A stretch of 64,000 nucleotides of DNA from Agromyces luteolus. GTDB taxonomy: Bacteria; Actinomycetota; Actinomycetes; Actinomycetales; Microbacteriaceae. Under the pieces are notes generated by a model. The model had not been told where the DNA came from. It searched no databases and worked only from the letters and a program-made list of their open reading frames with translations. Positions 1 to 64,000 of the stretch are shown here, in pieces. The position numbers were made by a program, and so were the translations under genes. How positions within the stretch are numbered: the stretch's first letter is position 1; every line of letters begins with the position of its first letter. The stretch lies in the NCBI RefSeq assembly GCF_009729855.1, contig NZ_WODA01000025.1:248001-312000 (forward strand), written 5' to 3'.

Positions 1-50
1 ACGCCCACGCCGCAGCGCGTGAGTCCCGGGTCGATGCCGAGCACGCGCAC
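1..50 (-). CDS. ruvC: RuvC Holliday junction resolvase, N-terminal fragment (cut by window edge)
   Basis: Reading leftward from a GTG at 50, the first 16 codons give VRVLGIDPGLTRCGVG, the signature beginning of RuvC, including the first catalytic Asp in the GIDPG motif. RuvC is the nuclease that resolves Holliday junctions with RuvAB. The rest of the gene lies outside the window. It follows yebC by 10 bp on the same strand, the usual yebC-ruvC order in bacteria, so the two are probably co-transcribed. Confidence 0.85.
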   Translation of the reverse strand, partial: MRVLGIDPGLTRCGVG

Positions 51-60
51 GGCGATCGGC

Positions 61-819
61 CTAGTCCTCGTCCTCGAGCTCGGCCTGGACCTCGGCGGTC
101 AGGTCGAAGTTGCTGTAGACGTTCTGCACGTCGTCGCTGTCCTCCAGCGCGTCGATCAGGCGGAACACCTTGCGGGCCGTGTCGGCGTCGATCTCGACCT
201 TGAGGTTCGGCACGAACTCGATGTCGGCGGACTCGTAGTCGAGCCCGGCATCCTGCAGCGCCTTGCGCGTGTCCACCATCGACGACGGGTCGGTGATGAC
301 CTCGAAGCCCTGGGCGTGCGGCTCGATCTCCTCGGCGCCGGCCTCGAGCGCCGCCATCATGACGTCGTCCTCGGTCGTGCCCTCGCCGGTCACGACGATG
401 ACGCCCTTGCGCGTGAAGTTGTAGGCGACCGAGCCGGGGTCGGCCAGCGTGCCGCCGTTGCGGCTGAGCCCCGTGCGGACCTCGGCGGCCGCGCGGTTCT
501 TGTTGTCGGTGAGCACCTCGATCATGAGCGCGACGCCGTTCGGGCCGTACGCCTCGTAGGTGATGTTCTGGTACTCGACGGCCTCGCCGCCGATGCCGGC
601 CCCGCGCTTGATGGCGCGGTCGATGTTGTCGTTCGGCACCGACGTCTTCTTGGCCTTCTGCACCGCGTCGTACAGCGTCGGGTTGCCGCCCAGGTCGGGG
701 CCGCCGAGCTTGGCCGCGACCTCGATGTTCTTGATGAGCTTGGCGAACGACTTCGCACGGCGTGCGTCGATGACGGCCTTCTTGTGCTTGGTCGTCGCCC
801 ACTTGGAATGCCCGGACAT
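61..819 (-). CDS. yebC: YebC/PmpR family protein
   Basis: The 252-residue product begins [14 protein letters not shown], the invariant start of the YebC/PmpR (TACO1) family, and has the usual length. Family members are described as DNA-binding regulators and, more recently, as factors helping ribosomes through difficult proline-rich stretches; nothing here decides between these roles. The start at 819 is chosen because the family begins at this Met and a GGGAGAGG ribosome binding site precedes it; further upstream codons in the same frame are not family-like. It lies upstream of ruvC and downstream of pdxT on the same strand, with 81 bp between pdxT and yebC. Confidence 0.93.
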
Positions 820-900
820 GCCTCTCCCGTCACGGTGATCAGTACCCCGACATTCTAGGCCAGCGCGCACGCCGGCCCCCGCGTCCACGCAGGTCGGGCG

Positions 901-1545
901 CTACGCCGCGGCGGTCACCGCCGCGCGGACCTTCGCCAGGAAGTACTCGTGGAACCGGTGGTCGCCCTGGATCTCGGGGTGGAAGCTCGTCCCGACGAGG
1001 TTCCCCTGCTCGACGGCCACCACGCGCCCGTCGGCGAGCGTGGCGAGGGGCGTCGCGCGCTCCCCCACCGCCTCGACCACCGGGCCGCGGATGAAGACGG
1101 CGTGCACCGGCCGCTCGCCGAGCGCCGGCACGTCGAGGTCGGTCTCGAACGACTGGTTCTGCGAGCCGAAGGCGTTCCGCCGGACGACCACGTCGAGCCC
1201 GCCGAGGTTCCGCTGCCCCTCGATCGTGTCGAGCAGCGTGTCGGCGATCATGATGAGGCCGGCGCACGTGCCGTAGACCGGGAGGCCCTCCGCGATCCGG
1301 CGCTTGAGCGGCTCGGCGACTCCGAACGCGCGCGACAGCTTGTCCATGACGGTCGACTCGCCGCCGGGGATCACGAGCCCGTCGATGCCCTCGACGTCCT
1401 CGGGCCGGCGGACGAGCACGACGCGCGCGCCGAGCTCGCCCAGCACGCGCGCGTGCTCGCGGAAGTCGCCCTGGAGGGCGAGGACGCCGACGGTCGGCCC
1501 CGCGGCATCCGTCGCCCCCAGGGACTCGTCGCGGAGACTCACCAT
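901..1545 (-). CDS. pdxT: Pyridoxal 5'-phosphate synthase glutaminase subunit PdxT
   Basis: This is a class I-type glutamine amidotransferase of 214 residues that hydrolyses glutamine and channels ammonia to PdxS in the PLP synthase complex. Visible are the oxyanion region PGGEST (residues 60-65), the nucleophile Cys94 in GTCAG, and the His189/Glu191 pair in SFHPE, so the catalytic triad is complete. The ATG at 1545 overlaps the end of pdxS by 7 bp, indicating translational coupling and an expected 1:1 subunit output. A few N-terminal residues (about 17) precede the conserved GVLALQGDF strand, which is slightly long but ordinary. Confidence 0.95.
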
Positions 1546-2429
1546 CCGCGCTCGGCGAGCCGGTGCGGTGCGGGCAGGTCGCCGACGTTGATGCCGACCA
1601 TGGCCTCGCCGAGGCCGCGCGACACCTCGGCGACCACCTTGGGGTCGTCGTAGAAGGTCGTGGCCTTGACGATCGCGGCGGCGCGCTGCTCGGGGTTGCC
1701 CGACTTGAAGATGCCGGAGCCCACGAAGACGCCGTCGGCGCCGAGCTGCATCATCATCGCGGCATCGGCCGGCGTCGCGACGCCGCCCGCGGTGAAGAGG
1801 ACGACGGGGAGCTTGCCGGTCTCGGCGACCTCGAGGACGAGCTCGTACGGCGCCTGCAGCTCCTTCGCGGCGACGTAGAGCTCGTCGCGCGTCATCGACT
1901 TCAGCTGGTTGATCTCGGAGGTGATCTTGCGGATGTGCTTGGTCGCCTCGGAGACGTCGCCCGTGCCGGCCTCGCCCTTCGAGCGGATCATCGCCGCGCC
2001 CTCGTTGATGCGGCGCAGGGCCTCGCCGAGGTTGGTGGCACCGCAGACGAAGGGGGTGGTGAAGCCCCACTTGTCGATGTGGTTGACGTAGTCGGCGGGC
2101 GAGAGCACCTCGGACTCGTCGATGTAGTCGACGTCGAGCGCCTGGAGCACCTGCGCCTCGACGAAGTGGCCGATGCGGGCCTTGGCCATGACCGGGATGG
2201 AGACCTCGGCGATGATCGCCTCGATGAGGTCGGGGTCGCTCATGCGGGCGACGCCGCCCTGGGCGCGGATGTCGGCGGGGACGCGCTCGAGGGCCATGAC
2301 GGCGACCGCACCGGCGTCCTCGGCGATGCGCGCCTGCTCGGGCGTGACGACGTCCATGATGACGCCGCCCTTCAGCATCTCGGCGAGGCCGCGCTTCACG
2401 CGGCTCGAGCCGGTCTCGGACGTGCTCAT
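1539..2429 (-). CDS. pdxS: Pyridoxal 5'-phosphate synthase lyase subunit PdxS
   Basis: The 296-residue product is PdxS, which makes PLP from ribose 5-phosphate, glyceraldehyde 3-phosphate and ammonia supplied by PdxT. The N-terminal [17 protein letters not shown] block, Lys83 in the VMAKARIGH motif (the Schiff-base lysine of the family) and the phosphate-binding FVGSGIF region are intact. The start at 2429 has GAAGGGA upstream; an earlier in-frame Met would add ten arginine-rich residues not typical of the family. It is divergently transcribed from a MocR-type regulator that probably controls it. Confidence 0.96.
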
Positions 2430-2483
2430 GGGTGGTTCCCTTCGACGGATGGCGCGCACTCGCGCAACTTCGCGGACAAGACG

Positions 2484-2512
2484 TTGGCTTGGCCTAGGCC
2501 AAAAGATAGCAT
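2484..2512 (+). promoter_or_regulatory. Candidate promoter of the MocR-type regulator gene
   Basis: A -35 element TTGGCT (2484-2489) and a -10 element TAGCAT (2507-2512) are separated by exactly 17 bp, with a predicted start point near 2519, 20 bp ahead of the coding region. The spacer contains a perfect palindrome, see next entry. Confidence 0.55.
2489..2502. promoter_or_regulatory. Perfect 14-bp palindrome, candidate operator between pdxS and its regulator
   Basis: TTGGCCTAGGCCAA reads the same on both strands and sits between the -35 and -10 elements of the regulator promoter, in the 107-bp divergent region ahead of pdxST. This is where autorepression of the regulator and control of pdxST would be expected. 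Binding by the neighbouring MocR protein is inference. Confidence 0.5.
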
Positions 2513-2539
2513 GGGCCGAGTCCTCCCTTCGGAACAGTG

Positions 2540-3892
2540 ATGGATCGTGACATGACCCTCGAGATCACCGGTCGTTCGGCCGCCGACATCGCCGCGAGCG
2601 TCCGCGCGCTCATCGAGCGCGGCATCCTGCTCCCCGGCGATCCGCTGCCGCCGGTGCGGGGCCTCGCCGACGACCTCGGCGTCAACCGCAACACGGCCGT
2701 CGCCGCCTACCGGCAGCTCACCACGGCCGGCATGGTCGTCACCCGCGGCCGCGGCGGCACGCGCGTCGCCGACCGGTCGCCCGTCGCGCAGGAGGGCTTC
2801 GCGGCCGACAGCGTGCTCCGCGACGTCGCGACCGGCAACCCCGACCCCGACCTCATCCCGGACCCGTCCCGTGCCCTCGCGGGCATGGCGGGCCGGCCGG
2901 TGCTCTACGGCGAACCCGTCATCGACCCCGACCTCGAACGCTGGGCGCACGAGTGGGTGGGCGCCGACCTCGCACCCTCCGACGTGCGGCTCACGATCAC
3001 GAGCGGCGCGGCCGACGCGGTCGAGCGCCTCCTCGCGCAGGCGCTCGTGCGCGACGACGCGGTCGCGCTCGAGGATCCGTGCTTCCTCACGAGCATCCAC
3101 ACGGTACGCGTGGGCGGCTACCGCCCCGTGCCGGTCCCGGTCGACGACGAGGGGATGACCGTCGACGGGTTGCGCTCGGCGCTCGAGCAGGGCGTGCGCG
3201 CCGTGGTCTGCACGCCGCGCGCGCAGAACCCGACCGGGGCGAGCCTCTCCGATCGCCGCGCCGCCGACCTGCGCGAGGTGCTCGCCGACCACCCGTACGT
3301 CCTCGTCATCGAGGACGACCACTTCTCGATGCTCTCCCGGAGCCCGTACCGCTCCCTCATCGGCCCCGACCACCGCCGCTGGGCGCTCGTGCGCTCGGTG
3401 TCGAAGTTCCTCGGGCCCGACATGTGCCTCGCGGTCACCGCGTCCGACCCCGAGACGGCCGATCGGCTCGCGATGCGGCTCACCCCTGGCACGACCTGGG
3501 TGAGCCACCTCCTCCAGCGCCTCGCGCTCGCGCTGGTGACCGACCCCGGCGTCGTCTCGGGCATCGAGGCAGCGGGATCGCACTACGCCGAACGGAACGC
3601 CGCGTTCGCTTCACGCCTCACCGCGCTCGGCGTGCCCGCGACGGCCGGCGACGGGCTGAACCTCTGGGTCGCCCTGCCGGTGCCCGCCCGCGACGTCTCC
3701 GAGCAGCTCATGCGCCGCGGCTGGCTCGTGCGAGCCGGCGACGAGTTCGTGCTGTCGGAGGCCCCGGCCGCGCGCCGCCTGCGCCTGACGGTGCACGACC
3801 TCGCCGATGCCGACGCCGAGCGGCTCGCCGCCGATATCGCGGCCGCCGTCCGCGCCGCGGGCGGACGGCTCACTCCGCCCGGGATGGAATGA
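2540..3892 (+). CDS. MocR-family transcriptional regulator of vitamin B6 genes (PdxR/PtsJ-like)
   Basis: The protein is a fusion of an N-terminal GntR winged helix (about residues 5-75, with the [15 protein letters not shown] recognition segment) to a class I aminotransferase domain. The PLP lysine is present in SVSKFLGP, together with PTG and the DDHFS segment. Such MocR proteins sense PLP; Corynebacterium PdxR activates pdxST and E. coli PtsJ sits beside a pyridoxal kinase. Here the gene lies between divergent pdxST and downstream pdxY, fitting both patterns. GTG 2537, ATG 2540 and ATG 2552 are all possible starts; 2540 has GGA six bases upstream, whereas the domain alignment would also accept 2552. 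The next gene starts 7 bp after the stop. Confidence 0.85.
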
Positions 3893-3899
3893 TCGAGGG

Positions 3900-4751
3900 G
3901 TGAAGGTCCTCTCGATCCAGTCCGCCGTCGCCTACGGCCACGTCGGCAACTCCGCGGCCGTGTTCCCGCTCCAGCGCATCGGGGTCGAGGTCATGCCCGT
4001 CTACACCGTCAACTTCTCGAACCACACCGGCTACGGCGCTTGGCGCGGTCCGCTGATCGCACCGACCGACGTCGCCGACGTCATCTCCGGCATCGAGGAC
4101 CGCGGGGCCTTCCCGAAGGTCGACGTGATCCTCTCGGGCTACCAGGGCTCCGAGGGCATCGCCGACGTCATCCTCGACGCCGTCGCGCGGATCAAGACCG
4201 CGAACCCCGACGCGATCTACTCGTGCGACCCGGTCATGGGCAATGCGAAGAGCGGATGCTTCGTGGCGCCGACGATCCCGGTGCTGCTCCGCGACCGCGT
4301 GGTGCCGGCCGCCGACCTCATCACCCCGAACCAGTTCGAACTGGGCTACCTCACCGGGACCGAGCCCGACTCGCTCGAGTCGACGCTCGAGTCGGTCGAC
4401 CTCGCGCGGGGCATGGGTCCTCGGACCGTGCTCGTGACGAGCGTCGAGCGCCCCGACCGCGCGGACGGCACGATCGAGATGCTCGCGGTCGACGACGACG
4501 GTGCGTGGATCGTGGAGACGCCGCGCCTCCCGATGAAGGCGAACGGCTCGGGGGATGTCACGGCCGCCCTCTTCACGGCGCACTACCGCCGCACGGGCGA
4601 CGCATCCGGCGCGCTCGCACGCACCGCGTCGAGCGTCTTCGACCTGCTGGCCACCACCCACGAGTCGGGTGAGCGCGAGCTGCGGCTCGTCGAGTCCCAG
4701 GAGGCGTACGCGAACCCGCGCATGCAGTTCGAGGTCCGCCGGGTCCGCTGA
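3900..4751 (+). CDS. pdxY: Pyridoxal kinase PdxY
   Basis: The 283-residue product belongs to the PdxK/PdxY ribokinase-like family, which phosphorylates pyridoxal in the B6 salvage route. The start VKVLSIQSAVAYGHVGNSAA is family-typical, followed by the NFSNHTGYG lid region, CDPVMG, TPNQFE and the catalytic anion-hole motif ANGSGDVTAAL (the Asp is the base). The GTG at 3900 matches the family N-terminus; the frame is open further upstream but runs through the preceding gene. With a 7-bp gap it is probably co-transcribed with the MocR gene, putting salvage and de novo synthesis under one regulator. Confidence 0.93.
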   Translation: MKVLSIQSAVAYGHVGNSAAVFPLQRIGVEVMPVYTVNFSNHTGYGAWRGPLIAPTDVADVISGIEDRGAFPKVDVILSGYQGSEGIADVILDAVARIKTANPDAIYSCDPVMGNAKSGCFVAPTIPVLLRDRVVPAADLITPNQFELGYLTGTEPDSLESTLESVDLARGMGPRTVLVTSVERPDRADGTIEMLAVDDDGAWIVETPRLPMKANGSGDVTAALFTAHYRRTGDASGALARTASSVFDLLATTHESGERELRLVESQEAYANPRMQFEVRRVR

Positions 4752-4759
4752 CGCACACG

Positions 4760-4845
4760 CTCGGTGGTCGAGTAGGCGCGCAGCGCCGTATCGAGACCGG
4801 TCGCGAGGTCTCGATACGCGGCTGCGCCGCTACTCGACCACCGAG
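4760..4845. repeat. Long inverted repeat between convergent genes, REP-like, probable bidirectional terminator
   Basis: Left arm 4760-4798 and right arm 4807-4845 are each 39 nt and match in 35 of 39 positions as inverted copies, separated by 8 nt. The arms start CTCGGTGGTCGAGTAG and end GGTCTCGATAC-type. Mismatches are symmetric (two on each side of an inner core), giving two small internal loops. It lies exactly between the stops of convergent pdxY and the HIT gene. Repeats with this GGTCGAGTAG/GGTCTCGATAC wording are, to my knowledge, common in intergenic regions of Microbacteriaceae genomes. Confidence 0.85.
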
Positions 4846-4855
4846 AGGACGCCGC

Positions 4856-5419
4856 TCAGCGCGGCCATGCCTCCGCGATCTCCTCCCGCACCTCGCCGAG
4901 GAGGCGCGGGAGCGCCTTCGTGCCCGCGATGATCGGGAAGAAGTTCGCGTCGAGCGCCCATCGCGGCACGATGTGCTGGTGCAGGTGCTCGGCGATGCCG
5001 GCGCCGGCGATGCGGCCCTGGTTCATGCCGATGTTGAATCCGTCGCAGCGCGAGACCTGCTTCACCGTCCGCATCGCGACCTGCGTGAGCTCCCCGATCT
5101 CGGCGACCTCGTCGGGGGTCGCCTCGTCGTAGGTGGCGATGTGCCGGTACGGGCAGACGAGCAGGTGGCCGCTGTTGTAGGGGTACAGGTTCAGCAGCAC
5201 GTAGGCGTGCTCGCCGCGCGCGACGATGAGCGACTGCTCGTCGCTGAGCTGCGGCGCGCGGCAGAACGGGCAGGCGTGCTCGTCGGGCTGCTGCCCGTGC
5301 TGGATGTAGACGAGGCGGTGCGGGGTCCAGAGCCGCTGGAACGCGTCGGGCACGCCGGCGAGGTCGGCCGCGGCATCCGTCGGAACGCCGTCGAACTCGT
5401 CGCCCTGGTACGAGGTCAT
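4856..5419 (-). CDS. HIT domain protein, probable Ap4A phosphorylase
   Basis: The 187-residue protein carries the histidine triad HLHQHIV near residue 145 and an N-terminal CPFC metal-ligand pair. Size and synteny match the mycobacterial Rv2613c type of diadenosine tetraphosphate phosphorylase, which is encoded directly after thrS. Ap4A is a by-product of aminoacyl-tRNA synthetases, so co-production with ThrRS makes sense. The ATG at 5419 overlaps the thrS stop by 4 bp (ATGA), so the two are translationally coupled. Substrate assignment rests on synteny and family, not on a unique motif. Confidence 0.85.
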
Positions 5420-7371
5420 GCGAACAGGTCGTCCCGGGTGGTCACCTGGCGGCGATCCGCGATCGCCTCGCGGATGCGAAGCTCGGCCTCGGCGATCGGC
5501 ACGCCGTTCTCCTGCGTGCCGTCCCGGAAGCGGAAGCTCACGGTCTCGGCCGTGCGGTCGTTCTCGCCCGCGATGAGCTGGATCGGCACCTTCTGCGTCG
5601 TGTGGGTGCGGATCTTCTTCTGCATGCGGTCGTCGCTCGTGTCGAGCTCGGTGCGCACGCCCGAGCCCGCGAGCTGCGTGAGGATGCCGCCGAGGTACGG
5701 CGCGTACTCGTCGGCGACGGGGATGCCGACGACCTGCACCGGCGAGAGCCAGAGCGGGAACGCGCCCGCGTAGTGCTCGGTGAGCACGCCGAAGAAGCGC
5801 TCGATGGATCCGAACTTCGCGGAGTGGATCATGACGGGCTGCTGGTGGGTGCCGTCGGCCGCGGTGTACTCGAGGCCGAAGCCCTCGGGCTGGTTGAAGT
5901 CGTACTGGATCGTCGACATCTGCCAGGTGCGGCCGATCGCGTCGCGCGCCTGGACCGAGATCTTCGGGCCGTAGAACGCGGCGCCGCCCGGGTCCATCAC
6001 GAGCTCGAGCCCGGACTCCTCGGCGACCTCTCGCAGCACGTCGGTCGCGACCTCCCACTGCTCGTCGCTGCCCTTGAACTTCTCGGAGTCGGCATCGCGC
6101 GTCGAGAGCTCGAGGTAGTAGTCGTCGAGGCCGAAGTCGCGCAGGAGGCCGAGCACGAAGTCGAGCAGGTGCTTGATCTCGCCGGGCGCCTGCTCGGGCG
6201 TGACGTAGCTGTGCGAGTCGTCCTGCGTGAGGCCGCGCACGCGCGTGAGGCCCTGCACGACGCCCGACTTCTCGTAGCGGTACACGGTGCCGAACTCGAA
6301 GAACCGCAGCGGGAGCTCGCGGTACGACCGCCCGCGCGAGCGGAAGATCAGGTTCTGCATCGGGCAGTTCATCGCCTTGAGGTAGTACTCGCTGTTCTCG
6401 AGCTCCATCGGCGGGAACATCGTGTCCTTGTAGTACGGCAGGTGCCCGGACAGCTCGAAGACATGCGCCTTCGTGATGTGCGGCGTCGAGACGTACTGGA
6501 AGCCCTCCTCGATGTGGCGCCGGCGGACGTAGTCCTCCATCTCGCGCTTGATCACGCCGCCCTTGGGGTGGAACACGGGCAGGCCCGAGCCGATCTCGTC
6601 GGGGAAGCTGAACAGGTCGAGCTCGACGCCGAGCTTGCGGTGGTCGCGGCGGGCGGCCTCCTCGAGCCGGTGCTGGTAGGCGCGGAGCTCGTCCTTGGTC
6701 GGCCACGCGGTGCCGTAGATCCGCTGCAGCTGCGGGTTCTTCTCGGACCCGCGCCAGTAGGCGGCCGCGACCCGCATGAGGGCCCAGCCGTTCCCGATCA
6801 TGCGCGTGCTCGGCAGGTGCGGGCCGCGGCAGAGGTCCTTCCAGGCGACCTCGCCGGTCTTCGGGTCGACGTTGTCGTAGATGGTGAGCTCGGCGCCGCC
6901 GACCTCGACCGACTCGTTGTCGTCCTGGCCGCCCTCGCCGCCGGTCGGGTGGCCCTTCAGCCCGATGAGCTCGAGCTTGTACGGCTCGGCCCCGAGCTCG
7001 GCGCGGGCCTCGTCGTCGGTGACGACGCGGCGCACGAAACGCTGGCCCGAGCGGATGATCCGCGCCATCTCCTTGTCGAGCACCTTCAGGTCTTCGGGCG
7101 TGAAGGGCTCGGCGACGTCGAAGTCGTAGTAGAAGCCGTCGGTGACGGGCGGGCCGATCCCGAGCTTCGCGTCGGGGTTGACCTTCTGCACGGCCTGGGC
7201 GAGGACGTGGGCCGTCGAGTGGCGGAGGATCGCGAGCCCGTCGGGCGAGTCGATCGTGACCGGCTCGACGACGTCGGTGTCGGTCACCGTCGTCGCGAGG
7301 TCCTTCAGCTCGCCGTTGACGCGCATCGCGACAACGGAACGATCGGTGAAGAGCTCGAAGCCGTCGGCCAA
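5416..7371 (-). CDS. thrS: Threonyl-tRNA synthetase
   Basis: Full-length (651 residues) class II synthetase with N-terminal TGS domain, the HSTAH editing-domain motif, and the catalytic core. Zinc ligands are visible as the Cys in AMNCPMQN, the His in DDSHSY and the His in [13 protein letters not shown]. The C-terminal anticodon domain ends near residue 640. The start is a TTG at 7371 with GGGGAG nine bases upstream; the conserved internal ATG at 7323 would delete the start of the TGS domain. No T-box leader was found upstream. Confidence 0.95.
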
Positions 7372-7515
7372 GTGGATCCACTCCCCTGCAGTGTGAGACG
7401 CAACCCCTCAACTGTAGTCGCGAGCGACGGCCGCGGCGCGCGCAGGCGGCGTCGCCCGACCGCCGGCCCCGGTTTGCGCTCGACCACGCAAGCAGAGGTG
7501 CCATCCCGTCGTCGT

Positions 7516-7533
7516 TTGCGCGACCTTGCGCGA
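7516..7533. repeat. Phased direct repeat TTGCGCGA x2
   Basis: Copies at 7516-7523 and 7526-7533 have identical sequence and a 10-bp period, as expected for side-by-side binding of a regulator on one face of the helix. Which of the two divergent genes they serve is unknown. Confidence 0.55.
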
Positions 7534-7579
7534 AGTATCGCAAGAACTCGACATTTGCCAGACATTTCCTCGCACCACC

Positions 7580-7609
7580 TTGTGCGGATCTCGCGCGCCG
7601 CCATAGCCT
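7580..7609 (+). promoter_or_regulatory. Candidate promoter of the GH87-like gene
   Basis: TTGTGC (7580-7585) and TAGCCT (7604-7609) are spaced by 18 bp, giving a leader of about 65 nt before the ATG at 7681. Confidence 0.45.
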
Positions 7610-7680
7610 CGCCTCACTCGAGGGCACCGCGACGCCCGCAGTGCCCGCAGGCGTGCACAACGAGAGGAAACGAGTCGACG

Positions 7681-9741
7681 ATGACACGGCCCACCACCCC
7701 CGTCCCACCGCCGCAGCGCGGAACCGGCCCGAGGCCAGGACGCACCCCGCTCGCGGTCGCCGCGACCGCGGTGCTGGCCGTCGGCGCCGCGGTCCTCGGC
7801 CCCGCCCCGGCCTCGGCCGCTCCGGAACCGGTCGTCACCCGCGCCGCCATCGACCCGGCGCTCGTCGCGGGCCGAGGCGCAGACGTCCCGTTCCTCGAGC
7901 AGGAGGCCGAGCACGCGTCGACGAGCGGCGAGGTGATCGGTCCCGATCGCACCGCCTACACGATCGAGGCCGAGGCCTCCGGCCGCTCCGCCGTGCGGCT
8001 CGATCCCGGCGAGTACGTCGAGTTCACGCTGCCCCAGGCGGCGAATGCCATCACGGTGCGCTACAGCATCCCCGACGCGCCGGGCGGGGGCGGGATCACC
8101 GCGCCGCTGGAGGTCGCCGTCGACGGCGGCGAACCGGCCGTGATGCCCCTCACGTCCGAGTACTCGTGGCTCTACAACCAGTACCCGTTCACGAACGACC
8201 CGGACGCCGACCTCCTGCACCCGGACTGGTGGATCACCGAGTGCGGATGCGTCCCCGGCGAGGGCTACGAGGTCGCGAAGCCGTTCCGCCCGATGCACTT
8301 CTACGACGAGCAGCGGATGCTCCTGGGCCAGACCTTCCCGGCCGGCGCCGTCGTCCGCCTGACCGCCCCCGAGGGCACGGATGCCGCGTGGACGGTCATC
8401 GACCTCCTCGACTCCGAGCTCGTCGCACCGCCCTCGGAGCAGCCCGACGATTCGGTCAGCGTCCTGAAGTTCGGGGCCGACCCGGACGGCGTACGCGATT
8501 CCGCCCCGGCCTTCCGCACCGCGATCCGATGGGCGCAGCGGCACGGGGTCGAGGTGTTCATCCCCGCCGGCGAGTTCCGGGTCAGCGAGCACCTCATCGT
8601 CGACGAGGTCACGATCCGCGGCGCCGGCAACTGGCACTCGATCGTATTCGGCGAGGAGGTCGCGCTGAAGAAGCCGACCGCCGATGGCTCCGTGCACACC
8701 GGCGTGGGCTTCTACGGGAGGGACGCCGCCGACGGCGGCAGCTCGAACGTGCACCTGTCCGACTTCGCCATCCGCGGCGACGTCCGGGAGCGGATCGACA
8801 CCGACCAGGTCAACGGCGTCGGCGGAGCCATGAGCGACTCGACGATCGAGCGCCTCCACATCGAGCACACCAAGGTCGGGCTCTGGTTCGACGGCCCGAT
8901 GAACAACGTCGTGGTACGCGACAACGTGATCGTCGACCAGGTCGCCGACGGCCTGAACTTCCACACCGGCGTCACCGACTCGGTCGCCGAGCGCAACTTC
9001 GTCCGCAACACCGGCGACGACGGGCTCGCGATGTGGTCGGAGGGCGTCCCGAACGCCGGGAACGTGTTCGTGCGGAACACCGTCCAGACGCCGACGCTCG
9101 CGAACGGCATCGCGATCTACGGCGGCGCCGACACGACGGTCGAGGGCAACCTCGTCGCCGATCCGATCCGCGAGGGCAGCGCCCTGCACGCCGGCTCGCG
9201 GTTCGGCGCCGAGCCCTTCACCGGTTCGCTCGAGTTCACCGACAACACGACGGTCCGCGCCGGCACCTACGAGCTCAACTGGAACATCGGCCTCGGCTCG
9301 ATCTGGCTCTACGCGCTCGACCGGTCGATCGACCTGGCCGATGTCAGGGTCACGGGCGACCACTACCTCGACAGCACGTACAACGCGATCATGCTCGTCT
9401 CCGATTGGCCCGTGAAGGACCAGGTCTCGATCTCGAACGTGCACTTCGCCGACGTGCGCGTCGACGGCACCGGCACGTCCGTCCTGAGCGCGCGAGTCGC
9501 GGGGTCGGCCTCGTTCGAGAACGTGGATGCTCGCAACGTGGGCGCCGTCGGCATCAACAACTGCGGCACGTTCCACTTCACGCCCGCGGGCTCCGAGTTC
9601 TCGGTCGTCGACCTCGGAGGGAACGACTCGAGCGGCGTGAACACCACCGGCCCGTGGATGGCGCCGTGGGAGCTGCCGAACACGATCACGTGCGACGACC
9701 GGCCGCCGGTGGTCGCGCCGCCCGCGCCGTCGCCCTGGTGA
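7681..9741 (+). CDS. Secreted right-handed beta-helix glycoside hydrolase, GH87-like (alpha-1,3-glucanase/mycodextranase type)
   Basis: 686 residues. Residues 1-46 form a Sec signal peptide (hydrophobic run 24-40, ASA cleavage site at 46). A carbohydrate-binding-like beta-sandwich follows (about 70-250, EAEASGRSAVRLDPGEYVEF), then a pectate-lyase-type helix beginning VLKFGADPDGVRDSAPAF near residue 259. The segments QVNGVGGAMSDSTIERLHIE, HTKVGLWFDGP and NTGDDGLAMW resemble GH87 enzymes. The three acidic residues of that family would correspond to Asp423, Asp446 and Asp447. The substrate is therefore probably fungal or bacterial alpha-1,3-glucan, but this is inference. It stands alone between core thrS and a tRNA cluster, with its own promoter and terminator. 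Confidence 0.75.
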   Translation: MTRPTTPVPPPQRGTGPRPGRTPLAVAATAVLAVGAAVLGPAPASAAPEPVVTRAAIDPALVAGRGADVPFLEQEAEHASTSGEVIGPDRTAYTIEAEASGRSAVRLDPGEYVEFTLPQAANAITVRYSIPDAPGGGGITAPLEVAVDGGEPAVMPLTSEYSWLYNQYPFTNDPDADLLHPDWWITECGCVPGEGYEVAKPFRPMHFYDEQRMLLGQTFPAGAVVRLTAPEGTDAAWTVIDLLDSELVAPPSEQPDDSVSVLKFGADPDGVRDSAPAFRTAIRWAQRHGVEVFIPAGEFRVSEHLIVDEVTIRGAGNWHSIVFGEEVALKKPTADGSVHTGVGFYGRDAADGGSSNVHLSDFAIRGDVRERIDTDQVNGVGGAMSDSTIERLHIEHTKVGLWFDGPMNNVVVRDNVIVDQVADGLNFHTGVTDSVAERNFVRNTGDDGLAMWSEGVPNAGNVFVRNTVQTPTLANGIAIYGGADTTVEGNLVADPIREGSALHAGSRFGAEPFTGSLEFTDNTTVRAGTYELNWNIGLGSIWLYALDRSIDLADVRVTGDHYLDSTYNAIMLVSDWPVKDQVSISNVHFADVRVDGTGTSVLSARVAGSASFENVDARNVGAVGINNCGTFHFTPAGSEFSVVDLGGNDSSGVNTTGPWMAPWELPNTITCDDRPPVVAPPAPSPW

Positions 9742-9754
9742 GATCCGGATGCGA

Positions 9755-9784
9755 CGAAGGCCCCGGCTGCTGCCGGGGCCTTCG
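9755..9784 (+). terminator. Terminator hairpin after the GH87-like gene
   Basis: A perfect 13-bp stem (CGAAGGCCCCGGC and its complement) closes a TGCT loop 14 bp past the stop. No U-run follows on either side, so it could act for the convergent tRNA-Val as well. Confidence 0.75.
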
Positions 9785-9790
9785 TGCTGG

Positions 9791-9862
9791 TGGGCGATAC
9801 TGGGATCGAACCAGTGACCTCTTCCGTGTCAGGGAAGCGCGCTACCGCTGCGCCAATCGCCC
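9791..9862 (-). tRNA. tRNA-Val (anticodon GAC)
   Basis: Cloverleaf on the minus strand: acceptor GGGCGAT/ATCGCCC, anticodon loop CTGACAC between CTTCC and GGAAG, T-loop TTCGATC, discriminator A. The CCA end is not encoded. Confidence 0.95.
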
Positions 9863-9893
9863 GGATGCGAGTGAGCTCTGCGAACTCGTCTCG

Positions 9894-9964
9894 AGGTGGA
9901 TACGGGATTCGAACCCGTGTATACGGCTTTGCAGGCCGCTGCCTCGCCTCTCGGCCAATCCACC
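9894..9964 (-). tRNA. tRNA-Cys (anticodon GCA)
   Basis: Minus-strand cloverleaf with acceptor GGTGGAT/ATCCACC, anticodon loop CTGCAAA, T-loop TTCGAAT and discriminator U, the identity base of tRNA-Cys. CCA not encoded. Confidence 0.95.
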
Positions 9965-9982
9965 GTTGCTTGGGTTCACCAC

Positions 9983-10007
9983 CAAAGAACAAACCGGCTT
10001 TCGCCGG
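9983..10007 (-). terminator. Rho-independent terminator between tRNA-Gly and tRNA-Cys
   Basis: On the minus strand CCGGC-GAAA-GCCGG is followed by TTTGTTCTTT, one of the few classical U-tailed terminators in the window. It follows tRNA-Gly(GCC), implying that tRNA-Cys and tRNA-Val need a separate promoter or read-through. Confidence 0.75.
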
Positions 10008-10016
10008 CTTGGTCAG

Positions 10017-10089
10017 AGCGGATGACGAGACTCGAACTCGCGACCCTCACCTTGGCAAGGTGATGCGCTACCAACTGCGCCACATCCGC
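10017..10089 (-). tRNA. tRNA-Gly (anticodon GCC)
   Basis: Minus-strand cloverleaf: acceptor GCGGATG/CATCCGC, anticodon loop TTGCCAA between TCACC and GGTGA, T-loop TTCGAGT, discriminator U. CCA not encoded. Confidence 0.95.
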
Positions 10090-10115
10090 GTTGTCGCTGT
10101 TTCGGCGACAGAGAG

Positions 10116-10145
10116 ACTCTAACCGATGACGTGAACGATTGACAA
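10116..10145 (-). promoter_or_regulatory. Promoter of tRNA-Gly(GCC)
   Basis: On the minus strand TTGTCA (10145-10140) and TAGAGT (10121-10116) are 18 bp apart, about 27 bp before the mature tRNA 5' end. Confidence 0.65.
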
Positions 10146-10383
10146 ACCGAGGCCCCCTGCCCGCCGATTCCGGCCGATCAGGAGGCCAATCGAACCGCGC
10201 AACCCGGGCGTGTCGTCGACCAACGGGGTGTCTGACGGGCGCGACATCCGACGCCGACCCGCACGCTCGTTCCGGGTCCTCACCCGCGCTCGGATGCGCC
10301 CGCGCGCCGATGTGCAATCGACCCGCCGCGTGGGCTAGTATCGACTCCGCGGTCACGATCCGATCGGGCCCGCGATCCCACAT
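10146..10383. other. Intergenic region between divergent tRNA-Gly and tRNA-Val
   Basis: Apart from the tRNA promoters listed separately I see no gene, repeat or conserved RNA structure in these roughly 240 bp. Confidence 0.5.
10313..10341 (+). promoter_or_regulatory. Candidate promoter of tRNA-Val(CAC)
   Basis: TAGTAT at 10336-10341 is a good -10 element; the best -35 at 17-bp spacing is the poor TGCAAT (10313-10318). The tRNA starts 43 bp further on. Confidence 0.45.
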
Positions 10384-10456
10384 GGGCGATTGGCGCAGCT
10401 GGTAGCGCGCTTCCTTCACACGGAAGAGGTCGTCGGTTCGAGCCCGGCATCGCCCA
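10384..10456 (+). tRNA. tRNA-Val (anticodon CAC)
   Basis: Plus-strand cloverleaf with acceptor GGGCGAT/ATCGCCC, anticodon loop TTCACAC between CTTCC and GGAAG, T-loop TTCGAGC, discriminator A. CCA happens to follow at 10457-10459. Confidence 0.95.
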
Positions 10457-10465
10457 CCACGACGA

Positions 10466-10491
10466 AACGCCCCCGGCTCCCCGGGGGCGTT
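10466..10491 (+). terminator. Terminator of tRNA-Val(CAC)
   Basis: An 11-bp stem (AACGCCCCCGG with its complement) around a CTCC loop, followed by CCTCGTTTC, directly after the tRNA. Confidence 0.75.
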
Positions 10492-10526
10492 CCTCGTTTC
10501 GGCGGGCGGGTCTCGGCGGGCGTGCG

Positions 10527-11087
10527 CTACCCCCACCCGTACCGCGCGGCGAGGGCGTCCACGACCCGGCCGTACCGGTCCGCGTCGAGCGACGCTGCTT
10601 CACGCCGCATCCCGTCCGTGTGCACGAGGAAGACGCGATCGATCCGAGCCCAGCTCGGCCGGCCCTCGCCGTCCCACGCCCCCGCGCCGAGCGCGACGGC
10701 GTCGCCGTTGCCGTCCTGCGGCCTGCTCGTCAGCTGCACGGCCAGGAAGCGCCCCTCGGTGCCCGCCGCCACGACGACCACGGGCCGATCCTTGCCCCGA
10801 CCGTCTCGTTCCTCGTAGGGCACCCAGGTCCAGACGACCTCGCCCGGGTCCGGTTCGCCGTCCCGCTCCGGGGTGTAGGCGAACCGCACGCGACGGATGC
10901 CGGCGGGATCCAGCTCGACCGTCGCCGACGGTCCCGAGCGCCCGGGCCACTCCTCGTCGTCGGCTCGCGGCGGCGACGCGGCATCCGTCACGGTCGGCGC
11001 AGGTCGGTCGGGGCGACCGGCCGGCGACGTCGGGAACGGGCGGATGACACGCCGGAGGGCGGTGAGGAAGCGGTGGGTGTCAGGCAC
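10527..11087 (-). CDS. PemK/MazF-like protein without a visible antitoxin
   Basis: 186 residues. An N-terminal half of about 90 residues is basic and proline-rich and looks disordered. The C-terminal half has the PemK/MazF-like fold signature: PGEVVWTWVPYEE, then GKDRPVVVVA, then a LTSRPQ strand and a C-terminal helix. MazF/PemK toxins are mRNA interferases, but this longer actinobacterial branch occurs without a partner and its activity is not established. No antitoxin-sized frame lies next to it: amt is on one side and tRNA-Val on the other. The GTG start at 11087 is preceded by TAGTGT with a 6-nt gap and no ribosome binding site, so the mRNA is probably leaderless. Confidence 0.75.
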   Translation of the reverse strand: MPDTHRFLTALRRVIRPFPTSPAGRPDRPAPTVTDAASPPRADDEEWPGRSGPSATVELDPAGIRRVRFAYTPERDGEPDPGEVVWTWVPYEERDGRGKDRPVVVVAAGTEGRFLAVQLTSRPQDGNGDAVALGAGAWDGEGRPSWARIDRVFLVHTDGMRREAASLDADRYGRVVDALAARYGWG

Positions 11088-11093
11088 ACCCGC

Positions 11094-11099
11094 ACACTA
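11094..11099 (-). promoter_or_regulatory. -10 element of a probable leaderless promoter (PemK/MazF-like gene)
   Basis: TAGTGT on the minus strand ends six bases before the GTG start, so the predicted transcript begins at the start codon. Confidence 0.55.
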
Positions 11100-11102
11100 T
11101 CC

Positions 11103-11120
11103 TCACCGCCCTCGCGGTGA
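11103..11120 (-). terminator. Hairpin after amt
   Basis: A 7-bp stem (TCACCGC with its complement) and CCTC loop lie 8 bp past the amt stop and upstream of the -10 of the next gene. Confidence 0.5.
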
Positions 11121-11128
11121 TCGCAGGA

Positions 11129-12352
11129 TCAGACGGACTCGAGCTTGTAGCCCTCTTCGCCGTGGACGATCGTGTCGATGCCCGCCAGCTCGTCCTCGTT
11201 CTTCACGCGGAAGCCGATGGTCTTCTCGATCGCGAAGCCGACCACGAAGGCGACGATGAACGAGTAGAGCAGGACGCCGACGGCGGCGATCGCCTGGACG
11301 GCCAGCTGGCCGGCGTCGCCACCGACGAAGAGGCCGGTGCCGGTCGCGAAGAAGCCGAGGTAGAGCGTACCGATGAGGCCGCCGACCAGGTGGATGCCCA
11401 CCACGTCGAGCGAGTCGTCGAAGCCCCACTTGAACTTCAGCTCGATCGCGATGGCGCAGACCGCACCCGCGACGACGCCGAGGACCGTCGCCCAGCCCGG
11501 GGTCAGGTTGGCACAGGCCGGGGTGATCGCGACGAGACCCGCGACGGCGCCCGATGCGGCACCGACCGAGGTCGGCTTGCCGTCCTTGATCTTCTCGACG
11601 ATCATCCACGCGAGGATGGCCGCGGCCGTGGCGACCAGCGTGTTGACCGCGATGAGGCCGACGCCGGGCATGCCCTCGGCGAGGAACTCCGCGCCGGCGT
11701 TGAAGCCGAACCAGCCGAACCAGAGGATCGAGGCGCCGAGCAGGGTCAGCGGCACGTTGTGCGGCTTGTCCATGCCCTTCTGGAAGCCGACGCGCTTGCC
11801 GAGGACGAGCGCGAGCGCGAGCGCCGCCGCACCGGCGTTGATGTGCACCGCGGTTCCACCGGCGTAGTCGATGACGCCCGGGAGGCCCAGGGTGTCGCCG
11901 AGCGAGAGGATCCAGCCGCCGCCCCAGACCCAGGCCGCGACCGGGAAGTACACGAGCGTCGCCCAGATGCCGGCGAAGATCATCCACGCGCCGAACTTCG
12001 CGCGGTCCGCGATGGCGCCCGAGATGAGCGCGACGGTGATGATGGCGAACGTCGCGCCGAAGATCACGCCGAGCAGGTCGGCGTTGGCCGACTCACCGCC
12101 GGCGAGGCTCGCGAGCCCGAAGTCGGCGAAGGGGTTGCCCGAGAACTCCCAGGCGCTGCCGACCGCGCTCATGTTGAAGCCGTACAGCACCCACAGGACG
12201 CTGATCAGTCCCATTGCGCCGAAGCTCATCATCATCATGCTGACGACGCTCTTCGCCTTGACCAGGCCGCCGTAGAAGAACGCGACGCCCGGCGTCATGA
12301 AGAGCACGAGCGCGGATGCCGTGACGGCCCACGCGATGTTGCCGCTATCCAT
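11129..12352 (-). CDS. amt: Ammonium transporter Amt
   Basis: The 407-residue polytopic protein of the Amt/MEP/Rh family has about 11 membrane helices, starting with DSGNIAWAVTASALVLFMTP. The twin pore histidines are present in GGTAVHINAG and VVGIHLVGG, and the GWFGFNAGAE signature is intact. It takes up ammonium across the cytoplasmic membrane when nitrogen is scarce. The ATG at 12352 has GAGGA upstream. No glnK (PII) gene follows; the gene is monocistronic here. Two GlnR-type boxes lie 122-178 bp upstream. Confidence 0.96.
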   Translation of the reverse strand: MDSGNIAWAVTASALVLFMTPGVAFFYGGLVKAKSVVSMMMMSFGAMGLISVLWVLYGFNMSAVGSAWEFSGNPFADFGLASLAGGESANADLLGVIFGATFAIITVALISGAIADRAKFGAWMIFAGIWATLVYFPVAAWVWGGGWILSLGDTLGLPGVIDYAGGTAVHINAGAAALALALVLGKRVGFQKGMDKPHNVPLTLLGASILWFGWFGFNAGAEFLAEGMPGVGLIAVNTLVATAAAILAWMIVEKIKDGKPTSVGAASGAVAGLVAITPACANLTPGWATVLGVVAGAVCAIAIELKFKWGFDDSLDVVGIHLVGGLIGTLYLGFFATGTGLFVGGDAGQLAVQAIAAVGVLLYSFIVAFVVGFAIEKTIGFRVKNEDELAGIDTIVHGEEGYKLESV

Positions 12353-12473
12353 AGGTAATCCTCACACCTCTTGGTTTGCAGGGGACGTACCGCGAGGGGG
12401 ATGAGACTGGGGCTCGTCTCGAGGTACGACGTTCAGAATGGTGCGGGAACGTTTCGCCCACGGGGCACCCTGC

Positions 12474-12489
12474 GTTTCGCAACGGTTAC
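12474..12489 (-). promoter_or_regulatory. GlnR-type box upstream of amt (proximal)
   Basis: Minus strand GTAAC-N6-GAAAC, a perfect match to the actinobacterial GlnR consensus GTNAC-N6-GAAAC. Confidence 0.6.
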
Positions 12490-12514
12490 GGAATCGCGCG
12501 CGATGTAACGAGCA

Positions 12515-12530
12515 TGTTTCCGGATGCCGC
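12515..12530 (-). promoter_or_regulatory. GlnR-type box upstream of amt (distal)
   Basis: Minus strand GAAAC-N6-GTTAC, the same half sites in the alternate order. It starts 41 bp from the proximal box, close to four helical turns. Confidence 0.5.
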
Positions 12531-12583
12531 GACGAGCCTCCGAAATCGCTGCCGAGCACGTGTGCCGGGCGTGCGCCGACCGC

Positions 12584-13639
12584 TCAGTCGTGCGGAGGGA
12601 GCTCGCCCGTGGTGAGGGCGATCATGCGCGACATCGAGCGCAGGTACTTCTTACGGTAGCCACCCGAGAGCATGTCGCCGCCGAACACCTCGTCGAGTGC
12701 GAGCCCGCTCGCGAGGATCGGGACCTCGGCGTCGTACACCCGGTCGATGAAGGCGACCAGGCGGAGCGCGGCGTTCTGGTCCGTGAGCTCGCGGACGCCG
12801 GTGAGCGCGATGAACTCGAGGCCCTCGATGAGCTTGATGTACTTCGACGGGTGCACGGTCGACAGGTGCGCCAGCAGGGCGTCGAATCCGTCGAGCGACA
12901 CGCGGTGCCCCCGGGAGGCGAGGGTCGCCGCCGCGTGCTCGACCGCGGCGTCGTCGGCGAGCGCCTCGGCGTGCCCCTCGGTGTCGCGCCGGCGGTAGTC
13001 GAGCCCGTCGATGCGCAGCGTCTCGAAGTTCGACGACAGCGCGTGGATCTCGCGGAGGAAGTCGGCGGCGGCGAAGCGCCCCTCGCCGAGCGCGTTCGGC
13101 GGCGTGTTGCTCGTCGCCGCGACCCTGGTGCCGCCGGCCATGAGCTCGCCGAGGAACCGGGTCATGAGCATGGTGTCGCCCGGGTCGTCGAGCTCGAACT
13201 CGTCGATGCAGACCAGGCGGGCGCCGCGCAGCAGTTCCACCGCCTGCGCGTATCCCAGGGCGCCGACGAGTGCGGTGTACTCGATGAACGTGCCGAAGTA
13301 CTTCGGACCGTGCGCGACGTGCCAGAGCGCGGCGAGGAGGTGCGTCTTGCCGACGCCGAAGCCGCCGTCGAGGTAGACGCCGGGCAGCTCGATGCGGGCC
13401 GGGCGCTTGCGCGAGAAGAACCCCCCGGGCCGCTGTGCGGCCCGCCACGCGCCGGCGAACGCGTTCAGCCGGTCGAGGGCGGCCTGCTGCGACGGGAAGT
13501 CGTGGTCCGGCCGGTACGACTCGAACGAGGCGTGCTCGAACTGCGGCGGCGGCACCAGCTCCGAGGCGATCTCGGCGCCCGTGATCGACGGGTTGCGGTC
13601 GACGAGTCGCTCGAGAGCGGATGCCGCGGCAGTGGTCAT
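12584..13639 (-). CDS. zapE: Cell division protein ZapE (AFG1-like AAA+ ATPase)
   Basis: 351-residue AFG1/ZapE P-loop ATPase. Walker A is GGFGVGKT (residues 92-99) and Walker B is VCIDEFEL (about 145); sensor-type ATSNTPPN and the C-terminal HPSKY segment are also typical. ZapE binds FtsZ in E. coli; actinobacterial members are annotated the same way without direct evidence. The start at 13639 gives the full family N-terminus. It is divergent from the sulfurtransferase gene and separated from amt by 231 bp that hold the GlnR boxes. Confidence 0.88.
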   Translation of the reverse strand: MTTAAASALERLVDRNPSITGAEIASELVPPPQFEHASFESYRPDHDFPSQQAALDRLNAFAGAWRAAQRPGGFFSRKRPARIELPGVYLDGGFGVGKTHLLAALWHVAHGPKYFGTFIEYTALVGALGYAQAVELLRGARLVCIDEFELDDPGDTMLMTRFLGELMAGGTRVAATSNTPPNALGEGRFAAADFLREIHALSSNFETLRIDGLDYRRRDTEGHAEALADDAAVEHAAATLASRGHRVSLDGFDALLAHLSTVHPSKYIKLIEGLEFIALTGVRELTDQNAALRLVAFIDRVYDAEVPILASGLALDEVFGGDMLSGGYRKKYLRSMSRMIALTTGELPPHD

Positions 13640-13783
13640 CGGCGTGGGATCTCCTGTTGCACCTCGTGACGTGCGCGGTGACGACGACCGGCATGGCGCG
13701 TAGATTCGGTGGTGGACGGGTCACCAGCCTAGTCCGCTCCCCGATCCGCACTCGCCCGACCGGGCGACCACTGGAGGTTCCCC

Positions 13784-14683
13784 ATGTCCGTCGAGTTCGA
13801 CCCCGCCGCCAAGCTGGCCGAGTACGCCCACCCCGAGCGGCTCGTCACCACGGACTGGCTCGCCGAACGCCTCGGGGAGCCGGGACTCGTCGTCGTGGAG
13901 TCCGACGAGGACGTCCTGCTCTACGAGGTCGGCCACATCCCGGGCGCCGTGAAGGTCGACTGGCACACCGAGCTCAACGACCCGGTCGTGCGCGACTACC
14001 TCTCCGGCGAGCAGTTCGCCGAACTGCTCTCCGCGAAGGGCATCGCACGCGACGACACCGTCGTGATCTACGGCGACAAGAACAACTGGTGGGCCGCGTA
14101 CGCGCTCTGGGTCTTCACGCTCTTCGGACACGAGGACGTCCGCCTCCTCGACGGCGGTCGCGACAAGTGGATCGCCGAGGGCCGCCCGCTGACCACCGAC
14201 GCGCCCGCCCGCGAGCCCGTCGAGTACCCGGTCGTGGAACGCGACGACACCGCCATCCGCGCCTTCAAGGAGGACGTGCTCGCGCACTTCGGCAACCCGC
14301 TCATCGACGTCCGCTCGCCCGAGGAGTACACGGGCGAGCGCACGCACATGCCGGCCTACCCCGAGGAGGGGGCGCTCCGCGGGGGCCACATCCCCACCGC
14401 GGCATCCGTGCCATGGGCCCGCGCCGCCGCCGAGGACGGCACGTTCCGCACGCGCGCCGAACTCGACGCGATCTACCGCGACGAGGTCGGGCTGGCGGAC
14501 GGCGACGACGTCATCGCCTACTGCCGCATCGGGGAGCGCTCGAGCCACACGTGGTTCGTCCTGACGCACCTGCTCGGGTTCGAGGGCGTCCGCAACTACG
14601 ACGGGTCGTGGACGGAATGGGGCAGCGCGGTGCGCGTGCCGATCGCGACCGGTCCTGAGCGCGGCGAGGCGCCGGCCCGCTAG
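13784..14683 (+). CDS. sseA: Thiosulfate/3-mercaptopyruvate sulfurtransferase (tandem rhodanese)
   Basis: 299 residues with two rhodanese domains, the first inactive and the second carrying the active-site cysteine loop CRIGERS near residue 248, followed by SSHTWFVL. It moves sulfane sulfur from thiosulfate or mercaptopyruvate to an acceptor. GGAGG precedes the ATG at 13784. The downstream sufE-like gene, 36 bp on, is a likely sulfur acceptor partner. The symbol follows mycobacterial usage. Confidence 0.9.
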
Positions 14684-14719
14684 GGCGTCGGCCCGGCGCC
14701 GGGTGGGAGAATGGATCCG

Positions 14720-15160
14720 ATGGATGCCACGACCCTGCCCCCGGCGCTCGCCGAGACGCGCGAGGACTTCCTCGCGCTCGGCGTGAAGGACCGGCTGACG
14801 CTGCTGCTCGACTTCTCCAACGAACTGCCGGAGCTGCCGGAGCGCTATCGCGACCACCCCGACCTGCTCGAGCGCGTCGAGGAGTGCCAGTCGCCCGTGT
14901 ACATCTTCGTCGAGGTCGATCCGGAGGGCGTCGTGCACATGCACGCCACCGCGCCGGCGGAGGCGCCCACGACCCGCGGTTTCGCGTCGATCCTCGCGCA
15001 GGGCCTGGAGGGCCTCACACCCGACGAGGTGTTCGCGATCCCCGCGGACTACCCGCAGTCGCTCGGCCTGGGCGAGGCCGTCTCGCCGCTCCGCGTGCGC
15101 GGGATGTCGGGCATGCTCGCTCGCGCGAAGCGTCAGCTCTCCGAGCGCATCTCCGCCTGA
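14720..15160 (+). CDS. SufE-family sulfur acceptor protein
   Basis: About 146 residues of the SufE fold. The acceptor cysteine lies in VEECQSPVYIFVEV and the MRVRGMSGMLARAKRQ-type C-terminal helix ends the protein. SufE accepts persulfide sulfur for Fe-S assembly or related routes; here it follows a sulfurtransferase, not sufS, suggesting a rhodanese-SufE relay (inference). ATG 14711 and ATG 14720 are in frame; 14720 is preferred because GGGAGA at 14705-14710 is then nine bases away. GAGAAT seven bases before 14720 could alternatively be a -10 of a leaderless transcript. Confidence 0.88.
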   Translation: MDATTLPPALAETREDFLALGVKDRLTLLLDFSNELPELPERYRDHPDLLERVEECQSPVYIFVEVDPEGVVHMHATAPAEAPTTRGFASILAQGLEGLTPDEVFAIPADYPQSLGLGEAVSPLRVRGMSGMLARAKRQLSERISA

Positions 15161-15202
15161 GCGGCGGCGCGAGCGGGGCTCGACGCCGGCGAGGCGTTCG
15201 CG

Positions 15203-16384
15203 CTAGCGGCCGGCCAGCCAGTCGTGGACGAGCATCGTCCAGCGCGGGGCGTCGTGGTTCCACAGCTTCGTGTGCCGCGCGCCCTCGAACACCTCGAACT
15301 GCACGAGGTCGGAACGCACCTCGGCGAGCCGTCGGGATCCGTCGATGGGGACGAATCCGTCGTCCTCGCTGTGCATCAGCAGGATCGGCACGTCCAGCTC
15401 GTCCGCTCGGGCGACCGCGTCGAGCGCCTCGAGGTCGATCGGAGCGGCCAAGCCGGTGAGCGTCCCCGCGATCGGGGCGCTGAGCACGCGCGCGACCGCG
15501 CCGCCGAGTTCGGCCGGCAGCCCGAGGGCCCGTCCCTGGAAGCGCAGGATGTCCGGCCAGTCGACCGCCGGGGATTCGAGGATGACGCCGACGAGGTGCT
15601 CGCGGACCTCGTCGGACCGCAGCACGGTCTGCAACGCGATGGATCCGCCCATCGACCAGCCCATGAGGACCACGCGCCGGGCGCCGCGTTCCACCGCGAA
15701 GCGGACCGCGGACACCACGTCCTCCCACTCCGTGCCGCCGAGGCCGTACCGGCGGTCCTCGCTCGCGGGCGCCTCGCCGTCGTTGCGGTACGACACGAGG
15801 AGCGACGACCATCCCGCCCGGGTCGCGGGCTCGACCGCGCGCAGGCCCTCGTGGCGCTTGGCGCCGCGGCCGTGCACGACGACGACCCAGTCCGTCGACA
15901 GCGCGCCCGTGGCATCCGTCGCCGGGACGAACCACGCCGGGGCGGGGCCGAGCGGGGTCGGGACGAGCACGTTCTCGTACCGCTCGGCGACCTCCCACGG
16001 ACCGAGGTGCACCCACCCGCTGATGCGACCGCGCGCGGCCCGGTCCAGGCGGCCGAACTCCACCGACTCGATGACGCGCCGGACCCGGTGCCCGTCGTCG
16101 TGCAGCACGTCGCCGACGCGCGCGTAGCCCGAGTCGTGCTCGAACCAGAGGCCGTACCGGCCGCGCATCCTCGCGTCCTCGGACCCCGACAGCACCACCT
16201 CGCCGGCCGCGAGGTCGACGCGGTCGATGCGGATGTCGTCCTCGCGATCCGGCTCGGGCGTCACGACGCGCCGTGCGAAGACGATCGCGGTCGCCGCGGT
16301 CGCCGCCGCGAACGCCGCACCCACGATGGCGACGCCGCCGAGGACCGCACCGATCGGTCCAACCGTGCGCTCGAGCCTCGACAT
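15203..16384 (-). CDS. Membrane-anchored alpha/beta hydrolase
   Basis: 393 residues. A single N-terminal membrane helix (about 10-40) is followed by an extracytoplasmic beta-rich stretch and an alpha/beta-hydrolase domain from about residue 155. The nucleophile elbow is GWSMGGS, the acid is in SEDDGFVP and the histidine in GARHTKLW, so the triad is complete. HGRGAKRHEGLR marks the oxyanion loop. Substrate cannot be told; homologs are annotated as prolyl oligopeptidase-like or esterase-like hydrolases. GGAGG precedes the ATG at 16384. It is divergent from the DUF3000 gene. Confidence 0.85.
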   Translation of the reverse strand: MSRLERTVGPIGAVLGGVAIVGAAFAAATAATAIVFARRVVTPEPDREDDIRIDRVDLAAGEVVLSGSEDARMRGRYGLWFEHDSGYARVGDVLHDDGHRVRRVIESVEFGRLDRAARGRISGWVHLGPWEVAERYENVLVPTPLGPAPAWFVPATDATGALSTDWVVVVHGRGAKRHEGLRAVEPATRAGWSSLLVSYRNDGEAPASEDRRYGLGGTEWEDVVSAVRFAVERGARRVVLMGWSMGGSIALQTVLRSDEVREHLVGVILESPAVDWPDILRFQGRALGLPAELGGAVARVLSAPIAGTLTGLAAPIDLEALDAVARADELDVPILLMHSEDDGFVPIDGSRRLAEVRSDLVQFEVFEGARHTKLWNHDAPRWTMLVHDWLAGR

Positions 16385-16474
16385 CCCGCCTCCAGTCTCC
16401 GTCGCCGCCGTCCGTGCGGACGCGGTACGGGCCGTCTCGCGGCGCGCCGCCACCCGGCCCCGTGATCGAGACTC

Positions 16475-16480
16475 TAGTCT
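16475..16480 (+). promoter_or_regulatory. -10 element of a probable leaderless promoter (DUF3000-rnd)
   Basis: TAGTCT ends exactly six bases before the GTG start at 16487 and there is no Shine-Dalgarno sequence between. Confidence 0.6.
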
Positions 16481-16486
16481 GCACAC

Positions 16487-17074
16487 GTGTCCGACTCGGC
16501 GACCACGCCTCCCCCTGAGTTCGCCGCAGCGCTGGAATCGCTGCGGTCCGCGACACCGCGAGCCGAACTGCGCGTGTCGGAGATCGCCGCGCCCTCCTCG
16601 CTGGCGCCGTGGGCGGTCGCGCTCGCGGCGGACCTGATCCCCGGGCGCCACGCGGAGGACTCGGACCTCGGAACCGGTCGCTTCGTGCTCCTCCACGATC
16701 CGTCCGAGCCCGAGTCGTGGGGCGGGCGCTTCCGGGTCGTCTGCTTCGCGCAGGCCCCGCTCGAGACCGACATCGGCGTCGATCCCTTCCTCGCCGACGT
16801 CGCCTGGTCGTGGCTCGTCGACGCGCTCGATGCCCACGGCGCGCGGTATGTCGCCGCCTCGGGCACCGTCACGAAGATCCTCTCGACGGGGTACGGAGAA
16901 CTCGCACGCCAGGGGGACGGCGCCGAGCTCGAGCTGCGCGCGTCGTGGACGCCGCTCGACGCCGCGATCGCGCCGCATGTGGAAGGGTGGAGTGAGTTGC
17001 TGTGCATGCTGGCCGGCCTGCCTCCGAGCTCGGAGGGGGTGACGGCCCTTCCACGGAGGAGGAGACGTGGCTGA
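16487..17074 (+). CDS. DUF3000 family protein
   Basis: 195-residue cytoplasmic protein of the actinobacterial DUF3000 family: PPEFAAALESLRSA near the start, GRFVLLHDPSEPESWGGRFR in the middle, and a C-terminal VEGWSELLCMLAGLPP. Function is unknown. It overlaps the RNase D gene by 8 bp, an arrangement kept across many actinobacteria, so it may act with it. The last residues (PRRRRRG) are basic. The start codon is GTG and probably leaderless. Confidence 0.88.
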   Translation: MSDSATTPPPEFAAALESLRSATPRAELRVSEIAAPSSLAPWAVALAADLIPGRHAEDSDLGTGRFVLLHDPSEPESWGGRFRVVCFAQAPLETDIGVDPFLADVAWSWLVDALDAHGARYVAASGTVTKILSTGYGELARQGDGAELELRASWTPLDAAIAPHVEGWSELLCMLAGLPPSSEGVTALPRRRRRG

Positions 17075-18263
17075 CGAGTTCCACGTGATCGACTCCCTCG
17101 AGGCCTACGACGACGCGGTCGAGGCCATCGCGGGGGGCGTGGGTCCGGTCGCCGTCGACGCCGAGCGGGCGAGCGGGTTCCGCTACTCGCAGCGCGCGTA
17201 CCTGATCCAGCTGTTCCGCCGCGACGCCGGCACGTTCCTGTTCGACCCCACGATGGTCGGCGACTTCGCGAGCCTCCAGCAGGCGATCCGCGACGAGGAG
17301 TGGGTGCTGCATGCGGCCAGCCAGGACCTGGCGTGCCTCCGCGAGGTCGGGCTCGACCCGTCCGGGATCTTCGACACCGAACTTGCGGCGCGGCTGCTCG
17401 GGATGCCGCGCGTCGGCCTGGCGTCGGTGGTCGAGGAGCTCCTCGGCATCCGCCTCGCCAAGGAGCACTCGGCAGCCGACTGGTCGACGCGACCGCTCCC
17501 CCAGTCGTGGCTCCGCTACGCCGCGCTCGACGTCGAGCTCCTCGTCGACGTCCGCGACCGGCTCGCCGAGCGCCTCGTCGACGCGGGCAAGGAGGAGATC
17601 GCGCGCCAGGAGTTCGACGCCACCGTCCATCGCGCCGCGAAGCCCCCGGCCGCCGAGCCGTGGCGCCGCCTGAGCGGCATCCACGCGCTGCGCTCGCCAC
17701 GCAATCTCGCGGTCGCGCGCGCGCTCTGGCACGCGCGCGACGACCTCGCCGCCGAGACGGATGTCGCGCCGGGACGCCTCGTGCCGGATGCCTCGATCCT
17801 CGCGGTCGCGAAGACCCTCCCCGAGTCCAAGCGAGCGCTCGCCGACCTCAAGGCCTTCAACGGTCGCGCGAGCCGTACCGAGATCGACCGATGGTGGGCC
17901 GCGATCGAGGACGCCCGCACCGCCGAACCGCCCGCCTCGCGCGTGCCGAGCGACGCGCCGCCGCCCCCGCGGGCCTGGGCGTCGCGGAACCCGGAGGCCG
18001 ATGCCCGGCTCCGACTGGCGAAGGCGGCCGTCGGCGACGTGGCCGAGGAGGTCGGCATGCCGGTCGAGAACCTCCTGACGCCCGACCACCTGCGGCGGCT
18101 GGCGTGGCATCCGCCCACCGACGCCACCCCGGAGGCGATCGGCGCGGCCCTCGAGGAGCTCGGCGCACGACCCTGGCAGGTTGCCGCTACCTCACAGATA
18201 ATCGCAACCGCGTTTGTGCAGGCCGCACAATCGCTCGAAGACGCCGCACACGACGCTTCGTAG
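17067..18263 (+). CDS. rnd: Ribonuclease D-like 3'-5' exonuclease with HRDC domains
   Basis: 398 residues. The DEDDy exonuclease domain occupies about residues 1-175: VAVDAERASG (Asp, Glu), ASQDLACL (Asp) and YAALDVELL (Tyr and Asp). One HRDC domain follows (about 205-290) and a second HRDC-like region is near the C-terminus. RNase D trims the 3' ends of tRNA precursors and other stable RNAs. GGAGGAGGAGAC precedes the GTG at 17067, inside the end of DUF3000. Confidence 0.92.
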   Translation: MADEFHVIDSLEAYDDAVEAIAGGVGPVAVDAERASGFRYSQRAYLIQLFRRDAGTFLFDPTMVGDFASLQQAIRDEEWVLHAASQDLACLREVGLDPSGIFDTELAARLLGMPRVGLASVVEELLGIRLAKEHSAADWSTRPLPQSWLRYAALDVELLVDVRDRLAERLVDAGKEEIARQEFDATVHRAAKPPAAEPWRRLSGIHALRSPRNLAVARALWHARDDLAAETDVAPGRLVPDASILAVAKTLPESKRALADLKAFNGRASRTEIDRWWAAIEDARTAEPPASRVPSDAPPPPRAWASRNPEADARLRLAKAAVGDVAEEVGMPVENLLTPDHLRRLAWHPPTDATPEAIGAALEELGARPWQVAATSQIIATAFVQAAQSLEDAAHDAS

Positions 18264-18341
18264 GAACCGGCAACCGATTCCGGCGGCCGCGGAGCGCGTT
18301 CCTAGGATCGGGTGATCCTCCATTCGAAAGGGAGCTGCAGC

Positions 18342-19550
18342 GTGGCTGAACGAGCTGACGTCGTGTTCGTCGACGGGGTCCGTACCCCCTTCGGCAAGGC
18401 CGGCGAAAAGGGCATGTACTGGAACACCCGGGCCGACGACCTGGTGGTGAAGGCGATCGTCGGGCTCCTCGAGCGCAACCCGAACGCGCCGAAGGACCAG
18501 ATCGACGACGTGGCCATCGCGGCCACCACCCAGACGGGCGACCAGGGACTCACGATCGGCCGGAGCGCCGCGATCCTCGCGGGCCTGCCGAAGTCCGTTC
18601 CCGGCTTCGCGATCGACCGCATGTGCGCCGGCGCGATGACCTCGGTCGCGATGCTCGCCGGCTCGATCGGCTACGGGCAGTACCGCCTCGCGATCGGCGG
18701 CGGCGTCGAGCACATGGGCCACCACCCGATGGGCTCGGGCGTCGACCCGAACCCCCGCTTCGTCGCCGAGAAGATGGTCTCGGAGGACGCGCTCGTCATG
18801 GGCGCCACCGCGGAGCGCATCCACGACCGCTTCCCGCACCTGACCAAGGAGCGGGCCGACCGGTACGCGATGGGCAGCCAGCAGCGGACCGCGGCGGCCT
18901 ACGAGGCGGGCAGGATCCAGCAGGACCTCGTTCCCGTCGCCATCCGCACCGGTGAGGGCTGGGGCCTGGCCACGCGCGACGAGGTCATGCGTCCCGAGAC
19001 CACCCTCGAGGGGCTCGCGACCCTGAAGACCCCGTTCCGCCCCCACGGGCGCGTGACCGCCGGCAACGCGTCGGGCCTGAACGACGGCGCCACCGCCGCC
19101 CTCCTCGCAAGCGACGACGCCGCGAAGGAGTACGGCCTGAACGTCAAGATGAAGCTCGTGAGCTACGCCTTCGCGGGCGTCGACCCGGCCATCATGGGCA
19201 TCGGCCCGGTGCCGGCGACCGAGAAGGCGCTGCGCATCGCGGGCCTGACGATGGACGACATCGGCATCCTCGAGGTCAACGAGGCGTTCGCCGTGCAGGT
19301 GCTCTCGCTCCTCGACCACTACGGCATCGACGACGACGACCCGCGGGTCAATCCCTGGGGCGGGGCGATCGCCGTCGGCCACCCGCTCGCCTCCTCGGGC
19401 GTGCGCCTGATGAACCAGCTCGCCAGCCAGTTCGCCGAGCGCCCCGACGTGCGCTACGGCATCACGACCATGTGCGTCGGCCTCGGCCAGGGCGGAACGA
19501 TGGTCTGGGAGAACCCGAACTACTCGCGCAAGGCCGCGAAGAAGGCCTGA
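18342..19550 (+). CDS. fadA: Acetyl-CoA C-acyltransferase (3-ketoacyl-CoA thiolase)
   Basis: 402-residue thiolase, the last step of fatty-acid beta-oxidation. The acyl-accepting Cys95 is in DRMCAGAMTSV, with NEAFA, GGAIAVGHPLASSG (His) and TMCVGLGQGG (second Cys) all present. The GTG at 18342 has AGGGAG upstream; an earlier in-frame Met would add ten unlike residues. It is followed 11 bp later by the fadB-like gene, forming a two-gene operon closed by a strong terminator. Confidence 0.95.
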   Translation: MAERADVVFVDGVRTPFGKAGEKGMYWNTRADDLVVKAIVGLLERNPNAPKDQIDDVAIAATTQTGDQGLTIGRSAAILAGLPKSVPGFAIDRMCAGAMTSVAMLAGSIGYGQYRLAIGGGVEHMGHHPMGSGVDPNPRFVAEKMVSEDALVMGATAERIHDRFPHLTKERADRYAMGSQQRTAAAYEAGRIQQDLVPVAIRTGEGWGLATRDEVMRPETTLEGLATLKTPFRPHGRVTAGNASGLNDGATAALLASDDAAKEYGLNVKMKLVSYAFAGVDPAIMGIGPVPATEKALRIAGLTMDDIGILEVNEAFAVQVLSLLDHYGIDDDDPRVNPWGGAIAVGHPLASSGVRLMNQLASQFAERPDVRYGITTMCVGLGQGGTMVWENPNYSRKAAKKA

Positions 19551-19561
19551 GGACGACGACG

Positions 19562-21700
19562 ATGACCGACTACACGCAGATCGACTTCACCGAGCTCGCG
19601 GGCATGTTCGACGACGAGGTCGTCACGCACTCGTACGTGCGCGACATCCCCCTCTCGGAGGGGCGCACCCTGGCGCTCGTCACGCTGGACAACGGGCGCG
19701 ACCACACGCGCCCGAACACGCTCGGCCCGAACACCCTGCTCGAGTACGCCGCGGCGCTCGACGGACTGACCGCCCGGGCCGCCGCCGGCGAGATCCACGC
19801 CGTCGCGGTGACGGGGAAGCCCTTCATCCTCGCCGCGGGCGCGGACCTCTCGAAGGTCTCGCAGCTGCCGAACCGCGAGGCCGGCCTGCGGATCGCACAG
19901 CTCGGTCACCACGCGCTCGGCAAGCTCGCGACCGTGGGCGTGCCCTCGTTCGCCTTCGTCAACGGGCTCGCGCTCGGCGGCGGCGTCGAGATCGGACTGC
20001 ACGCCGACTACCGCACGGTCGACGCCTCGCTGCCCGCCCTCGCGCTGCCCGAGGTCTTCCTCGGCATGATCCCCGGCTGGGGCGGCGCGACCCTGCTGCC
20101 CAACCTCATCGGCATCGAGAACGCGCTGAAGATCGTCGTCGAGAACCCGCTCAAGCAGAACCGGACCATCAAGGCCCCCGAGGTGCTCGAGCTCGGCATC
20201 GCCGACGTGATGTTCCCCTCGGTGAACTACCTCGAGGACTCGATCCGCTGGGCCGACGACGTCATCTCGGGCCGCGTGAAGGTCAAGCGACCCAACGAGC
20301 CCGGCAAGCTCGAGCGCATGGTCAAGTGGGACGCGGCGATCGCCATCGCGAAGAAGATGCTGCAGAGCCGCATCGGCACCGTGCCGAAGTCGCCGTACGC
20401 CGCGCTCGAGCTGCTCAAGGCCGCGAAGTCCGGCACGCGCGAGGAGGGCTTCGCCCGCGAGGACGAGATGCTCGCAGACCTCGTCTCGGGCGACCAGTTC
20501 CACGCGTCGATGTACGCCTTCAACCTCGTGCAGAAGCGGGCCAAGCGCCCGGCCGGGGCTCCCGACAAGGCGCTCGCGAAGCCCGTCACCAAGGTCGGCG
20601 TCCTCGGCGCCGGGTACATGGCGAGCCAGTTCGCACTGCTCTTCCTCCGCCGTCTCCAGGTGCCGGTGATCATCACCGACCTCGACCAGGAACGCGTCGA
20701 CAAGGGCGTGGCCTACATCACCGGCGAGATCGACGCCCTGCTCGGCAAGGGGCGCATCTCCCCCGACGAGGCGAACCGCCTGAAGGCCCTCGTGCACGGC
20801 ACGACCGACAAGTCGGAGTTCGCGGACTGCGACTGGGTGATCGAGGCCGTCTTCGAGGAGCTCACGATCAAGCAGGACGTGTTCGCCGAGATCGAGAAGG
20901 TCGTCTCCCCCGAGGCCGTGCTCGCCACGAACACCTCGTCGCTGTCGGTCGAGGAGATCGGCGCGAAGCTCGAGCACCCCGAGCGGGTCGTCGGCTTCCA
21001 CTTCTTCACGCCCGTGGCGGTCATGCCCCTCATCGAGGTCGTGAAGACGACGAAGACGGATGACGCGACGCTCTCGACCGCGATGGTCACCGCCGCGAAG
21101 CTCAAGAAGAACGCCGTCATCACGGCGGACACCCCGGGCTTCGTCGTCAACCGCCTCCTCGCCGTGCTCCTCGGCGAGGCGATGCGCGCGGTCGACGAGG
21201 GGACGTCCTTCGAGACGGTCGACCAGGCCATGGCGCCGCTCGGCCTCCCGATGGCGCCGTCGGCGCTGCTCGACCTGGTCGGCCTCAAGGTGGGCGCGCA
21301 CGTGCTCGACACCCATCACGCGGCGTTCCCCGACCGGTTCTACCGTTCGGAGAACCTGCACGCGCTCGCCGAGTACGGCACGCTGCTCGACAAGGACGAC
21401 AAGGGCAAGGTCAAGGGCTTCGACAAGGGCGCCCTGAAGATCGTGGCCGGCGGCACGAACCCGTCGAGCCCCGAGGAGATCCTCACCCGCCTGCAGGACG
21501 GCCTCGCGCGCGAGACGAAGCTCATGCTCGACGGCGAGGTCGTCGCGGCGGCCGAGGACATCGACCTCTGCATGGTCCTCGGCGCCGGCTTCCCGTTCCA
21601 GATGGGCGGCCTGACGCCCTACCTCGACCGGGTCGGCGCCTCGGAGCGCGTGTTCGGAGACACGTTCCACCACCCGCCGATCCGGGGTGTCGAGTCCTGA
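19562..21700 (+). CDS. fadB: Multifunctional beta-oxidation protein (enoyl-CoA hydratase/3-hydroxyacyl-CoA dehydrogenase)
   Basis: 712 residues. The N-terminal crotonase domain (about 15-300) shows the oxyanion hole segments AAGADLS and FVNGLALGGGVEIGL. The 3-hydroxyacyl-CoA dehydrogenase domain starts with the NAD-binding GVLGAGYMASQFALLF near 345 and contains ATNTSSLSV, the catalytic His in GFHFFTPV, and TPGFVVNR. It converts enoyl-CoA to 3-ketoacyl-CoA for the thiolase encoded upstream. GAGGAC precedes the ATG. Confidence 0.95.
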   Translation: MTDYTQIDFTELAGMFDDEVVTHSYVRDIPLSEGRTLALVTLDNGRDHTRPNTLGPNTLLEYAAALDGLTARAAAGEIHAVAVTGKPFILAAGADLSKVSQLPNREAGLRIAQLGHHALGKLATVGVPSFAFVNGLALGGGVEIGLHADYRTVDASLPALALPEVFLGMIPGWGGATLLPNLIGIENALKIVVENPLKQNRTIKAPEVLELGIADVMFPSVNYLEDSIRWADDVISGRVKVKRPNEPGKLERMVKWDAAIAIAKKMLQSRIGTVPKSPYAALELLKAAKSGTREEGFAREDEMLADLVSGDQFHASMYAFNLVQKRAKRPAGAPDKALAKPVTKVGVLGAGYMASQFALLFLRRLQVPVIITDLDQERVDKGVAYITGEIDALLGKGRISPDEANRLKALVHGTTDKSEFADCDWVIEAVFEELTIKQDVFAEIEKVVSPEAVLATNTSSLSVEEIGAKLEHPERVVGFHFFTPVAVMPLIEVVKTTKTDDATLSTAMVTAAKLKKNAVITADTPGFVVNRLLAVLLGEAMRAVDEGTSFETVDQAMAPLGLPMAPSALLDLVGLKVGAHVLDTHHAAFPDRFYRSENLHALAEYGTLLDKDDKGKVKGFDKGALKIVAGGTNPSSPEEILTRLQDGLARETKLMLDGEVVAAAEDIDLCMVLGAGFPFQMGGLTPYLDRVGASERVFGDTFHHPPIRGVES

Positions 21701-21717
21701 CCCCCGCCTGATCCGCA

Positions 21718-21750
21718 GAACGGCCCCCGACGCGATGTCGGGGGCCGTTC
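21718..21750 (+). terminator. Terminator of the fadA-fadB operon
   Basis: A perfect 14-bp G+C-rich stem around GCGAT, 17 bp past the fadB stop. The -10 element of the next gene begins two bases after it. Confidence 0.8.
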
Positions 21751-21751
21751 G

Positions 21752-21757
21752 TATGCT
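21752..21757 (+). promoter_or_regulatory. -10 element of a probable leaderless promoter (DHFR-like gene)
   Basis: TATGCT lies seven bases before the GTG at 21765. Its -35 region would fall inside the preceding terminator stem. Confidence 0.6.
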
Positions 21758-21764
21758 CGGGGTC

Positions 21765-22295
21765 GTGACGCGCATCCAGTACTACGTGGCCGCCACCCTC
21801 GACGGGTTCATCGCCGACGAACACGACGGGCTCGAGTGGCTCCTCCAGTTCGGCATGGCCGACTTCAGCGACCACTACGAGCGCTTCTTCGCCTCGGTCG
21901 GGGCGCTCGTGCTCGGTGCGACCACCTTCGAGTGGGTGCTCCGCGAGGGCGGTGGCTGGCCGTACGGCGAGATGCCCACCTGGGTGCTCACGCACCGAAC
22001 TCTCGAGGCGCCCGAGGGGGCCGACATCCGCTTCGCCCAGGGCGACGTCGGGGCGATTGCGGATGCCGCGACCGCGGCCGCAGGCGGACGGAACGTGTGG
22101 GTCGTCGGCGGCGGACCCGTCGCCGCGCAGTTCCTCGCGGCCGGACGACTCGACGAGCTGCACGTGACCTACATGCCGGTCGCGCTCGGGCGCGGACGAC
22201 CGCTGCTGCCGGTCTCCGAGGTCACGCCCGTGCTCACGTTGACCGGTGTCACCCGGCTCGGCGACGCGGTCGAGCACGTCTACCGAATCGGCTGA
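21765..22295 (+). CDS. Dihydrofolate reductase-fold (RibD C-terminal-like) protein
   Basis: 176 residues of the RibD_C/DHFR-like superfamily: TRIQYYVAATLDGFIAD at the start, GATTFEW, and the NADPH-site strand NVWVVGGGPVAAQFL. Such small family members are widespread in soil actinobacteria, often duplicated, and their substrates are mostly unknown; true folate or riboflavin function should not be assumed. The GTG at 21765 is favoured over an ATG at 21753 because the family starts here and the ATG overlaps the -10 hexamer. Confidence 0.85.
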   Translation: MTRIQYYVAATLDGFIADEHDGLEWLLQFGMADFSDHYERFFASVGALVLGATTFEWVLREGGGWPYGEMPTWVLTHRTLEAPEGADIRFAQGDVGAIADAATAAAGGRNVWVVGGGPVAAQFLAAGRLDELHVTYMPVALGRGRPLLPVSEVTPVLTLTGVTRLGDAVEHVYRIG

Positions 22296-22327
22296 CCGCG
22301 GAGCGACCGCGCTGCCGCCAGGCCCGC

Positions 22328-22342
22328 GGCCGAAGGTCGGCC
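22328..22342. terminator. Weak hairpin between convergent DHFR-like gene and dxs
   Basis: GGCCG-AAGGT-CGGCC, a 5-bp stem in the 53-bp gap between two convergent stops. Confidence 0.35.
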
Positions 22343-22348
22343 CCGAGC

Positions 22349-24292
22349 TCAGACTCTGGGCTGCGCGCCCGTGTCCGTCGGCACGTCGATGCCCGCGTTG
22401 CGCGCGTGCGGGAGCTTGCTCCCGAGGACCATCCCGGTCACGTCGCGGGCGATGTGCTGCGGGGTCAGGCCGACCCGCTCGAGGATGTCGGCGCGCGAGC
22501 CGTGGTCCAGGAACTCGTCGGGCAGGCCGACCTCCGTGACGGCCGTGTCGACGCCGGCCTCGCGCAGGTCCTGGCGGATGCGGGTGCCGATGCCGCCGAC
22601 CCGGATCCCGTCCTCGATGCTCACCACGATGCGGTACTCCCCCGCGAGCGAGACGACGCTCTCGGGCACGGGCACGACCCACCGCGGGTCGACGACCGTC
22701 GCACCGATCCCCTGCGCCTCCAGCTTGCTCGCGACCTCGAGGCCGATCCCGGCCATCGGGCCGACGGTCACGATGAGCACGTCGCGACGATCCGACTCGG
22801 CGAGGACGTCGACGCCGTCGTAGGTGCGGCGGACGGCGTCGTACTCGGTGCCGACCGTGCCCTTCGGGAACCGCAGGACGGTCGGCGCATCGCCGATCCG
22901 CACGGCCTCGGCGAGTTCCTCGGCCAGCCGCACCGAGTCGCGCGGCGCGGCGAGGCGGATGCCGGGGACGACCTGCAGGATCGAGAGGTCCCAGACGCCG
23001 TGGTGGCTGGGCCCGTCCGGCCCGGTGACGCCGGCCCGGTCGAGCACGAACGTCACTCCGGCCCGGTGCAGCGCGACGTCCATCAGGACCTGGTCGAACG
23101 CGCGGTTGATGAAGGTCGCGTACACGGCGACGACCGGGTGCAGGCCGCCGAAGGCGAGGCCCGCCGCGGAGGTGACCGCGTGCTGCTCGGCGATGCCGAC
23201 GTCGAACACCCGGCCGGGGAAGCGCTCGGCCATGCGGTGCAGGCCCGTCGGGCGGAGCATCGCCGCGGTGATGCCCACGAGACGCTCGTCGCGCTCGGCG
23301 AGCGTGACGAGCTCGTCGGCGAACACGCTCGTCCACGACGGCGCCGAGGCCGTCTCGAGCGACTCGCCCGTCTCGGGGTCGATCTGGCCGACCGCGTGGA
23401 ACTGGTCGGCGGCGTCGCGTCGAGCCGGCTCGTACCCGCGCCCCTTCTCGGTGATGGTGTGGACGATCACGGGCGCCCCGTAGTCCTTGGCCTGGCGCAG
23501 CGCCTCCTCGAGGGCGCGCTCGTCGTGGCCGTCGATCGGGCCGATGTACTTGATGTCGAGGTTCGAGTACAGCGCCTCGTTGCCGCTGACCCGGCTGAGG
23601 AACCCGTGCAGGCCGCCGCGGACGCCGCGATAGATCGCCTGGCCCGGGGAGCCGAGTCGGTCGAAGGCGCTCCGGCTCTTCAGGTGCAGCGATCGGTAGG
23701 ACTGCTTGGTCCGCACCGAGTTCAGGAAACGCGCCATCCCGCCGATCGTCGGCGCGTAGGAGCGCCCGTTGTCGTTGACCACGACGACGAGGTTGCGGGT
23801 GTTGTCGTCGGAGATGTTGTTCAGCGCCTCCCACGTCATGCCACCCGTGAGGGCGCCGTCGCCGACGACGGCGACGACGTGGCGGTCGCCCTGGCCGGTC
23901 ATCTCGAAGGCCTTCGAGATGCCGTCGGCCCACGACAGGGAACTGGAGGCATGCGAGCTCTCGACCACGTCGTGCTCCGACTCGGAGCGCTGCGGGTACC
24001 CGGCGAGGCCGCCGGTCTGCCGAAGGGTCGAGAAGTCCTTGCGTCCGGTGAGGAGCTTGTGCACGTACGACTGGTGACCGGTGTCGAAGATGATCGGGTC
24101 GCGGGGCGACTGGAACACGCGGTGGATCGCGAGCGTGAGCTCGACGACGCCGAGGTTCGGACCGAGATGCCCACCCGTCTTCGAGACGTCGGCGACGAGC
24201 ACCTCGCGGATCTCGCGGGCGAGCTCCTCCACCTGGTCGTAGGACAGCGCATCGAGGTCGCGCGGTCCGCGGATCGTGTCGAGCAGCCTCAT
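22349..24292 (-). CDS. dxs: 1-deoxy-D-xylulose-5-phosphate synthase
   Basis: 647-residue thiamine-diphosphate enzyme, first step of the MEP isoprenoid pathway. The ThDP/Mg motif GDGALTGGMTWEALNN is near residue 155, preceded by DTGHQSYVHKLLTGR, and the transketolase-like catalytic Glu lies in the DVGIAEQHAV segment near 370. The C-terminal domain contains VSIEDGIRVGGIG. GGAGG precedes the ATG. It is separated from acnA, upstream on the same strand, by a terminator-like hairpin. Confidence 0.96.
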   Translation of the reverse strand: MRLLDTIRGPRDLDALSYDQVEELAREIREVLVADVSKTGGHLGPNLGVVELTLAIHRVFQSPRDPIIFDTGHQSYVHKLLTGRKDFSTLRQTGGLAGYPQRSESEHDVVESSHASSSLSWADGISKAFEMTGQGDRHVVAVVGDGALTGGMTWEALNNISDDNTRNLVVVVNDNGRSYAPTIGGMARFLNSVRTKQSYRSLHLKSRSAFDRLGSPGQAIYRGVRGGLHGFLSRVSGNEALYSNLDIKYIGPIDGHDERALEEALRQAKDYGAPVIVHTITEKGRGYEPARRDAADQFHAVGQIDPETGESLETASAPSWTSVFADELVTLAERDERLVGITAAMLRPTGLHRMAERFPGRVFDVGIAEQHAVTSAAGLAFGGLHPVVAVYATFINRAFDQVLMDVALHRAGVTFVLDRAGVTGPDGPSHHGVWDLSILQVVPGIRLAAPRDSVRLAEELAEAVRIGDAPTVLRFPKGTVGTEYDAVRRTYDGVDVLAESDRRDVLIVTVGPMAGIGLEVASKLEAQGIGATVVDPRWVVPVPESVVSLAGEYRIVVSIEDGIRVGGIGTRIRQDLREAGVDTAVTEVGLPDEFLDHGSRADILERVGLTPQHIARDVTGMVLGSKLPHARNAGIDVPTDTGAQPRV

Positions 24293-24378
24293 CCGTCGTG
24301 CCTCCGGGTGCGAGGGGCGCCGTGCGCCCGGGTTTCGTTCGAGTGTACGCCGGGCGACCTGAGAGCCCGGGCAGAGAT

Positions 24379-24410
24379 CGGGGGCGGCGAGCCGAAGCCC
24401 GTCGCCCCCG
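24379..24410 (-). terminator. Hairpin after acnA
   Basis: An 8-bp stem CGGGGGCG/CGCCCCCG encloses a 16-nt loop, 14 bp past the acnA stop. Confidence 0.5.
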
Positions 24411-24423
24411 TCGCGCGCCGTCG

Positions 24424-27252
<2,829 letters not shown>

Positions 27253-27332
27253 GATGTCCTCTCCTTCGCGGATGCCGCGGACGCGGCCCTTCCGGCGTCA
27301 CCCGCCGAGGTTCGCCGGGGCCCGCCCCAGCA

Positions 27333-27338
27333 AGGCTA
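27333..27338 (-). promoter_or_regulatory. Candidate -10 element of acnA
   Basis: TAGCCT on the minus strand, predicted start near 27326, leader about 75 nt. No good -35 is visible. Confidence 0.4.
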
Positions 27339-27384
27339 GCCCAACCGCGTCACCGGCCGACAGGCCGCCGGCCGCACCCGTGAT

Positions 27385-27404
27385 TTATCTTGATGTCGAG
27401 ATAA
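27385..27404. promoter_or_regulatory. A+T-rich imperfect palindrome upstream of acnA, candidate operator
   Basis: TTATCTTGATGTCGAGATAA pairs in 8 of 10 positions as inverted halves. It stands out as the most A+T-rich 20 bp of the neighbourhood and lies about 68 bp upstream of the predicted acnA start point. A MarR-type regulator such as TamR, known to control aconitase in Streptomyces, is one possibility. Confidence 0.5.
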
Positions 27405-27409
27405 CTGTA

Positions 27410-28174
27410 TCACTCGGCGGCGCGCTTCGCGGGGTACACCGCGCGCACGACCAACCACGAGAACACCAGCAGCAGCGCGTACAGCGGCACGCCCATGAGC
27501 AGCCGCGTCGCGCCGAGCGCCTCGACGTTGCCCGCGTAGTAGAACGGCACCTGCACCAGCAGGCGTGCGACGAACATGCCGAGCCAGACGACGGTCAGGA
27601 ACTGCAGGGCCCGGTACTTCCGACGCTCGCCGCGCCATGCGGTGCCGTCGCCCATCAGGAAGCCGACGACGAGGCCGACGAGCGGCCATCGCACGAGCAA
27701 CGAGATGAGGATGGCGACGGCGTACGCCGCATTCGTGTAGAAGCCGATGACGTAGTTGTCCTCGGCCCGACCCGTCCAGAGCGAGAGTGCAGCGGATGCC
27801 GCGACGCCGATGAGCCCGGCGATCGCCTGCGTCGGCTGGCTCCGCGCGAAGAGGCGAACCGCGGTGAACACCACCGCGAGACCGAGCGAGGCCCCGAGCG
27901 CCCAGCCGAGCTCGCGCGTGAACGTGTAGACGACGAGGAAGACGAGGCCGGGCAGGATCGCCTCGGCGAGACCCCGGATGCCGCCGAGCGCCCCGACGAG
28001 GTCGGCCGGGGTCAGGGTCTCGTCGCGCGCGATCCGGCCGAGGCCGGACTTCTCGGCGGCCGCGGCGACCTGGCGTCCGAACTCGCCGGCCGCGTCATCC
28101 GTCTCGCCGTTCGAGCGCCCCGCCGAGTCGGGCCGAACCCGGTCCGCGTCGTCCGCGGCGTGGTCCTCGCTCAC
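27410..28174 (-). CDS. DUF3159 family membrane protein
   Basis: 254 residues. A hydrophilic acidic N-terminus (about 1-60) is followed by five to six membrane helices beginning LAEAILPGLVFLVVYTFTREL, with a short conserved loop RGERRKYRALQFLT. This is the actinobacterial DUF3159 family, of unknown function, regularly encoded after DUF3710 and dut. The GTG at 28174 overlaps the DUF3710 stop by 4 bp, so it belongs to the dut operon. Confidence 0.87.
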   Translation of the reverse strand: MSEDHAADDADRVRPDSAGRSNGETDDAAGEFGRQVAAAAEKSGLGRIARDETLTPADLVGALGGIRGLAEAILPGLVFLVVYTFTRELGWALGASLGLAVVFTAVRLFARSQPTQAIAGLIGVAASAALSLWTGRAEDNYVIGFYTNAAYAVAILISLLVRWPLVGLVVGFLMGDGTAWRGERRKYRALQFLTVVWLGMFVARLLVQVPFYYAGNVEALGATRLLMGVPLYALLLVFSWLVVRAVYPAKRAAE

Positions 28175-28791
28175 GCGGGCTGACCGCCCGAGGACGGCGC
28201 CGGCATCCGCAGCGGGATCAGGTCGCGCGGCGGCATGGGCGTGTTGCCGCGCACGACGACGATTGAGCGGAACAGGTCCTCGATCTTCGCGGCGGCCACG
28301 GGGTCGGCCGCAGCCTCGCCCGCGATCACGCCGCGCAGGAACCAGCGCGGACCGTCGACGCCGATGAAGCGCGCGAGTCGCATCTGGCCGGCCTGCCCGT
28401 CGGCCGTCGTGACGGGGATCTGCGCGAGCAGCTCTGGGCCGAACGTGCCCTCGCGGACCTGCGTGGTGCCGCCCTGCCGCGCGATCTGGTCGGCGATCTG
28501 GCCGCGGATCTCGTGCCAGAGGCCGCTCGAGCGGGGAGCCGAGAAGGGCTGGACCTGCAGCGTCGAGTTGGCGTAGTCGAGGCCGACCGCGACGACGCGC
28601 TTCGTGCCCTCCTCGACCTCGAGGCGGAGGTGCAGCCCCTCGCGGGGCAGGACCTTGACGCCGCCGAGGTCGACGTACGGGCGGACCGGGTTGGCCTCGG
28701 CCTCGTCCAGGGGGCCGTTCGTCGCGCGGTCCTCCGGCGCGGACTTGGGGTGGTCGACGGGGATGTCGTCGATGTTCTCGATGTCGCTCAC
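28171..28791 (-). CDS. DUF3710 family protein
   Basis: 206-residue soluble protein of the DUF3710 family: GGVKVLPREGLHLRLEVEE, LQVQPFSAPRSSGLWHEIR and RFIGVDGPRWFLRGV are the conserved blocks. Function is unknown. It overlaps dut upstream and DUF3159 downstream by 4 bp each (GTGA), a gene order conserved in actinobacteria, suggesting a shared but unassigned role. The start codon is GTG. Confidence 0.88.
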   Translation of the reverse strand: MSDIENIDDIPVDHPKSAPEDRATNGPLDEAEANPVRPYVDLGGVKVLPREGLHLRLEVEEGTKRVVAVGLDYANSTLQVQPFSAPRSSGLWHEIRGQIADQIARQGGTTQVREGTFGPELLAQIPVTTADGQAGQMRLARFIGVDGPRWFLRGVIAGEAAADPVAAAKIEDLFRSIVVVRGNTPMPPRDLIPLRMPAPSSGGQPA

Positions 28792-29246
28792 GCGTGTGCT
28801 CCTGACTGGTTCGCCCCGAATCCGGTGGACCCGAATCCTCCCTCGCCGCGAAGGCTCCCGGGCAGCTTCTCGACCTCGACGAAACGCGCTCGGCTGACCG
28901 GCATGACCACCAGCTGGGCGATGCGGTCGCCGGCTTCGATCCGGTACGCCTCGCGGGCGTCGGTGTTCAGCAGTGCGACCTTGATCTCGCCCCGGTAGCC
29001 GGCGTCGACGGTGCCGGGCGCGTTCACGATCGTGAGGCCGTGCTTGAACGCCAGCCCCGACCGCGGCACCACGAAGGCGACGTAGCCGTCGGGCAGCGCG
29101 ATCGCGACGCCCGTGCCCACGGTGGCGCGCTCCCCCGGCTCGAGTACCACGGACTCGGCGGCGTGGAGGTCGGCCCCGGCATCGCCCGGATGGGCGTAGG
29201 AGGGGACGTGGTCGGCCGTGATCAGCACATCGACGGAATCGGTCAC
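28788..29246 (-). CDS. dut: dUTP diphosphatase
   Basis: 152-residue trimeric dUTPase, which keeps uracil out of DNA and supplies dUMP. All five family motifs are seen: HPGDAGADLHA, PRSGLAFKHG, NAPGTVDAGYRGEIKV, RIAQLVVMP and the C-terminal Gly-rich EGGFGSTGFG. The GTG at 29246 is preceded by TACCCT at a 6-nt distance and no ribosome binding site, so translation is probably leaderless. It is the first gene of the dut-DUF3710-DUF3159 operon. Confidence 0.95.
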   Translation of the reverse strand: MTDSVDVLITADHVPSYAHPGDAGADLHAAESVVLEPGERATVGTGVAIALPDGYVAFVVPRSGLAFKHGLTIVNAPGTVDAGYRGEIKVALLNTDAREAYRIEAGDRIAQLVVMPVSRARFVEVEKLPGSLRGEGGFGSTGFGANQSGAHA

Positions 29247-29252
29247 CGTTCG

Positions 29253-29258
29253 AGGGTA
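29253..29258 (-). promoter_or_regulatory. -10 element of a probable leaderless promoter (dut operon)
   Basis: TACCCT on the minus strand ends six bases before the GTG start of dut. Confidence 0.5.
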
Positions 29259-29284
29259 GTGCAGAAGTCTGGTCTGATAGTTCC

Positions 29285-29749
29285 ATGCCCGACTACCGCG
29301 AACGGCTCTGGCCGACGCCCTGGATCTACCTCATCAGCCTCCTGCTCGTGCCCGCGAGCATCCTCGTGCTCGCGCCGGTGTCGCTGCCCGCCGGGATCGT
29401 CACAGGCGTGATCCTCTACGTCGCGGTCGCGGGCTCGCTGACGCTCACCTCGCCGGTGATCGAGGTCGCCGACGGCCGGCTCCGCGCGGGACGCGCCGTG
29501 GTCCCGCTCGAGCTCACCGGGCGGGCCTTCGCCGCCGAGGGCGAGGCCGCCCGGACCGAGCGCGGCACGGGCCTCGACGCGCGGGCGTTCCTCGTGATCC
29601 GCGGCTGGATCCGCGACGTCGTGCGAGTGCCGATCGAGGATGCCGCGGACCCGGCGCCGTACTGGCTCGTCTCGACGCGGCATCCGCACGAAATGGCCGC
29701 CGCGATCAACGGATCGCGACGGCCTCGTGTCGGTGGGGAGCCTGCCTAG
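29285..29749 (+). CDS. DUF3093 family membrane protein
   Basis: 154 residues: YRERLWPTPW, then two membrane helices (about 14-60), then a soluble beta-rich domain with VADGRLRAGRAVVPL. This matches DUF3093, an actinobacterial family of unknown function usually next to dut. It is divergent from dut with only 38 bp between the starts. Its stop codon overlaps that of the convergent DUF4193 gene in the tetranucleotide CTAG. Confidence 0.85.
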   Translation: MPDYRERLWPTPWIYLISLLLVPASILVLAPVSLPAGIVTGVILYVAVAGSLTLTSPVIEVADGRLRAGRAVVPLELTGRAFAAEGEAARTERGTGLDARAFLVIRGWIRDVVRVPIEDAADPAPYWLVSTRHPHEMAAAINGSRRPRVGGEPA

Positions 29750-30039
29750 GCGGCGCACTCCAGGCAGATCGGCCCGAGCTTGGTCTCGTGGTCGATCTGC
29801 GAGCGGTGCTTCACGAGGAAGCAGCTGACGCAGGTGAACTCGTCCGCCTGCGGCGGCAGCACGACGACGTCGAGCTCGACGTCGGACAGGTCGGCTCCCG
29901 CCAGGTCGAAGCTGCCGGGGTTGTCGGCGTCCTCGACGTCGACGCTTCCCGACATCTTGTCGGGCACGCGCTCCTTGAGGGCCTCGATCGACTCCGAGTC
30001 GTCTTCGGTCTTCCGCGGCGCGTCGTAATCCGTTGCCAT
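29746..30039 (-). CDS. DUF4193 family small zinc-ribbon-like protein
   Basis: 97 residues: acidic MATDYDAPRKTEDDSES start, then FTCVSCFLVKHRSQI and GPICLECAA, giving two Cys pairs typical of a zinc ribbon. This is DUF4193, universal in actinobacteria and of unknown role. Two in-frame ATGs occur at 30045 and 30039; 30039 is chosen since AAAAAGG then lies six bases away and the family begins MATDYD. Confidence 0.9.
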   Translation of the reverse strand: MATDYDAPRKTEDDSESIEALKERVPDKMSGSVDVEDADNPGSFDLAGADLSDVELDVVVLPPQADEFTCVSCFLVKHRSQIDHETKLGPICLECAA

Positions 30040-30232
30040 TCCCATCCTTTTTCCGTTGCCGAGGATTCGGCGGCCATAGTCTGCACGAAATCAAGTGCGT
30101 AAGCAAACCATCCGTCGGCCGTCCGAACCGTCGGAATGCACAACTCACGGCACGCCCGGCGTATTCCCAGCGCGACCGGAACCCGCGTGGCATCCTTGGG
30201 CGGAGATCAAGGGCACGGAAGGGCTTCTCGCC

Positions 30233-31372
30233 ATGCAGGAACTCAAGGTGATCGGGGTCGAGAGCGGCGCCCTCATCGCGGCCTCCGACGAGGGCGCGCG
30301 ATTCCGGATCGAGGTCGACGAAGTGCTGCAGTCGCGGATCCGCCAGGCGGTGCCCGAGACGCACACCGGACCGAAGCTCTCCCCGCGCGAGGTGCAGGCG
30401 CACATCCGCTCCGGCCTGTCGGCCGAGGAGGTCGCCGAGCTCACCGGCGCGTCGGTGGAGTACATCCGGCGATTCGAGGGACCCGTGATCGCCGAGCGCG
30501 AACACATGGTCACCTCGGCGCTGGCCGTCCCGACCCACGGCGAGGTCGCCGAGGGCGACGAACCGACGTCGTTCGGCTCGATGGTGCGCGAGCGCCTCGC
30601 CGGCCTCGGCGCTCACGGCGAGCGCTGGGCCAGCTGGAAGGACGAGGAGCGTGGCTGGATGGTCAAGCTCGAGTTCACGGCGGACGGCATCGACCACGAC
30701 GCGAGATGGTCCTTCGAGCCCCGCAAGCAGGCGCTGCACCCCCAGAACGCGGATGCGACGACGCTCTCGAAGCAGGGCGAGGTGCGCGGCGGGATGATCC
30801 CGCGACTGCGCGCGGTCTCCGCGTCGGACGACGCCTCCCGCTTCGACAGCGGCGCGTTCACGTTCGACGTCGGCGACACCGCGGACGACGACACCGCTCC
30901 GCAGCCGGAGCTCTTGGTCGCCCGACCGACGTCCGCCCCGACCGCGCCCGGCGCGTCGGCGACGGGCGCCGCCTCGAGCGCCGCCGTCGCTCGCGCCGCG
31001 ATCAAGCGAGCCGACGAGCCGGCACCGCCGACGGGCGAGACGGCCGACCTGCTGGAGGCGCTCCGCCGACGGCGCGGCGAGCGCGAGACGGGCCCGGTGC
31101 CGGAGCGGATCGCGACGGTCCAGGCGCCCGTGGCCCCGGAATCGCCGGACGCGACCCCGGAGGCGGCATCGCCGCGGGCGGATGCCGAGCATCGAACGGC
31201 CCCGGAGGCCGAGGCCGAGTCGGACGAGGCCCAGCAGCGTGCCGGCGCCGCGGCGCGGGCGCTGTGGGGCGGGAAGCCCGGCCAGTCGACCCGCCAGAAG
31301 AAGGGTCGCGCCGCCATGCCGAGTTGGGACGAGATCGTCTTCGGCGCCCGCAGCGACGACGACCTGGCGTAG
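30233..31372 (+). CDS. sepH: Septation protein SepH
   Basis: 379 residues. The conserved N-terminal domain (MQELKVIGVESGALIAAS to about residue 190) contains the helix-turn-helix-like SAEEVAELTGASVEYIRRFE that in Streptomyces SepH is needed to stimulate FtsZ assembly. The remainder is a low-complexity Ala/Pro/Glu-rich tail ending in MPSWDEIVFG, a short conserved C-terminal motif of the family. GGAAGGG precedes the ATG at 30233. Its place beside dut/DUF4193 is conserved. Confidence 0.92.
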   Translation: MQELKVIGVESGALIAASDEGARFRIEVDEVLQSRIRQAVPETHTGPKLSPREVQAHIRSGLSAEEVAELTGASVEYIRRFEGPVIAEREHMVTSALAVPTHGEVAEGDEPTSFGSMVRERLAGLGAHGERWASWKDEERGWMVKLEFTADGIDHDARWSFEPRKQALHPQNADATTLSKQGEVRGGMIPRLRAVSASDDASRFDSGAFTFDVGDTADDDTAPQPELLVARPTSAPTAPGASATGAASSAAVARAAIKRADEPAPPTGETADLLEALRRRRGERETGPVPERIATVQAPVAPESPDATPEAASPRADAEHRTAPEAEAESDEAQQRAGAAARALWGGKPGQSTRQKKGRAAMPSWDEIVFGARSDDDLA

Positions 31373-31465
31373 TCCACGAGACGCACGCGCGGGGCGCGGA
31401 GCCTCGGGCGGCCGACCCCGGTCGGCGACGGGTCCCGGCATCCCCGAACGGGCCGGCTCGAGCCG

Positions 31466-31494
31466 TTCCGTCACTCGGCCACCGGTGCTACCAT
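31466..31494 (+). promoter_or_regulatory. Candidate promoter of the SOS-box gene
   Basis: TTCCGT (31466-31471) and TACCAT (31489-31494) are 17 bp apart. The -10 abuts the LexA-type operator, so repressor binding would block the start point. Confidence 0.5.
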
Positions 31495-31510
31495 TCGAAC
31501 AGAGTTTCGA
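31495..31510. promoter_or_regulatory. LexA-type SOS box
   Basis: TCGAACAGAGTTTCGA matches the Gram-positive/actinobacterial LexA consensus TCGAAC-N4-GTTCGA with one mismatch and is embedded in a wider inverted repeat (31493-31512, ATTCGAA/TTCGAAT arms). It lies 15 bp before the start codon of the next gene. Confidence 0.65.
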
Positions 31511-31525
31511 ATGTCGGAGGTCGGG

Positions 31526-31810
31526 ATGCAGCGGACGACGGAACCGGCGGAAGTGTGGACGAGCGCCTCGGGCGCTCCCGAGCGGCTCGTGTGGCGCGCT
31601 CGCCGCTTCCGGGTCGACGACATGCCCACGCCGCTCGTCGGGCCGGCGGACTGGTGGCTCGCGTTCGCGGGAAGCGATACGGGCGCGGGGCGCGCGCCGC
31701 TGGCGATCACCGGATGGCGCTTCCAGGCGAGCAGCCCCGAGGGCGAGACGCACGTGTTCGACGTCGGCCACGACGGCACGCACTGGCACGTGCTGCGGGT
31801 GTTCGACTGA
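31526..31810 (+). CDS. Small protein behind an SOS box, resembles DUF6504 of translesion polymerase modules
   Basis: 94 residues, no membrane segment. The pattern PERLVWRARRFRVDD, then a WW pair, then ITGWRFQASS and a terminal WHVLRVFD resembles the DUF6504 domain that accompanies ImuB-type Y-family polymerases in actinobacteria; this is a by-eye resemblance. The ATG at 31526 has GGAGG six bases upstream (31515-31519). It stands alone between sepH and convergent clpX, with its own promoter, LexA box and terminator, so it is a predicted DNA-damage-inducible single gene. Confidence 0.65.
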   Translation: MQRTTEPAEVWTSASGAPERLVWRARRFRVDDMPTPLVGPADWWLAFAGSDTGAGRAPLAITGWRFQASSPEGETHVFDVGHDGTHWHVLRVFD

Positions 31811-31821
31811 ACCGATCCGCT

Positions 31822-31837
31822 CCGGCGAGAGCGCCGG
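31822..31837 (+). terminator. Hairpin after the SOS-box gene
   Basis: CCGGCG-AGAG-CGCCGG. A 16-bp perfect palindrome CCGGTCCCGGGACCGG follows at 31858-31873, closer to the clpX stop; either may serve the convergent pair. Confidence 0.5.
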
Positions 31838-31877
31838 TGCGGCCGCAGTTCGCCTGCCCGGTCCCGGGACCGGCGGG

Positions 31878-33155
31878 TCAGGCCGACTTCTCGGCCCGGC
31901 GCGGCTTCGAGGGCACGATGGTCGGGGCGGCGTTGTCGATGACCGTCTCCTTCGTGACGACCACCCGGGCGACCCCGGTCGAGGACGGCACCTCGAACAT
32001 GATCGGCCCGAGCACCTCCTCCATGATGGCGCGCAGACCGCGGGCGCCGGTCTGACGCAGCACCGCCAGGTCGGCGATCGCCTCGAGAGCGGCGTGGTCG
32101 AAGTCGAGCTGCACGCCGTCGAGCTCGAACATCCGCTGGTACTGCTTGACGAGCGCGTTGCGCGGTTCGGTGAGGATCTCCATGAGCGCGGCGCGGTCGA
32201 GCGGGGTCACCGTCGCGACGACGGGCAGGCGGCCGATGAACTCCGGGATCAGGCCGAACTTGTGCAGGTCCTCCGGAAGGACCTCGCTGAAGAGCTCGGC
32301 TTCGTCCTGCTTGGAGTGCAACGGGGCCCCGAAGCCGATGCCGCGCTTGCCCGCGCGCGAGGAGATGATCTCCTCGAGGCCGGCGAACGCGCCGGCGACG
32401 ATGAAGAGGACGTTCGTCGTGTCGATCTGGATGAACTCCTGGTGGGGGTGCTTGCGCCCGCCCTGCGGAGGGACGGAGGCGACCGTGCCCTCGAGGATCT
32501 TCAGCAGCGCCTGCTGCACGCCCTCGCCCGACACGTCGCGTGTGATCGAGGGATTCTCGGCCTTTCGCGCGATCTTGTCGACCTCGTCGATGTAGATGAT
32601 GCCCGTCTCGGCGCGCTTGACGTCGTAGTCGGCGGCCTGGATGAGCTTCAGGAGGATGTTCTCGACGTCTTCGCCGACGTACCCGGCTTCGGTCAGGGCC
32701 GTGGCATCGGCCACCGCGAAGGGCACGTTGAGCTGCTTCGCGAGCGTCTGCGCGAGATAGGTCTTGCCGCACCCCGTCGGGCCGATGAGCAGGATGTTCG
32801 ACTTCGCGATCTCGACGTCGTCGTGCGCGCGGTCGGCGGGCGTGATCGCGGCCTTCGCGCGGACGCGCTTGTAGTGGTTGTAGACCGCGACGGCGAGGGC
32901 GCGCTTGGCCGCGTCCTGCCCGATGACGTACTCCTCCAGGAAGGAGAAGATCTCCTTCGGCTTCGGCAGTTCGAACTCGCCCGACTCGGGCTCCCCGGCC
33001 TCGGCGAGACGCTCCTCGATGATCTCGTTGCACAGTTCGACGCACTCGTCGCAGATGTACACGCCGGGACCGGCGATGAGCTGCTGCACCTGCTTCTGGC
33101 TCTTGCCGCAGAAGGAGCACTTCAAGAGGTCAGCACTCTCCCCGATGCGTGCCAT
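31878..33155 (-). CDS. clpX: ATP-dependent Clp protease ATP-binding subunit ClpX
   Basis: 425-residue AAA+ unfoldase that feeds substrates to ClpP. The N-terminal zinc-binding domain has Cys13/16/35/38; Walker A is GPTGCGKT, Walker [10 protein letters not shown], the pore loop GYVGED, and the ClpP-docking IGF loop is in [10 protein letters not shown]. It is separated from clpP2 by a strong terminator, so it has its own transcript, unlike the clpP1P2-clpX operon of some relatives. Confidence 0.97.
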
Positions 33156-33244
33156 CGCTTCCTCCCTCGAACCGAGTCTGCTCCGAGCCTAGCCGGACGT
33201 GGGGCGCCCGGGGCCGATCCGCCGCGGTTTGGCGGAAACGACAC

Positions 33245-33283
33245 GACGAGGGGCGGATGCGTCATCCGCACCCGCCCCTCGTC
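33245..33283 (-). terminator. Strong terminator after clpP1-clpP2
   Basis: A 17-bp stem with one mismatch (GACGAGGGGCGG-type arms) and a 5-nt loop, 12 bp past the clpP2 stop. Confidence 0.8.
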
Positions 33284-33295
33284 GGTCGCTCAGGG

Positions 33296-33967
33296 TCAGC
33301 GGCTCAGCGCCGGCAGCGTCTTGCGCGACGAGAGCACCTGGTCGATGAGGCCGTACTCGTGCGCCTCCTCGGCCGAGAGGATCTTGTCGCGGTCGATGTC
33401 GGCGTTCACCTGCTCGATCGTGCGGTTCGAGTGCCGCGAGAGCGTCTCCTCGAGCCACGTGCGCATCCGCAGGATCTCCGCCGCCTGGATCTCGATGTCG
33501 GAGGCCTGGCCGTGCCCGGCCTCGCCCATCGCGGGCTGGTGGATCAGCACGCGCGCGTTCGGAAGCGCGAGGCGACGGCCCGGCGTGCCCGCCGCGGCGA
33601 TCACGGCCGCGGCCGACGCGGCCTGCCCGAGCACGACCGTCTGGATCTGCGGCCGGATGTACTGCATCGTGTCGTAGATCGCCGTCATCGCGGTGAACGA
33701 TCCACCCGGCGAGTTGATGTACATCATGATGTCGCGGTCGGGGTCCATCGACTCCAGCACCAGCAGCTGCGCCATGATGTCGTCGGCCGACGCGTCGTCG
33801 ACCTGCACGCCGAGGAAGATGATGCGGTCCTCGAACAGCTTCGCGTAGGGGTCCTGGCGCTTGTAGCCGTACGCCGTGCGCTCCTCGAAGCTCGGCAGGA
33901 TGTAGCGCGAGCCCGGGGCCTGCCGACCACCCGAGAAGGCGGTGCCGCCGAAGGCGGGGATGTTCAT
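33296..33967 (-). CDS. clpP2: ATP-dependent Clp protease proteolytic subunit ClpP2
   Basis: 223 residues. Ser118 in GQAASAA, His143 in VLIHQPAM and the Asp in DIDRDKIL form the catalytic triad. Actinobacteria need two different ClpP rings assembled as ClpP1P2; this copy has the longer N-terminus. The ATG at 33967 is used, but GTG six bases upstream (33973) is equally placed relative to AGGAAGAGAG. It follows clpP1 after a gap of 13-19 bp, depending on the start. Confidence 0.95.
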   Translation of the reverse strand: MNIPAFGGTAFSGGRQAPGSRYILPSFEERTAYGYKRQDPYAKLFEDRIIFLGVQVDDASADDIMAQLLVLESMDPDRDIMMYINSPGGSFTAMTAIYDTMQYIRPQIQTVVLGQAASAAAVIAAAGTPGRRLALPNARVLIHQPAMGEAGHGQASDIEIQAAEILRMRTWLEETLSRHSNRTIEQVNADIDRDKILSAEEAHEYGLIDQVLSSRKTLPALSR

Positions 33968-33986
33968 GCTCACTGTCTCTCTCTTC

Positions 33987-34577
33987 CTACGCAGCCTGGT
34001 CGGTCCCGCCGCCGCCCGAGACGTCGAGCGCCGACTCGCGGATGTGGTCGACGAAGCCGTACTCGAGCGCCTCCTGCGCGTTGAACCAGCGGTCGCGGTC
34101 GCCGTCGGCGTTGATCTGCTCGACGGTCTTGCCGGTCTGCGCCGCCGTGATCTCGGCGAGTCGCTTCTTCATGTCGAGGATCAGCTGCGCCTGCGTCTGG
34201 ATGTCGCTCGCGGTGCCGCCGAACCCGCCGTGCGGCTGGTGCAGCAGCACCCGCGCGTTCGGGGTGATGTAGCGCTTGCCCTTCGTTCCGGCCGTGAGGA
34301 GCAGCTGCCCCATGGAGGCCGCCATGCCGATGCCGACCGTGACGATGTCGTTCGGGACGAACTGCATGGTGTCGTAGATCGCCATGCCCGCCGTGATCGA
34401 GCCGCCGGGCGAGTTGATGTAGAGGTAGATGTCCTTCTTCGGGTCCTCGGCGGCGAGGAGCAGCAGCTTCGCGGCGATCTCGTTCGCGTTGTCGTCGCGC
34501 ACCTCGGAGCCGAGCCAGATGATGCGGTCCTTCAGCAGTCGATCGAACACACTGGGCTGCAGTGTCGGTTCGGCCAT
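33987..34577 (-). CDS. clpP1: ATP-dependent Clp protease proteolytic subunit ClpP1
   Basis: 196 residues starting [20 protein letters not shown]. The triad is Ser88 in GMAASMGQ, His113 in LLHQPHGG, and the Asp in DGDRDRWF. The ATG at 34577 has GGAG nine bases upstream. First gene of the clpP1-clpP2 operon, with a TAGATT -10 and a ClgR-type box upstream. Confidence 0.96.
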
Positions 34578-34612
34578 GGATTTCGCTCCGTTCCGTTGCT
34601 TCGTTGGTCTCG

Positions 34613-34618
34613 AATCTA
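34613..34618 (-). promoter_or_regulatory. Candidate -10 element of the clpP1P2 operon
   Basis: TAGATT on the minus strand, predicted start near 34606, giving a leader of about 29 nt. The -35 match is poor, as expected for an activator-dependent promoter. Confidence 0.5.
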
Positions 34619-34645
34619 TCCGGTGCAACACGCGGGAACCGGGCT

Positions 34646-34659
34646 GTTCGCCGTCGGCG
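34646..34659. promoter_or_regulatory. ClgR-type activator box
   Basis: GTTCGC-N5-GCG, identical to the motif described for ClgR upstream of clp and lon genes in Streptomyces. It is centred about 46 bp upstream of the predicted clpP1 start point. Confidence 0.6.
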
Positions 34660-34683
34660 GATGCCGCGCCGCGGCGAGGCGCG

Positions 34684-35190
34684 TCAGGCGCCGGGCCGCC
34701 GGCCCTCCTGCGCTCGCGCGACGAGATCGCGCGCGTAGGCGTCGACCGCGCGGCGGTACTGCGTCAGGTGCGGGGCGAGGGCGACGAGGGCGACGGATGC
34801 CGCGGCATCCGCCTCACCCCTCGAGGCGAGCGCGAGCGCGCGGAACGCCGCCACGGCGTCGGCGAGGTCGCCCGCGTCGTCCGCCACCTCGTCGAGCAGG
34901 GCGAGGGACTCGGCAGGGCGGCCGAGGTTGCGGACCGTCGAGGCGAGCTGGATGTGCGCCTCGACCCTGGCGCGCCCCGACAGCCCGAGCTCGAGCGCGC
35001 GGCGGTAGCGCGGCTCGGCCTCCTCCTCGAGCCCGGCCGAGTCGCGGGCGCCTGCCGCCTCGAACGGCCCGCGAGGGTCGTCGTCGGGAAGCTCGGCGGC
35101 GAGTGCGTCGATCCGCTCGATCACCCCGTGCTCCCCCAGCTCGGATGCCGCGCCCCAGACCTCGTCGACCCGTCGCTGCCAATCGTCCAC
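34684..35190 (-). CDS. Tetratricopeptide-repeat-like helical protein
   Basis: 168 residues, all-helical, with paired-helix TPR-like segments such as [20 protein letters not shown] and [20 protein letters not shown]. Such proteins are scaffolds; no partner can be named. It lies between tig and clpP1 on the same strand. GTG at 35190 is used (GAGG seven bases upstream); an adjacent in-frame GTG at 35193 is an alternative. Confidence 0.75.
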
Positions 35191-35240
35191 CACTCGTCCT
35201 CGTTCCCTCGATCGCTCCGACTCCGCCGGAAGACGACGAC

Positions 35241-35266
35241 GGGGCCGGGCAGTGCTGCCCGACCCC
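35241..35266 (-). terminator. Terminator of the trigger factor gene
   Basis: A 12-bp hairpin with one mismatch (GGGGCCGGGCAG against CTGCCCGACCCC), starting 18 bp past the tig stop. Confidence 0.65.
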
Positions 35267-35284
35267 GCTCGCCTCGACCGCCGA

Positions 35285-36706
35285 CTACTCGGCGTCGGCC
35301 TTCTTGGCGGTGCGCTTGCGCGCCGGCTTCTTCTCCTCGGCGGGAGCCTCCTCGGCGGGAGCCTCCTCGGCCGGAGTCTCCCCGGCAGCGGCGTCGGTCG
35401 TCGCCTCCTCGGCGGCCTCGTCGTCGCCCGCGACGGCGGTGAACTCCGACAGGTCGACCGCGTTGCCCGCGGCATCCGCGACCTTCGCCTTGCCCAGCGC
35501 GATCGCGAGCGCCTTGTTGCGCGCGACCTCGCCGACCATCGCCGGGATCTGGCCGTTCTGGCTCAGGACCTGCACGAACTCGTTCGGGTCCATGCCGTAC
35601 TGCGCGGCGCCCTGCACGAGGTACTGCGTGAGCTCCTCCTGGCTGACCTGGACCTTCTCGGCCTCGGCGATCGCGTCGAGCACGATCTGGGTCTTGAAGG
35701 CCTTCGTGCTGGCCTCGGTCACCTCGGCGCGGTGCTCATCGTCTTCCAGGCGACCCTCGGACTCGAGGTGGCGGTGCACCTCGTCCTCGATGACGCTGTC
35801 GGCGACCGGGACCTCGACGAGCTCGAGGAGCTTGTCGACGAGCAGGTCGCGGGCCTGCGTGCCCTGGCCGAACGACTTGTTCTTCGCCACCTGGTCCTTG
35901 AGGCTCGCGGTCAGCTCGTCGAGCGTGTCGAACTCGCTCGCGATCTGGGCGAAGTCGTCGTCGGCCTCCGGGAGCTCGCGCTCCTTGACCGCGGTGACGG
36001 TGACGGTGATCTCGGCGGTCTCGCCCTCGTGGTCGCCGCCGAGCAGCTTCGACGAGAAGGTGGTGGTCTCACCGGCGGTCAGCGAGTCGAGCGCCTCGTC
36101 GATGCCCTCGAGCAGTTCGCCGGAGCCCAGCTCGTACGACACGCCGCTGGCGGTGTCGACCTCGGCCTCCTCGATCTTCGCGACGAGGTCGAGCGTCACG
36201 AAGTCGCCCGTCTTCGCCGGGCGGTCGACCGTGATCAGCGTGCCGAACCGGCTGCGGAGGCGCTCGAGCTCTGCGGTGACCTCGTCGTCGGCGACCTCGA
36301 CCGAGTCCACGGTCACCTCGAGGCCCGCGTACTCGGGCAGCTCGATCTCGGGGCGGACGTCGACCTCGATCGAGAGGAGCAGGTCGCCGGAGAAGTCCTT
36401 CTCGTTCGGCCACTCGACGATGTCGGCCGACGGGCGGCCGAGCGGGCGCAGCTCGTGCTCGGTGACGGCGGCGCGGTAGAAGCTGTCGAGACCCTCGTTG
36501 ACCGCGTGCTCGAGGACGGCGGCCTTGCCGACGCGCTGGTCGATGACGGGCGCGGGCACCTTGCCCTTGCGGAAGCCGGGAACGTTGATCTGCTCGGCGA
36601 TGTGCTCGTAGGCGTGGGCGATGCTGGGCTTCAGCTCCTCGGGCGTCACCGAGATGGTGAGCTTGGCGCGCGTCGGGCTCAGCTTCTCAACCGAAGTGGT
36701 CGGCAT
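35285..36706 (-). CDS. tig: Trigger factor (ribosome-associated chaperone/prolyl isomerase)
   Basis: 473 residues. The ribosome-binding tail has the signature [15 protein letters not shown] (about residues 43-57), followed by the FKBP-like domain around [16 protein letters not shown] and the helical C-terminal chaperone domain. The last about 65 residues are a low-complexity acidic stretch (EEAPA repeats) ending in a basic [12 protein letters not shown] patch. AGGAGAAA precedes the ATG at 36706. It forms a protein quality-control block with clpP1, clpP2 and clpX. Confidence 0.96.
35333..35377 (-). repeat. Three tandem 15-bp units inside tig
   Basis: CTCCTCGGCGGGAGC occurs twice exactly and a third time with two changes, encoding EEAPA repeats in the trigger factor tail. 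Unit number is likely to vary between strains by slippage. Confidence 0.8.
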
Positions 36707-36758
36707 GGGGAAGTTTCTCCTGTTTGGTGGAAGTACGTGGTCGAGCCGATGCGACTCG

Positions 36759-36833
36759 TCGGGGCGACAGGATTCGAACCTGCGACCTCCCGCTCCCAAA
36801 GCGGGCGCTCTAGCCAAGCTGAGCTACGCCCCG
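36759..36833 (-). tRNA. tRNA-Pro (anticodon TGG)
   Basis: Minus-strand cloverleaf: acceptor CGGGGCG/CGCCCCG, anticodon loop TTTGGGA between CCCGC and GCGGG, T-loop TTCGAAT, discriminator A. CCA not encoded. It lies 52 bp upstream of tig on the same strand. Confidence 0.95.
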
Positions 36834-36907
36834 AGTCGCCGGCTTGACTCGCCGGTCCTGCGCGTCGGCGCGCCGAAGCACGACGTAGCGCGGAATGGAC
36901 CCGGGAA

Positions 36908-36913
36908 AGTCTA
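36908..36913 (-). promoter_or_regulatory. Candidate -10 element for tRNA-Pro (and possibly tig)
   Basis: TAGACT on the minus strand, about 75 bp before the tRNA 5' end. No terminator is seen between tRNA-Pro and tig. Confidence 0.4.
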
Positions 36914-37030
36914 CTGCACGAGGCGTGGTGCGCCCGAAGCGCCGGCCCGACCCGCCCGCGAGACCTGTGGAGAACACGCTCAGTGCGGTCCCTATGGTGC
37001 CCGGTTCCCTCCCGGTGCCAGAGTGTGGCC

Positions 37031-40000
37031 ATGACCGACCCGTCGCGCCCCGCCGCGCCCGACCTGCGTCGATGGCCGGACGATCCCGCCCGGTTCGCCG
37101 ACACGACCCTCTGCCCCGCGTGCTTCTCGCGCCTCCTCGGAGCCGCCTGCGACGTCTGCGGGCTCCGGCTCGACGTGGCGGCGGCGAGCGACCTCCTCGC
37201 CGCGGGCGTGCGCGTGCGCGAGGCCGAGGCCGATCGGCAGTCGATCATCACGCGCATGCGCGCGGAGCAGGCCGTGCCGACGACTGCGACCCCGGCGACC
37301 CCGACGACCGGCGCCGTGTCCTCTATCGAGGTGCCGATCGCGGTGCCTCCGGTGGCCGCCCCGCCGCTGCCGTCGCCGGCGCCGCCCATCCCCGACGGCT
37401 CCGACCCCGTTGCGGAACCGATCGCCATGCCCCCGGCGGCTCCCCGCCGTTCCGGGGTCCAACTGCTGCTCCTCACCCTCGGGGTCGTGCTGCTCTCGGT
37501 CGCGGCGATGGTCTTCCTCTTCTTCGCGTTCGTCGTCGCCGACCTCGAGTTGCGCTCGCTCATCACCGCCGTCGTGAGCGTGATCGTCCTCGTCCTCGCC
37601 TGGTTCCTCCGCGCCCGACGCCTCCCCGGCACGGCCGAGGGCGTGTCCGCCGTCGGCGCGGTCCTGCTCGTCCTCGACGCGTGGATCGTCCAGGCCAACG
37701 GCCTCTTCGGGGCCGACCGCGTCGACGCCGCCGCCTACTGGGGCGTGGCCCTGCTCGTCGTCGCGGCGGTCCTCGCCGGCGCGGGGATCGTCAGCCGCCT
37801 GCGTCTCCCGAGGCTCGCGGCGTCGGCGCTCGCACCGGCGGGCGCGTTCGTCGGCGCCTACGCCATCGCACACGACGACGAGGGCGCTACCGGGCTGTGG
37901 CTCGGCGGGCTGGCGCTCGCCCTCGTCGGCACCGCATCCCGGTTCATCCGGCCCGAGGCCGAGCGGACCATCGTCCGCACGTTCGGCTTCGCCGGCGGCG
38001 GCATCGCCCTCGCGGCCGCCGCGTGGGCGCTCCCCACCGTCGGACTCGGCACGATGTGGTCCTTCCTCGCGGTCGCAGGCGTCTGGGTCGTCGTCCTCCT
38101 CTCGCTGCCGTCATCCGTGACCGGCCCCGGTGGATGGCGCGTGCTCTCGTCCGTCGCCATCGGCCTGAGCGTCCCGCTCGCATTCGTCCTCGGCATCGCA
38201 CTCGACCGGGAGACCGCGACGTCCATCTGGCTCGCGCCCGGGCTCGCGGCACTCGTGGCCTGCGCCATCGCGGCGGCGATGAGGATCCGCGCAGCGCGCC
38301 GCAACGCACTCCCCGCACTCCTCACCGCCTCCGCGGTCGCGGTCGTCGCGACGCTTCCGGCGCTGGTGGTCGCGCTGGGGGGCCTCGGCACCCTCACGTC
38401 GGAGGCGATGGGCATGGGCGAACTCGGTGCGACCGCGCCGCGGGACCTGCCCGACGAGGCGGGAGGTGCGGTGCTCGCGCTCGGCATCGCGACCCTCGCG
38501 CTGGTGGGCGTGCTCGCCCTGGCGGGTCGCCTGCGGCGCTTCGTCGCAACGGCGATCGCCACGGGACTCGCGACCGCACTCGCCGCCTCCGTGCTCATGC
38601 CGACGGTGGCCGCGGCGACGACCGCGCTCCTCGTCGTCGCCGCCGCCGCGCTGTCGGCCGCGGCGATCCCGGCGGTTCGGCGCGTCACCGGCGCGACGCC
38701 GGTGCTCGCGGCGGGTGGGATCCCGGCGGCCGTGCTCGCCTGGGGGCTCGCGCACGCCGCGACGAGCCTCTGGTGGTGGGTGGTTCCGGCCGTGTTCGCG
38801 ATCTCGATCGCGGGTCGGGTGCTCGCCGATCGTGTGTCACGGGTGGCGGCGCCGACCACGCGGATCCTGCACGTGATCGCCGCAGCGCTCGTCGCCCTGC
38901 TGGCCACGGTCGCCTTCCCGAGTCGGGCCGAAGCCGACGGCATGGCGATCCCGACGCCCTGGGACCAACCCGCGTTCCTCTCCGCCGCGGTCGCGACGCT
39001 CGCACTCGGCCTCCTCGTCGTCGCGCGCCGGCTGCCGGAGGACGATCGACTGACGGCCGCCGCCGCGTCGTTCACCGGGGCGATGATCGGGACGACCTGG
39101 CTCGCCGTGACCTTCTCCACGCCGTGGGCCTGGGCGCCGGCGATCGCCCTCGCCGTCGTCGGACTCGTCTGGGTCCGCTCGGATCTCCCGCCCATGCGCG
39201 TGCTGTTCGCCGGGGGCGTCCCGCTCGCCGCCGTCTTCGCGGGTGCGGGGATCAGCGCGGACCTCGAGGACGGCAACGTCGCGATCGGGCTCGCCGCCGC
39301 GATCCTCGCGGCCGCCGGCGTCGCGCCGCTCGCGCTCGCGGCGGATCAGCTCGTGCGACGCGTCTGGGGCGGCACGATCGGTGTGGTCGCGATGGCGGCG
39401 ACGGTCGTCGGCCTGTCGGGATCCGTGCCCTCCGGCGAGGCTTGGTTGGTCCTCCTGCTGCTGACACCCGTTCCCGTGCTCATCGCCACGCTGTTCGGGG
39501 ATCCGATCGCGGGTCGTTCGCCCGCGGTGAACGCGTCGTGGGGATCGCTCGTGCTCGGCGTCGGGACCGTCTGGGCGTGGACGGGCGATCGCGGCATCGA
39601 CGACGTCGAGCCGTACACGCTGCCGCTCGCGGCCGGCCTCCTGGTGACGGCGGGACTGCTGACCTGGAGGCGCACCGTCCCCGACTCGACGGCTGCGGGG
39701 CGGACGGCGCTCCTCGCGGCGGCGGCGGCGGTGGCCGTCCTGCCGAGCGTGGCCCTCTCGGGCGGGTCCGAACTGCGCACGCTCGTGCTCGTCGCGGCGG
39801 GCGCCGTGCTCGTGATCGCCGGGAGCTTCGCACCCGACCTGGTGCGCGGCGTCCCCATCCGCATGCTCGTCGTGGGCACCGGATGGGTGGCCGCGACGGG
39901 CGCGGCGCTCGTCCGGGGGTCGGCCATCGCCACCGGTCGCCCGGGCGACCTCCCGGTCGAGTTCTGGCCGGTGATCGCCCTGTCGATCGGACTCGTGGCG

Positions 40001-40714
40001 AGCCTGCTGTGGGTTCGGGACCGGGTGGAGCCGACCGTCGCCGCCGAGGCGGCGCTCGCGGCGTCACTGGCCGCAGCCGCGGTGCCGACCACCCTGGCGA
40101 TCGCCGGCGGCGTGGATGCCGACACGCGAGCCCTGGTGCTCCTGCTCGTCGTCGGGGCCGCGCACGTCGTCAGCACGGCCGTCCGGGCGCGCCCGTTCGC
40201 CGGGCCCGTGCTCGGCTGGACCAGCCTGGCCGTGGCCGTCATCGCCGGCGGGCTCGCGATCACCTCGGGCGCGGTCGATCCGTTCGACCTGGTGACCGTG
40301 CCGATCGGCGCGACGCTCGTCGCGGCCGGGGCCATCCGCCTTCGTCGTTCGCCCGACCACGGCAGCTGGCCGACGCTCGGACCCGGGCTCGCGGTGCTGC
40401 TCGTCCCCGCGCTCATCGCGGACTGGACCGATCCGGTGCTCTGGCGCCTCGTCGCGCTCGGGGTGGCCGCGGTCGTGGCCGTCGTCGCCGGCGCGGCGTT
40501 CCGGCTCCAGGCGCCGCTGCTCCTGGGTGGCGGCGTGCTGCTCGTCCACGCCGTCGCGCAGCTCTGGCCGTGGATCACGCGCCTCTACGAGGCGGTCTGG
40601 TGGTGGCTGTGGCTCGGGATCGCCGGTGCACTGCTGATCGCGATCGCCGCGACGTACGAACGGCAGATGCGCGTGGCCCGCGGCGTGTTCCGGAGCATCG
40701 CGGCGCTGCGTTGA
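37031..40714 (+). CDS. Giant polytopic membrane protein with N-terminal zinc ribbon (SCO7613 C-terminal-domain family)
   Basis: 1227 residues. Residues 28-43 carry two Cys pairs (CPAC and CDVCG), a zinc ribbon. A linker rich in Pro and Ala follows (about 80-140), then roughly 30 or more hydrophobic helices fill the rest, starting GVQLLLLTLGVVLLSVAAMV near 150. Large proteins of this layout are annotated in actinobacteria as SCO7613 C-terminal domain-containing membrane proteins; function is unknown. No catalytic motif is apparent. It is a single gene between divergent tRNA-Pro and downstream tRNA-Gly. The start has no clear ribosome binding site. Confidence 0.8.
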   Translation: MTDPSRPAAPDLRRWPDDPARFADTTLCPACFSRLLGAACDVCGLRLDVAAASDLLAAGVRVREAEADRQSIITRMRAEQAVPTTATPATPTTGAVSSIEVPIAVPPVAAPPLPSPAPPIPDGSDPVAEPIAMPPAAPRRSGVQLLLLTLGVVLLSVAAMVFLFFAFVVADLELRSLITAVVSVIVLVLAWFLRARRLPGTAEGVSAVGAVLLVLDAWIVQANGLFGADRVDAAAYWGVALLVVAAVLAGAGIVSRLRLPRLAASALAPAGAFVGAYAIAHDDEGATGLWLGGLALALVGTASRFIRPEAERTIVRTFGFAGGGIALAAAAWALPTVGLGTMWSFLAVAGVWVVVLLSLPSSVTGPGGWRVLSSVAIGLSVPLAFVLGIALDRETATSIWLAPGLAALVACAIAAAMRIRAARRNALPALLTASAVAVVATLPALVVALGGLGTLTSEAMGMGELGATAPRDLPDEAGGAVLALGIATLALVGVLALAGRLRRFVATAIATGLATALAASVLMPTVAAATTALLVVAAAALSAAAIPAVRRVTGATPVLAAGGIPAAVLAWGLAHAATSLWWWVVPAVFAISIAGRVLADRVSRVAAPTTRILHVIAAALVALLATVAFPSRAEADGMAIPTPWDQPAFLSAAVATLALGLLVVARRLPEDDRLTAAAASFTGAMIGTTWLAVTFSTPWAWAPAIALAVVGLVWVRSDLPPMRVLFAGGVPLAAVFAGAGISADLEDGNVAIGLAAAILAAAGVAPLALAADQLVRRVWGGTIGVVAMAATVVGLSGSVPSGEAWLVLLLLTPVPVLIATLFGDPIAGRSPAVNASWGSLVLGVGTVWAWTGDRGIDDVEPYTLPLAAGLLVTAGLLTWRRTVPDSTAAGRTALLAAAAAVAVLPSVALSGGSELRTLVLVAAGAVLVIAGSFAPDLVRGVPIRMLVVGTGWVAATGAALVRGSAIATGRPGDLPVEFWPVIALSIGLVASLLWVRDRVEPTVAAEAALAASLAAAAVPTTLAIAGGVDADTRALVLLLVVGAAHVVSTAVRARPFAGPVLGWTSLAVAVIAGGLAITSGAVDPFDLVTVPIGATLVAAGAIRLRRSPDHGSWPTLGPGLAVLLVPALIADWTDPVLWRLVALGVAAVVAVVAGAAFRLQAPLLLGGGVLLVHAVAQLWPWITRLYEAVWWWLWLGIAGALLIAIAATYERQMRVARGVFRSIAALR

Positions 40715-40788
40715 CGCACAGACGGCGAACGGGCTCGCGACGGACGCACCGGCCGGTCGCCGTGCACGACCACGGGCCTGCCGACGTG

Positions 40789-40794
40789 TACCAT
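40789..40794 (+). promoter_or_regulatory. Candidate -10 element for tRNA-Gly(TCC)
   Basis: TACCAT, 26 bp before the tRNA; no convincing -35 seen. Confidence 0.35.
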
Positions 40795-40820
40795 GATCGG
40801 GTGCCCGCGTGCGGGCGCTC

Positions 40821-40891
40821 GGGGATGTAGCTCAATGGTAGAGCCTCAGTCTTCCAAACTGATGGTGCGGGTTCGATTCCCGTCATCCCCT
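40821..40891 (+). tRNA. tRNA-Gly (anticodon TCC)
   Basis: Plus-strand cloverleaf: acceptor GGGGATG/CATCCCC, anticodon loop CTTCCAA between TCAGT and ACTGA, T-loop TTCGATT, discriminator U. CCA not encoded. Confidence 0.95.
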
Positions 40892-41011
40892 CCGATCGAT
40901 GTCCTGACCCGTCGTGTGTCAAGCCCCTGCGAGTCCGTGGGGAATCCCGCGACAGCGCTCGGCGTTGGCCCTACCGTGGCATCCGTACGGATACGAGTGG
41001 AAGGGGACCAC

Positions 41012-41518
41012 ATGACCGACTCGAAGACCGCATCGAAGTCCACCACGGCGCCGATGAGCGGCGCCGACCCCGAGGTCGCCTCGGGCGTCTCACAGTTCTT
41101 CACGCCGCTCGTCCACGAGCTCACGGTGCTGGCGGTCAACGGCAAGCAGGCGCACTGGAACGTGCGGGGCCGCGACTTCCTCGAGGTCCACGAGTTCCTC
41201 GACACGGTCGTCGACCACGCGCAGGAGTGGGCCGACCTCGCTGCGGAGCGCGTCGTCGCACTCGGGCTGCCGATCGACGCGCGCCTCGCGACGATCGCCT
41301 CCGACACCGAGGCCGCGAACCCGAAGGCCGGCTTCAAGCAGTCGGATGACACGATCGCCGACGTCGTCGCGCAGATCGACGTCGCCACGGCGCGCGTGAA
41401 CGCCGCGATCAAGGGCCTCGAGGAGCTCGACCCGGCGAGCCAGGACGTGGCGATCGCGATCCGCCAGGGCCTCGACAAGGACCGGTGGTTCCTCGCGGCG
41501 CACGTCAGCGTGAAGTAG
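41012..41518 (+). CDS. dps: Dps family DNA-binding ferritin-like protein
   Basis: 168 residues of the ferritin-like Dps family, which oxidises and stores iron and protects DNA during stress. The intersubunit ferroxidase site is seen in GKQAHWNVRGRDFLEVHEFLD-type helices (His in AHWNV, Asp and Glu further on) and the second helix VDHAQEWADLAAERV. A short Lys/Ser/Thr-rich N-terminus could contact DNA. GGAAGGGGA precedes the ATG. Single gene after tRNA-Gly. Confidence 0.93.
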   Translation: MTDSKTASKSTTAPMSGADPEVASGVSQFFTPLVHELTVLAVNGKQAHWNVRGRDFLEVHEFLDTVVDHAQEWADLAAERVVALGLPIDARLATIASDTEAANPKAGFKQSDDTIADVVAQIDVATARVNAAIKGLEELDPASQDVAIAIRQGLDKDRWFLAAHVSVK

Positions 41519-41587
41519 ACGAGGCGCGAGCCCCGAAACTCCGGGCCGAAGGCCGCGGTTCGACGGGCCCGGGTGCAGAATGCCGAC

Positions 41588-42298
41588 ATGGCGGACGCAT
41601 CCGGGCCCGAGCCGTCTCACGAGTCGGAGGCGAGCCCTCCGGAGACCAGCGGGCTGACCGACGCGCAGAAGTCGCTGCGCGCGCAGATGCTCGCGACCGA
41701 GCACTGGAGCCTCCTGGCATCGCGCAGCACGACGCAGAGCGAGGTGCTCACCCGCATCGCGATCTTCCTGACGCTCGTCTCCGCGGGCCTCGTGACGCTC
41801 GGCGTGCTCGGCAACGCCACGCAGTTCCGCGGCTGGTTCGGCGTCGCCGCCCTCGGGGTGCTGCTGCTGCTCGTGATCCTGGGCCTGATCACGCAGAAGC
41901 GGGCATTCAATGCATCGCTCGACGACCTCATGTACGTCGTCGCGATGAATCGCCTGCGCGGGGCGTACCTCGACCTCGATCCCGGCCTCGCGCCCTACTT
42001 CATCTCCTCGGCGGACGACGACGAAGCGGGCAGCATCCGCACGTACTACGCGTTCGGTCCGCGTCCCGGGCAGATCCTGGCGAGTTCCGCGATGATCATC
42101 TCCGTGGTCGAGGCAGCCGTGCTGGGGCTCTTCGCCGGCGGGGTCGTGCTCGGCCTCGGCGGCGCGATCTGGCTGGCGATCACGCTCGGCGCGATCGCCG
42201 GCGTCGGGTCGCTCATCATCTGGATGGTGGTCGGCTTCCGCGGATATCGCGATCTCTTCGAACGGCATGAGCCCCTGCGAACCGCGAGCGACGCGTGA
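41588..42298 (+). CDS. Membrane protein of unknown function
   Basis: 236 residues. I do not recognise the family. The first about 50 residues are hydrophilic, with TDAQKSLRAQMLATEHWSLLASRSTTQSE before the first of two membrane helices (about 55-75 and 82-102). A cytoplasmic-looking loop with MNRLRGAYLDLDPGLAPYF follows, then two more helices (about 165-185 and 195-220). The N-terminal segment resembles bacterial SLATT/holin-adjacent layouts only superficially. ATG 41588 is preceded by CAGAAT at six bases and no ribosome binding site; GTG 41573 is an alternative. Confidence 0.7.
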   Translation: MADASGPEPSHESEASPPETSGLTDAQKSLRAQMLATEHWSLLASRSTTQSEVLTRIAIFLTLVSAGLVTLGVLGNATQFRGWFGVAALGVLLLLVILGLITQKRAFNASLDDLMYVVAMNRLRGAYLDLDPGLAPYFISSADDDEAGSIRTYYAFGPRPGQILASSAMIISVVEAAVLGLFAGGVVLGLGGAIWLAITLGAIAGVGSLIIWMVVGFRGYRDLFERHEPLRTASDA

Positions 42299-42320
42299 AG
42301 GAGACCACCGCTCGACGGAT

Positions 42321-42989
42321 CTAGCGCCGCAGCCAGGCGAGCACCGCCAGCACGCGGCGGTGATCGGTGCCCGAGTCCTCGAGCGCGAGCTTCTGGAAGA
42401 TCGAGGTGACGTTCTTCTCGACCGCGCCCACGCCGATGAACAACTGCGACGCGATGCCGGCGTTCGTGCGCCCCTCCGCCATGAGCTCGAGCACCTCGCG
42501 CTCGCGCGGAGTGAGCGAGGCGAGCGGGTCGCCGCGGCGCGCCAGCAGCTCGCGCACGACCTGCGGGTCGAGCACCGTGCCGCCGTCGCGGATGCGCAGC
42601 ACCGCGTCCTGCAGGTCGTCGAGCGAGGCGACGCGGTCCTTCAGGAGATAGCCCATCCCGCCGTCGGCCGACGACAGGAGCTCGTGCGCGTACGTGCCCT
42701 CGACGTACTGGCTGAGCAGGAGCACCCCCGTCCCCGGGCGTCGCCGACGAAGCTCGATCGCGGCTCGCACGCCCTCGTCGCGGAAGGTCGGCGGCATGCG
42801 CACGTCGAGCACCGCGACATCCGGTTCCACCGACTCGAGGTCGTCGAGCAGCGCCTCGGCGTCGCCGTACGCGCCGACCGTCTCGAACCCGGCCTCGTCG
42901 AAGAGCCGCACGAGCCCCTCGCGGAGGAGCATCGAGTCCTCCGCGAGGACCACGCGGATCGGCCGGGCGGGCGGTGCGGTCTCGCTCAC
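42321..42989 (-). CDS. NarL/FixJ-type response regulator
   Basis: 222 residues. Receiver domain with Asp17/18-type acidic pair (AEDS), phosphoacceptor Asp62 in VLDVRMPP and Lys in LLKDRV; C-terminal LuxR-type helix-turn-helix LTPREREVLELMAEG with IFIGVGAVEKNV-type recognition helix. The GTG at 42989 overlaps the stop of the sensor kinase by 4 bp, so the two are a cognate pair. Targets unknown; the co-transcribed multicopper oxidase gene is a likely one. Confidence 0.93.
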   Translation of the reverse strand: MSETAPPARPIRVVLAEDSMLLREGLVRLFDEAGFETVGAYGDAEALLDDLESVEPDVAVLDVRMPPTFRDEGVRAAIELRRRRPGTGVLLLSQYVEGTYAHELLSSADGGMGYLLKDRVASLDDLQDAVLRIRDGGTVLDPQVVRELLARRGDPLASLTPREREVLELMAEGRTNAGIASQLFIGVGAVEKNVTSIFQKLALEDSGTDHRRVLAVLAWLRR

Positions 42990-44401
42990 GCGCCCACCCT
43001 ATCGACGGGCGTGAACGGGAAGTGGGCGCCGATGATGGTGGGGCCGCCGCTCGGGCTGTCCACGAGCAGCACGCCGCCGAGGCCGCGCACGCGCTCGTCG
43101 AGGCCCGCCAGCCCGTGCCCCGGGAGCGCCACCGCTCCCCCGTGCCCGTTGTCGGTCACCCAGAGGTCGAGCCACAACCCCGTCGCACCGGTGTCGCGCT
43201 GGGCGAGGCGCAGCCGGATGGCGCTCGCACCCGAGTGCTTGGCCGCGTTCGTCAGGAGCTCTGCGGCGATGAAGTAGGCGTTGCGTTCGATGGCGGCGGG
43301 CAGCGCGGCATCCGTCGGGAGCAGCCACTCGAGCTCGACCGGCACCGGGCTCCGCGCGGCGAGCGATTCGAGCGCGCTGGCGAGCCCGCGATCCTGGAGC
43401 AGCGGCGGCGCGAACCCGCGCGACAGCGCCCGGAGCTCGTCGAGGGTGTCGCGCGCCTGGTCGCGCGCCTCCGAGAGCAGGCCCTTCGCGGCGTCGGGAT
43501 CGGCGTCGAGCTTGCGCTCGATCGCCGCGAGGTCCATCTGCAGGCGCACGAGCCGCTGCTGCGGGCCGTCGTGGATGTCGCGTTCGAGGCGTCGCAGTGC
43601 GGCGTCCTCGGCCTGCACCGCGGCGCCGCGCGAGGCGGCGAGGTGCTGCACCTGGCGCTCGAGCGCTTCGGACCGCCAGGCGCCGAGCATGCCCCGACCG
43701 ATGCCGTCGTGCATCAACGTCAGTCCGGCGGTCACGAGCGGCAGCGTGAGCAGGAAGGCGAGGCCGAGCGCGAACTGCGCGATGACCTCGATCGCCAGCG
43801 GGTCGAGGGCGACCGCCGCGGAACCGCCGGGCCAGACGCGATCGAGGAACCACTCGACCGGCCATACGTCGCGCGATCCCTGCGGGAGGAACAGGGCCCA
43901 GATCCAGTACGTCACGCCGCCGAGCGCGACGGAGAGCCACACGACGGTCACCGTCCAGCTGAACAGCGACACGATCGGCGCGACGACCATGCCGTGCAGC
44001 AGGTACAGCCAGTAGTGGCCGTCGACGAACGGGGCGAAGAACGCCCGCCACGGCCCGTCGCCGACGGGTGCCGCGGCATCCCACTGGGGGCGGCGGATCG
44101 CGGGCCGCCCCGCCCAGCCGAGGCGGACGAGCTCGAACATGCCGAACCCGCGCGCCGTGTACAGCGAGGCGACGACGATGACGAGTCCGACGACGACGAC
44201 GAGCAGGCTCACACCGGTCGAGAACAGCGTCACGAGCGTGACGAAGGCGACGAGCGCGACGGGGAATCCGAGGAGCAGGTAGCCGAGCTCGCGCGGCAGG
44301 CCCGCCCAGAGGCGGCCGTACCCGCGGCGCCGGGGCGCGGCATCCGTCGACGTCGCCGGCACCGTCGGGCCGGTCGCAGCGGGGTCAGTGAGCGTGGTCA
44401 T
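42986..44401 (-). CDS. Sensor histidine kinase (HisKA_3/NarL-partner type)
   Basis: 471 residues. About six membrane helices in a putative sensor domain (residues 38-230) precede the HisKA_3 dimerisation segment with phosphoacceptor His277 in ERDIHDGPQQRL. The ATPase domain shows the N-box AAELLTNAAKHSGA and G-boxes DNGHGGA and GHGLAGLDERVRGLGG. The ATG at 44401 lies inside the end of the multicopper oxidase gene (17-bp overlap), so the three genes form one operon. The signal is unknown; copper or envelope redox stress is an inference from the oxidase. Confidence 0.93.
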   Translation of the reverse strand: MTTLTDPAATGPTVPATSTDAAPRRRGYGRLWAGLPRELGYLLLGFPVALVAFVTLVTLFSTGVSLLVVVVGLVIVVASLYTARGFGMFELVRLGWAGRPAIRRPQWDAAAPVGDGPWRAFFAPFVDGHYWLYLLHGMVVAPIVSLFSWTVTVVWLSVALGGVTYWIWALFLPQGSRDVWPVEWFLDRVWPGGSAAVALDPLAIEVIAQFALGLAFLLTLPLVTAGLTLMHDGIGRGMLGAWRSEALERQVQHLAASRGAAVQAEDAALRRLERDIHDGPQQRLVRLQMDLAAIERKLDADPDAAKGLLSEARDQARDTLDELRALSRGFAPPLLQDRGLASALESLAARSPVPVELEWLLPTDAALPAAIERNAYFIAAELLTNAAKHSGASAIRLRLAQRDTGATGLWLDLWVTDNGHGGAVALPGHGLAGLDERVRGLGGVLLVDSPSGGPTIIGAHFPFTPVDRVGA

Positions 44402-45953
44402 CGTTCGTCTCCTCGGTCATCGTCGCACGCTGACCGGGTTCGACGACCACGAACTGGCCCATCATCCCCTGGTCCTCGTGCTGCAGCAGGTGGCAGTGGT
44501 ACATGTACGGCGTCGCCGGGTCGGCGAAGTCCTCGAACCGGAGGATCAGCTCGTAGCGGCTCCCGGGCCGGACGAGGATCGTGTCCTTCCACCCGGCGAG
44601 CTCGGCGGGCGGCGGCGCGGCGTCGATCGCCCCGATGCGGAACTGCACGTCGTGCACGTGGAAGCTGTGCGGCATCTCGCCGGCGTTCTCCACGATCCAG
44701 CGCTCGGTGGTGTCGAGCGTGACGGTCTCGTCGACGTGGTCCATGCGCATGGTGCCGCCGTTGATCTCGAACCCGTCGAGCCGGAAGGTGCGCGTCGTCG
44801 CGACGGCGTCCTCGGCGACCTCCGGCAGCTCGCGGAGCCGCTCGGGCAGGTCCGGCGCCGGATCGAGTGCCTCGGCCGCGCGCAGCTCGAGCACGTCGAA
44901 CGCGTCGGTCGCGCCGTTCATCGCCGCGATGGGCGGCTTCAGGCCCGCCGCCTCGGGCGTCATCACCGACTGCAGTCGCAGCTCCTCGCCGGGCGTCATC
45001 CGCACGAGCACCTCGGCGCGCTCGCCGGGCGAGAGCACGACGCGGTCGAGGGCGACGGATGCCTCGAGCAGCCCGCCGTCGGTCGCGATGACGTCGACCG
45101 CCCGCCCGTCCTCCCAACCGAAGGCGTAGGTGCGCGCGGTCGAGGCGTTGAGGAGGCGGAGCCGCACGACCTCGGCCTCGACCTCCGCGTACGGGGCGCG
45201 GGCGCCGTTGACGACGAGTTCGTCGCCCATGCGGCCCGCGAACCCTCGCGGTGCCGACTCGAGCCGGCCGTCGTCCGTGAACGCGGCGTCCTGCACGATG
45301 ACGGGAAGGTCGTCGACGCCGTACTCGCGCGGCAGCGGCAGTGCCGCCTCGACGTCGTCGCGGACGAGGAACATGCCCGCGAGGCCGCGCGCGACGTGCT
45401 GCTCGGTCTCGCCGTGCGGGTGCGGGTGGTACCAGAGCGTCGCAGCCTGCTGGTCGACCTCCCACTCGGGCGACCAGGTCTCGCCGGGGTCGACCATCTG
45501 GTGCGGTCCGCCGTCCATCTCGGCGGGCAGGTGCATGCCGTGCCAGTGCACGGTCGTGGGCTCGTCGAGCGCGTTGGCGACGTCGACGCGGATCCGCTCG
45601 CCGCGCTCGGCGACGATCGTGGGGCCGAGGTAGGCGCCGTCGAAGCCCCAGGTCTCGCTCGGCACGCCCGGCGCGAACTCGGTCGTGCCGGCCTGCGCCT
45701 CGAGCGAGAACACGCGCGTGCCGTCGGCGGCGACGGTCGACTCGGCGATCGGCGGCACGGGAAGCGGGGTGTCGAAGTCGACCATCCCGATCGTGGAGAC
45801 CGGGGTCGGGCCGACCAGTCCGCAGCCCGCGAAGGCGAGGGCGACGCCCGCGCCGACGGCGACCGACGCGGCCGTGACGGCGAGCGCGCGGGGCCGTCGC
45901 GGGCGGGGTCGCGGGGGTTCGGGGCGGGGTGGTCGGGCGGTCCGGTGGATCAT
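44385..45953 (-). CDS. Exported multicopper oxidase, probable lipoprotein
   Basis: 522 residues. An Arg/Pro-rich N-terminus and hydrophobic run lead to FAGC with Cys44, a possible lipobox. The cupredoxin domains carry all four copper motifs: HWHG (136-139), WYHPHPHG (175-181), HSFHVHDVQF, and YHCHLLQHEDQGMMGQF with the type 1 Cys, His and Met. The family includes CueO-like cuprous oxidases and laccases. The C-terminus ends NDDHAH, possibly metal-binding. GAGG precedes the ATG at 45953. It heads the operon with the sensor kinase and response regulator. Confidence 0.92.
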   Translation of the reverse strand: MIHRTARPPRPEPPRPRPRRPRALAVTAASVAVGAGVALAFAGCGLVGPTPVSTIGMVDFDTPLPVPPIAESTVAADGTRVFSLEAQAGTTEFAPGVPSETWGFDGAYLGPTIVAERGERIRVDVANALDEPTTVHWHGMHLPAEMDGGPHQMVDPGETWSPEWEVDQQAATLWYHPHPHGETEQHVARGLAGMFLVRDDVEAALPLPREYGVDDLPVIVQDAAFTDDGRLESAPRGFAGRMGDELVVNGARAPYAEVEAEVVRLRLLNASTARTYAFGWEDGRAVDVIATDGGLLEASVALDRVVLSPGERAEVLVRMTPGEELRLQSVMTPEAAGLKPPIAAMNGATDAFDVLELRAAEALDPAPDLPERLRELPEVAEDAVATTRTFRLDGFEINGGTMRMDHVDETVTLDTTERWIVENAGEMPHSFHVHDVQFRIGAIDAAPPPAELAGWKDTILVRPGSRYELILRFEDFADPATPYMYHCHLLQHEDQGMMGQFVVVEPGQRATMTEETNDDHAH

Positions 45954-46012
45954 GCTTCGAGCCTCGCGGGCGACGCGCACGCGCCCCAGCCGACGGCCAC
46001 CCGGATCGGCAC

Positions 46013-46026
46013 GGGGGTTCGCCCCC
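46013..46026 (-). terminator. Small GC hairpin upstream of the oxidase, after the amidohydrolase
   Basis: GGGGG-CGAA-CCCCC on the minus strand in the 117-bp gap between amidohydrolase stop and oxidase start. No clear -10 element for the oxidase operon is visible in this gap. Confidence 0.35.
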
Positions 46027-46070
46027 CTCGGCGCGGGGGTGGACCGGAGGCAGGCGCGCGTGCCGGCGGA

Positions 46071-47600
46071 TCAGAGGGCGTCGTGCGTCGCGCGTCCGCC
46101 GAGCAGCGTGAGCGCCACGGGCATCCCCCTGAGGTCGTCGACGGATGCCGCGAGCGGATCGTGCTCGACGACGGCGAGGTCGGCGACCATGCCCTCGCGC
46201 ACCTCGGCGCCGACGCCGTCGGTCGAGGCGTCGAGTGCCGCGCGGGCGTCGAGGGACTGCTCCGGATGCCACGGCTCGCGCCCGGCGCGCGAGCGGCCGA
46301 CCGCCGCGGCGATCGCGATCCACGGGTCGAGCGGTGCCACGGGCGCGTCCGAGCCGAGCGCGAGGTCGACGCCCGCCGCGGCGAGGTCGCGCAGCATGAA
46401 CGCACGGTCGGTGCGCCCCGCCCAGTAGACGTCGGCGACGTCGCGGTCGTCCATGGCGTGCTCGGGCTGCACGCTCGCGACGATGCCCAGCGCGGCGAAG
46501 CGGGCCAGGTCGTCGCGTCGGAGCAGCTGCGCGTGCTCGATCGACGCACGCCCGTGCCATCCGCCGTGCCGCACGGCCTCGAGCGCGTCGAGCGCGCGCT
46601 CGTTCGCCCGGTCGCCGATCGCGTGGACGGCCGGTGCGAGGCCGATCCGGTCGGCGCGCCGCAGGTGGGGCACGAGCTCGTCGTAGGGCACGTTCACGAG
46701 GCCGTACGGGTGCTCGTCGGGCCCGAGCCCGGGGTACGGGTCGACGCACCACGCGGTGCGCGTGTTCAGCGAGCCGTCGGTGATCACCTTGTACGGGCCG
46801 ACGCGGACGAGCCCGCCGGTGCCCGCCACCTCGTCGCCGGTGCGGAGGCCCTCGGCCTCGGCGCGGTCGAGGTCGCGCGTGTAGACGCCGAACCGCACGC
46901 GAAGCGCATCGGCGCCGTTCGCCGCGCGGCGCGCCCAGTCGTCGCGGTTCCAGCGCATCTCGAGGTCGACCACACCGACCACGCCCCGTGCCGCCGCCGC
47001 GCGCGACGCCTCGTCGACCCACGCGTCGAGCACGTCGTCGGGGAGGTCGTCGAGTTCGCGCACGAGCCGGAAGCAGTCGTCCTCGCGGAGCACCCCGCTC
47101 TCCCCCGCCGCCTCGGCGAGCCCGTGCCGCCGCGCCGCAGTGCGGTTCACCCAGCACGAGTGCAGGTCGGCGGAGACGAGCACGACCGGCACGTCGCCCG
47201 ATACGGCGTCGAGCGCGTCGATCGTCGGCGCGTCGGGCCAGAGGCCGTCGCGGTAGCCGAAGCCGACGATCTCGTCGTCTCCGCCGGTGACGGATGCCGC
47301 GACGAGCGCGACCGCCTCGGCCGCCGACCCGACGTCGCCGAGGTCGAGCCGCCGCGACACCATGGCCCACTGCGAGAGGTGCACGTGACGGTCCCACAGC
47401 CCGGGCACGACCCAGCGTCCGGCCAGCTCGAGGCGCCGGGCGCCGGGGGCGGGTGGCAGGCTTCCCGCCGGCGCGACGGCGCGGACGACGCCGCCGTCCA
47501 GGTGCAGGTCGACGGGCAGCGCCTCGCCGGGGAGGCGCCCGCCGGCGAGCACGAGCGACTTCGGGGCCGAGCGGCGCGCCGCGGCATCCGCCCCGGTCAT
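46071..47600 (-). CDS. Amidohydrolase family protein (YtcJ/Amidohydro_3 type)
   Basis: 509 residues, metal-dependent hydrolase fold. The HxH metal motif is in LWDRHVHLS, followed by a YKVITDGSLN lysine segment, HAIGDRANE, IEHAQLL and the terminal metal Asp in LGSDAPVAPLDPW. The YtcJ branch hydrolyses unknown amides or formyl compounds; the substrate is not predictable. The ATG at 47600 overlaps the stop of the PaiB-like gene by 4 bp (ATGA). Confidence 0.88.
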   Translation of the reverse strand: MTGADAAARRSAPKSLVLAGGRLPGEALPVDLHLDGGVVRAVAPAGSLPPAPGARRLELAGRWVVPGLWDRHVHLSQWAMVSRRLDLGDVGSAAEAVALVAASVTGGDDEIVGFGYRDGLWPDAPTIDALDAVSGDVPVVLVSADLHSCWVNRTAARRHGLAEAAGESGVLREDDCFRLVRELDDLPDDVLDAWVDEASRAAAARGVVGVVDLEMRWNRDDWARRAANGADALRVRFGVYTRDLDRAEAEGLRTGDEVAGTGGLVRVGPYKVITDGSLNTRTAWCVDPYPGLGPDEHPYGLVNVPYDELVPHLRRADRIGLAPAVHAIGDRANERALDALEAVRHGGWHGRASIEHAQLLRRDDLARFAALGIVASVQPEHAMDDRDVADVYWAGRTDRAFMLRDLAAAGVDLALGSDAPVAPLDPWIAIAAAVGRSRAGREPWHPEQSLDARAALDASTDGVGAEVREGMVADLAVVEHDPLAASVDDLRGMPVALTLLGGRATHDAL

Positions 47601-48298
47601 GCGCGCTCCCCCACTGCCGGCGCCGACGCGTCAGCACTCGTCGCACCGGCCCGCTCTGCGCGCGCGGCGCGCAGCACCTCGTGCGTGCGACGCATCTCCT
47701 CGGCGAGCGCGGGGCTCGCGTACGGCCCGTCACCGTCGAGTTCGGCGATGATGCGGTCGACCGTCTCGTCGGGCCGGTTCTGGCTCATCTTGTTCTTGGC
47801 GACGAACCGCGCGACCGGGATGCGGAGGCCGACGGTGCCCGCGGCGATGCGCTCGGCGTAGGCGGCGTTCTCGGGGGTCGATCGCATGCTGCGCGGCTCG
47901 GGCATCCGCTGTTCGAAGTGGTCGACGAGCGCGTCGAGCACCCGGAGGTTCTCGTCGGGCTCGAGCAGCTCGGGGGTGCCGTGCAGGTGCGCGGTGACGA
48001 AGTTCCAGGTCGGCACCGCGGGGTTCGCGTCGTACCACCCCGGTGAGATGTACCCGTGCGGCCCCTGGATGATGACGAGCACCTCGTGCCGGCCGAGCTC
48101 GTGGACGACCTCGTCGGGGCGTCCGACGTGGGTGAGGAGCACGATGCCCTCGGCGGTCTCGTCGAGGAGCACCGGGTAGTGGGAGGCCACGAGTCCCGAG
48201 GCATCCGTCATCGACACGATGATCGCCCACGGGTGCTCGCGGACCAGGCGCTTGACGCCCTCCTCACTCGCGAGGGTGAAGCTCGGGTTCTGTCTCAT
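47597..48298 (-). CDS. FMN-binding PaiB-type negative regulator
   Basis: 233 residues of the PaiB family, split-barrel flavin-binding fold: VREHPWAIIVSMTD, HYPVLLDE, HGYISPGWYD, VPTWNFVTAHLHG and FVAKNKMSQNRP. Bacillus PaiB represses sporulation and protease genes, but most members have no proven regulator function and could be flavoenzymes. AGGAG precedes the ATG. It is coupled to the amidohydrolase gene and follows nei after 12 bp, so all four genes rpiB-nei-paiB-amidohydrolase may be one transcript. Confidence 0.88.
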   Translation of the reverse strand: MRQNPSFTLASEEGVKRLVREHPWAIIVSMTDASGLVASHYPVLLDETAEGIVLLTHVGRPDEVVHELGRHEVLVIIQGPHGYISPGWYDANPAVPTWNFVTAHLHGTPELLEPDENLRVLDALVDHFEQRMPEPRSMRSTPENAAYAERIAAGTVGLRIPVARFVAKNKMSQNRPDETVDRIIAELDGDGPYASPALAEEMRRTHEVLRAARAERAGATSADASAPAVGERA

Positions 48299-48310
48299 GC
48301 GGTTCGACTC

Positions 48311-49315
48311 CTAGGCCTGGCAGTTCGGGCACCAGTACAGCTTGCGGGCGCCCATCTCCTCGAGGGCGATGTTCGTACCGCACACCCGGCAGGGCAGGCC
48401 CTCGCGCTTGTACACCCAGTGGCGGTCGTCGCGGTTGGCCATGGCGGCGCGCCAGGCCTCGCCCTCGAGCCCGTCCATCGTCATCATCTGGCCGGTCTCG
48501 ACGCCGATGCGGAGGAGCCTCGACCAGTCGCGCCAGAGCTCGCGGACGGTGTCCTCGGGCACGATCCGGCCGGGCGTGTGCGGGTTCAGGCGGGCCCGGA
48601 AGAGCAGCTCGGCACGGTAGACGTTGCCGATGCCGGAGACGACGTTCTGGTCCATGAGCAGCAGGCCGATGGGCGTGGGCTTCCGGCGGACGACGCTCGT
48701 GAAGCGCTCCTCGGCGTCGGCACCGACGTCGATGAGCGGGTCGGGGCCGAGCCTGCCGACGACCGACTCGACCTGCGCGGGGTCGAGCACCTCGCACGCG
48801 GTGGGCCCGCGGAGGTCGGCGACGACGGCGTCGGTGAGGAGGCGCACGCGCACCTGCCCGATCGGCTCGGGCGGGAAGGTCTCGAGCGCCGCCCCCTCCT
48901 TCTCCGACTCCGACATGCGCAGCCTCGTGCGGCGGGGCGCGCCGATCGAGGTGACCGAGTTCTCGCCCGCGGTGTCGAACACGACCGCGTCGGGGTTGGG
49001 GCCGTCGAGGAAGGTGCCCTTCTGGTTCGTCTGCCCCATGCGCCCGTTCGACGAGGCGATCGTGGCATCCATCAGGATGTCGCCCGCGAAGTCCCACGCC
49101 CCGTACATGCCGAGGTGGACCCTGAGCCAGCGGTCGCCCTCGAAGCCGAGGAACATCTGCTTGCCGACGGCACGGGCGTCGACCATCCGTCGCCCGTCGA
49201 GGTCGGCCGCGCCCTCGGCGAACCGGCCCTGCGGGCTCGAGGCGCGCACGATGCGGCCGACGAAGTTGCGCTCGAACTGGCGGGTGATGCGGTGGACGGA
49301 ATGGCCCTCGGGCAC
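48311..49315 (-). CDS. nei: Fpg/Nei family DNA glycosylase
   Basis: 334 residues. After removal of the initiator the N-terminus is Pro-Glu-Gly-His, with Pro2 the Schiff-base nucleophile and Glu3 the catalytic acid. The helix-two-turn-helix is around NVVSGIGNVYRAELLF and a C-terminal zinc finger has CRVCGTN and CPNCQA. It excises oxidised bases. It is longer than E. coli Nei, with an insertion of about 50 residues around residue 110-160. The start is GTG. Its coupling with rpiB matches the mycobacterial Rv2465c-Rv2464c pair. Confidence 0.92.
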   Translation of the reverse strand: MPEGHSVHRITRQFERNFVGRIVRASSPQGRFAEGAADLDGRRMVDARAVGKQMFLGFEGDRWLRVHLGMYGAWDFAGDILMDATIASSNGRMGQTNQKGTFLDGPNPDAVVFDTAGENSVTSIGAPRRTRLRMSESEKEGAALETFPPEPIGQVRVRLLTDAVVADLRGPTACEVLDPAQVESVVGRLGPDPLIDVGADAEERFTSVVRRKPTPIGLLLMDQNVVSGIGNVYRAELLFRARLNPHTPGRIVPEDTVRELWRDWSRLLRIGVETGQMMTMDGLEGEAWRAAMANRDDRHWVYKREGLPCRVCGTNIALEEMGARKLYWCPNCQA

Positions 49316-49318
49316 CGG

Positions 49319-49846
49319 CTACTCCGCGGGCGCGCCGACGACGCGACCGGTCGAACCGTCGACGTCGACGCCCTTGCCGGCGATGTCGCCCGTCGTCTCG
49401 TACTCGGCGAGCTGCCCGATGCGGCGCACGTGCCGCTCGTCGCCCGAGAACGGCTCGGCGATGAAGGCGTCGATGTAGCGGATCGCCTCCTCCACGGTGT
49501 GCTGGCGCGCGCCGATCGAGATGACGTTCGCGTCGTTGTGCTGGCGCGCGAGGATCGCGGTGTCCATGCTCCACACGAGGGCCGCGCGGATGCCCGCCAC
49601 CTTGTTCGCGGCGATCTGCTCGCCGTTGCCCGAACCGCCGAAGACCACGCCGAGCGTCTTCACGCCCGCGGCCTGGTCGCGCGCCACGGCGAGCGCGGCG
49701 TTGATGCAGAAGGCCGGGTAGTCGTCGAGCGCGTCGTACTCGACGGGGCCGTGGTCGACGACCTCGTGGCCGCCGTTGACGAGGTGCGCCTGGAGCGTCC
49801 GGCTGAACTCGAGGCCGGCATGGTCGGTCGCGATGTGGATGCGCAT
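49319..49846 (-). CDS. rpiB: Ribose-5-phosphate isomerase B
   Basis: 175 residues. Starts MRIHIATDHAGLEFS with the substrate His, and has GGSGNGEQIAANKVAGIRAAL, where Glu76 is the catalytic base typical of the actinobacterial RpiB type rather than the cysteine of E. coli RpiB. It interconverts ribose 5-phosphate and ribulose 5-phosphate. The ATG at 49846 follows TAGACT by six bases without a ribosome binding site, so the transcript is probably leaderless. Confidence 0.94.
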   Translation of the reverse strand: MRIHIATDHAGLEFSRTLQAHLVNGGHEVVDHGPVEYDALDDYPAFCINAALAVARDQAAGVKTLGVVFGGSGNGEQIAANKVAGIRAALVWSMDTAILARQHNDANVISIGARQHTVEEAIRYIDAFIAEPFSGDERHVRRIGQLAEYETTGDIAGKGVDVDGSTGRVVGAPAE

Positions 49847-49852
49847 GCGGCA

Positions 49853-49858
49853 AGTCTA
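49853..49858 (-). promoter_or_regulatory. -10 element of a probable leaderless promoter (rpiB-nei)
   Basis: TAGACT on the minus strand, six bases before the rpiB ATG. Confidence 0.6.
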
Positions 49859-49967
49859 GGGATCGCCGCTCCCCTCCCGGGCCGCATGTCGCGCGACTAG
49901 GCTGATCGGGTTGCCCGCGCCACGAACGCGGGGCCGACGCATCCGTTCGACGCAGATGGAGACCTGA

Positions 49968-52520
49968 GTGCCTGGAGAGAACCTCACCCGCATCGAGGCC
50001 GAGGAGCGCGCCGCGCTCGTCACGGTGCACGACTACGACGTCCGCCTGGACGTCACCACCGGGCCGGAGGTGTTCCGCTCGGAGACCACGGTGCGCTTCG
50101 CCGCCCGGACGGGTGCGTCGACCTTCATCGACGCGATCACCGCGACCGTGCACTCGGTCACGCTCAACGGCCGCGAGCTCGACCCGGCCGAGGTCAGCGA
50201 CGGCGTGCGCATCCGGCTCGCCGACCTCGAGGACGAGAACGAGCTGACCGTCGTCGCCGACGGCCGATACATGCACACGGGCGAGGGCCTGCACCGCTTC
50301 GTCGACCCGGTCGACGACGAGGTCTACCTGTACACCCAGTTCGAGGTGCCCGACTCGCGCCGCATGTACGCGGTGTTCGAGCAGCCCGACCTGAAGGCCG
50401 CGTTCCGGTTCACGGTCACCGCGCCCGCGCACTGGCAGGTCGTGTCGAACTCGCCGACGCCGGAGCCCGTCGACGCGCACGAGGGTGCGAAGACCTGGGC
50501 GTTCGAGCCGACCCCGCGCATCTCCAGCTACATCACCGCGCTCGTCGCCGGCCCCTACGACGTCGTGCGCGACGAGCTCACGAGCGCCGACGGCCGCGTC
50601 ATCCCGCTCGGCGTGTTCGCACGCAAGAGCCTCTCGGAGTACCTCGACGCGGACTACGTGTTCGAGAAGACCAAGCAGGGCTTCGAGTACTTCGAGGCGA
50701 AGTTCGGCGTGCCCTACCCGTTCGCCAAGTACGACCAGCTGTTCGTGCCCGAGTACAACGCTGGCGCCATGGAGAACGCGGGCGCGGTCACGTTCACCGA
50801 GTTCTACGTGTTCCGTTCGAAGGTGACGGATGCCGTCCGCGAGCGCCGGGTGGTGACGATCCTGCACGAGCTCGCCCACATGTGGTTCGGCGACCTCGTG
50901 ACCATGAAGTGGTGGAACGACCTCTGGCTGAACGAGTCGTTCGCCGAGTGGGCGTCGACGATCGCGACCGCCGAGGCCACCGAGTGGAAGAACGCGTGGA
51001 CGACCTTCAACTCGATGGAGAAGGCCTGGGCCTACCGACAGGACCAGCTGCCCTCGACGCACCCGATCGTCGCGGAGATCCGCGACCTCGAGGACGTGCT
51101 CGTGAACTTCGACGGCATCACCTACGCCAAGGGCGGGTCGGTGCTCAAGCAGCTGGCCGCCTGGGTCGGCGTCGAGGCCTTCTTCGCCGGCGTCTCGGCG
51201 TACTTCCGGAAGCACGCCTGGGGCAACACGACCCTGGCCGACCTGCTCGCCGAGCTCGAGGCCGCGAGCGGCCGCGACCTGTCCGAGTGGGGCGGGCTCT
51301 GGCTCGAGACGGCCGGCGTGAACACGCTGCGCCCCGAGATCGAGACCGACCACGACGGTCGGATCACCTCGTTCGCCGTGCTCCAGTCGGCGATCGAGGA
51401 GCACCCGACCATCCGTCCGCACCGCCTCGCGATCGGCTTCTACAGCCTCACCGGCGGCAAGCTCGTGCGCGACCACCGCGTCGAGCTCGACGTCGACGGC
51501 GAGCGCACGGAGGTCGCAGACCTCGTCGGCCTCGAGCGCCCGGACCTCGTGCTGCTGAACGACGACGACCTCGCGTACGCGAAGATCCGCCTCGACGGCG
51601 CCTCGCACGGCGTCGCCCTCGCGAACCTGTCCGAGATCGAGGACCCGCTCGCGCGCGCCCTCGTCTGGAGCTCCGTCTGGGATGCCACGCGCGACGCCGA
51701 GACGCGCGCGAGCGACTACCTCGCACTCGTGCTCGGCAACATCGCGAGCGAGACCGAGTCGACGACCCTGCGCATCGTCCTGGCGAACGCGATCCTCGCG
51801 GCGAACGCGTACACCGAGCCCGGGCGACGGCACGACGCGCTGCGCCTCCTCGCCGACGGGTTCTGGGACCTCGCGAACGAGGCCGAGGCCGGCAGCGACG
51901 CGCAGTTCCAGTTCGTCAAGTCGTTCGCCGCGATCGCCGAGCACGGCTCGAACCTCGACGCGCTCGAGGAGCTCTACGCCGGCACGATCTCACTCGAGGG
52001 GCTCGCGGTCGACACCGACCTCGGCTGGGAGCTGCTCATCGCGCTGGCCGCCGCCGGTCGCTCGGCCGACCCCGAGATCGACGCCCGCCTCGCCGAGGAC
52101 GACACCGTGACCGGGCGCGAGGCCGCCGCGAAGGCACGTGCGGCGATCCCGACGTCCGCCGCCAAGGAGCGTGCCTGGGCGTCGATCGTCGACTCGGACA
52201 CCGCGTCGAACTCGGTGGTGCGCGACACGGCCGAGGGGTTCCTCCGTGCCTCGGACCCCGCCCTGCTCGAGGCCTTCGTCACGCGGTACTTCGGCATGCT
52301 CGAGGGCATCTGGGAGGCTCGCAGCTACGCGATCGCCGAGAAGCTCGTCGACGGGCTCTACCCGTCGCCGCTCGCGAACCGGGGTCTCGCCGACGCGAGC
52401 CGCGCCTGGCTCGACGGGCACCCGGACGCTCCGGCGGCGCTGCGCCGACTCGTCGTCGAGAGGCTCGCCGGCGTCGACCGCGCGCTGGCCGCGCAGGCGC
52501 GCGACGCGCGGGAGGCCTGA
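49968..52520 (+). CDS. pepN: Aminopeptidase N (M1 family), first of two tandem copies
   Basis: 850 residues. GAMEN exopeptidase motif at 266-270, zinc site HELAH (300-304) with the third ligand Glu323 in LNESFAEW, and a long helical C-terminal ERAP1-like domain. It removes N-terminal residues from peptides in the cytoplasm; no signal peptide. GGAGA precedes the GTG at 49968; TAGGCT at 49898-49903 is a possible -10. The stop is immediately followed by the ATG of a second full-length paralog. Confidence 0.95.
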   Translation: MPGENLTRIEAEERAALVTVHDYDVRLDVTTGPEVFRSETTVRFAARTGASTFIDAITATVHSVTLNGRELDPAEVSDGVRIRLADLEDENELTVVADGRYMHTGEGLHRFVDPVDDEVYLYTQFEVPDSRRMYAVFEQPDLKAAFRFTVTAPAHWQVVSNSPTPEPVDAHEGAKTWAFEPTPRISSYITALVAGPYDVVRDELTSADGRVIPLGVFARKSLSEYLDADYVFEKTKQGFEYFEAKFGVPYPFAKYDQLFVPEYNAGAMENAGAVTFTEFYVFRSKVTDAVRERRVVTILHELAHMWFGDLVTMKWWNDLWLNESFAEWASTIATAEATEWKNAWTTFNSMEKAWAYRQDQLPSTHPIVAEIRDLEDVLVNFDGITYAKGGSVLKQLAAWVGVEAFFAGVSAYFRKHAWGNTTLADLLAELEAASGRDLSEWGGLWLETAGVNTLRPEIETDHDGRITSFAVLQSAIEEHPTIRPHRLAIGFYSLTGGKLVRDHRVELDVDGERTEVADLVGLERPDLVLLNDDDLAYAKIRLDGASHGVALANLSEIEDPLARALVWSSVWDATRDAETRASDYLALVLGNIASETESTTLRIVLANAILAANAYTEPGRRHDALRLLADGFWDLANEAEAGSDAQFQFVKSFAAIAEHGSNLDALEELYAGTISLEGLAVDTDLGWELLIALAAAGRSADPEIDARLAEDDTVTGREAAAKARAAIPTSAAKERAWASIVDSDTASNSVVRDTAEGFLRASDPALLEAFVTRYFGMLEGIWEARSYAIAEKLVDGLYPSPLANRGLADASRAWLDGHPDAPAALRRLVVERLAGVDRALAAQARDAREA

Positions 52521-55073
52521 ATGTCGGGGCGCCCCGACCTGACGCGGTCGGAGGCCGAGGAGCGCGCGTCGCTCCTCGGCCCCGCCGCGTACGAGGTCAC
52601 GCTCGACCTCACGGGCGACGACGGCCGGTTCCGGTCCGACACGCTCGTGCGGTTCACCGCGACGCCGGGTGCGTCGACGTTCATCGAGGCCACCACCGCC
52701 GAACTGCACGAGGTGGTCCTGAACGGACGGCCGCTCGATGCGGCATCCGTGTCGGACGGCTACCGGATCCGCCTGGACGGCCTCGACGCCGAGAACGAAC
52801 TGCTCGTCGTGTCGACGCGCGAGTACACGAACACCGGCGAGGGACTGCACCGCTTCGTCGACCCCGTCGACGGCGAGGCCTACCTCTACACCGAGTTCGC
52901 GGTCGCCGAGGCGAACCGCGTGTACGCCGTCTTCGACCAGCCCGACCTCAAGGCGTCCGTGCGCTTCACGATCACCGCGCCCGACCACTGGAGCGTGCTG
53001 AGCAACGCGCCCACGCCCGAGCCGCACCCCGCGGCATCCGGCACCGCGGTGTGGGCCTTCGAGACCGGGCCGGTCATCTCGAGCTACATCGTCGCGATCA
53101 TCGCCGGCCCCTACGCCTCATGGCGATCGTCGGCGACGAGCCGCGACGGGCGCGAGGTGCCCCTCGGCCTCTTCACGCGCGAATCGCTCGCGCAGTACGC
53201 CGAGCCCGAGGTCATGTTCGAGCTCGTGCAGGGCGGGCTCGCGTTCTACGAGGACGCGTTCGGCGTGCCGTACCCGTACGGCAAGTACGACCAGGTCTTC
53301 GTGCCCGAGTACAACTGGGGTGCGATGGAGAACGTCGGCGCGGTCACCTTCAACGAGGGCTACCTGTTCCGCTCGCGCGTGTCCGACGCCCGGCGCGAGC
53401 AGCGCGCGATCGTCGTGCTGCACGAGCTCAGCCACATGTGGTTCGGCAACTCGGTGACGATGCGCTGGTGGAACGACCTCTGGCTGAACGAGTCGTTCGC
53501 GACGTGGGCGTCGACCCTCGCCACGTCGCGGGTCACCGAGTTCACCGACGTCTGGGCGACGTTCGCGACCGACGAGAAGACGCACGCGGCCGAGCAGGAC
53601 CAGCTGCCCTCGACGCATCCGATCGTCGCCGAGATCCACGACCTCGGCGACGTCGAGGTGAACTTCGACGCGATCACCTACGACAAGGGTGCGTCGGTGC
53701 TGAAGCAGCTCGTCGCGTGGGTCGGACTCGAGGCGTTCCAGCGCGGCGTCGGCGCCTACCTCGCCCGGCACTCGGGCGGCAACGCCACCCTCGCCGACCT
53801 GCTGGTCGAGCTCGAGGGCGCGAGCGGCCGCGACCTCGCGGACTGGTCGGCGAAATGGCTCGAGACCGCGGGCGTGAACACGCTGCGGCTCGAGGTCGAG
53901 ACGGATGCCGCGGGGCTCGTGACCGCGGCGCGCGTGGTGCAGACCGCGGCCGCCTCGCACCCGACCCTCCGCCCGCACCGCGTCGCGATCGGGTCCTACG
54001 ACGACGTCGACGGGTCGCTCGAGCGCGTGCACCGGGTCGAGCTCGACGTCGACGGCGCCTCGACCGACGTGCCGGAGCTCGTCGGTCGTCCGCGCCCTGC
54101 GCTGCTGCTGGTGAACGACGACGACCTGACCTACGCGAAGGTCCGCCTCGACGAACCGTCGTTCGCGGTCGCGCGCGACCGGCTGTCCGACCTCGTCGAC
54201 CCCGTGGCCCGCGCGGTCGTCTTCGGATCGGCATGGGACGGGGTCCGCGACGCGGAGATCCCCGCGGCGGACTTCGTGCGCCTCGTCGTGGCGAACGTCG
54301 GGCACGAGACGCAGTCGGCCGCCCGCGGCCTCGCGCTGTCCCGACTCGAGCTCGCCGTGTCGCGCTACCTCGCCGACCACCACCGCGACGTGCTGGCCGA
54401 GGAGGCCGCCGACGCCGTCTGGGCGCTCGCCGAACTCGCGCCAGAGGGCTCGGATGCGCAGCTGCAGTTCGTGAAGGCGTTCACGCGACTCGCCTGCGTG
54501 CCCGCGCACGCCGACGTCCTCGAGTCGCTCGCCGGCGGCGAGACGAGGCTCCCGGGCCTCGTCGTGGACCTCGACCTGCGCTGGGAGATCACGATCGCCC
54601 GGGCGGCGCTCGGCGCGGCGACCGACGACGAGGTCGACGCGGCGCTCGCCGCGGACGACACCGCGAAGGGCCGCCAGCTCGCCGAGACCGCGCGCGCCGC
54701 GCGCCCCGACCAGGCGGTGAAGGATGCCGCGTGGCGGCGGGTCGCGACCGACACGACGCTGTCGAACGACCTCGCGCGCGCGATCGCCGACGGCTGGCAG
54801 CGGACGACCGACCCGTCGCTCCTCGCCGGCACCGCCGACGACTACCTCGCCCTGCTCGAACGCGTCTGGGCCGAGCGGAGCTTCACGATGGCCTCGCTCA
54901 TCGTGCGGAGGCTGTTCCCGGCGCCGGTCGTCGATGCCGGACTCGCCGGCCGCGTCCGCGCCTGGCTGGACGTCCACGACGAGCCGGCGCCGCTGCACCG
55001 GCTCGTGGCGGAGCAGCTGAGCGAGCTCGAGCGTGCGCTGGCCGCACGGGATCGGGACGCCACGACCGCGTAG
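52521..55073 (+). CDS. pepN: Aminopeptidase N (M1 family), second tandem copy
   Basis: Also 850 residues and collinear with the upstream copy: GAMEN at 267-271, HELSH at 301-305, Glu324 in LNESFATW. All catalytic residues are kept in both, so neither is a decayed duplicate. The copies are clearly diverged (for example NWGAMENVG against NAGAMENAG), so the duplication is not recent. TGAATG at the junction means translational coupling. A strong terminator follows. Confidence 0.95.
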   Translation: MSGRPDLTRSEAEERASLLGPAAYEVTLDLTGDDGRFRSDTLVRFTATPGASTFIEATTAELHEVVLNGRPLDAASVSDGYRIRLDGLDAENELLVVSTREYTNTGEGLHRFVDPVDGEAYLYTEFAVAEANRVYAVFDQPDLKASVRFTITAPDHWSVLSNAPTPEPHPAASGTAVWAFETGPVISSYIVAIIAGPYASWRSSATSRDGREVPLGLFTRESLAQYAEPEVMFELVQGGLAFYEDAFGVPYPYGKYDQVFVPEYNWGAMENVGAVTFNEGYLFRSRVSDARREQRAIVVLHELSHMWFGNSVTMRWWNDLWLNESFATWASTLATSRVTEFTDVWATFATDEKTHAAEQDQLPSTHPIVAEIHDLGDVEVNFDAITYDKGASVLKQLVAWVGLEAFQRGVGAYLARHSGGNATLADLLVELEGASGRDLADWSAKWLETAGVNTLRLEVETDAAGLVTAARVVQTAAASHPTLRPHRVAIGSYDDVDGSLERVHRVELDVDGASTDVPELVGRPRPALLLVNDDDLTYAKVRLDEPSFAVARDRLSDLVDPVARAVVFGSAWDGVRDAEIPAADFVRLVVANVGHETQSAARGLALSRLELAVSRYLADHHRDVLAEEAADAVWALAELAPEGSDAQLQFVKAFTRLACVPAHADVLESLAGGETRLPGLVVDLDLRWEITIARAALGAATDDEVDAALAADDTAKGRQLAETARAARPDQAVKDAAWRRVATDTTLSNDLARAIADGWQRTTDPSLLAGTADDYLALLERVWAERSFTMASLIVRRLFPAPVVDAGLAGRVRAWLDVHDEPAPLHRLVAEQLSELERALAARDRDATTA

Positions 55074-55094
55074 GCCGTCGCCTCGCACTGCCGA

Positions 55095-55128
55095 GGCCCG
55101 TCGGGCACCGCATCGGACCCGACGGGCC
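55095..55128 (+). terminator. Terminator of the tandem pepN operon
   Basis: A perfect 11-bp stem GGCCCGTCGGG/CCCGACGGGCC around a 12-nt loop. Confidence 0.75.
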
Positions 55129-55171
55129 CCGCGTCGTGCGCCGTCCCAGCGTGCGCCCGGTCGACCGCGGA

Positions 55172-55177
55172 TACACT
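55172..55177 (+). promoter_or_regulatory. Candidate -10 element of mscS-glbO
   Basis: TACACT ten bases before the ATG at 55188; no ribosome binding site lies between, so the leader would be only a few nucleotides. Confidence 0.45.
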
Positions 55178-55187
55178 TCGTCTCATC

Positions 55188-56303
55188 ATGCGACCGTTCG
55201 AAGAACCCGGCCCCGAGCAGGTCGACATCTCCGTGCAGATCGACGCCTTCCAGGAGACCTGGTACGGCCAGGCCCTCTTCAACGTCATCGACATCGCCAT
55301 CATCGTCGCGGTCGCGCTCCTCATCCGCTGGCTCCTGCACTTCGTGATCCGACGCACGGTGAACCAGGTCGTCACCGGCGTGAAGCGCAAGCAGGACGTC
55401 TCCGACACGCAGGCGCTGAACGCCGCCTCCCCGCTCGCCGCCGTGCGCGTCGTCCAGCGCACGCGCACGCTCGGGTCCGTGCTGAAGAACATCGTCAACG
55501 TGACGATCGGCATCCTCGTGGTGATCCTCGTGGTCGGCACGCTCTGGCCCGACATCCTCGGCTCGTTCACGCTGCTCTCGGCGGCGATCGGCGCCGGCCT
55601 CGGCTTCGGCGCGCAGAACATCGTGAAGGATGCCCTGAACGGCATGTTCATGGTCGTCGAGGACCAGCTCGGCGTGGGCGACATCGTGGACCTCGGCCAC
55701 GCGTCGGGCATCGTCGAGGAGGTCCGGATCCGCGTGACCTCGGTCCGCGACGTCAACGGCACGCTCTGGTTCGTGCGCAACGGCGAGATCACGCGCGTCG
55801 GCAACATGTCGCAGGGGTGGGCGCGCGTGATCATCGACCTCGCGGTGCCGTACACGGCCGACGTCGACGAGGTCGAGGCGGCCATGCTCGGCACGGCGAA
55901 CGAGATGGCCCGGTCGGGCAAGTGGCGCTCGCGCGTGCTCGAGAAGCCCGAGGTCTGGGGTCTCGAGTCCGTCTCGGCCGACGCCATGGTCATCCGCATC
56001 GTCATGAAGGTCCGCACGTCGTCGAAGGACGACGTCGCCCGGGAACTGCGGATGCGACTGAAGCGCACGCTCGACGACATGGACCTGACGCTGCCGAGCC
56101 TGTCGAGCGTCGTGCTCTCCGGCTTCGACGGCGTCACGCGCGTGAAGGGTGCGAAGCCGCCGAAGACCGAACCGAGCCCGGTCGTGGAGCGGAAGGCGCC
56201 GAGCAAGCGCCTGCTCCGCGCGATGCGCGCCGCGAACACCGTGACGGGCACGGGAAGCGTCCCGACCGCGACCGACGACCCGACCCCGAAGGACACGCCG
56301 TGA
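55188..56303 (+). CDS. Small-conductance mechanosensitive channel (MscS family)
   Basis: 371 residues. Three membrane helices (about 28-50, 100-125, 128-150); the pore helix and following beta domain show GAGLGFGAQNIVKDALNGMFMVVEDQ and RNGEITRVGNMSQGWARV. It opens under membrane tension to release solutes. The C-terminal about 70 residues are a basic, probably disordered tail. Its stop overlaps the GTG of the globin gene by 4 bp. Confidence 0.94.
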   Translation: MRPFEEPGPEQVDISVQIDAFQETWYGQALFNVIDIAIIVAVALLIRWLLHFVIRRTVNQVVTGVKRKQDVSDTQALNAASPLAAVRVVQRTRTLGSVLKNIVNVTIGILVVILVVGTLWPDILGSFTLLSAAIGAGLGFGAQNIVKDALNGMFMVVEDQLGVGDIVDLGHASGIVEEVRIRVTSVRDVNGTLWFVRNGEITRVGNMSQGWARVIIDLAVPYTADVDEVEAAMLGTANEMARSGKWRSRVLEKPEVWGLESVSADAMVIRIVMKVRTSSKDDVARELRMRLKRTLDDMDLTLPSLSSVVLSGFDGVTRVKGAKPPKTEPSPVVERKAPSKRLLRAMRAANTVTGTGSVPTATDDPTPKDTP

Positions 56304-56701
56304 GCCTGCCCGACAACCTGCCCTCGCCGAGCTTCTACGACCAGGTCGGCGGCCACGAGACCTTCGCGCGGCTCGTCCACGAGTTCTACCGCGGCGTGGC
56401 CGGCGACCCGGTGCTGAAGCCCATGTACCCGGAGGAGGACCTCGGCCCCGCCGAGGAGCGCCTGCTCATGTTCCTCGAGCAGTACTGGGGCGGACCGACC
56501 GCGTACGGCGAACAGCGCGGCCACCCCCGGCTCCGGCTCCGCCACCAGCCGTTCAAGGTGAACCCCGAGGCGCGCGACCGCTGGCTCGCGCACATGCGCG
56601 CGGCCGTCGACACGCTCGACCTGCCGCCGGTTGCCGAGGCCACGCTGTGGGACTATCTCCAGCGTGCGGCCTTCGCGATGGTGAACACCTTCGAGGAGTA
56701 G
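56300..56701 (+). CDS. glbO: Group II truncated hemoglobin (TrHbO)
   Basis: 133 residues. SFYDQVGGHETFARLVHEFY gives the B helix with Tyr at B10, the proximal His is in LRHQPFKV, and the Trp of AEATLWDYLQ is the G8 Trp that defines group II. These globins bind oxygen or detoxify oxidants; in mycobacteria GlbO associates with the membrane. Coupling to the mscS gene by a GTGA overlap is notable. The start is GTG. Confidence 0.93.
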   Translation: MSLPDNLPSPSFYDQVGGHETFARLVHEFYRGVAGDPVLKPMYPEEDLGPAEERLLMFLEQYWGGPTAYGEQRGHPRLRLRHQPFKVNPEARDRWLAHMRAAVDTLDLPPVAEATLWDYLQRAAFAMVNTFEE

Positions 56702-56731
56702 CCGCCCCGCCCGAGACGAAGGAGTCCCCCC

Positions 56732-58417
56732 GTGGCCGACCCGACCACTCCCCCGGCGGCGCCCGCCGCACGCACCGAGTTCGACGCCGTGGTCGTCGGC
56801 GGCGGCCTGTCCGGCCTCGTCGCCGCCGCAGAGCTCGTCGACGCCGGCAGGCGCGTCGTCATCGTCGACCAGGAGCCCGAGGCGAGCCTCGGCGGGCAGG
56901 CGTGGTGGTCGTTCGGCGGCTTGTTCCTCGTCGACTCGCCCGAGCAGCGGCGGCTCGGCGTCCGCGACTCGCTCGAGCTCGCCCGCCAGGACTGGCTCGG
57001 CACGGCCGCGTTCGACCGGGACGAGGACGAATGGGGCCGACGGTGGGCGGAGGCGTACCTCGAGTTCGCGGCCGGCGAGAAGCGGTCGTGGCTCCGCGAG
57101 AAGGGCCTGAAGTTCTTCCCGGTCGTCGGCTGGGCCGAACGCGGGGCGGGCATGGCCGTCGGGCACGGCAACTCGGTGCCGCGGTTCCACATCACCTGGG
57201 GCACGGGTCCGGGCGTCCTCGAGCCGTTCATCGCGCGCGTGCGGGCGGGCGAGGCCGCCGGGCTCGTGTCGCTGCGGTTCCGCCACCGGGTCGACGAGCT
57301 CGTCGTGGAGGACGGCGGGGTCGTCGGCGTGCGCGGTGCACGCCTGGCACCCGACGACGTCGAGCGCGGCGTCGGCTCGAACCGCGACGTCGTGGGCGAC
57401 TTCGAGCTCCGCGCGCCCGCCGTCGTGGTCGCCTCCGGCGGCATCGGCGGCGACCACGACCTCGTGCGCGCGGCGTGGCCGGAGCGCCTCGGCACTCCGC
57501 CGGCGGAGATGCTCTCGGGCGTGCCGGCGCACGTCGACGGGCGAATGCTCGGCATCGCCGCGGCATCCGGTGCGCGCCTCGTCAACGGGGACCGCATGTG
57601 GCACTACACCGAGGGCATCACGAACTGGGATCCGGTGTGGGCCCGCCACGGCATCCGCATCCTCCCCGGCCCCTCCTCGATGTGGTTCGACGCGACCGGC
57701 GCACGGCTGCCGGCGCCCCTCTTCCCGGGCTTCGACACGCTCGGCACGCTCGAGCACCTCTCGCACACCGGCCACGGGCACTCCTGGTTCGTGCTCACGC
57801 AGCGCATCATCGAGAAGGAGTTCGCGCTCTCCGGCAGCGAGCAGAACCCGGACCTGACGAACAAGGACCTTCGCCTGCTCGCGGACCGCCTCGGCTCGGG
57901 CGCGCCCGGCCCGGTCGAGGCCTTCAAGCAGCACGGCGTCGACTTCGTGGTCGCCGACACCCTCCCGGAACTCCTCGACGGGATGCGCCGGCTCTCCCCC
58001 GGCGACGTCCTCGACACGGACAACGTCGAGCGCGAGGTCGTCGCCCGCGACCGCGAGGTCGAGCACGAGTTCTCGAAGGACCTGCAGCTGACGGCCGTGC
58101 GAGGCGCCCGGAACTACCGCGGGGACAAGCTCATCCGCGTGGCGCCCCCGCACCGCTTGCTCGATCCGAAGGCCGGCCCGCTCATCGCCGTGAAACTGCA
58201 CATCCTGACGCGCAAGAGCCTCGGCGGCATCCAGACCGACCTCGACTCGCGTGCGCTCGGCGCCGACGGCGCACCGGTGCCCGGCCTGTACGCGGTCGGC
58301 GAGGCCGCCGGCTTCGGCGGCGGCGGCGTGCACGGCTACCGCGCGCTCGAGGGCACGTTCCTCGGCGGCTGCCTGTTCACGGGACGCGCGGCGGGACGCG
58401 CGATCGCCGCGCGGTGA
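56732..58417 (+). CDS. FAD-binding dehydrogenase (3-ketosteroid dehydrogenase-like)
   Basis: 561 residues. N-terminal dinucleotide-binding motif VVVGGGLSGLVAAAEL, then GGQAWWSFGGLF and a C-terminal FAD motif GLYAVGEAAGFGGGGVHGYRALEGTFLGGCLFTG. The family is the fumarate reductase/KstD-like flavoproteins; actinobacterial members of this length are called FAD-binding dehydrogenase. No steroid catabolism genes are nearby, so the substrate is open. GAAGGAG precedes the GTG. Confidence 0.88.
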   Translation: MADPTTPPAAPAARTEFDAVVVGGGLSGLVAAAELVDAGRRVVIVDQEPEASLGGQAWWSFGGLFLVDSPEQRRLGVRDSLELARQDWLGTAAFDRDEDEWGRRWAEAYLEFAAGEKRSWLREKGLKFFPVVGWAERGAGMAVGHGNSVPRFHITWGTGPGVLEPFIARVRAGEAAGLVSLRFRHRVDELVVEDGGVVGVRGARLAPDDVERGVGSNRDVVGDFELRAPAVVVASGGIGGDHDLVRAAWPERLGTPPAEMLSGVPAHVDGRMLGIAAASGARLVNGDRMWHYTEGITNWDPVWARHGIRILPGPSSMWFDATGARLPAPLFPGFDTLGTLEHLSHTGHGHSWFVLTQRIIEKEFALSGSEQNPDLTNKDLRLLADRLGSGAPGPVEAFKQHGVDFVVADTLPELLDGMRRLSPGDVLDTDNVEREVVARDREVEHEFSKDLQLTAVRGARNYRGDKLIRVAPPHRLLDPKAGPLIAVKLHILTRKSLGGIQTDLDSRALGADGAPVPGLYAVGEAAGFGGGGVHGYRALEGTFLGGCLFTGRAAGRAIAAR

Positions 58418-58436
58418 GCCGGGGCGGATGCCTCGG

Positions 58437-59117
58437 CTACGCCTTCAGCGTCCAGGCCTTCCGCCGCACGAGCACGTGCCCCCGCCGGGAGCTCAGGCGC
58501 GTCCACGGTCCGGTCTCGAACAGCGCCGTCGGGTCGTCGCCGAGGAAGCCGAGGCTGAACGCCGCGAACGCCGCGCCGGCCGGCACGTACTCCAGCCCCT
58601 CGATGCCGCGCCCCCACACCTCGGAGCGCACGCGCTGCACGAGCTGCTCGCCGGTGCCGTCGGGGATCGTCGCCGCGACCTCGTCGATGCCCGCCCGGGC
58701 CGCGCGCTCGAGCGTCGCGGCATCCGTCTCGCCGAGCGGTCGCCAGCCACCCCGCGGCGGCGAGATGCCCGCCCAGGTGACGGTGTTCACCTCGGGAGGT
58801 CGGGTCATGGTGACCGGACGCGACTCGTCGTCGTCGCCGAGCTCGCCGCGCGCGCGGACGATGCGGTCGACGACCGAGCGCATCGGGACGACGACGTCGA
58901 AGTCGTCGGTCTCGAACAGCTGGAAGGTCCGGAGCCCCAGCACGGTCGGGCTCTCGTCGAGGATGCCGCGCGGGTACAGGATCGCGGTGTACACGGCCAG
59001 GATCCCGTTCGCCGCGACGAGGCGCACGGAGCCGTCCTCGACGCGCGACGCGCGCTGGAGGTACGTGTGCAGATCGCCGAGCGACAGGCTGTCGGCAAGC
59101 GTGAATTGCTGGACCAT
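58437..59117 (-). CDS. Conserved-looking soluble protein of unknown function
   Basis: 226 residues, no signal peptide or membrane helix. I do not recognise the family. A mixed alpha/beta composition with RTFQLFETDDFDVVVPMRSVVDRIVR, a variable acidic loop, TVTWAGISPPRGGWRPLGE and a C-terminal WGRGIEGLEYVPAGAAFAA can be seen. It is convergent with the KstD-like gene (19-bp gap) and divergent from tesB, sharing an overlapping promoter region with it. Codon usage is like its neighbours, so it is a real gene. Confidence 0.75.
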   Translation of the reverse strand: MVQQFTLADSLSLGDLHTYLQRASRVEDGSVRLVAANGILAVYTAILYPRGILDESPTVLGLRTFQLFETDDFDVVVPMRSVVDRIVRARGELGDDDESRPVTMTRPPEVNTVTWAGISPPRGGWRPLGETDAATLERAARAGIDEVAATIPDGTGEQLVQRVRSEVWGRGIEGLEYVPAGAAFAAFSLGFLGDDPTALFETGPWTRLSSRRGHVLVRRKAWTLKA

Positions 59118-59120
59118 GGC

Positions 59121-59132
59121 CTGTCTAGACTA
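59121..59132. promoter_or_regulatory. Overlapping divergent -10 elements
   Basis: TAGACT on the plus strand (59126-59131) and TAGTCT on the minus strand (59132-59127) overlap in five bases around the palindrome GTCTAGAC, nine bases before the minus-strand ATG and 80 bp before tesB. Confidence 0.45.
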
Positions 59133-59211
59133 CCGAGAGAGCGCCGCGGCCCCGCCCGTCGCCCACCCGCCGATCGGCCGCGCGATGGCCGACCGACCAG
59201 ACGGAGGAACG

Positions 59212-60093
59212 ATGAGCGGTTCGATCGAGGGCCTGCTGAGCACGCTGCGGCTCACCGACACCGGGGCCCGCACCGACGAGGACATCTTCACGGGGCCCTC
59301 GCAGTGGATGCCGCGCGGCCGCGTCTTCGGCGGACAGGTGCTCGCCCAGTCGATCATCGCCGCGACCCAGACGGTGCCCGACGAGCGTCCGATCCACTCG
59401 ATGCACGGCTACTTCCTCCGGCCGGGCGACGTGCAGCACCCGATCACGTTCTCGGTCGACCGCATCCACGACGGCCGCTCGTTCTCGACGCGGCGCACGC
59501 AGGCGTTCCAGCACGGCCTGCCCATCCTCTCGCTGATCGCGTCGTTCCAGACCCGCGACGACGGCTTCGAGCACCAGATCGGGATGCCGCACGACCTGCC
59601 CGAACCCGACACGCTGCCGTCGACCGCCGACGTGCTCGGCCACCTCGACCACGACGTCGCCCGGTACTGGTCGAGCGAACGGGCCTTCGACGTCCGGCAC
59701 ATCCCGTCGCCCGTGTACCTCACGGTCGAGGGCGAACGACTGCCGCACCAGGTCGTCTGGATGAAGGCGTTCGGCCGCCTGCCCGACGACCTGCGACAGC
59801 ACCGCGCGGCCCTCGCCTACGCGAGCGACTACTCGATCCTCGAGCCGGTGCTGCGCGCGCACGGCGTCGCGTGGGCGACGCCGGGACTCAAGGTCGCGAG
59901 CCTCGACCACGCCATGTGGTGGCACCGCGATGCGCGCGTCGACGAGTGGCTGCTGTTCACGATGGACTCGCCGTCGGCCGGCGGCGGCCGGGGTCTCTCG
60001 CTCGGCCGCATCTACACGCGCGACGGCGTGCTCGTCGCGAGCGTGGCGCAGGAGGGCATGGTCCGCGTGCCCGATCCGGACGCGCTCGGCTGA
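59212..60093 (+). CDS. tesB: Acyl-CoA thioesterase II (TesB)
   Basis: 293 residues, double hot-dog thioesterase. N-terminal half: MPRGRVFGGQVLAQSIIAAT, HSMHGYFLRPGD; C-terminal half: YASDYSILEPVL, SLDHAMWWHRD and ASVAQEGMVR, which contain the Asp, Thr/Ser and Gln catalytic set of the family. It hydrolyses acyl-CoAs to free acids. GGAGGA precedes the ATG. Confidence 0.95.
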   Translation: MSGSIEGLLSTLRLTDTGARTDEDIFTGPSQWMPRGRVFGGQVLAQSIIAATQTVPDERPIHSMHGYFLRPGDVQHPITFSVDRIHDGRSFSTRRTQAFQHGLPILSLIASFQTRDDGFEHQIGMPHDLPEPDTLPSTADVLGHLDHDVARYWSSERAFDVRHIPSPVYLTVEGERLPHQVVWMKAFGRLPDDLRQHRAALAYASDYSILEPVLRAHGVAWATPGLKVASLDHAMWWHRDARVDEWLLFTMDSPSAGGGRGLSLGRIYTRDGVLVASVAQEGMVRVPDPDALG

Positions 60094-60204
60094 CCGATGG
60101 CCGCCGCGATCCCTGAGCGATCGCGGCGAATGCGGCATCCGCCGTGCGCGGTGCCGCAGAATGGGCACCACCGCCGCGCCGCGCGGCCGATGAGGAGGCA
60201 GCAC

Positions 60205-60681
60205 ATGGACGACGCTCGTGAACTCTCGCGCCGCACGGCGCTCGCCCTGGGCGGGACGGGTGCGCTCGGCGGCGCGCTGATCCTCGCCGGGTGCGCGCCC
60301 GGCTCCGATTCCGACGGCGGCGACGACTCCGGCGCCTCCGACGGCACGGGAGCCGACGCCGGCGGCGGCTCGACTCCGACGGATGCCGCGGGCGAGGACG
60401 TCGCCGCCCTCGCCGACATCCCCGTCGGCGGCAGCATCAGCGCGACCATCGGCGGCGAACCGGTGCTGCTGTCGCAGCCGACGGCCGGAGAGGTCGTCGC
60501 CTTCAGCGCGGTCTGCACGCATCAGGCCTGCACGGTCGCGGCCGAGGGGGCGACCTTCGTGTGCCCGTGCCACGGCTCGACCTTCGATGCCGCGACCGGC
60601 GACGTCGAACAGGGCCCGGCGCTCGACCCGCTGCCGTCGGTGCCGGTCAGCGTCGACGGGGATCGCGTGATCGCCGGATGA
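60205..60681 (+). CDS. Tat-exported Rieske [2Fe-2S] lipoprotein
   Basis: 158 residues. Twin-arginine signal SRRTALALGG with a LAGC lipobox (Cys30), then a Gly/Ser/Asp-rich spacer (about 31-65), then a Rieske domain with CTHQAC (Cys104, His106) and CPCHGS (Cys120, His123). It should sit on the outer face of the membrane as an electron carrier. Such small Rieske lipoproteins occur in actinobacteria outside the cytochrome bc complex. GAGGAGG precedes the ATG at 60205. Its stop overlaps the ATG of the next membrane protein gene by 4 bp. Confidence 0.92.
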   Translation: MDDARELSRRTALALGGTGALGGALILAGCAPGSDSDGGDDSGASDGTGADAGGGSTPTDAAGEDVAALADIPVGGSISATIGGEPVLLSQPTAGEVVAFSAVCTHQACTVAAEGATFVCPCHGSTFDAATGDVEQGPALDPLPSVPVSVDGDRVIAG

Positions 60682-61238
60682 GCGAGCTCTTCGACTTCCA
60701 GGTCGCCGGCCTGCCGGTGCACGTCCTGCTCGTGCACGTCGTCGTGGTCGGCGTGCCGCTGCTCGCCGTGCTGCTCGTCGTGCTCGCCGCCTGGCCGGCC
60801 GCTCGACGCGTGCTCTGGATCCCGACGCTCGTCGGCGCCGTCGCCCTGCTCGGCCTGACCTGGCTCACCGTCGAGGCCGGCAAGTGGCTCGTCGAGCGGG
60901 TCCCCGAGACGCCGCTCATCGAGGAGCACGCGGACCAGGGCGAGGACATCCTGCCGTGGGTCGTCGCGCTCGCGGTGGTCGCCGCCCTCATCGGCGCACT
61001 CGCGCTCGTCGAGCGTTCCGCGGACCGCCGGGTCACCGACGCCGAGGTCGCCGCCGCACGCGGCGTGTCGACGCCTGCGCGACGGAGCCCCGCCCGCATC
61101 GTGATCGCGATCCTGCTGCTCGTCGCGACGGTCGGCGTCGGCGTCGGCGCCGTCTGGACCACGGTCCGGATCGGCGAGGCGGGCAGCCGTGCCGTCTGGG
61201 AGGGCTCCTTCAGCGACGAGCCGCTCGAGGACCGGTAG
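60678..61238 (+). CDS. DUF2231-like membrane protein
   Basis: 186 residues with four membrane helices (about 12-40, 46-70, 92-112, 138-162). The first helix contains GLPVHVLLVHVVVVGVPLLA, with two histidines spaced as in the DUF2231 family, which may bind haem or carry electrons; this is unproven. Overlap with the Rieske gene indicates a functional pair: membrane partner plus exported iron-sulfur carrier. Confidence 0.8.
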   Translation: MSELFDFQVAGLPVHVLLVHVVVVGVPLLAVLLVVLAAWPAARRVLWIPTLVGAVALLGLTWLTVEAGKWLVERVPETPLIEEHADQGEDILPWVVALAVVAALIGALALVERSADRRVTDAEVAAARGVSTPARRSPARIVIAILLLVATVGVGVGAVWTTVRIGEAGSRAVWEGSFSDEPLEDR

Positions 61239-61274
61239 GGGCGGATGCCGCGGCGCGGCCCGTTCGGGCGACCC

Positions 61275-61292
61275 GTCGCGCGGGGGCGCGAC
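61275..61292. terminator. Hairpin between convergent DUF2231 and thioesterase genes
   Basis: GTCGCGC-GGGG-GCGCGAC, a 7-bp stem with a tetraloop. Confidence 0.5.
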
Positions 61293-61311
61293 CGCGCAGC
61301 CGCGGGCGGGA

Positions 61312-61791
61312 TCAGCGTCGCCGGAACCCGATCGGGTCGCCGAGGTACGGCTCCCACGCCACCCGCTCGGCGTCGGTGATGCGCCGCGGCTTCTCGGTCG
61401 CGGCATCCACGAGGACGATCGTCGTCGCGGCGCGCGTGTAGAGCGTGCGCGGCGCGGCGCCCTCGGGCGAGTACACCTCGTAACAGACCTCGAGGCTCGC
61501 GCCGCCCATCCGGCCGATCCACAGCTCGATGTCGAGCGGCAGCCGCTGGTACGGGATCGGCGCGAGGTACTCGACCTCCTGTCGCGCGATGAGCGAGAGG
61601 GTCGCCGAGCCCGGCGATGCGTCGATCACCGCGGTCGAGGCGCCGACGGCGTGCTCGGCGGTGCCGTCGTCGTTGACCCAGAACGCCTGGATGCGAGCCT
61701 CCTCGAGGAGGCTCAGCATCCGGGCGTTGTTCACGTGGCCGTACGCGTCGAGATCGCTCCAGCGGAGCGGCGTCGGCACGTGCAGGCGCAT
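61312..61791 (-). CDS. Hot-dog acyl-CoA thioesterase (YbgC/FadM type)
   Basis: 159 residues. RWSDLDAYGHVNNARMLSLLEEAR is the 4-hydroxybenzoyl-CoA-thioesterase-type signature with the catalytic Asp, and VEYLAPIPY follows. Substrate is unknown. The gene starts 1 bp after the ettA stop and is co-transcribed with it, an arrangement common in actinobacteria. Confidence 0.9.
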   Translation of the reverse strand: MRLHVPTPLRWSDLDAYGHVNNARMLSLLEEARIQAFWVNDDGTAEHAVGASTAVIDASPGSATLSLIARQEVEYLAPIPYQRLPLDIELWIGRMGGASLEVCYEVYSPEGAAPRTLYTRAATTIVLVDAATEKPRRITDAERVAWEPYLGDPIGFRRR

Positions 61792-61792
61792 C

Positions 61793-63475
61793 TCAGTCCC
61801 TCGTGAGCTTGCGGTAGGTGGAGCGGTGGGGCTTGGCCGCCTCGGGGCCGAGTCGCTCGACCTTGTTGGCCTCGTACGCCTCGAAGTTGCCCTCGAACCA
61901 GTACCAGTCGGCCGGGCTCTCGTCGGTGCCCTCGTACGCGAGGATGTGCGTCGCGATGCGGTCGAGGAACCACCGGTCGTGGGTGATGACCACGGCGCAG
62001 CCCGGGAACTCGAGCAGCGCGTTCTCGAGGCTCGAGAGCGTCTCGACGTCGAGGTCGTTGGTCGGCTCGTCGAGGAGCAGCAGGTTGCCGCCCTGCTTGA
62101 GCGTCAGCGCGAGGTTCAGGCGGTTGCGCTCACCGCCCGACAGGACGCCGGCCCGCTTCTGCTGGTCGGGGCCCTTGAAGCCGAAGGTCGAGACGTACGC
62201 TCGGCTCGGCACCTCGGTCTTGCCGACCTGGATGTAGTCGAGCCCGTCGGAGACGACCTCCCACAGCGTCTTGTTCGGGTCGATGCCCGTCCGCGATTGG
62301 TCGACGTACGAGATCTTCACGGTCTCGCCAATCTTGAGGTTCCCGCCGTCGAGGGGCTCGAAGCCGACGATGCTCTTGAAGAGCGTGGTCTTGCCGACGC
62401 CGTTCGGACCGATGATCCCGACGATGCCGTTGCGCGGGAGCGTGAAGCTGAGCCCGTCGATGAGCAGGCGGTCGCCGAAGCCCTTCTCGAGCTTCTTCGC
62501 CTCGAGCACGACGTCGCCGAGGCGCGGACCCGCCGGGATCTGGATCTCCTCGAAGTCGAGCTTCCGCGTGCGCTCGGCCTCCGCCGCCATCTCCTCGTAC
62601 CGCGCGAGTCGGGCCTTCGACTTCGCCTGGCGCCCCTTCGCGTTCGAGCGGACCCACTCGAGCTCGTCCTTCAGGCGCTTCTGGAGCTTCTGGTCCTTCT
62701 TACCCTGCACCTGCAGGCGCTCGGCCTTCTTCTCGAGGTACGTCGAGTAGTTGCCCTCGTACGGGTAGAGCCGGCCGCGGTCGACCTCGCAGATCCACTC
62801 GGCGACGTGGTCGAGGAAGTACCGGTCGTGCGTGACCGCGAGCACGGCGCCGGGGTACTTGGCGAGGTGCTGCTCGAGCCACAGCACGCTCTCCGCGTCG
62901 AGGTGGTTCGTGGGCTCGTCGAGCAGCAGCAGGTCGGGCTTCTGCAGCAGCAGCTTGCAGAGCGCGACGCGTCGCTTCTCACCACCCGACAGCACCGAGA
63001 CGGGCGTGTCGCTCGGCGGGCACCGCAGGGCGTCCATCGCCTGGTCGAGCTGCGAGTCGAGGTCCCACGCGTCCGCGGCGTCGATCTCCTCCTGGAGCGT
63101 GCCCATCTCGGCGAGCAGCGTGTCGAAGTCGGCGTCGGGGTTCGCCATCTCGGCGGAGATCTCGTTGAACCGGTCGATCTTCGCCTTGATCGGACCGACG
63201 CCCTCCTGCACGTTCTCGAGCACGGTCTTGGTCTCGTCGAGCTCGGGCTCCTGCATGAGGATGCCGACAGAGTAGCCGGGGGTGAGTCGAGCCTCGCCGT
63301 TCGAGGGCTGGTCGAGTCCGGCCATGATCTTCAGGATCGTCGACTTGCCGGCGCCGTTCGGGCCGACGACGCCGATCTTCGCTCCGGGGAGGAACGCCAT
63401 CGTGACGTCGTCGAGGATCACCTTGTCACCGACCGCCTTGCGGGCGCGGACCATCGAGTAAATGTAGTCAGCCAC
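61793..63475 (-). CDS. ettA: Energy-dependent translational throttle protein EttA (ABC-F)
   Basis: 560 residues, two ABC domains without membrane parts. Domain 1: GPNGAGKST, LSGGEKRRVALC, LLLLDEPTNHLD; domain 2: GPNGVGKTT, LSGGERNRLNLA, LLLLDEPTNDLD. The arm and linker segments (YLEKKAERLQVQGKK, ARYEEMAAEAER) are those of EttA, which gates the first peptide bond on the ribosome E site according to ATP level. The GTG at 63475 gives the family start VADYIYSM with GAGGAA upstream. Confidence 0.95.
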   Translation of the reverse strand: MADYIYSMVRARKAVGDKVILDDVTMAFLPGAKIGVVGPNGAGKSTILKIMAGLDQPSNGEARLTPGYSVGILMQEPELDETKTVLENVQEGVGPIKAKIDRFNEISAEMANPDADFDTLLAEMGTLQEEIDAADAWDLDSQLDQAMDALRCPPSDTPVSVLSGGEKRRVALCKLLLQKPDLLLLDEPTNHLDAESVLWLEQHLAKYPGAVLAVTHDRYFLDHVAEWICEVDRGRLYPYEGNYSTYLEKKAERLQVQGKKDQKLQKRLKDELEWVRSNAKGRQAKSKARLARYEEMAAEAERTRKLDFEEIQIPAGPRLGDVVLEAKKLEKGFGDRLLIDGLSFTLPRNGIVGIIGPNGVGKTTLFKSIVGFEPLDGGNLKIGETVKISYVDQSRTGIDPNKTLWEVVSDGLDYIQVGKTEVPSRAYVSTFGFKGPDQQKRAGVLSGGERNRLNLALTLKQGGNLLLLDEPTNDLDVETLSSLENALLEFPGCAVVITHDRWFLDRIATHILAYEGTDESPADWYWFEGNFEAYEANKVERLGPEAAKPHRSTYRKLTRD

Positions 63476-63562
63476 TGGGTTCCTCACGTCGGGAGTGCGC
63501 GGTTCAGCCCTCCAGCCTAGCGGCCCGCGTCGGCGGGTCGAGCCGTGACGGTCCGCCCCGCA

Positions 63563-64000
63563 CTACCCGCCGGTGTCGACGGTCGCACCGACGAGGCATC
63601 CGCCCGAGCCGAGGCCGGGACGCTCGGCGCTCCGGTAGCCGTCGGAGGCCGGACCGTACTGGCCGATGAGGCACCGGTCGCCGATCCGGACGGAGAACTG
63701 GATCGAATCGGCCGGCTCGCCGAGCGTCGTGGTGTCGGAGGTGACCTGCATCGCCGAGCGGTCGAACCCCGCCGCGGCGAGCGCGTCGAGGAAGGCGCGC
63801 CCGCCGGCCGCGGCGTCCGCGGCGATGACGGCGCGGTTCACCTCGTCGAAGCGGCCGAGCTCGTCGAGGGCTCCCGTCGCCGGCTCGTCGGCCGGTGCGT
63901 CGCCGTCCGTCGCCGTCGGAGCCGGCGACGTCGGGGGCCCGGGCGTCGACGCCGCGTCGCGCGCATCGGAGCCGGTGCATCCCGCGAGGGCGAGCGCCAC
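63563..64000 (-). CDS. Lipoprotein, DUF6993-like (5' end beyond the window)
   Basis: At least 145 residues. The visible start ALALAGC is the end of a lipoprotein signal peptide, so at least part of the signal lies outside the window. A Pro/Ala/Thr/Asp-rich spacer follows, then a compact domain with NRAVIAADAAAGGRAFLDAL and DSIQFSVRIGDRCLIGQYG; the two later Cys (in DRCLIG and GGCLVG) could form a disulfide. This looks like DUF6993, a Microbacteriaceae family of unknown function. Gap to ettA is 87 bp. Confidence 0.75.
   Translation of the reverse strand: MALALAGCTGSDARDAASTPGPPTSPAPTATDGDAPADEPATGALDELGRFDEVNRAVIAADAAAGGRAFLDALAAAGFDRSAMQVTSDTTTLGEPADSIQFSVRIGDRCLIGQYGPASDGYRSAERPGLGSGGCLVGATVDTGG

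Follow-up and report, generated by a model that had tools for sequence, protein, structure and literature searches.

The window, that is, the whole stretch of 64,000 nucleotides of Agromyces luteolus DNA that was analysed, contains a small gene standing alone between sepH upstream and the convergently oriented clpX downstream (NCBIfam names), with no polymerase gene beside it. As read from the sequence, the open reading frame comprises 94 codons on the + strand, from the ATG at 31526 to the stop codon at 31808-31810. The features of the gene and its surroundings are the following:

31466-31471, + strand: possible, weak -35 element TTCCGT, 17 bases 5' of the -10
31489-31494, + strand: -10-like TACCAT (pattern TANNNT), read from the sequence and conserved in its placement at orphan loci
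31495-31510, + strand: LexA/SOS box TCGAACAGAGTTTCGA, read from the sequence and kept across the family
31516-31520, + strand: ribosome binding site GGAGG, read from the sequence
31526-31810, + strand: gene for the 94-residue orphan ImuB-C/DUF6504-type protein (P0001), stop codon counted in
31822-31837, + strand: GC hairpin without a T-run, 3' of the stop codon, unsupported as a terminator

The box TCGAACAGAGTTTCGA lies directly behind TACCAT, agrees with the actinobacterial SOS-box consensus, TCGAACNNNNGTTCGA, at all but one of its 12 fixed bases, and forms the core of a 22-base palindrome, CATTCGAA-CAGAGT-TTCGAATG, at 31492-31513. Several boxes in the accessible lists for Streptomyces venezuelae are of the same type as TCGAACNNNNGTTCGA (PMC9380542). 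The near-consensus SOS operator abutting a -10 element, and the 94-residue gene with its ribosome binding site, are thus present as described in the initial annotation; a sigma-70 promoter scan of the region upstream of the gene returned no promoter. The terminator that had also been assigned to the gene is not supported: the hairpin lacks a T-run, a terminator scan of the region 3' of the gene found none, the folding of the hairpin region is ordinary (z = -1.69), and by eye no matching hairpin was seen in nine related 3' sequences.

The open reading frame is a real gene under purifying selection, with dN/dS values of 0.11-0.46 against eight orthologues chosen from the 12 other Agromyces-type loci, and with third codon positions differing most often. 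The nearest named relatives of the protein, at 89-90% identity, come from Agromyces kandeliae and A. binzhouensis. Searched alone against Pfam, the window protein matched only PF20114 (DUF6504), with 13.7 bits (E = 0.074) against a gathering cut-off of 24.2, and an NCBIfam search with it gave zero matches; with its 94 residues and this sole Pfam listing, it lacks a Y-family polymerase-like domain. The resemblance to DUF6504 that had been proposed from the sequence is therefore below threshold for the single protein and stands at the level of the family. A PF20114 match at E ≤ 1 was obtained for 35 of 74 orphan proteins (best E = 5.4e-8), one of which, L053, exceeds the cut-off with 30.4 bits. 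All 13 further relatives from the same search that are linked to a DnaE2B polymerase (see below) match PF20114, and hhalign comparison of these proteins with the alignment of the 74 orphans, which contains orphans only and no DnaE2B-linked proteins, yielded, across the full length, a probability of 98.6 and an E-value of 1.4e-15 (with six intermediates added, 99.0 and 7.7e-18). An earlier 80-row alignment including the six intermediates was used for the profile searches of genomes, the comparison with ImuB tails and the search of solved structures. The absence of any profile similarity to DUF6504, named in advance as grounds for abandoning the proposal, is not what the profile comparison found, and the homology of the orphan family to DUF6504 is firm at the level of sequence profiles.

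PF20114 also covers the C-terminus of two alphaproteobacterial ImuB proteins, those of Shinella (25.2 bits, above the cut-off) and Paracoccus (21.6 bits, below it), so that DUF6504 corresponds to what Aravind et al. 2013 called ImuB-C (PMC3765255), and the tie between DUF6504 and ImuB drawn in the initial annotation is borne out. In the ImuB of A. luteolus itself, PF20114 found nothing at E ≤ 1; this ImuB has a tail that runs colinear with the orphan protein and shows a weak likeness to it (hhalign probability 25, E = 7.7e-4), and hmmsearch of the orphan profile against ImuB tails returned no significant domain, the scores not exceeding 11.4 bits (Z = 1). The homology claim does not draw on these direct comparisons with ImuB tails. 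Judged by its sequence, the window protein is a divergent, free-standing ImuB-C-type protein.

The predicted fold is all-beta, with six strands and a mean pLDDT of 80.4, residues 50-57 falling below 50. W64, R65 and W87 are invariant in the 74 orphans, and the six predicted strands together with the invariant W87 agree with the published description of ImuB-C as a domain rich in beta structure whose C-terminal Trp is conserved (PMC3765255, in its accessible part). A search of solved structures found no relative of the orphan family. Foldseek with the predicted model of the window protein gave no match at E ≤ 0.001, and the top VIA match was a kinase lobe (Z 5.2, rmsd 1.9, 52 aligned residues), so that the comparison speaks neither for nor against a shared barrel fold. 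For the modelled ImuB-C barrel, too, the available text of PMC12926913 states that its authors found no close structure.

The 64-kb window contains 18 matches to the box core at ≤1 mismatch, against 20.5 expected, and in the whole genome (3.9 Mb) the 12-base pattern occurs 64 times at ≤1 mismatch, against 9 times for the reversed pattern. By itself, the lone box at the window gene is therefore not beyond chance, and its significance comes from its conservation at the gene across relatives, despite how common such sites are in the window and the genome. We scored the best box from -200 to +40 of the start at 115 loci of relatives, made up of 100 of the 121 places found by the single-sequence search (the 21 omitted being mostly the weakest) and 15 named loci, and including the window's own locus as well as one locus twice (L014/L108). 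The box had 0 mismatches at 59 loci, 1 at 41, 2 at 10 and 3-5 at 5, so that 15 of the 115 carried two or more; among 2097 random windows from the same loci the corresponding counts were 3 (0 mismatches), 7 (1), 62 (2) and 2025 (3-6). A box without counterparts in relatives, which had been set out beforehand as an argument against SOS control, is thus not what the 115 loci revealed. Exclusion of 13 DUF6504-type loci, six intermediate DnaE2B-linked ones, three weak paralogues and two duplicates (L108, and L082, whose protein is identical to that of L081) leaves 91 orphan-type loci, of which 53, 33, 4 and 1 have 0, 1, 2 and 3 mismatches, respectively. The weak paralogues L130, L135 and L142 are boxless (5, 5 and 4 mismatches); they reside in genomes G028, G055 and G103, each of which also has a boxed copy.

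The motif TANNNT, starting -16 to -5 before the box, was present at 83 of 90 orphan loci (those with ≤2 mismatches, the single locus with 3 being left out), compared with 0/90 and 1/90 in two equally long control windows farther upstream. The box travels with the orphan gene even though the neighbours differ between genera: at Agromyces-type loci the orphan sits after sepH, and other genera show other neighbours, in a comparison that rests on crude gene calls and leaves the single-gene status outside the window approximate. A conserved box with a -10 element just 5' of it therefore puts the LexA-type site in the start region of a promoter that is itself conserved. LexA is encoded in the A. luteolus genome, where the lexA promoter (L208) contains a box-like TCGAACGGATGTTTGT with two mismatches and, by eye, a second site with the half-site AGTTTCGAATG, as at the window gene. 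Taken together, the window gene is probably a damage-switched, single-gene member of the predicted LexA/SOS regulon.

Only two of the listed genome sites are perfect boxes. One lies directly 5' of an intact imuA'-imuB-dnaE2 cassette (box at C18:27319, imuB at C18:28106, dnaE2 at C18:29698-33189), which is located on the same contig as the window gene (C18:279526), ~246 kb from it. With sepH and clpX as neighbours and the cassette at this distance, the gene is as solitary and as far from imuB and dnaE2 as originally noted. The other perfect box, at G000:C20:104872-104887 (L168), is found at the start of a radical-SAM gene of the Rv2578c family, whose best NCBIfam score is with the intein-containing model of that family.

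The DUF6504-type relatives and those of the Agrococcus/Nesterenkonia type share a different genomic setting. All 19 are encoded on the same strand as, and 0 to ~6 kb upstream of, another DnaE polymerase, which is about as far from DnaE1 as from DnaE2A. Systems with DnaE2B linked only to ImuB-C have been described (PMC12926913, accessible text), and the 19 linked relatives match them; we borrow the name DnaE2B from that paper as a working label for these polymerases. In a tree built on 97 columns, which are few, a single branch with SH-aLRT support of 97 parts 89 orphan rows from the 19 DnaE2B-linked rows; seven short or duplicate rows were left out, and L130 and L135 were kept with the orphans. 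Both forms coexist in some genomes, G035, G110 and G167 among them. Nine of the linked proteins (L124, L131-L133, L136, L138, L140, L143 and L144) have a QQLFA/RLFA-like tail that is absent from the window protein and that we assume may be a clamp-binding-like motif.

Relatives were detected in 105 of 199 genomes of the family by the single-sequence search and in 116 of 199 by the profile search, with the close orphan-type form in 80. In an order-level sample, 53 of 297 genomes matched, 13 of them from the gene's own family, the other 40 matches being mostly weak. Presence of the orphan, DnaE2A and DnaE2B was assigned by hand from E-values (partial DnaE2B matches in G019, G061, G176 and G192 scored as present, G003 as DnaE2B-operon type and not orphan, and the 66% complete G099 as lacking DnaE2); on this basis, 141 of the 199 genomes have DnaE2A, 50 have DnaE2B, 6 have both and 14 have neither. 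DnaE2A is present in 74 of the 80 orphan genomes, and the remaining 6 all have DnaE2B. All 14 genomes that have neither DnaE2 type also lack the orphan (Fisher P = 0.001, kinship ignored); 11 of the 14 are smaller than 2.5 Mb. By genus, it was found in 39 of 78 with a DnaE2 type and 0 of 7 without (P = 0.014) and, for DnaE2A alone, in 37 of 60 against 2 of 25 (P = 3e-6), kinship being ignored in both cases. Since 67 of the 141 DnaE2A genomes lack it, the orphan is optional. With 80 of 80 orphan genomes positive for a DnaE2 type, the distribution fits the initial proposal of a free-standing accessory of mutagenic repair.

An origin as a phage gene was rejected, with no match among 50,697 phage records. 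Two copies were found on plasmids, both in records annotated as hypothetical protein. In the Gryllotalpicola protaetiae plasmid NZ_CP032625.1 (L239, 3864-5249), the orphan is divergent from a 112-residue gene and an SRAP gene, and at L121 the orphan is directly followed by a gene whose product is homologous to the 112-residue protein (41% over 80 residues). In the copy on the Microbacterium hominis plasmid NZ_CP070347.1 (L238, 4947-5210), the annotated start is preceded, at a distance of 28 bases, by TAGAACAAAGGTTCTA, a palindromic variant of the box.

At a few loci the orphan lies close to other repair genes. It is within ~5 kb of imuA' and imuB at L050 and L052-L055, and the short contig of L051 has imuA' at its edge. 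The ImuB tail is intact in 30 of 30 best-scoring ImuB loci and in 12 of 12 further loci, which were chosen for short or fragmentary matches or to broaden the check, 7 of the 12 coming from orphan genomes. Replacement of a lost ImuB tail is thereby ruled out in the genomes checked, and where the tails are intact the orphan has to supplement the mutasome, compete with the tail or serve another partner.

Such another partner might be a different SOS factor, a DinB-type polymerase or SRAP, in which case the co-occurrence with DnaE2 would reflect a full SOS repertoire. Published standalone ImuB-C genes are, in the accessible account, mostly beside dinB and in some cases with SRAP (PMC3765255), and the A. 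luteolus genome holds three further Y-family genes and one SRAP gene. An SRAP gene is also situated ≤1.2 kb from 7 of the 91 orphan loci, on the same strand in 6 of the 7, where ~0.4 would be expected by chance within 5 kb of 91 loci given ~1.4 SRAP genes per genome (an estimate), and ≤3 kb from 11 of the 19 DnaE2B-linked loci. Against this explanation, which we consider doubtful though worth keeping in view, the adjacency is confined to those 7 loci out of 91, 8 of the 14 DnaE2-less genomes have SRAP and all of them lack the orphan, and no box at ≤2 mismatches turned up in the 3-3.5 kb surrounding each of the three Y-family genes. Less probable again is a DNA-binding lesion sensor needing no polymerase partner, a role first proposed for ImuB-C by Aravind et al. 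(PMC3765255, accessible text) and compatible with the invariant Trp and Arg residues; later modelling, as far as its text is available, has ImuB-C contacting DnaE2 and ImuA (PMC12926913), and our structure comparison, which gave no convincing match of any kind, retrieved no DNA-binding relative.

The two remaining explanations both appear very improbable. Decay of a DnaE2B-ImuB-C operon that left the orphan as a remnant would agree with its relatedness to the DnaE2B-linked proteins, but the dN/dS values, the intact frame and box, the split in the tree (well supported, on few columns) and the genomes harbouring both forms all stand against it; the purifying selection largely refutes this origin. 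The lowest probability of all goes to a box that is a chance match or a property of the neighbouring gene: common as such sites are in this genome, relatives from many genera retain the box at this gene although the neighbours differ, with the -10 just 5' of it, and chance is rejected on account of the conservation (53 perfect and 33 one-mismatch boxes at 91 loci) and of the -10 found at 83 of 90.

Box, homology and co-occurrence lead us to favour, with a probability of roughly 0.55, a protein that is made upon DNA damage and assists or modulates mutagenesis by DnaE2. LexA would block the promoter until damage triggers LexA cleavage, upon which the protein would accumulate and dock on DnaE2, or on ImuA'. 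Docking on DnaE2 would use the surface modelled for the C-terminal barrel of ImuB itself, and the docked protein would promote, limit or retarget translesion synthesis, acting as an activator or a brake. Since the genome has its own ImuB with an intact tail, the orphan would add to or compete with this tail and not replace a lost one. In the accessible modelling, ImuB-C contacts the PHP domain of DnaE2 and ImuA (PMC12926913); in mycobacteria, removal of ImuB-C is reported to leave the ImuB-ImuA' binding in place, which the domain appears to stabilise (PMC11791113, accessible part). We also entertain, tentatively, a more specific idea, in which the free ImuB-C lineage of Microbacteriaceae, under LexA control and with a timing of its own, exchanges with or displaces the ImuB tail or the DnaE2B-linked ImuB-C and so acts in trans as a dial or brake on mutagenesis. 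If true, this would be the first ImuB-C that regulates a complete mutasome rather than being a part of it.

Compared with the ImuB tail (PF20114), the orphan protein shares homology at the family level, a predicted all-beta fold, small size and the link to SOS; it differs in being free-standing, with 94 residues and no polymerase-like part, in scoring below the Pfam cut-off and in coexisting with an intact ImuB. Standalone ImuB-C is known from operons with dinB, dnaE2, umuC, SRAP, Ku and others (PMC3765255, PMC6511836, PMC8072749, PMC12926913, each in its accessible text), among them lexA-imuY-imuB-C-dnaE2 of Deinococcus, lexA-imuB-C-polY of Geobacter and DnaE2B-[ImuB-C] of actinobacteria (PMC8072749, PMC6511836, PMC12926913). 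The stand-alone domain is common to all of these and, by the available descriptions, SOS control to the Deinococcus and Geobacter systems, whereas the orphan has no neighbouring polymerase, carries its own box and promoter and forms a separate branch of the tree. The actinobacterial ImuA'-ImuB-DnaE2 mutasome is encoded in the same genome and is likewise boxed, with its perfect box directly upstream; relative to it, the orphan is an extra part, ~246 kb off and missing in 67 of 141 DnaE2A genomes. In the literature searched, the accessible main-text passages describe no single-gene, separately LexA-controlled ImuB-C lineage beside a complete mutasome; searches for DUF6504 by name found nothing, and those for LexA or SOS in Microbacteriaceae or Microbacterium found nothing relevant. 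Standalone ImuB-C itself is already known, but such a lineage looks new.

ImuB-C has been called the least characterised module of the mutasome (PMC6511836), and the role of a standalone ImuB-C protein is said to be not clear (PMC8072749), both in the accessible text. A separate ImuB-C encoded beside an intact mutasome allows testing whether the domain promotes or restrains mutagenesis. The orphan may tune how readily damaged cells mutate, and it adds a common gene to those predicted to make up the SOS regulon in a large family of bacteria.
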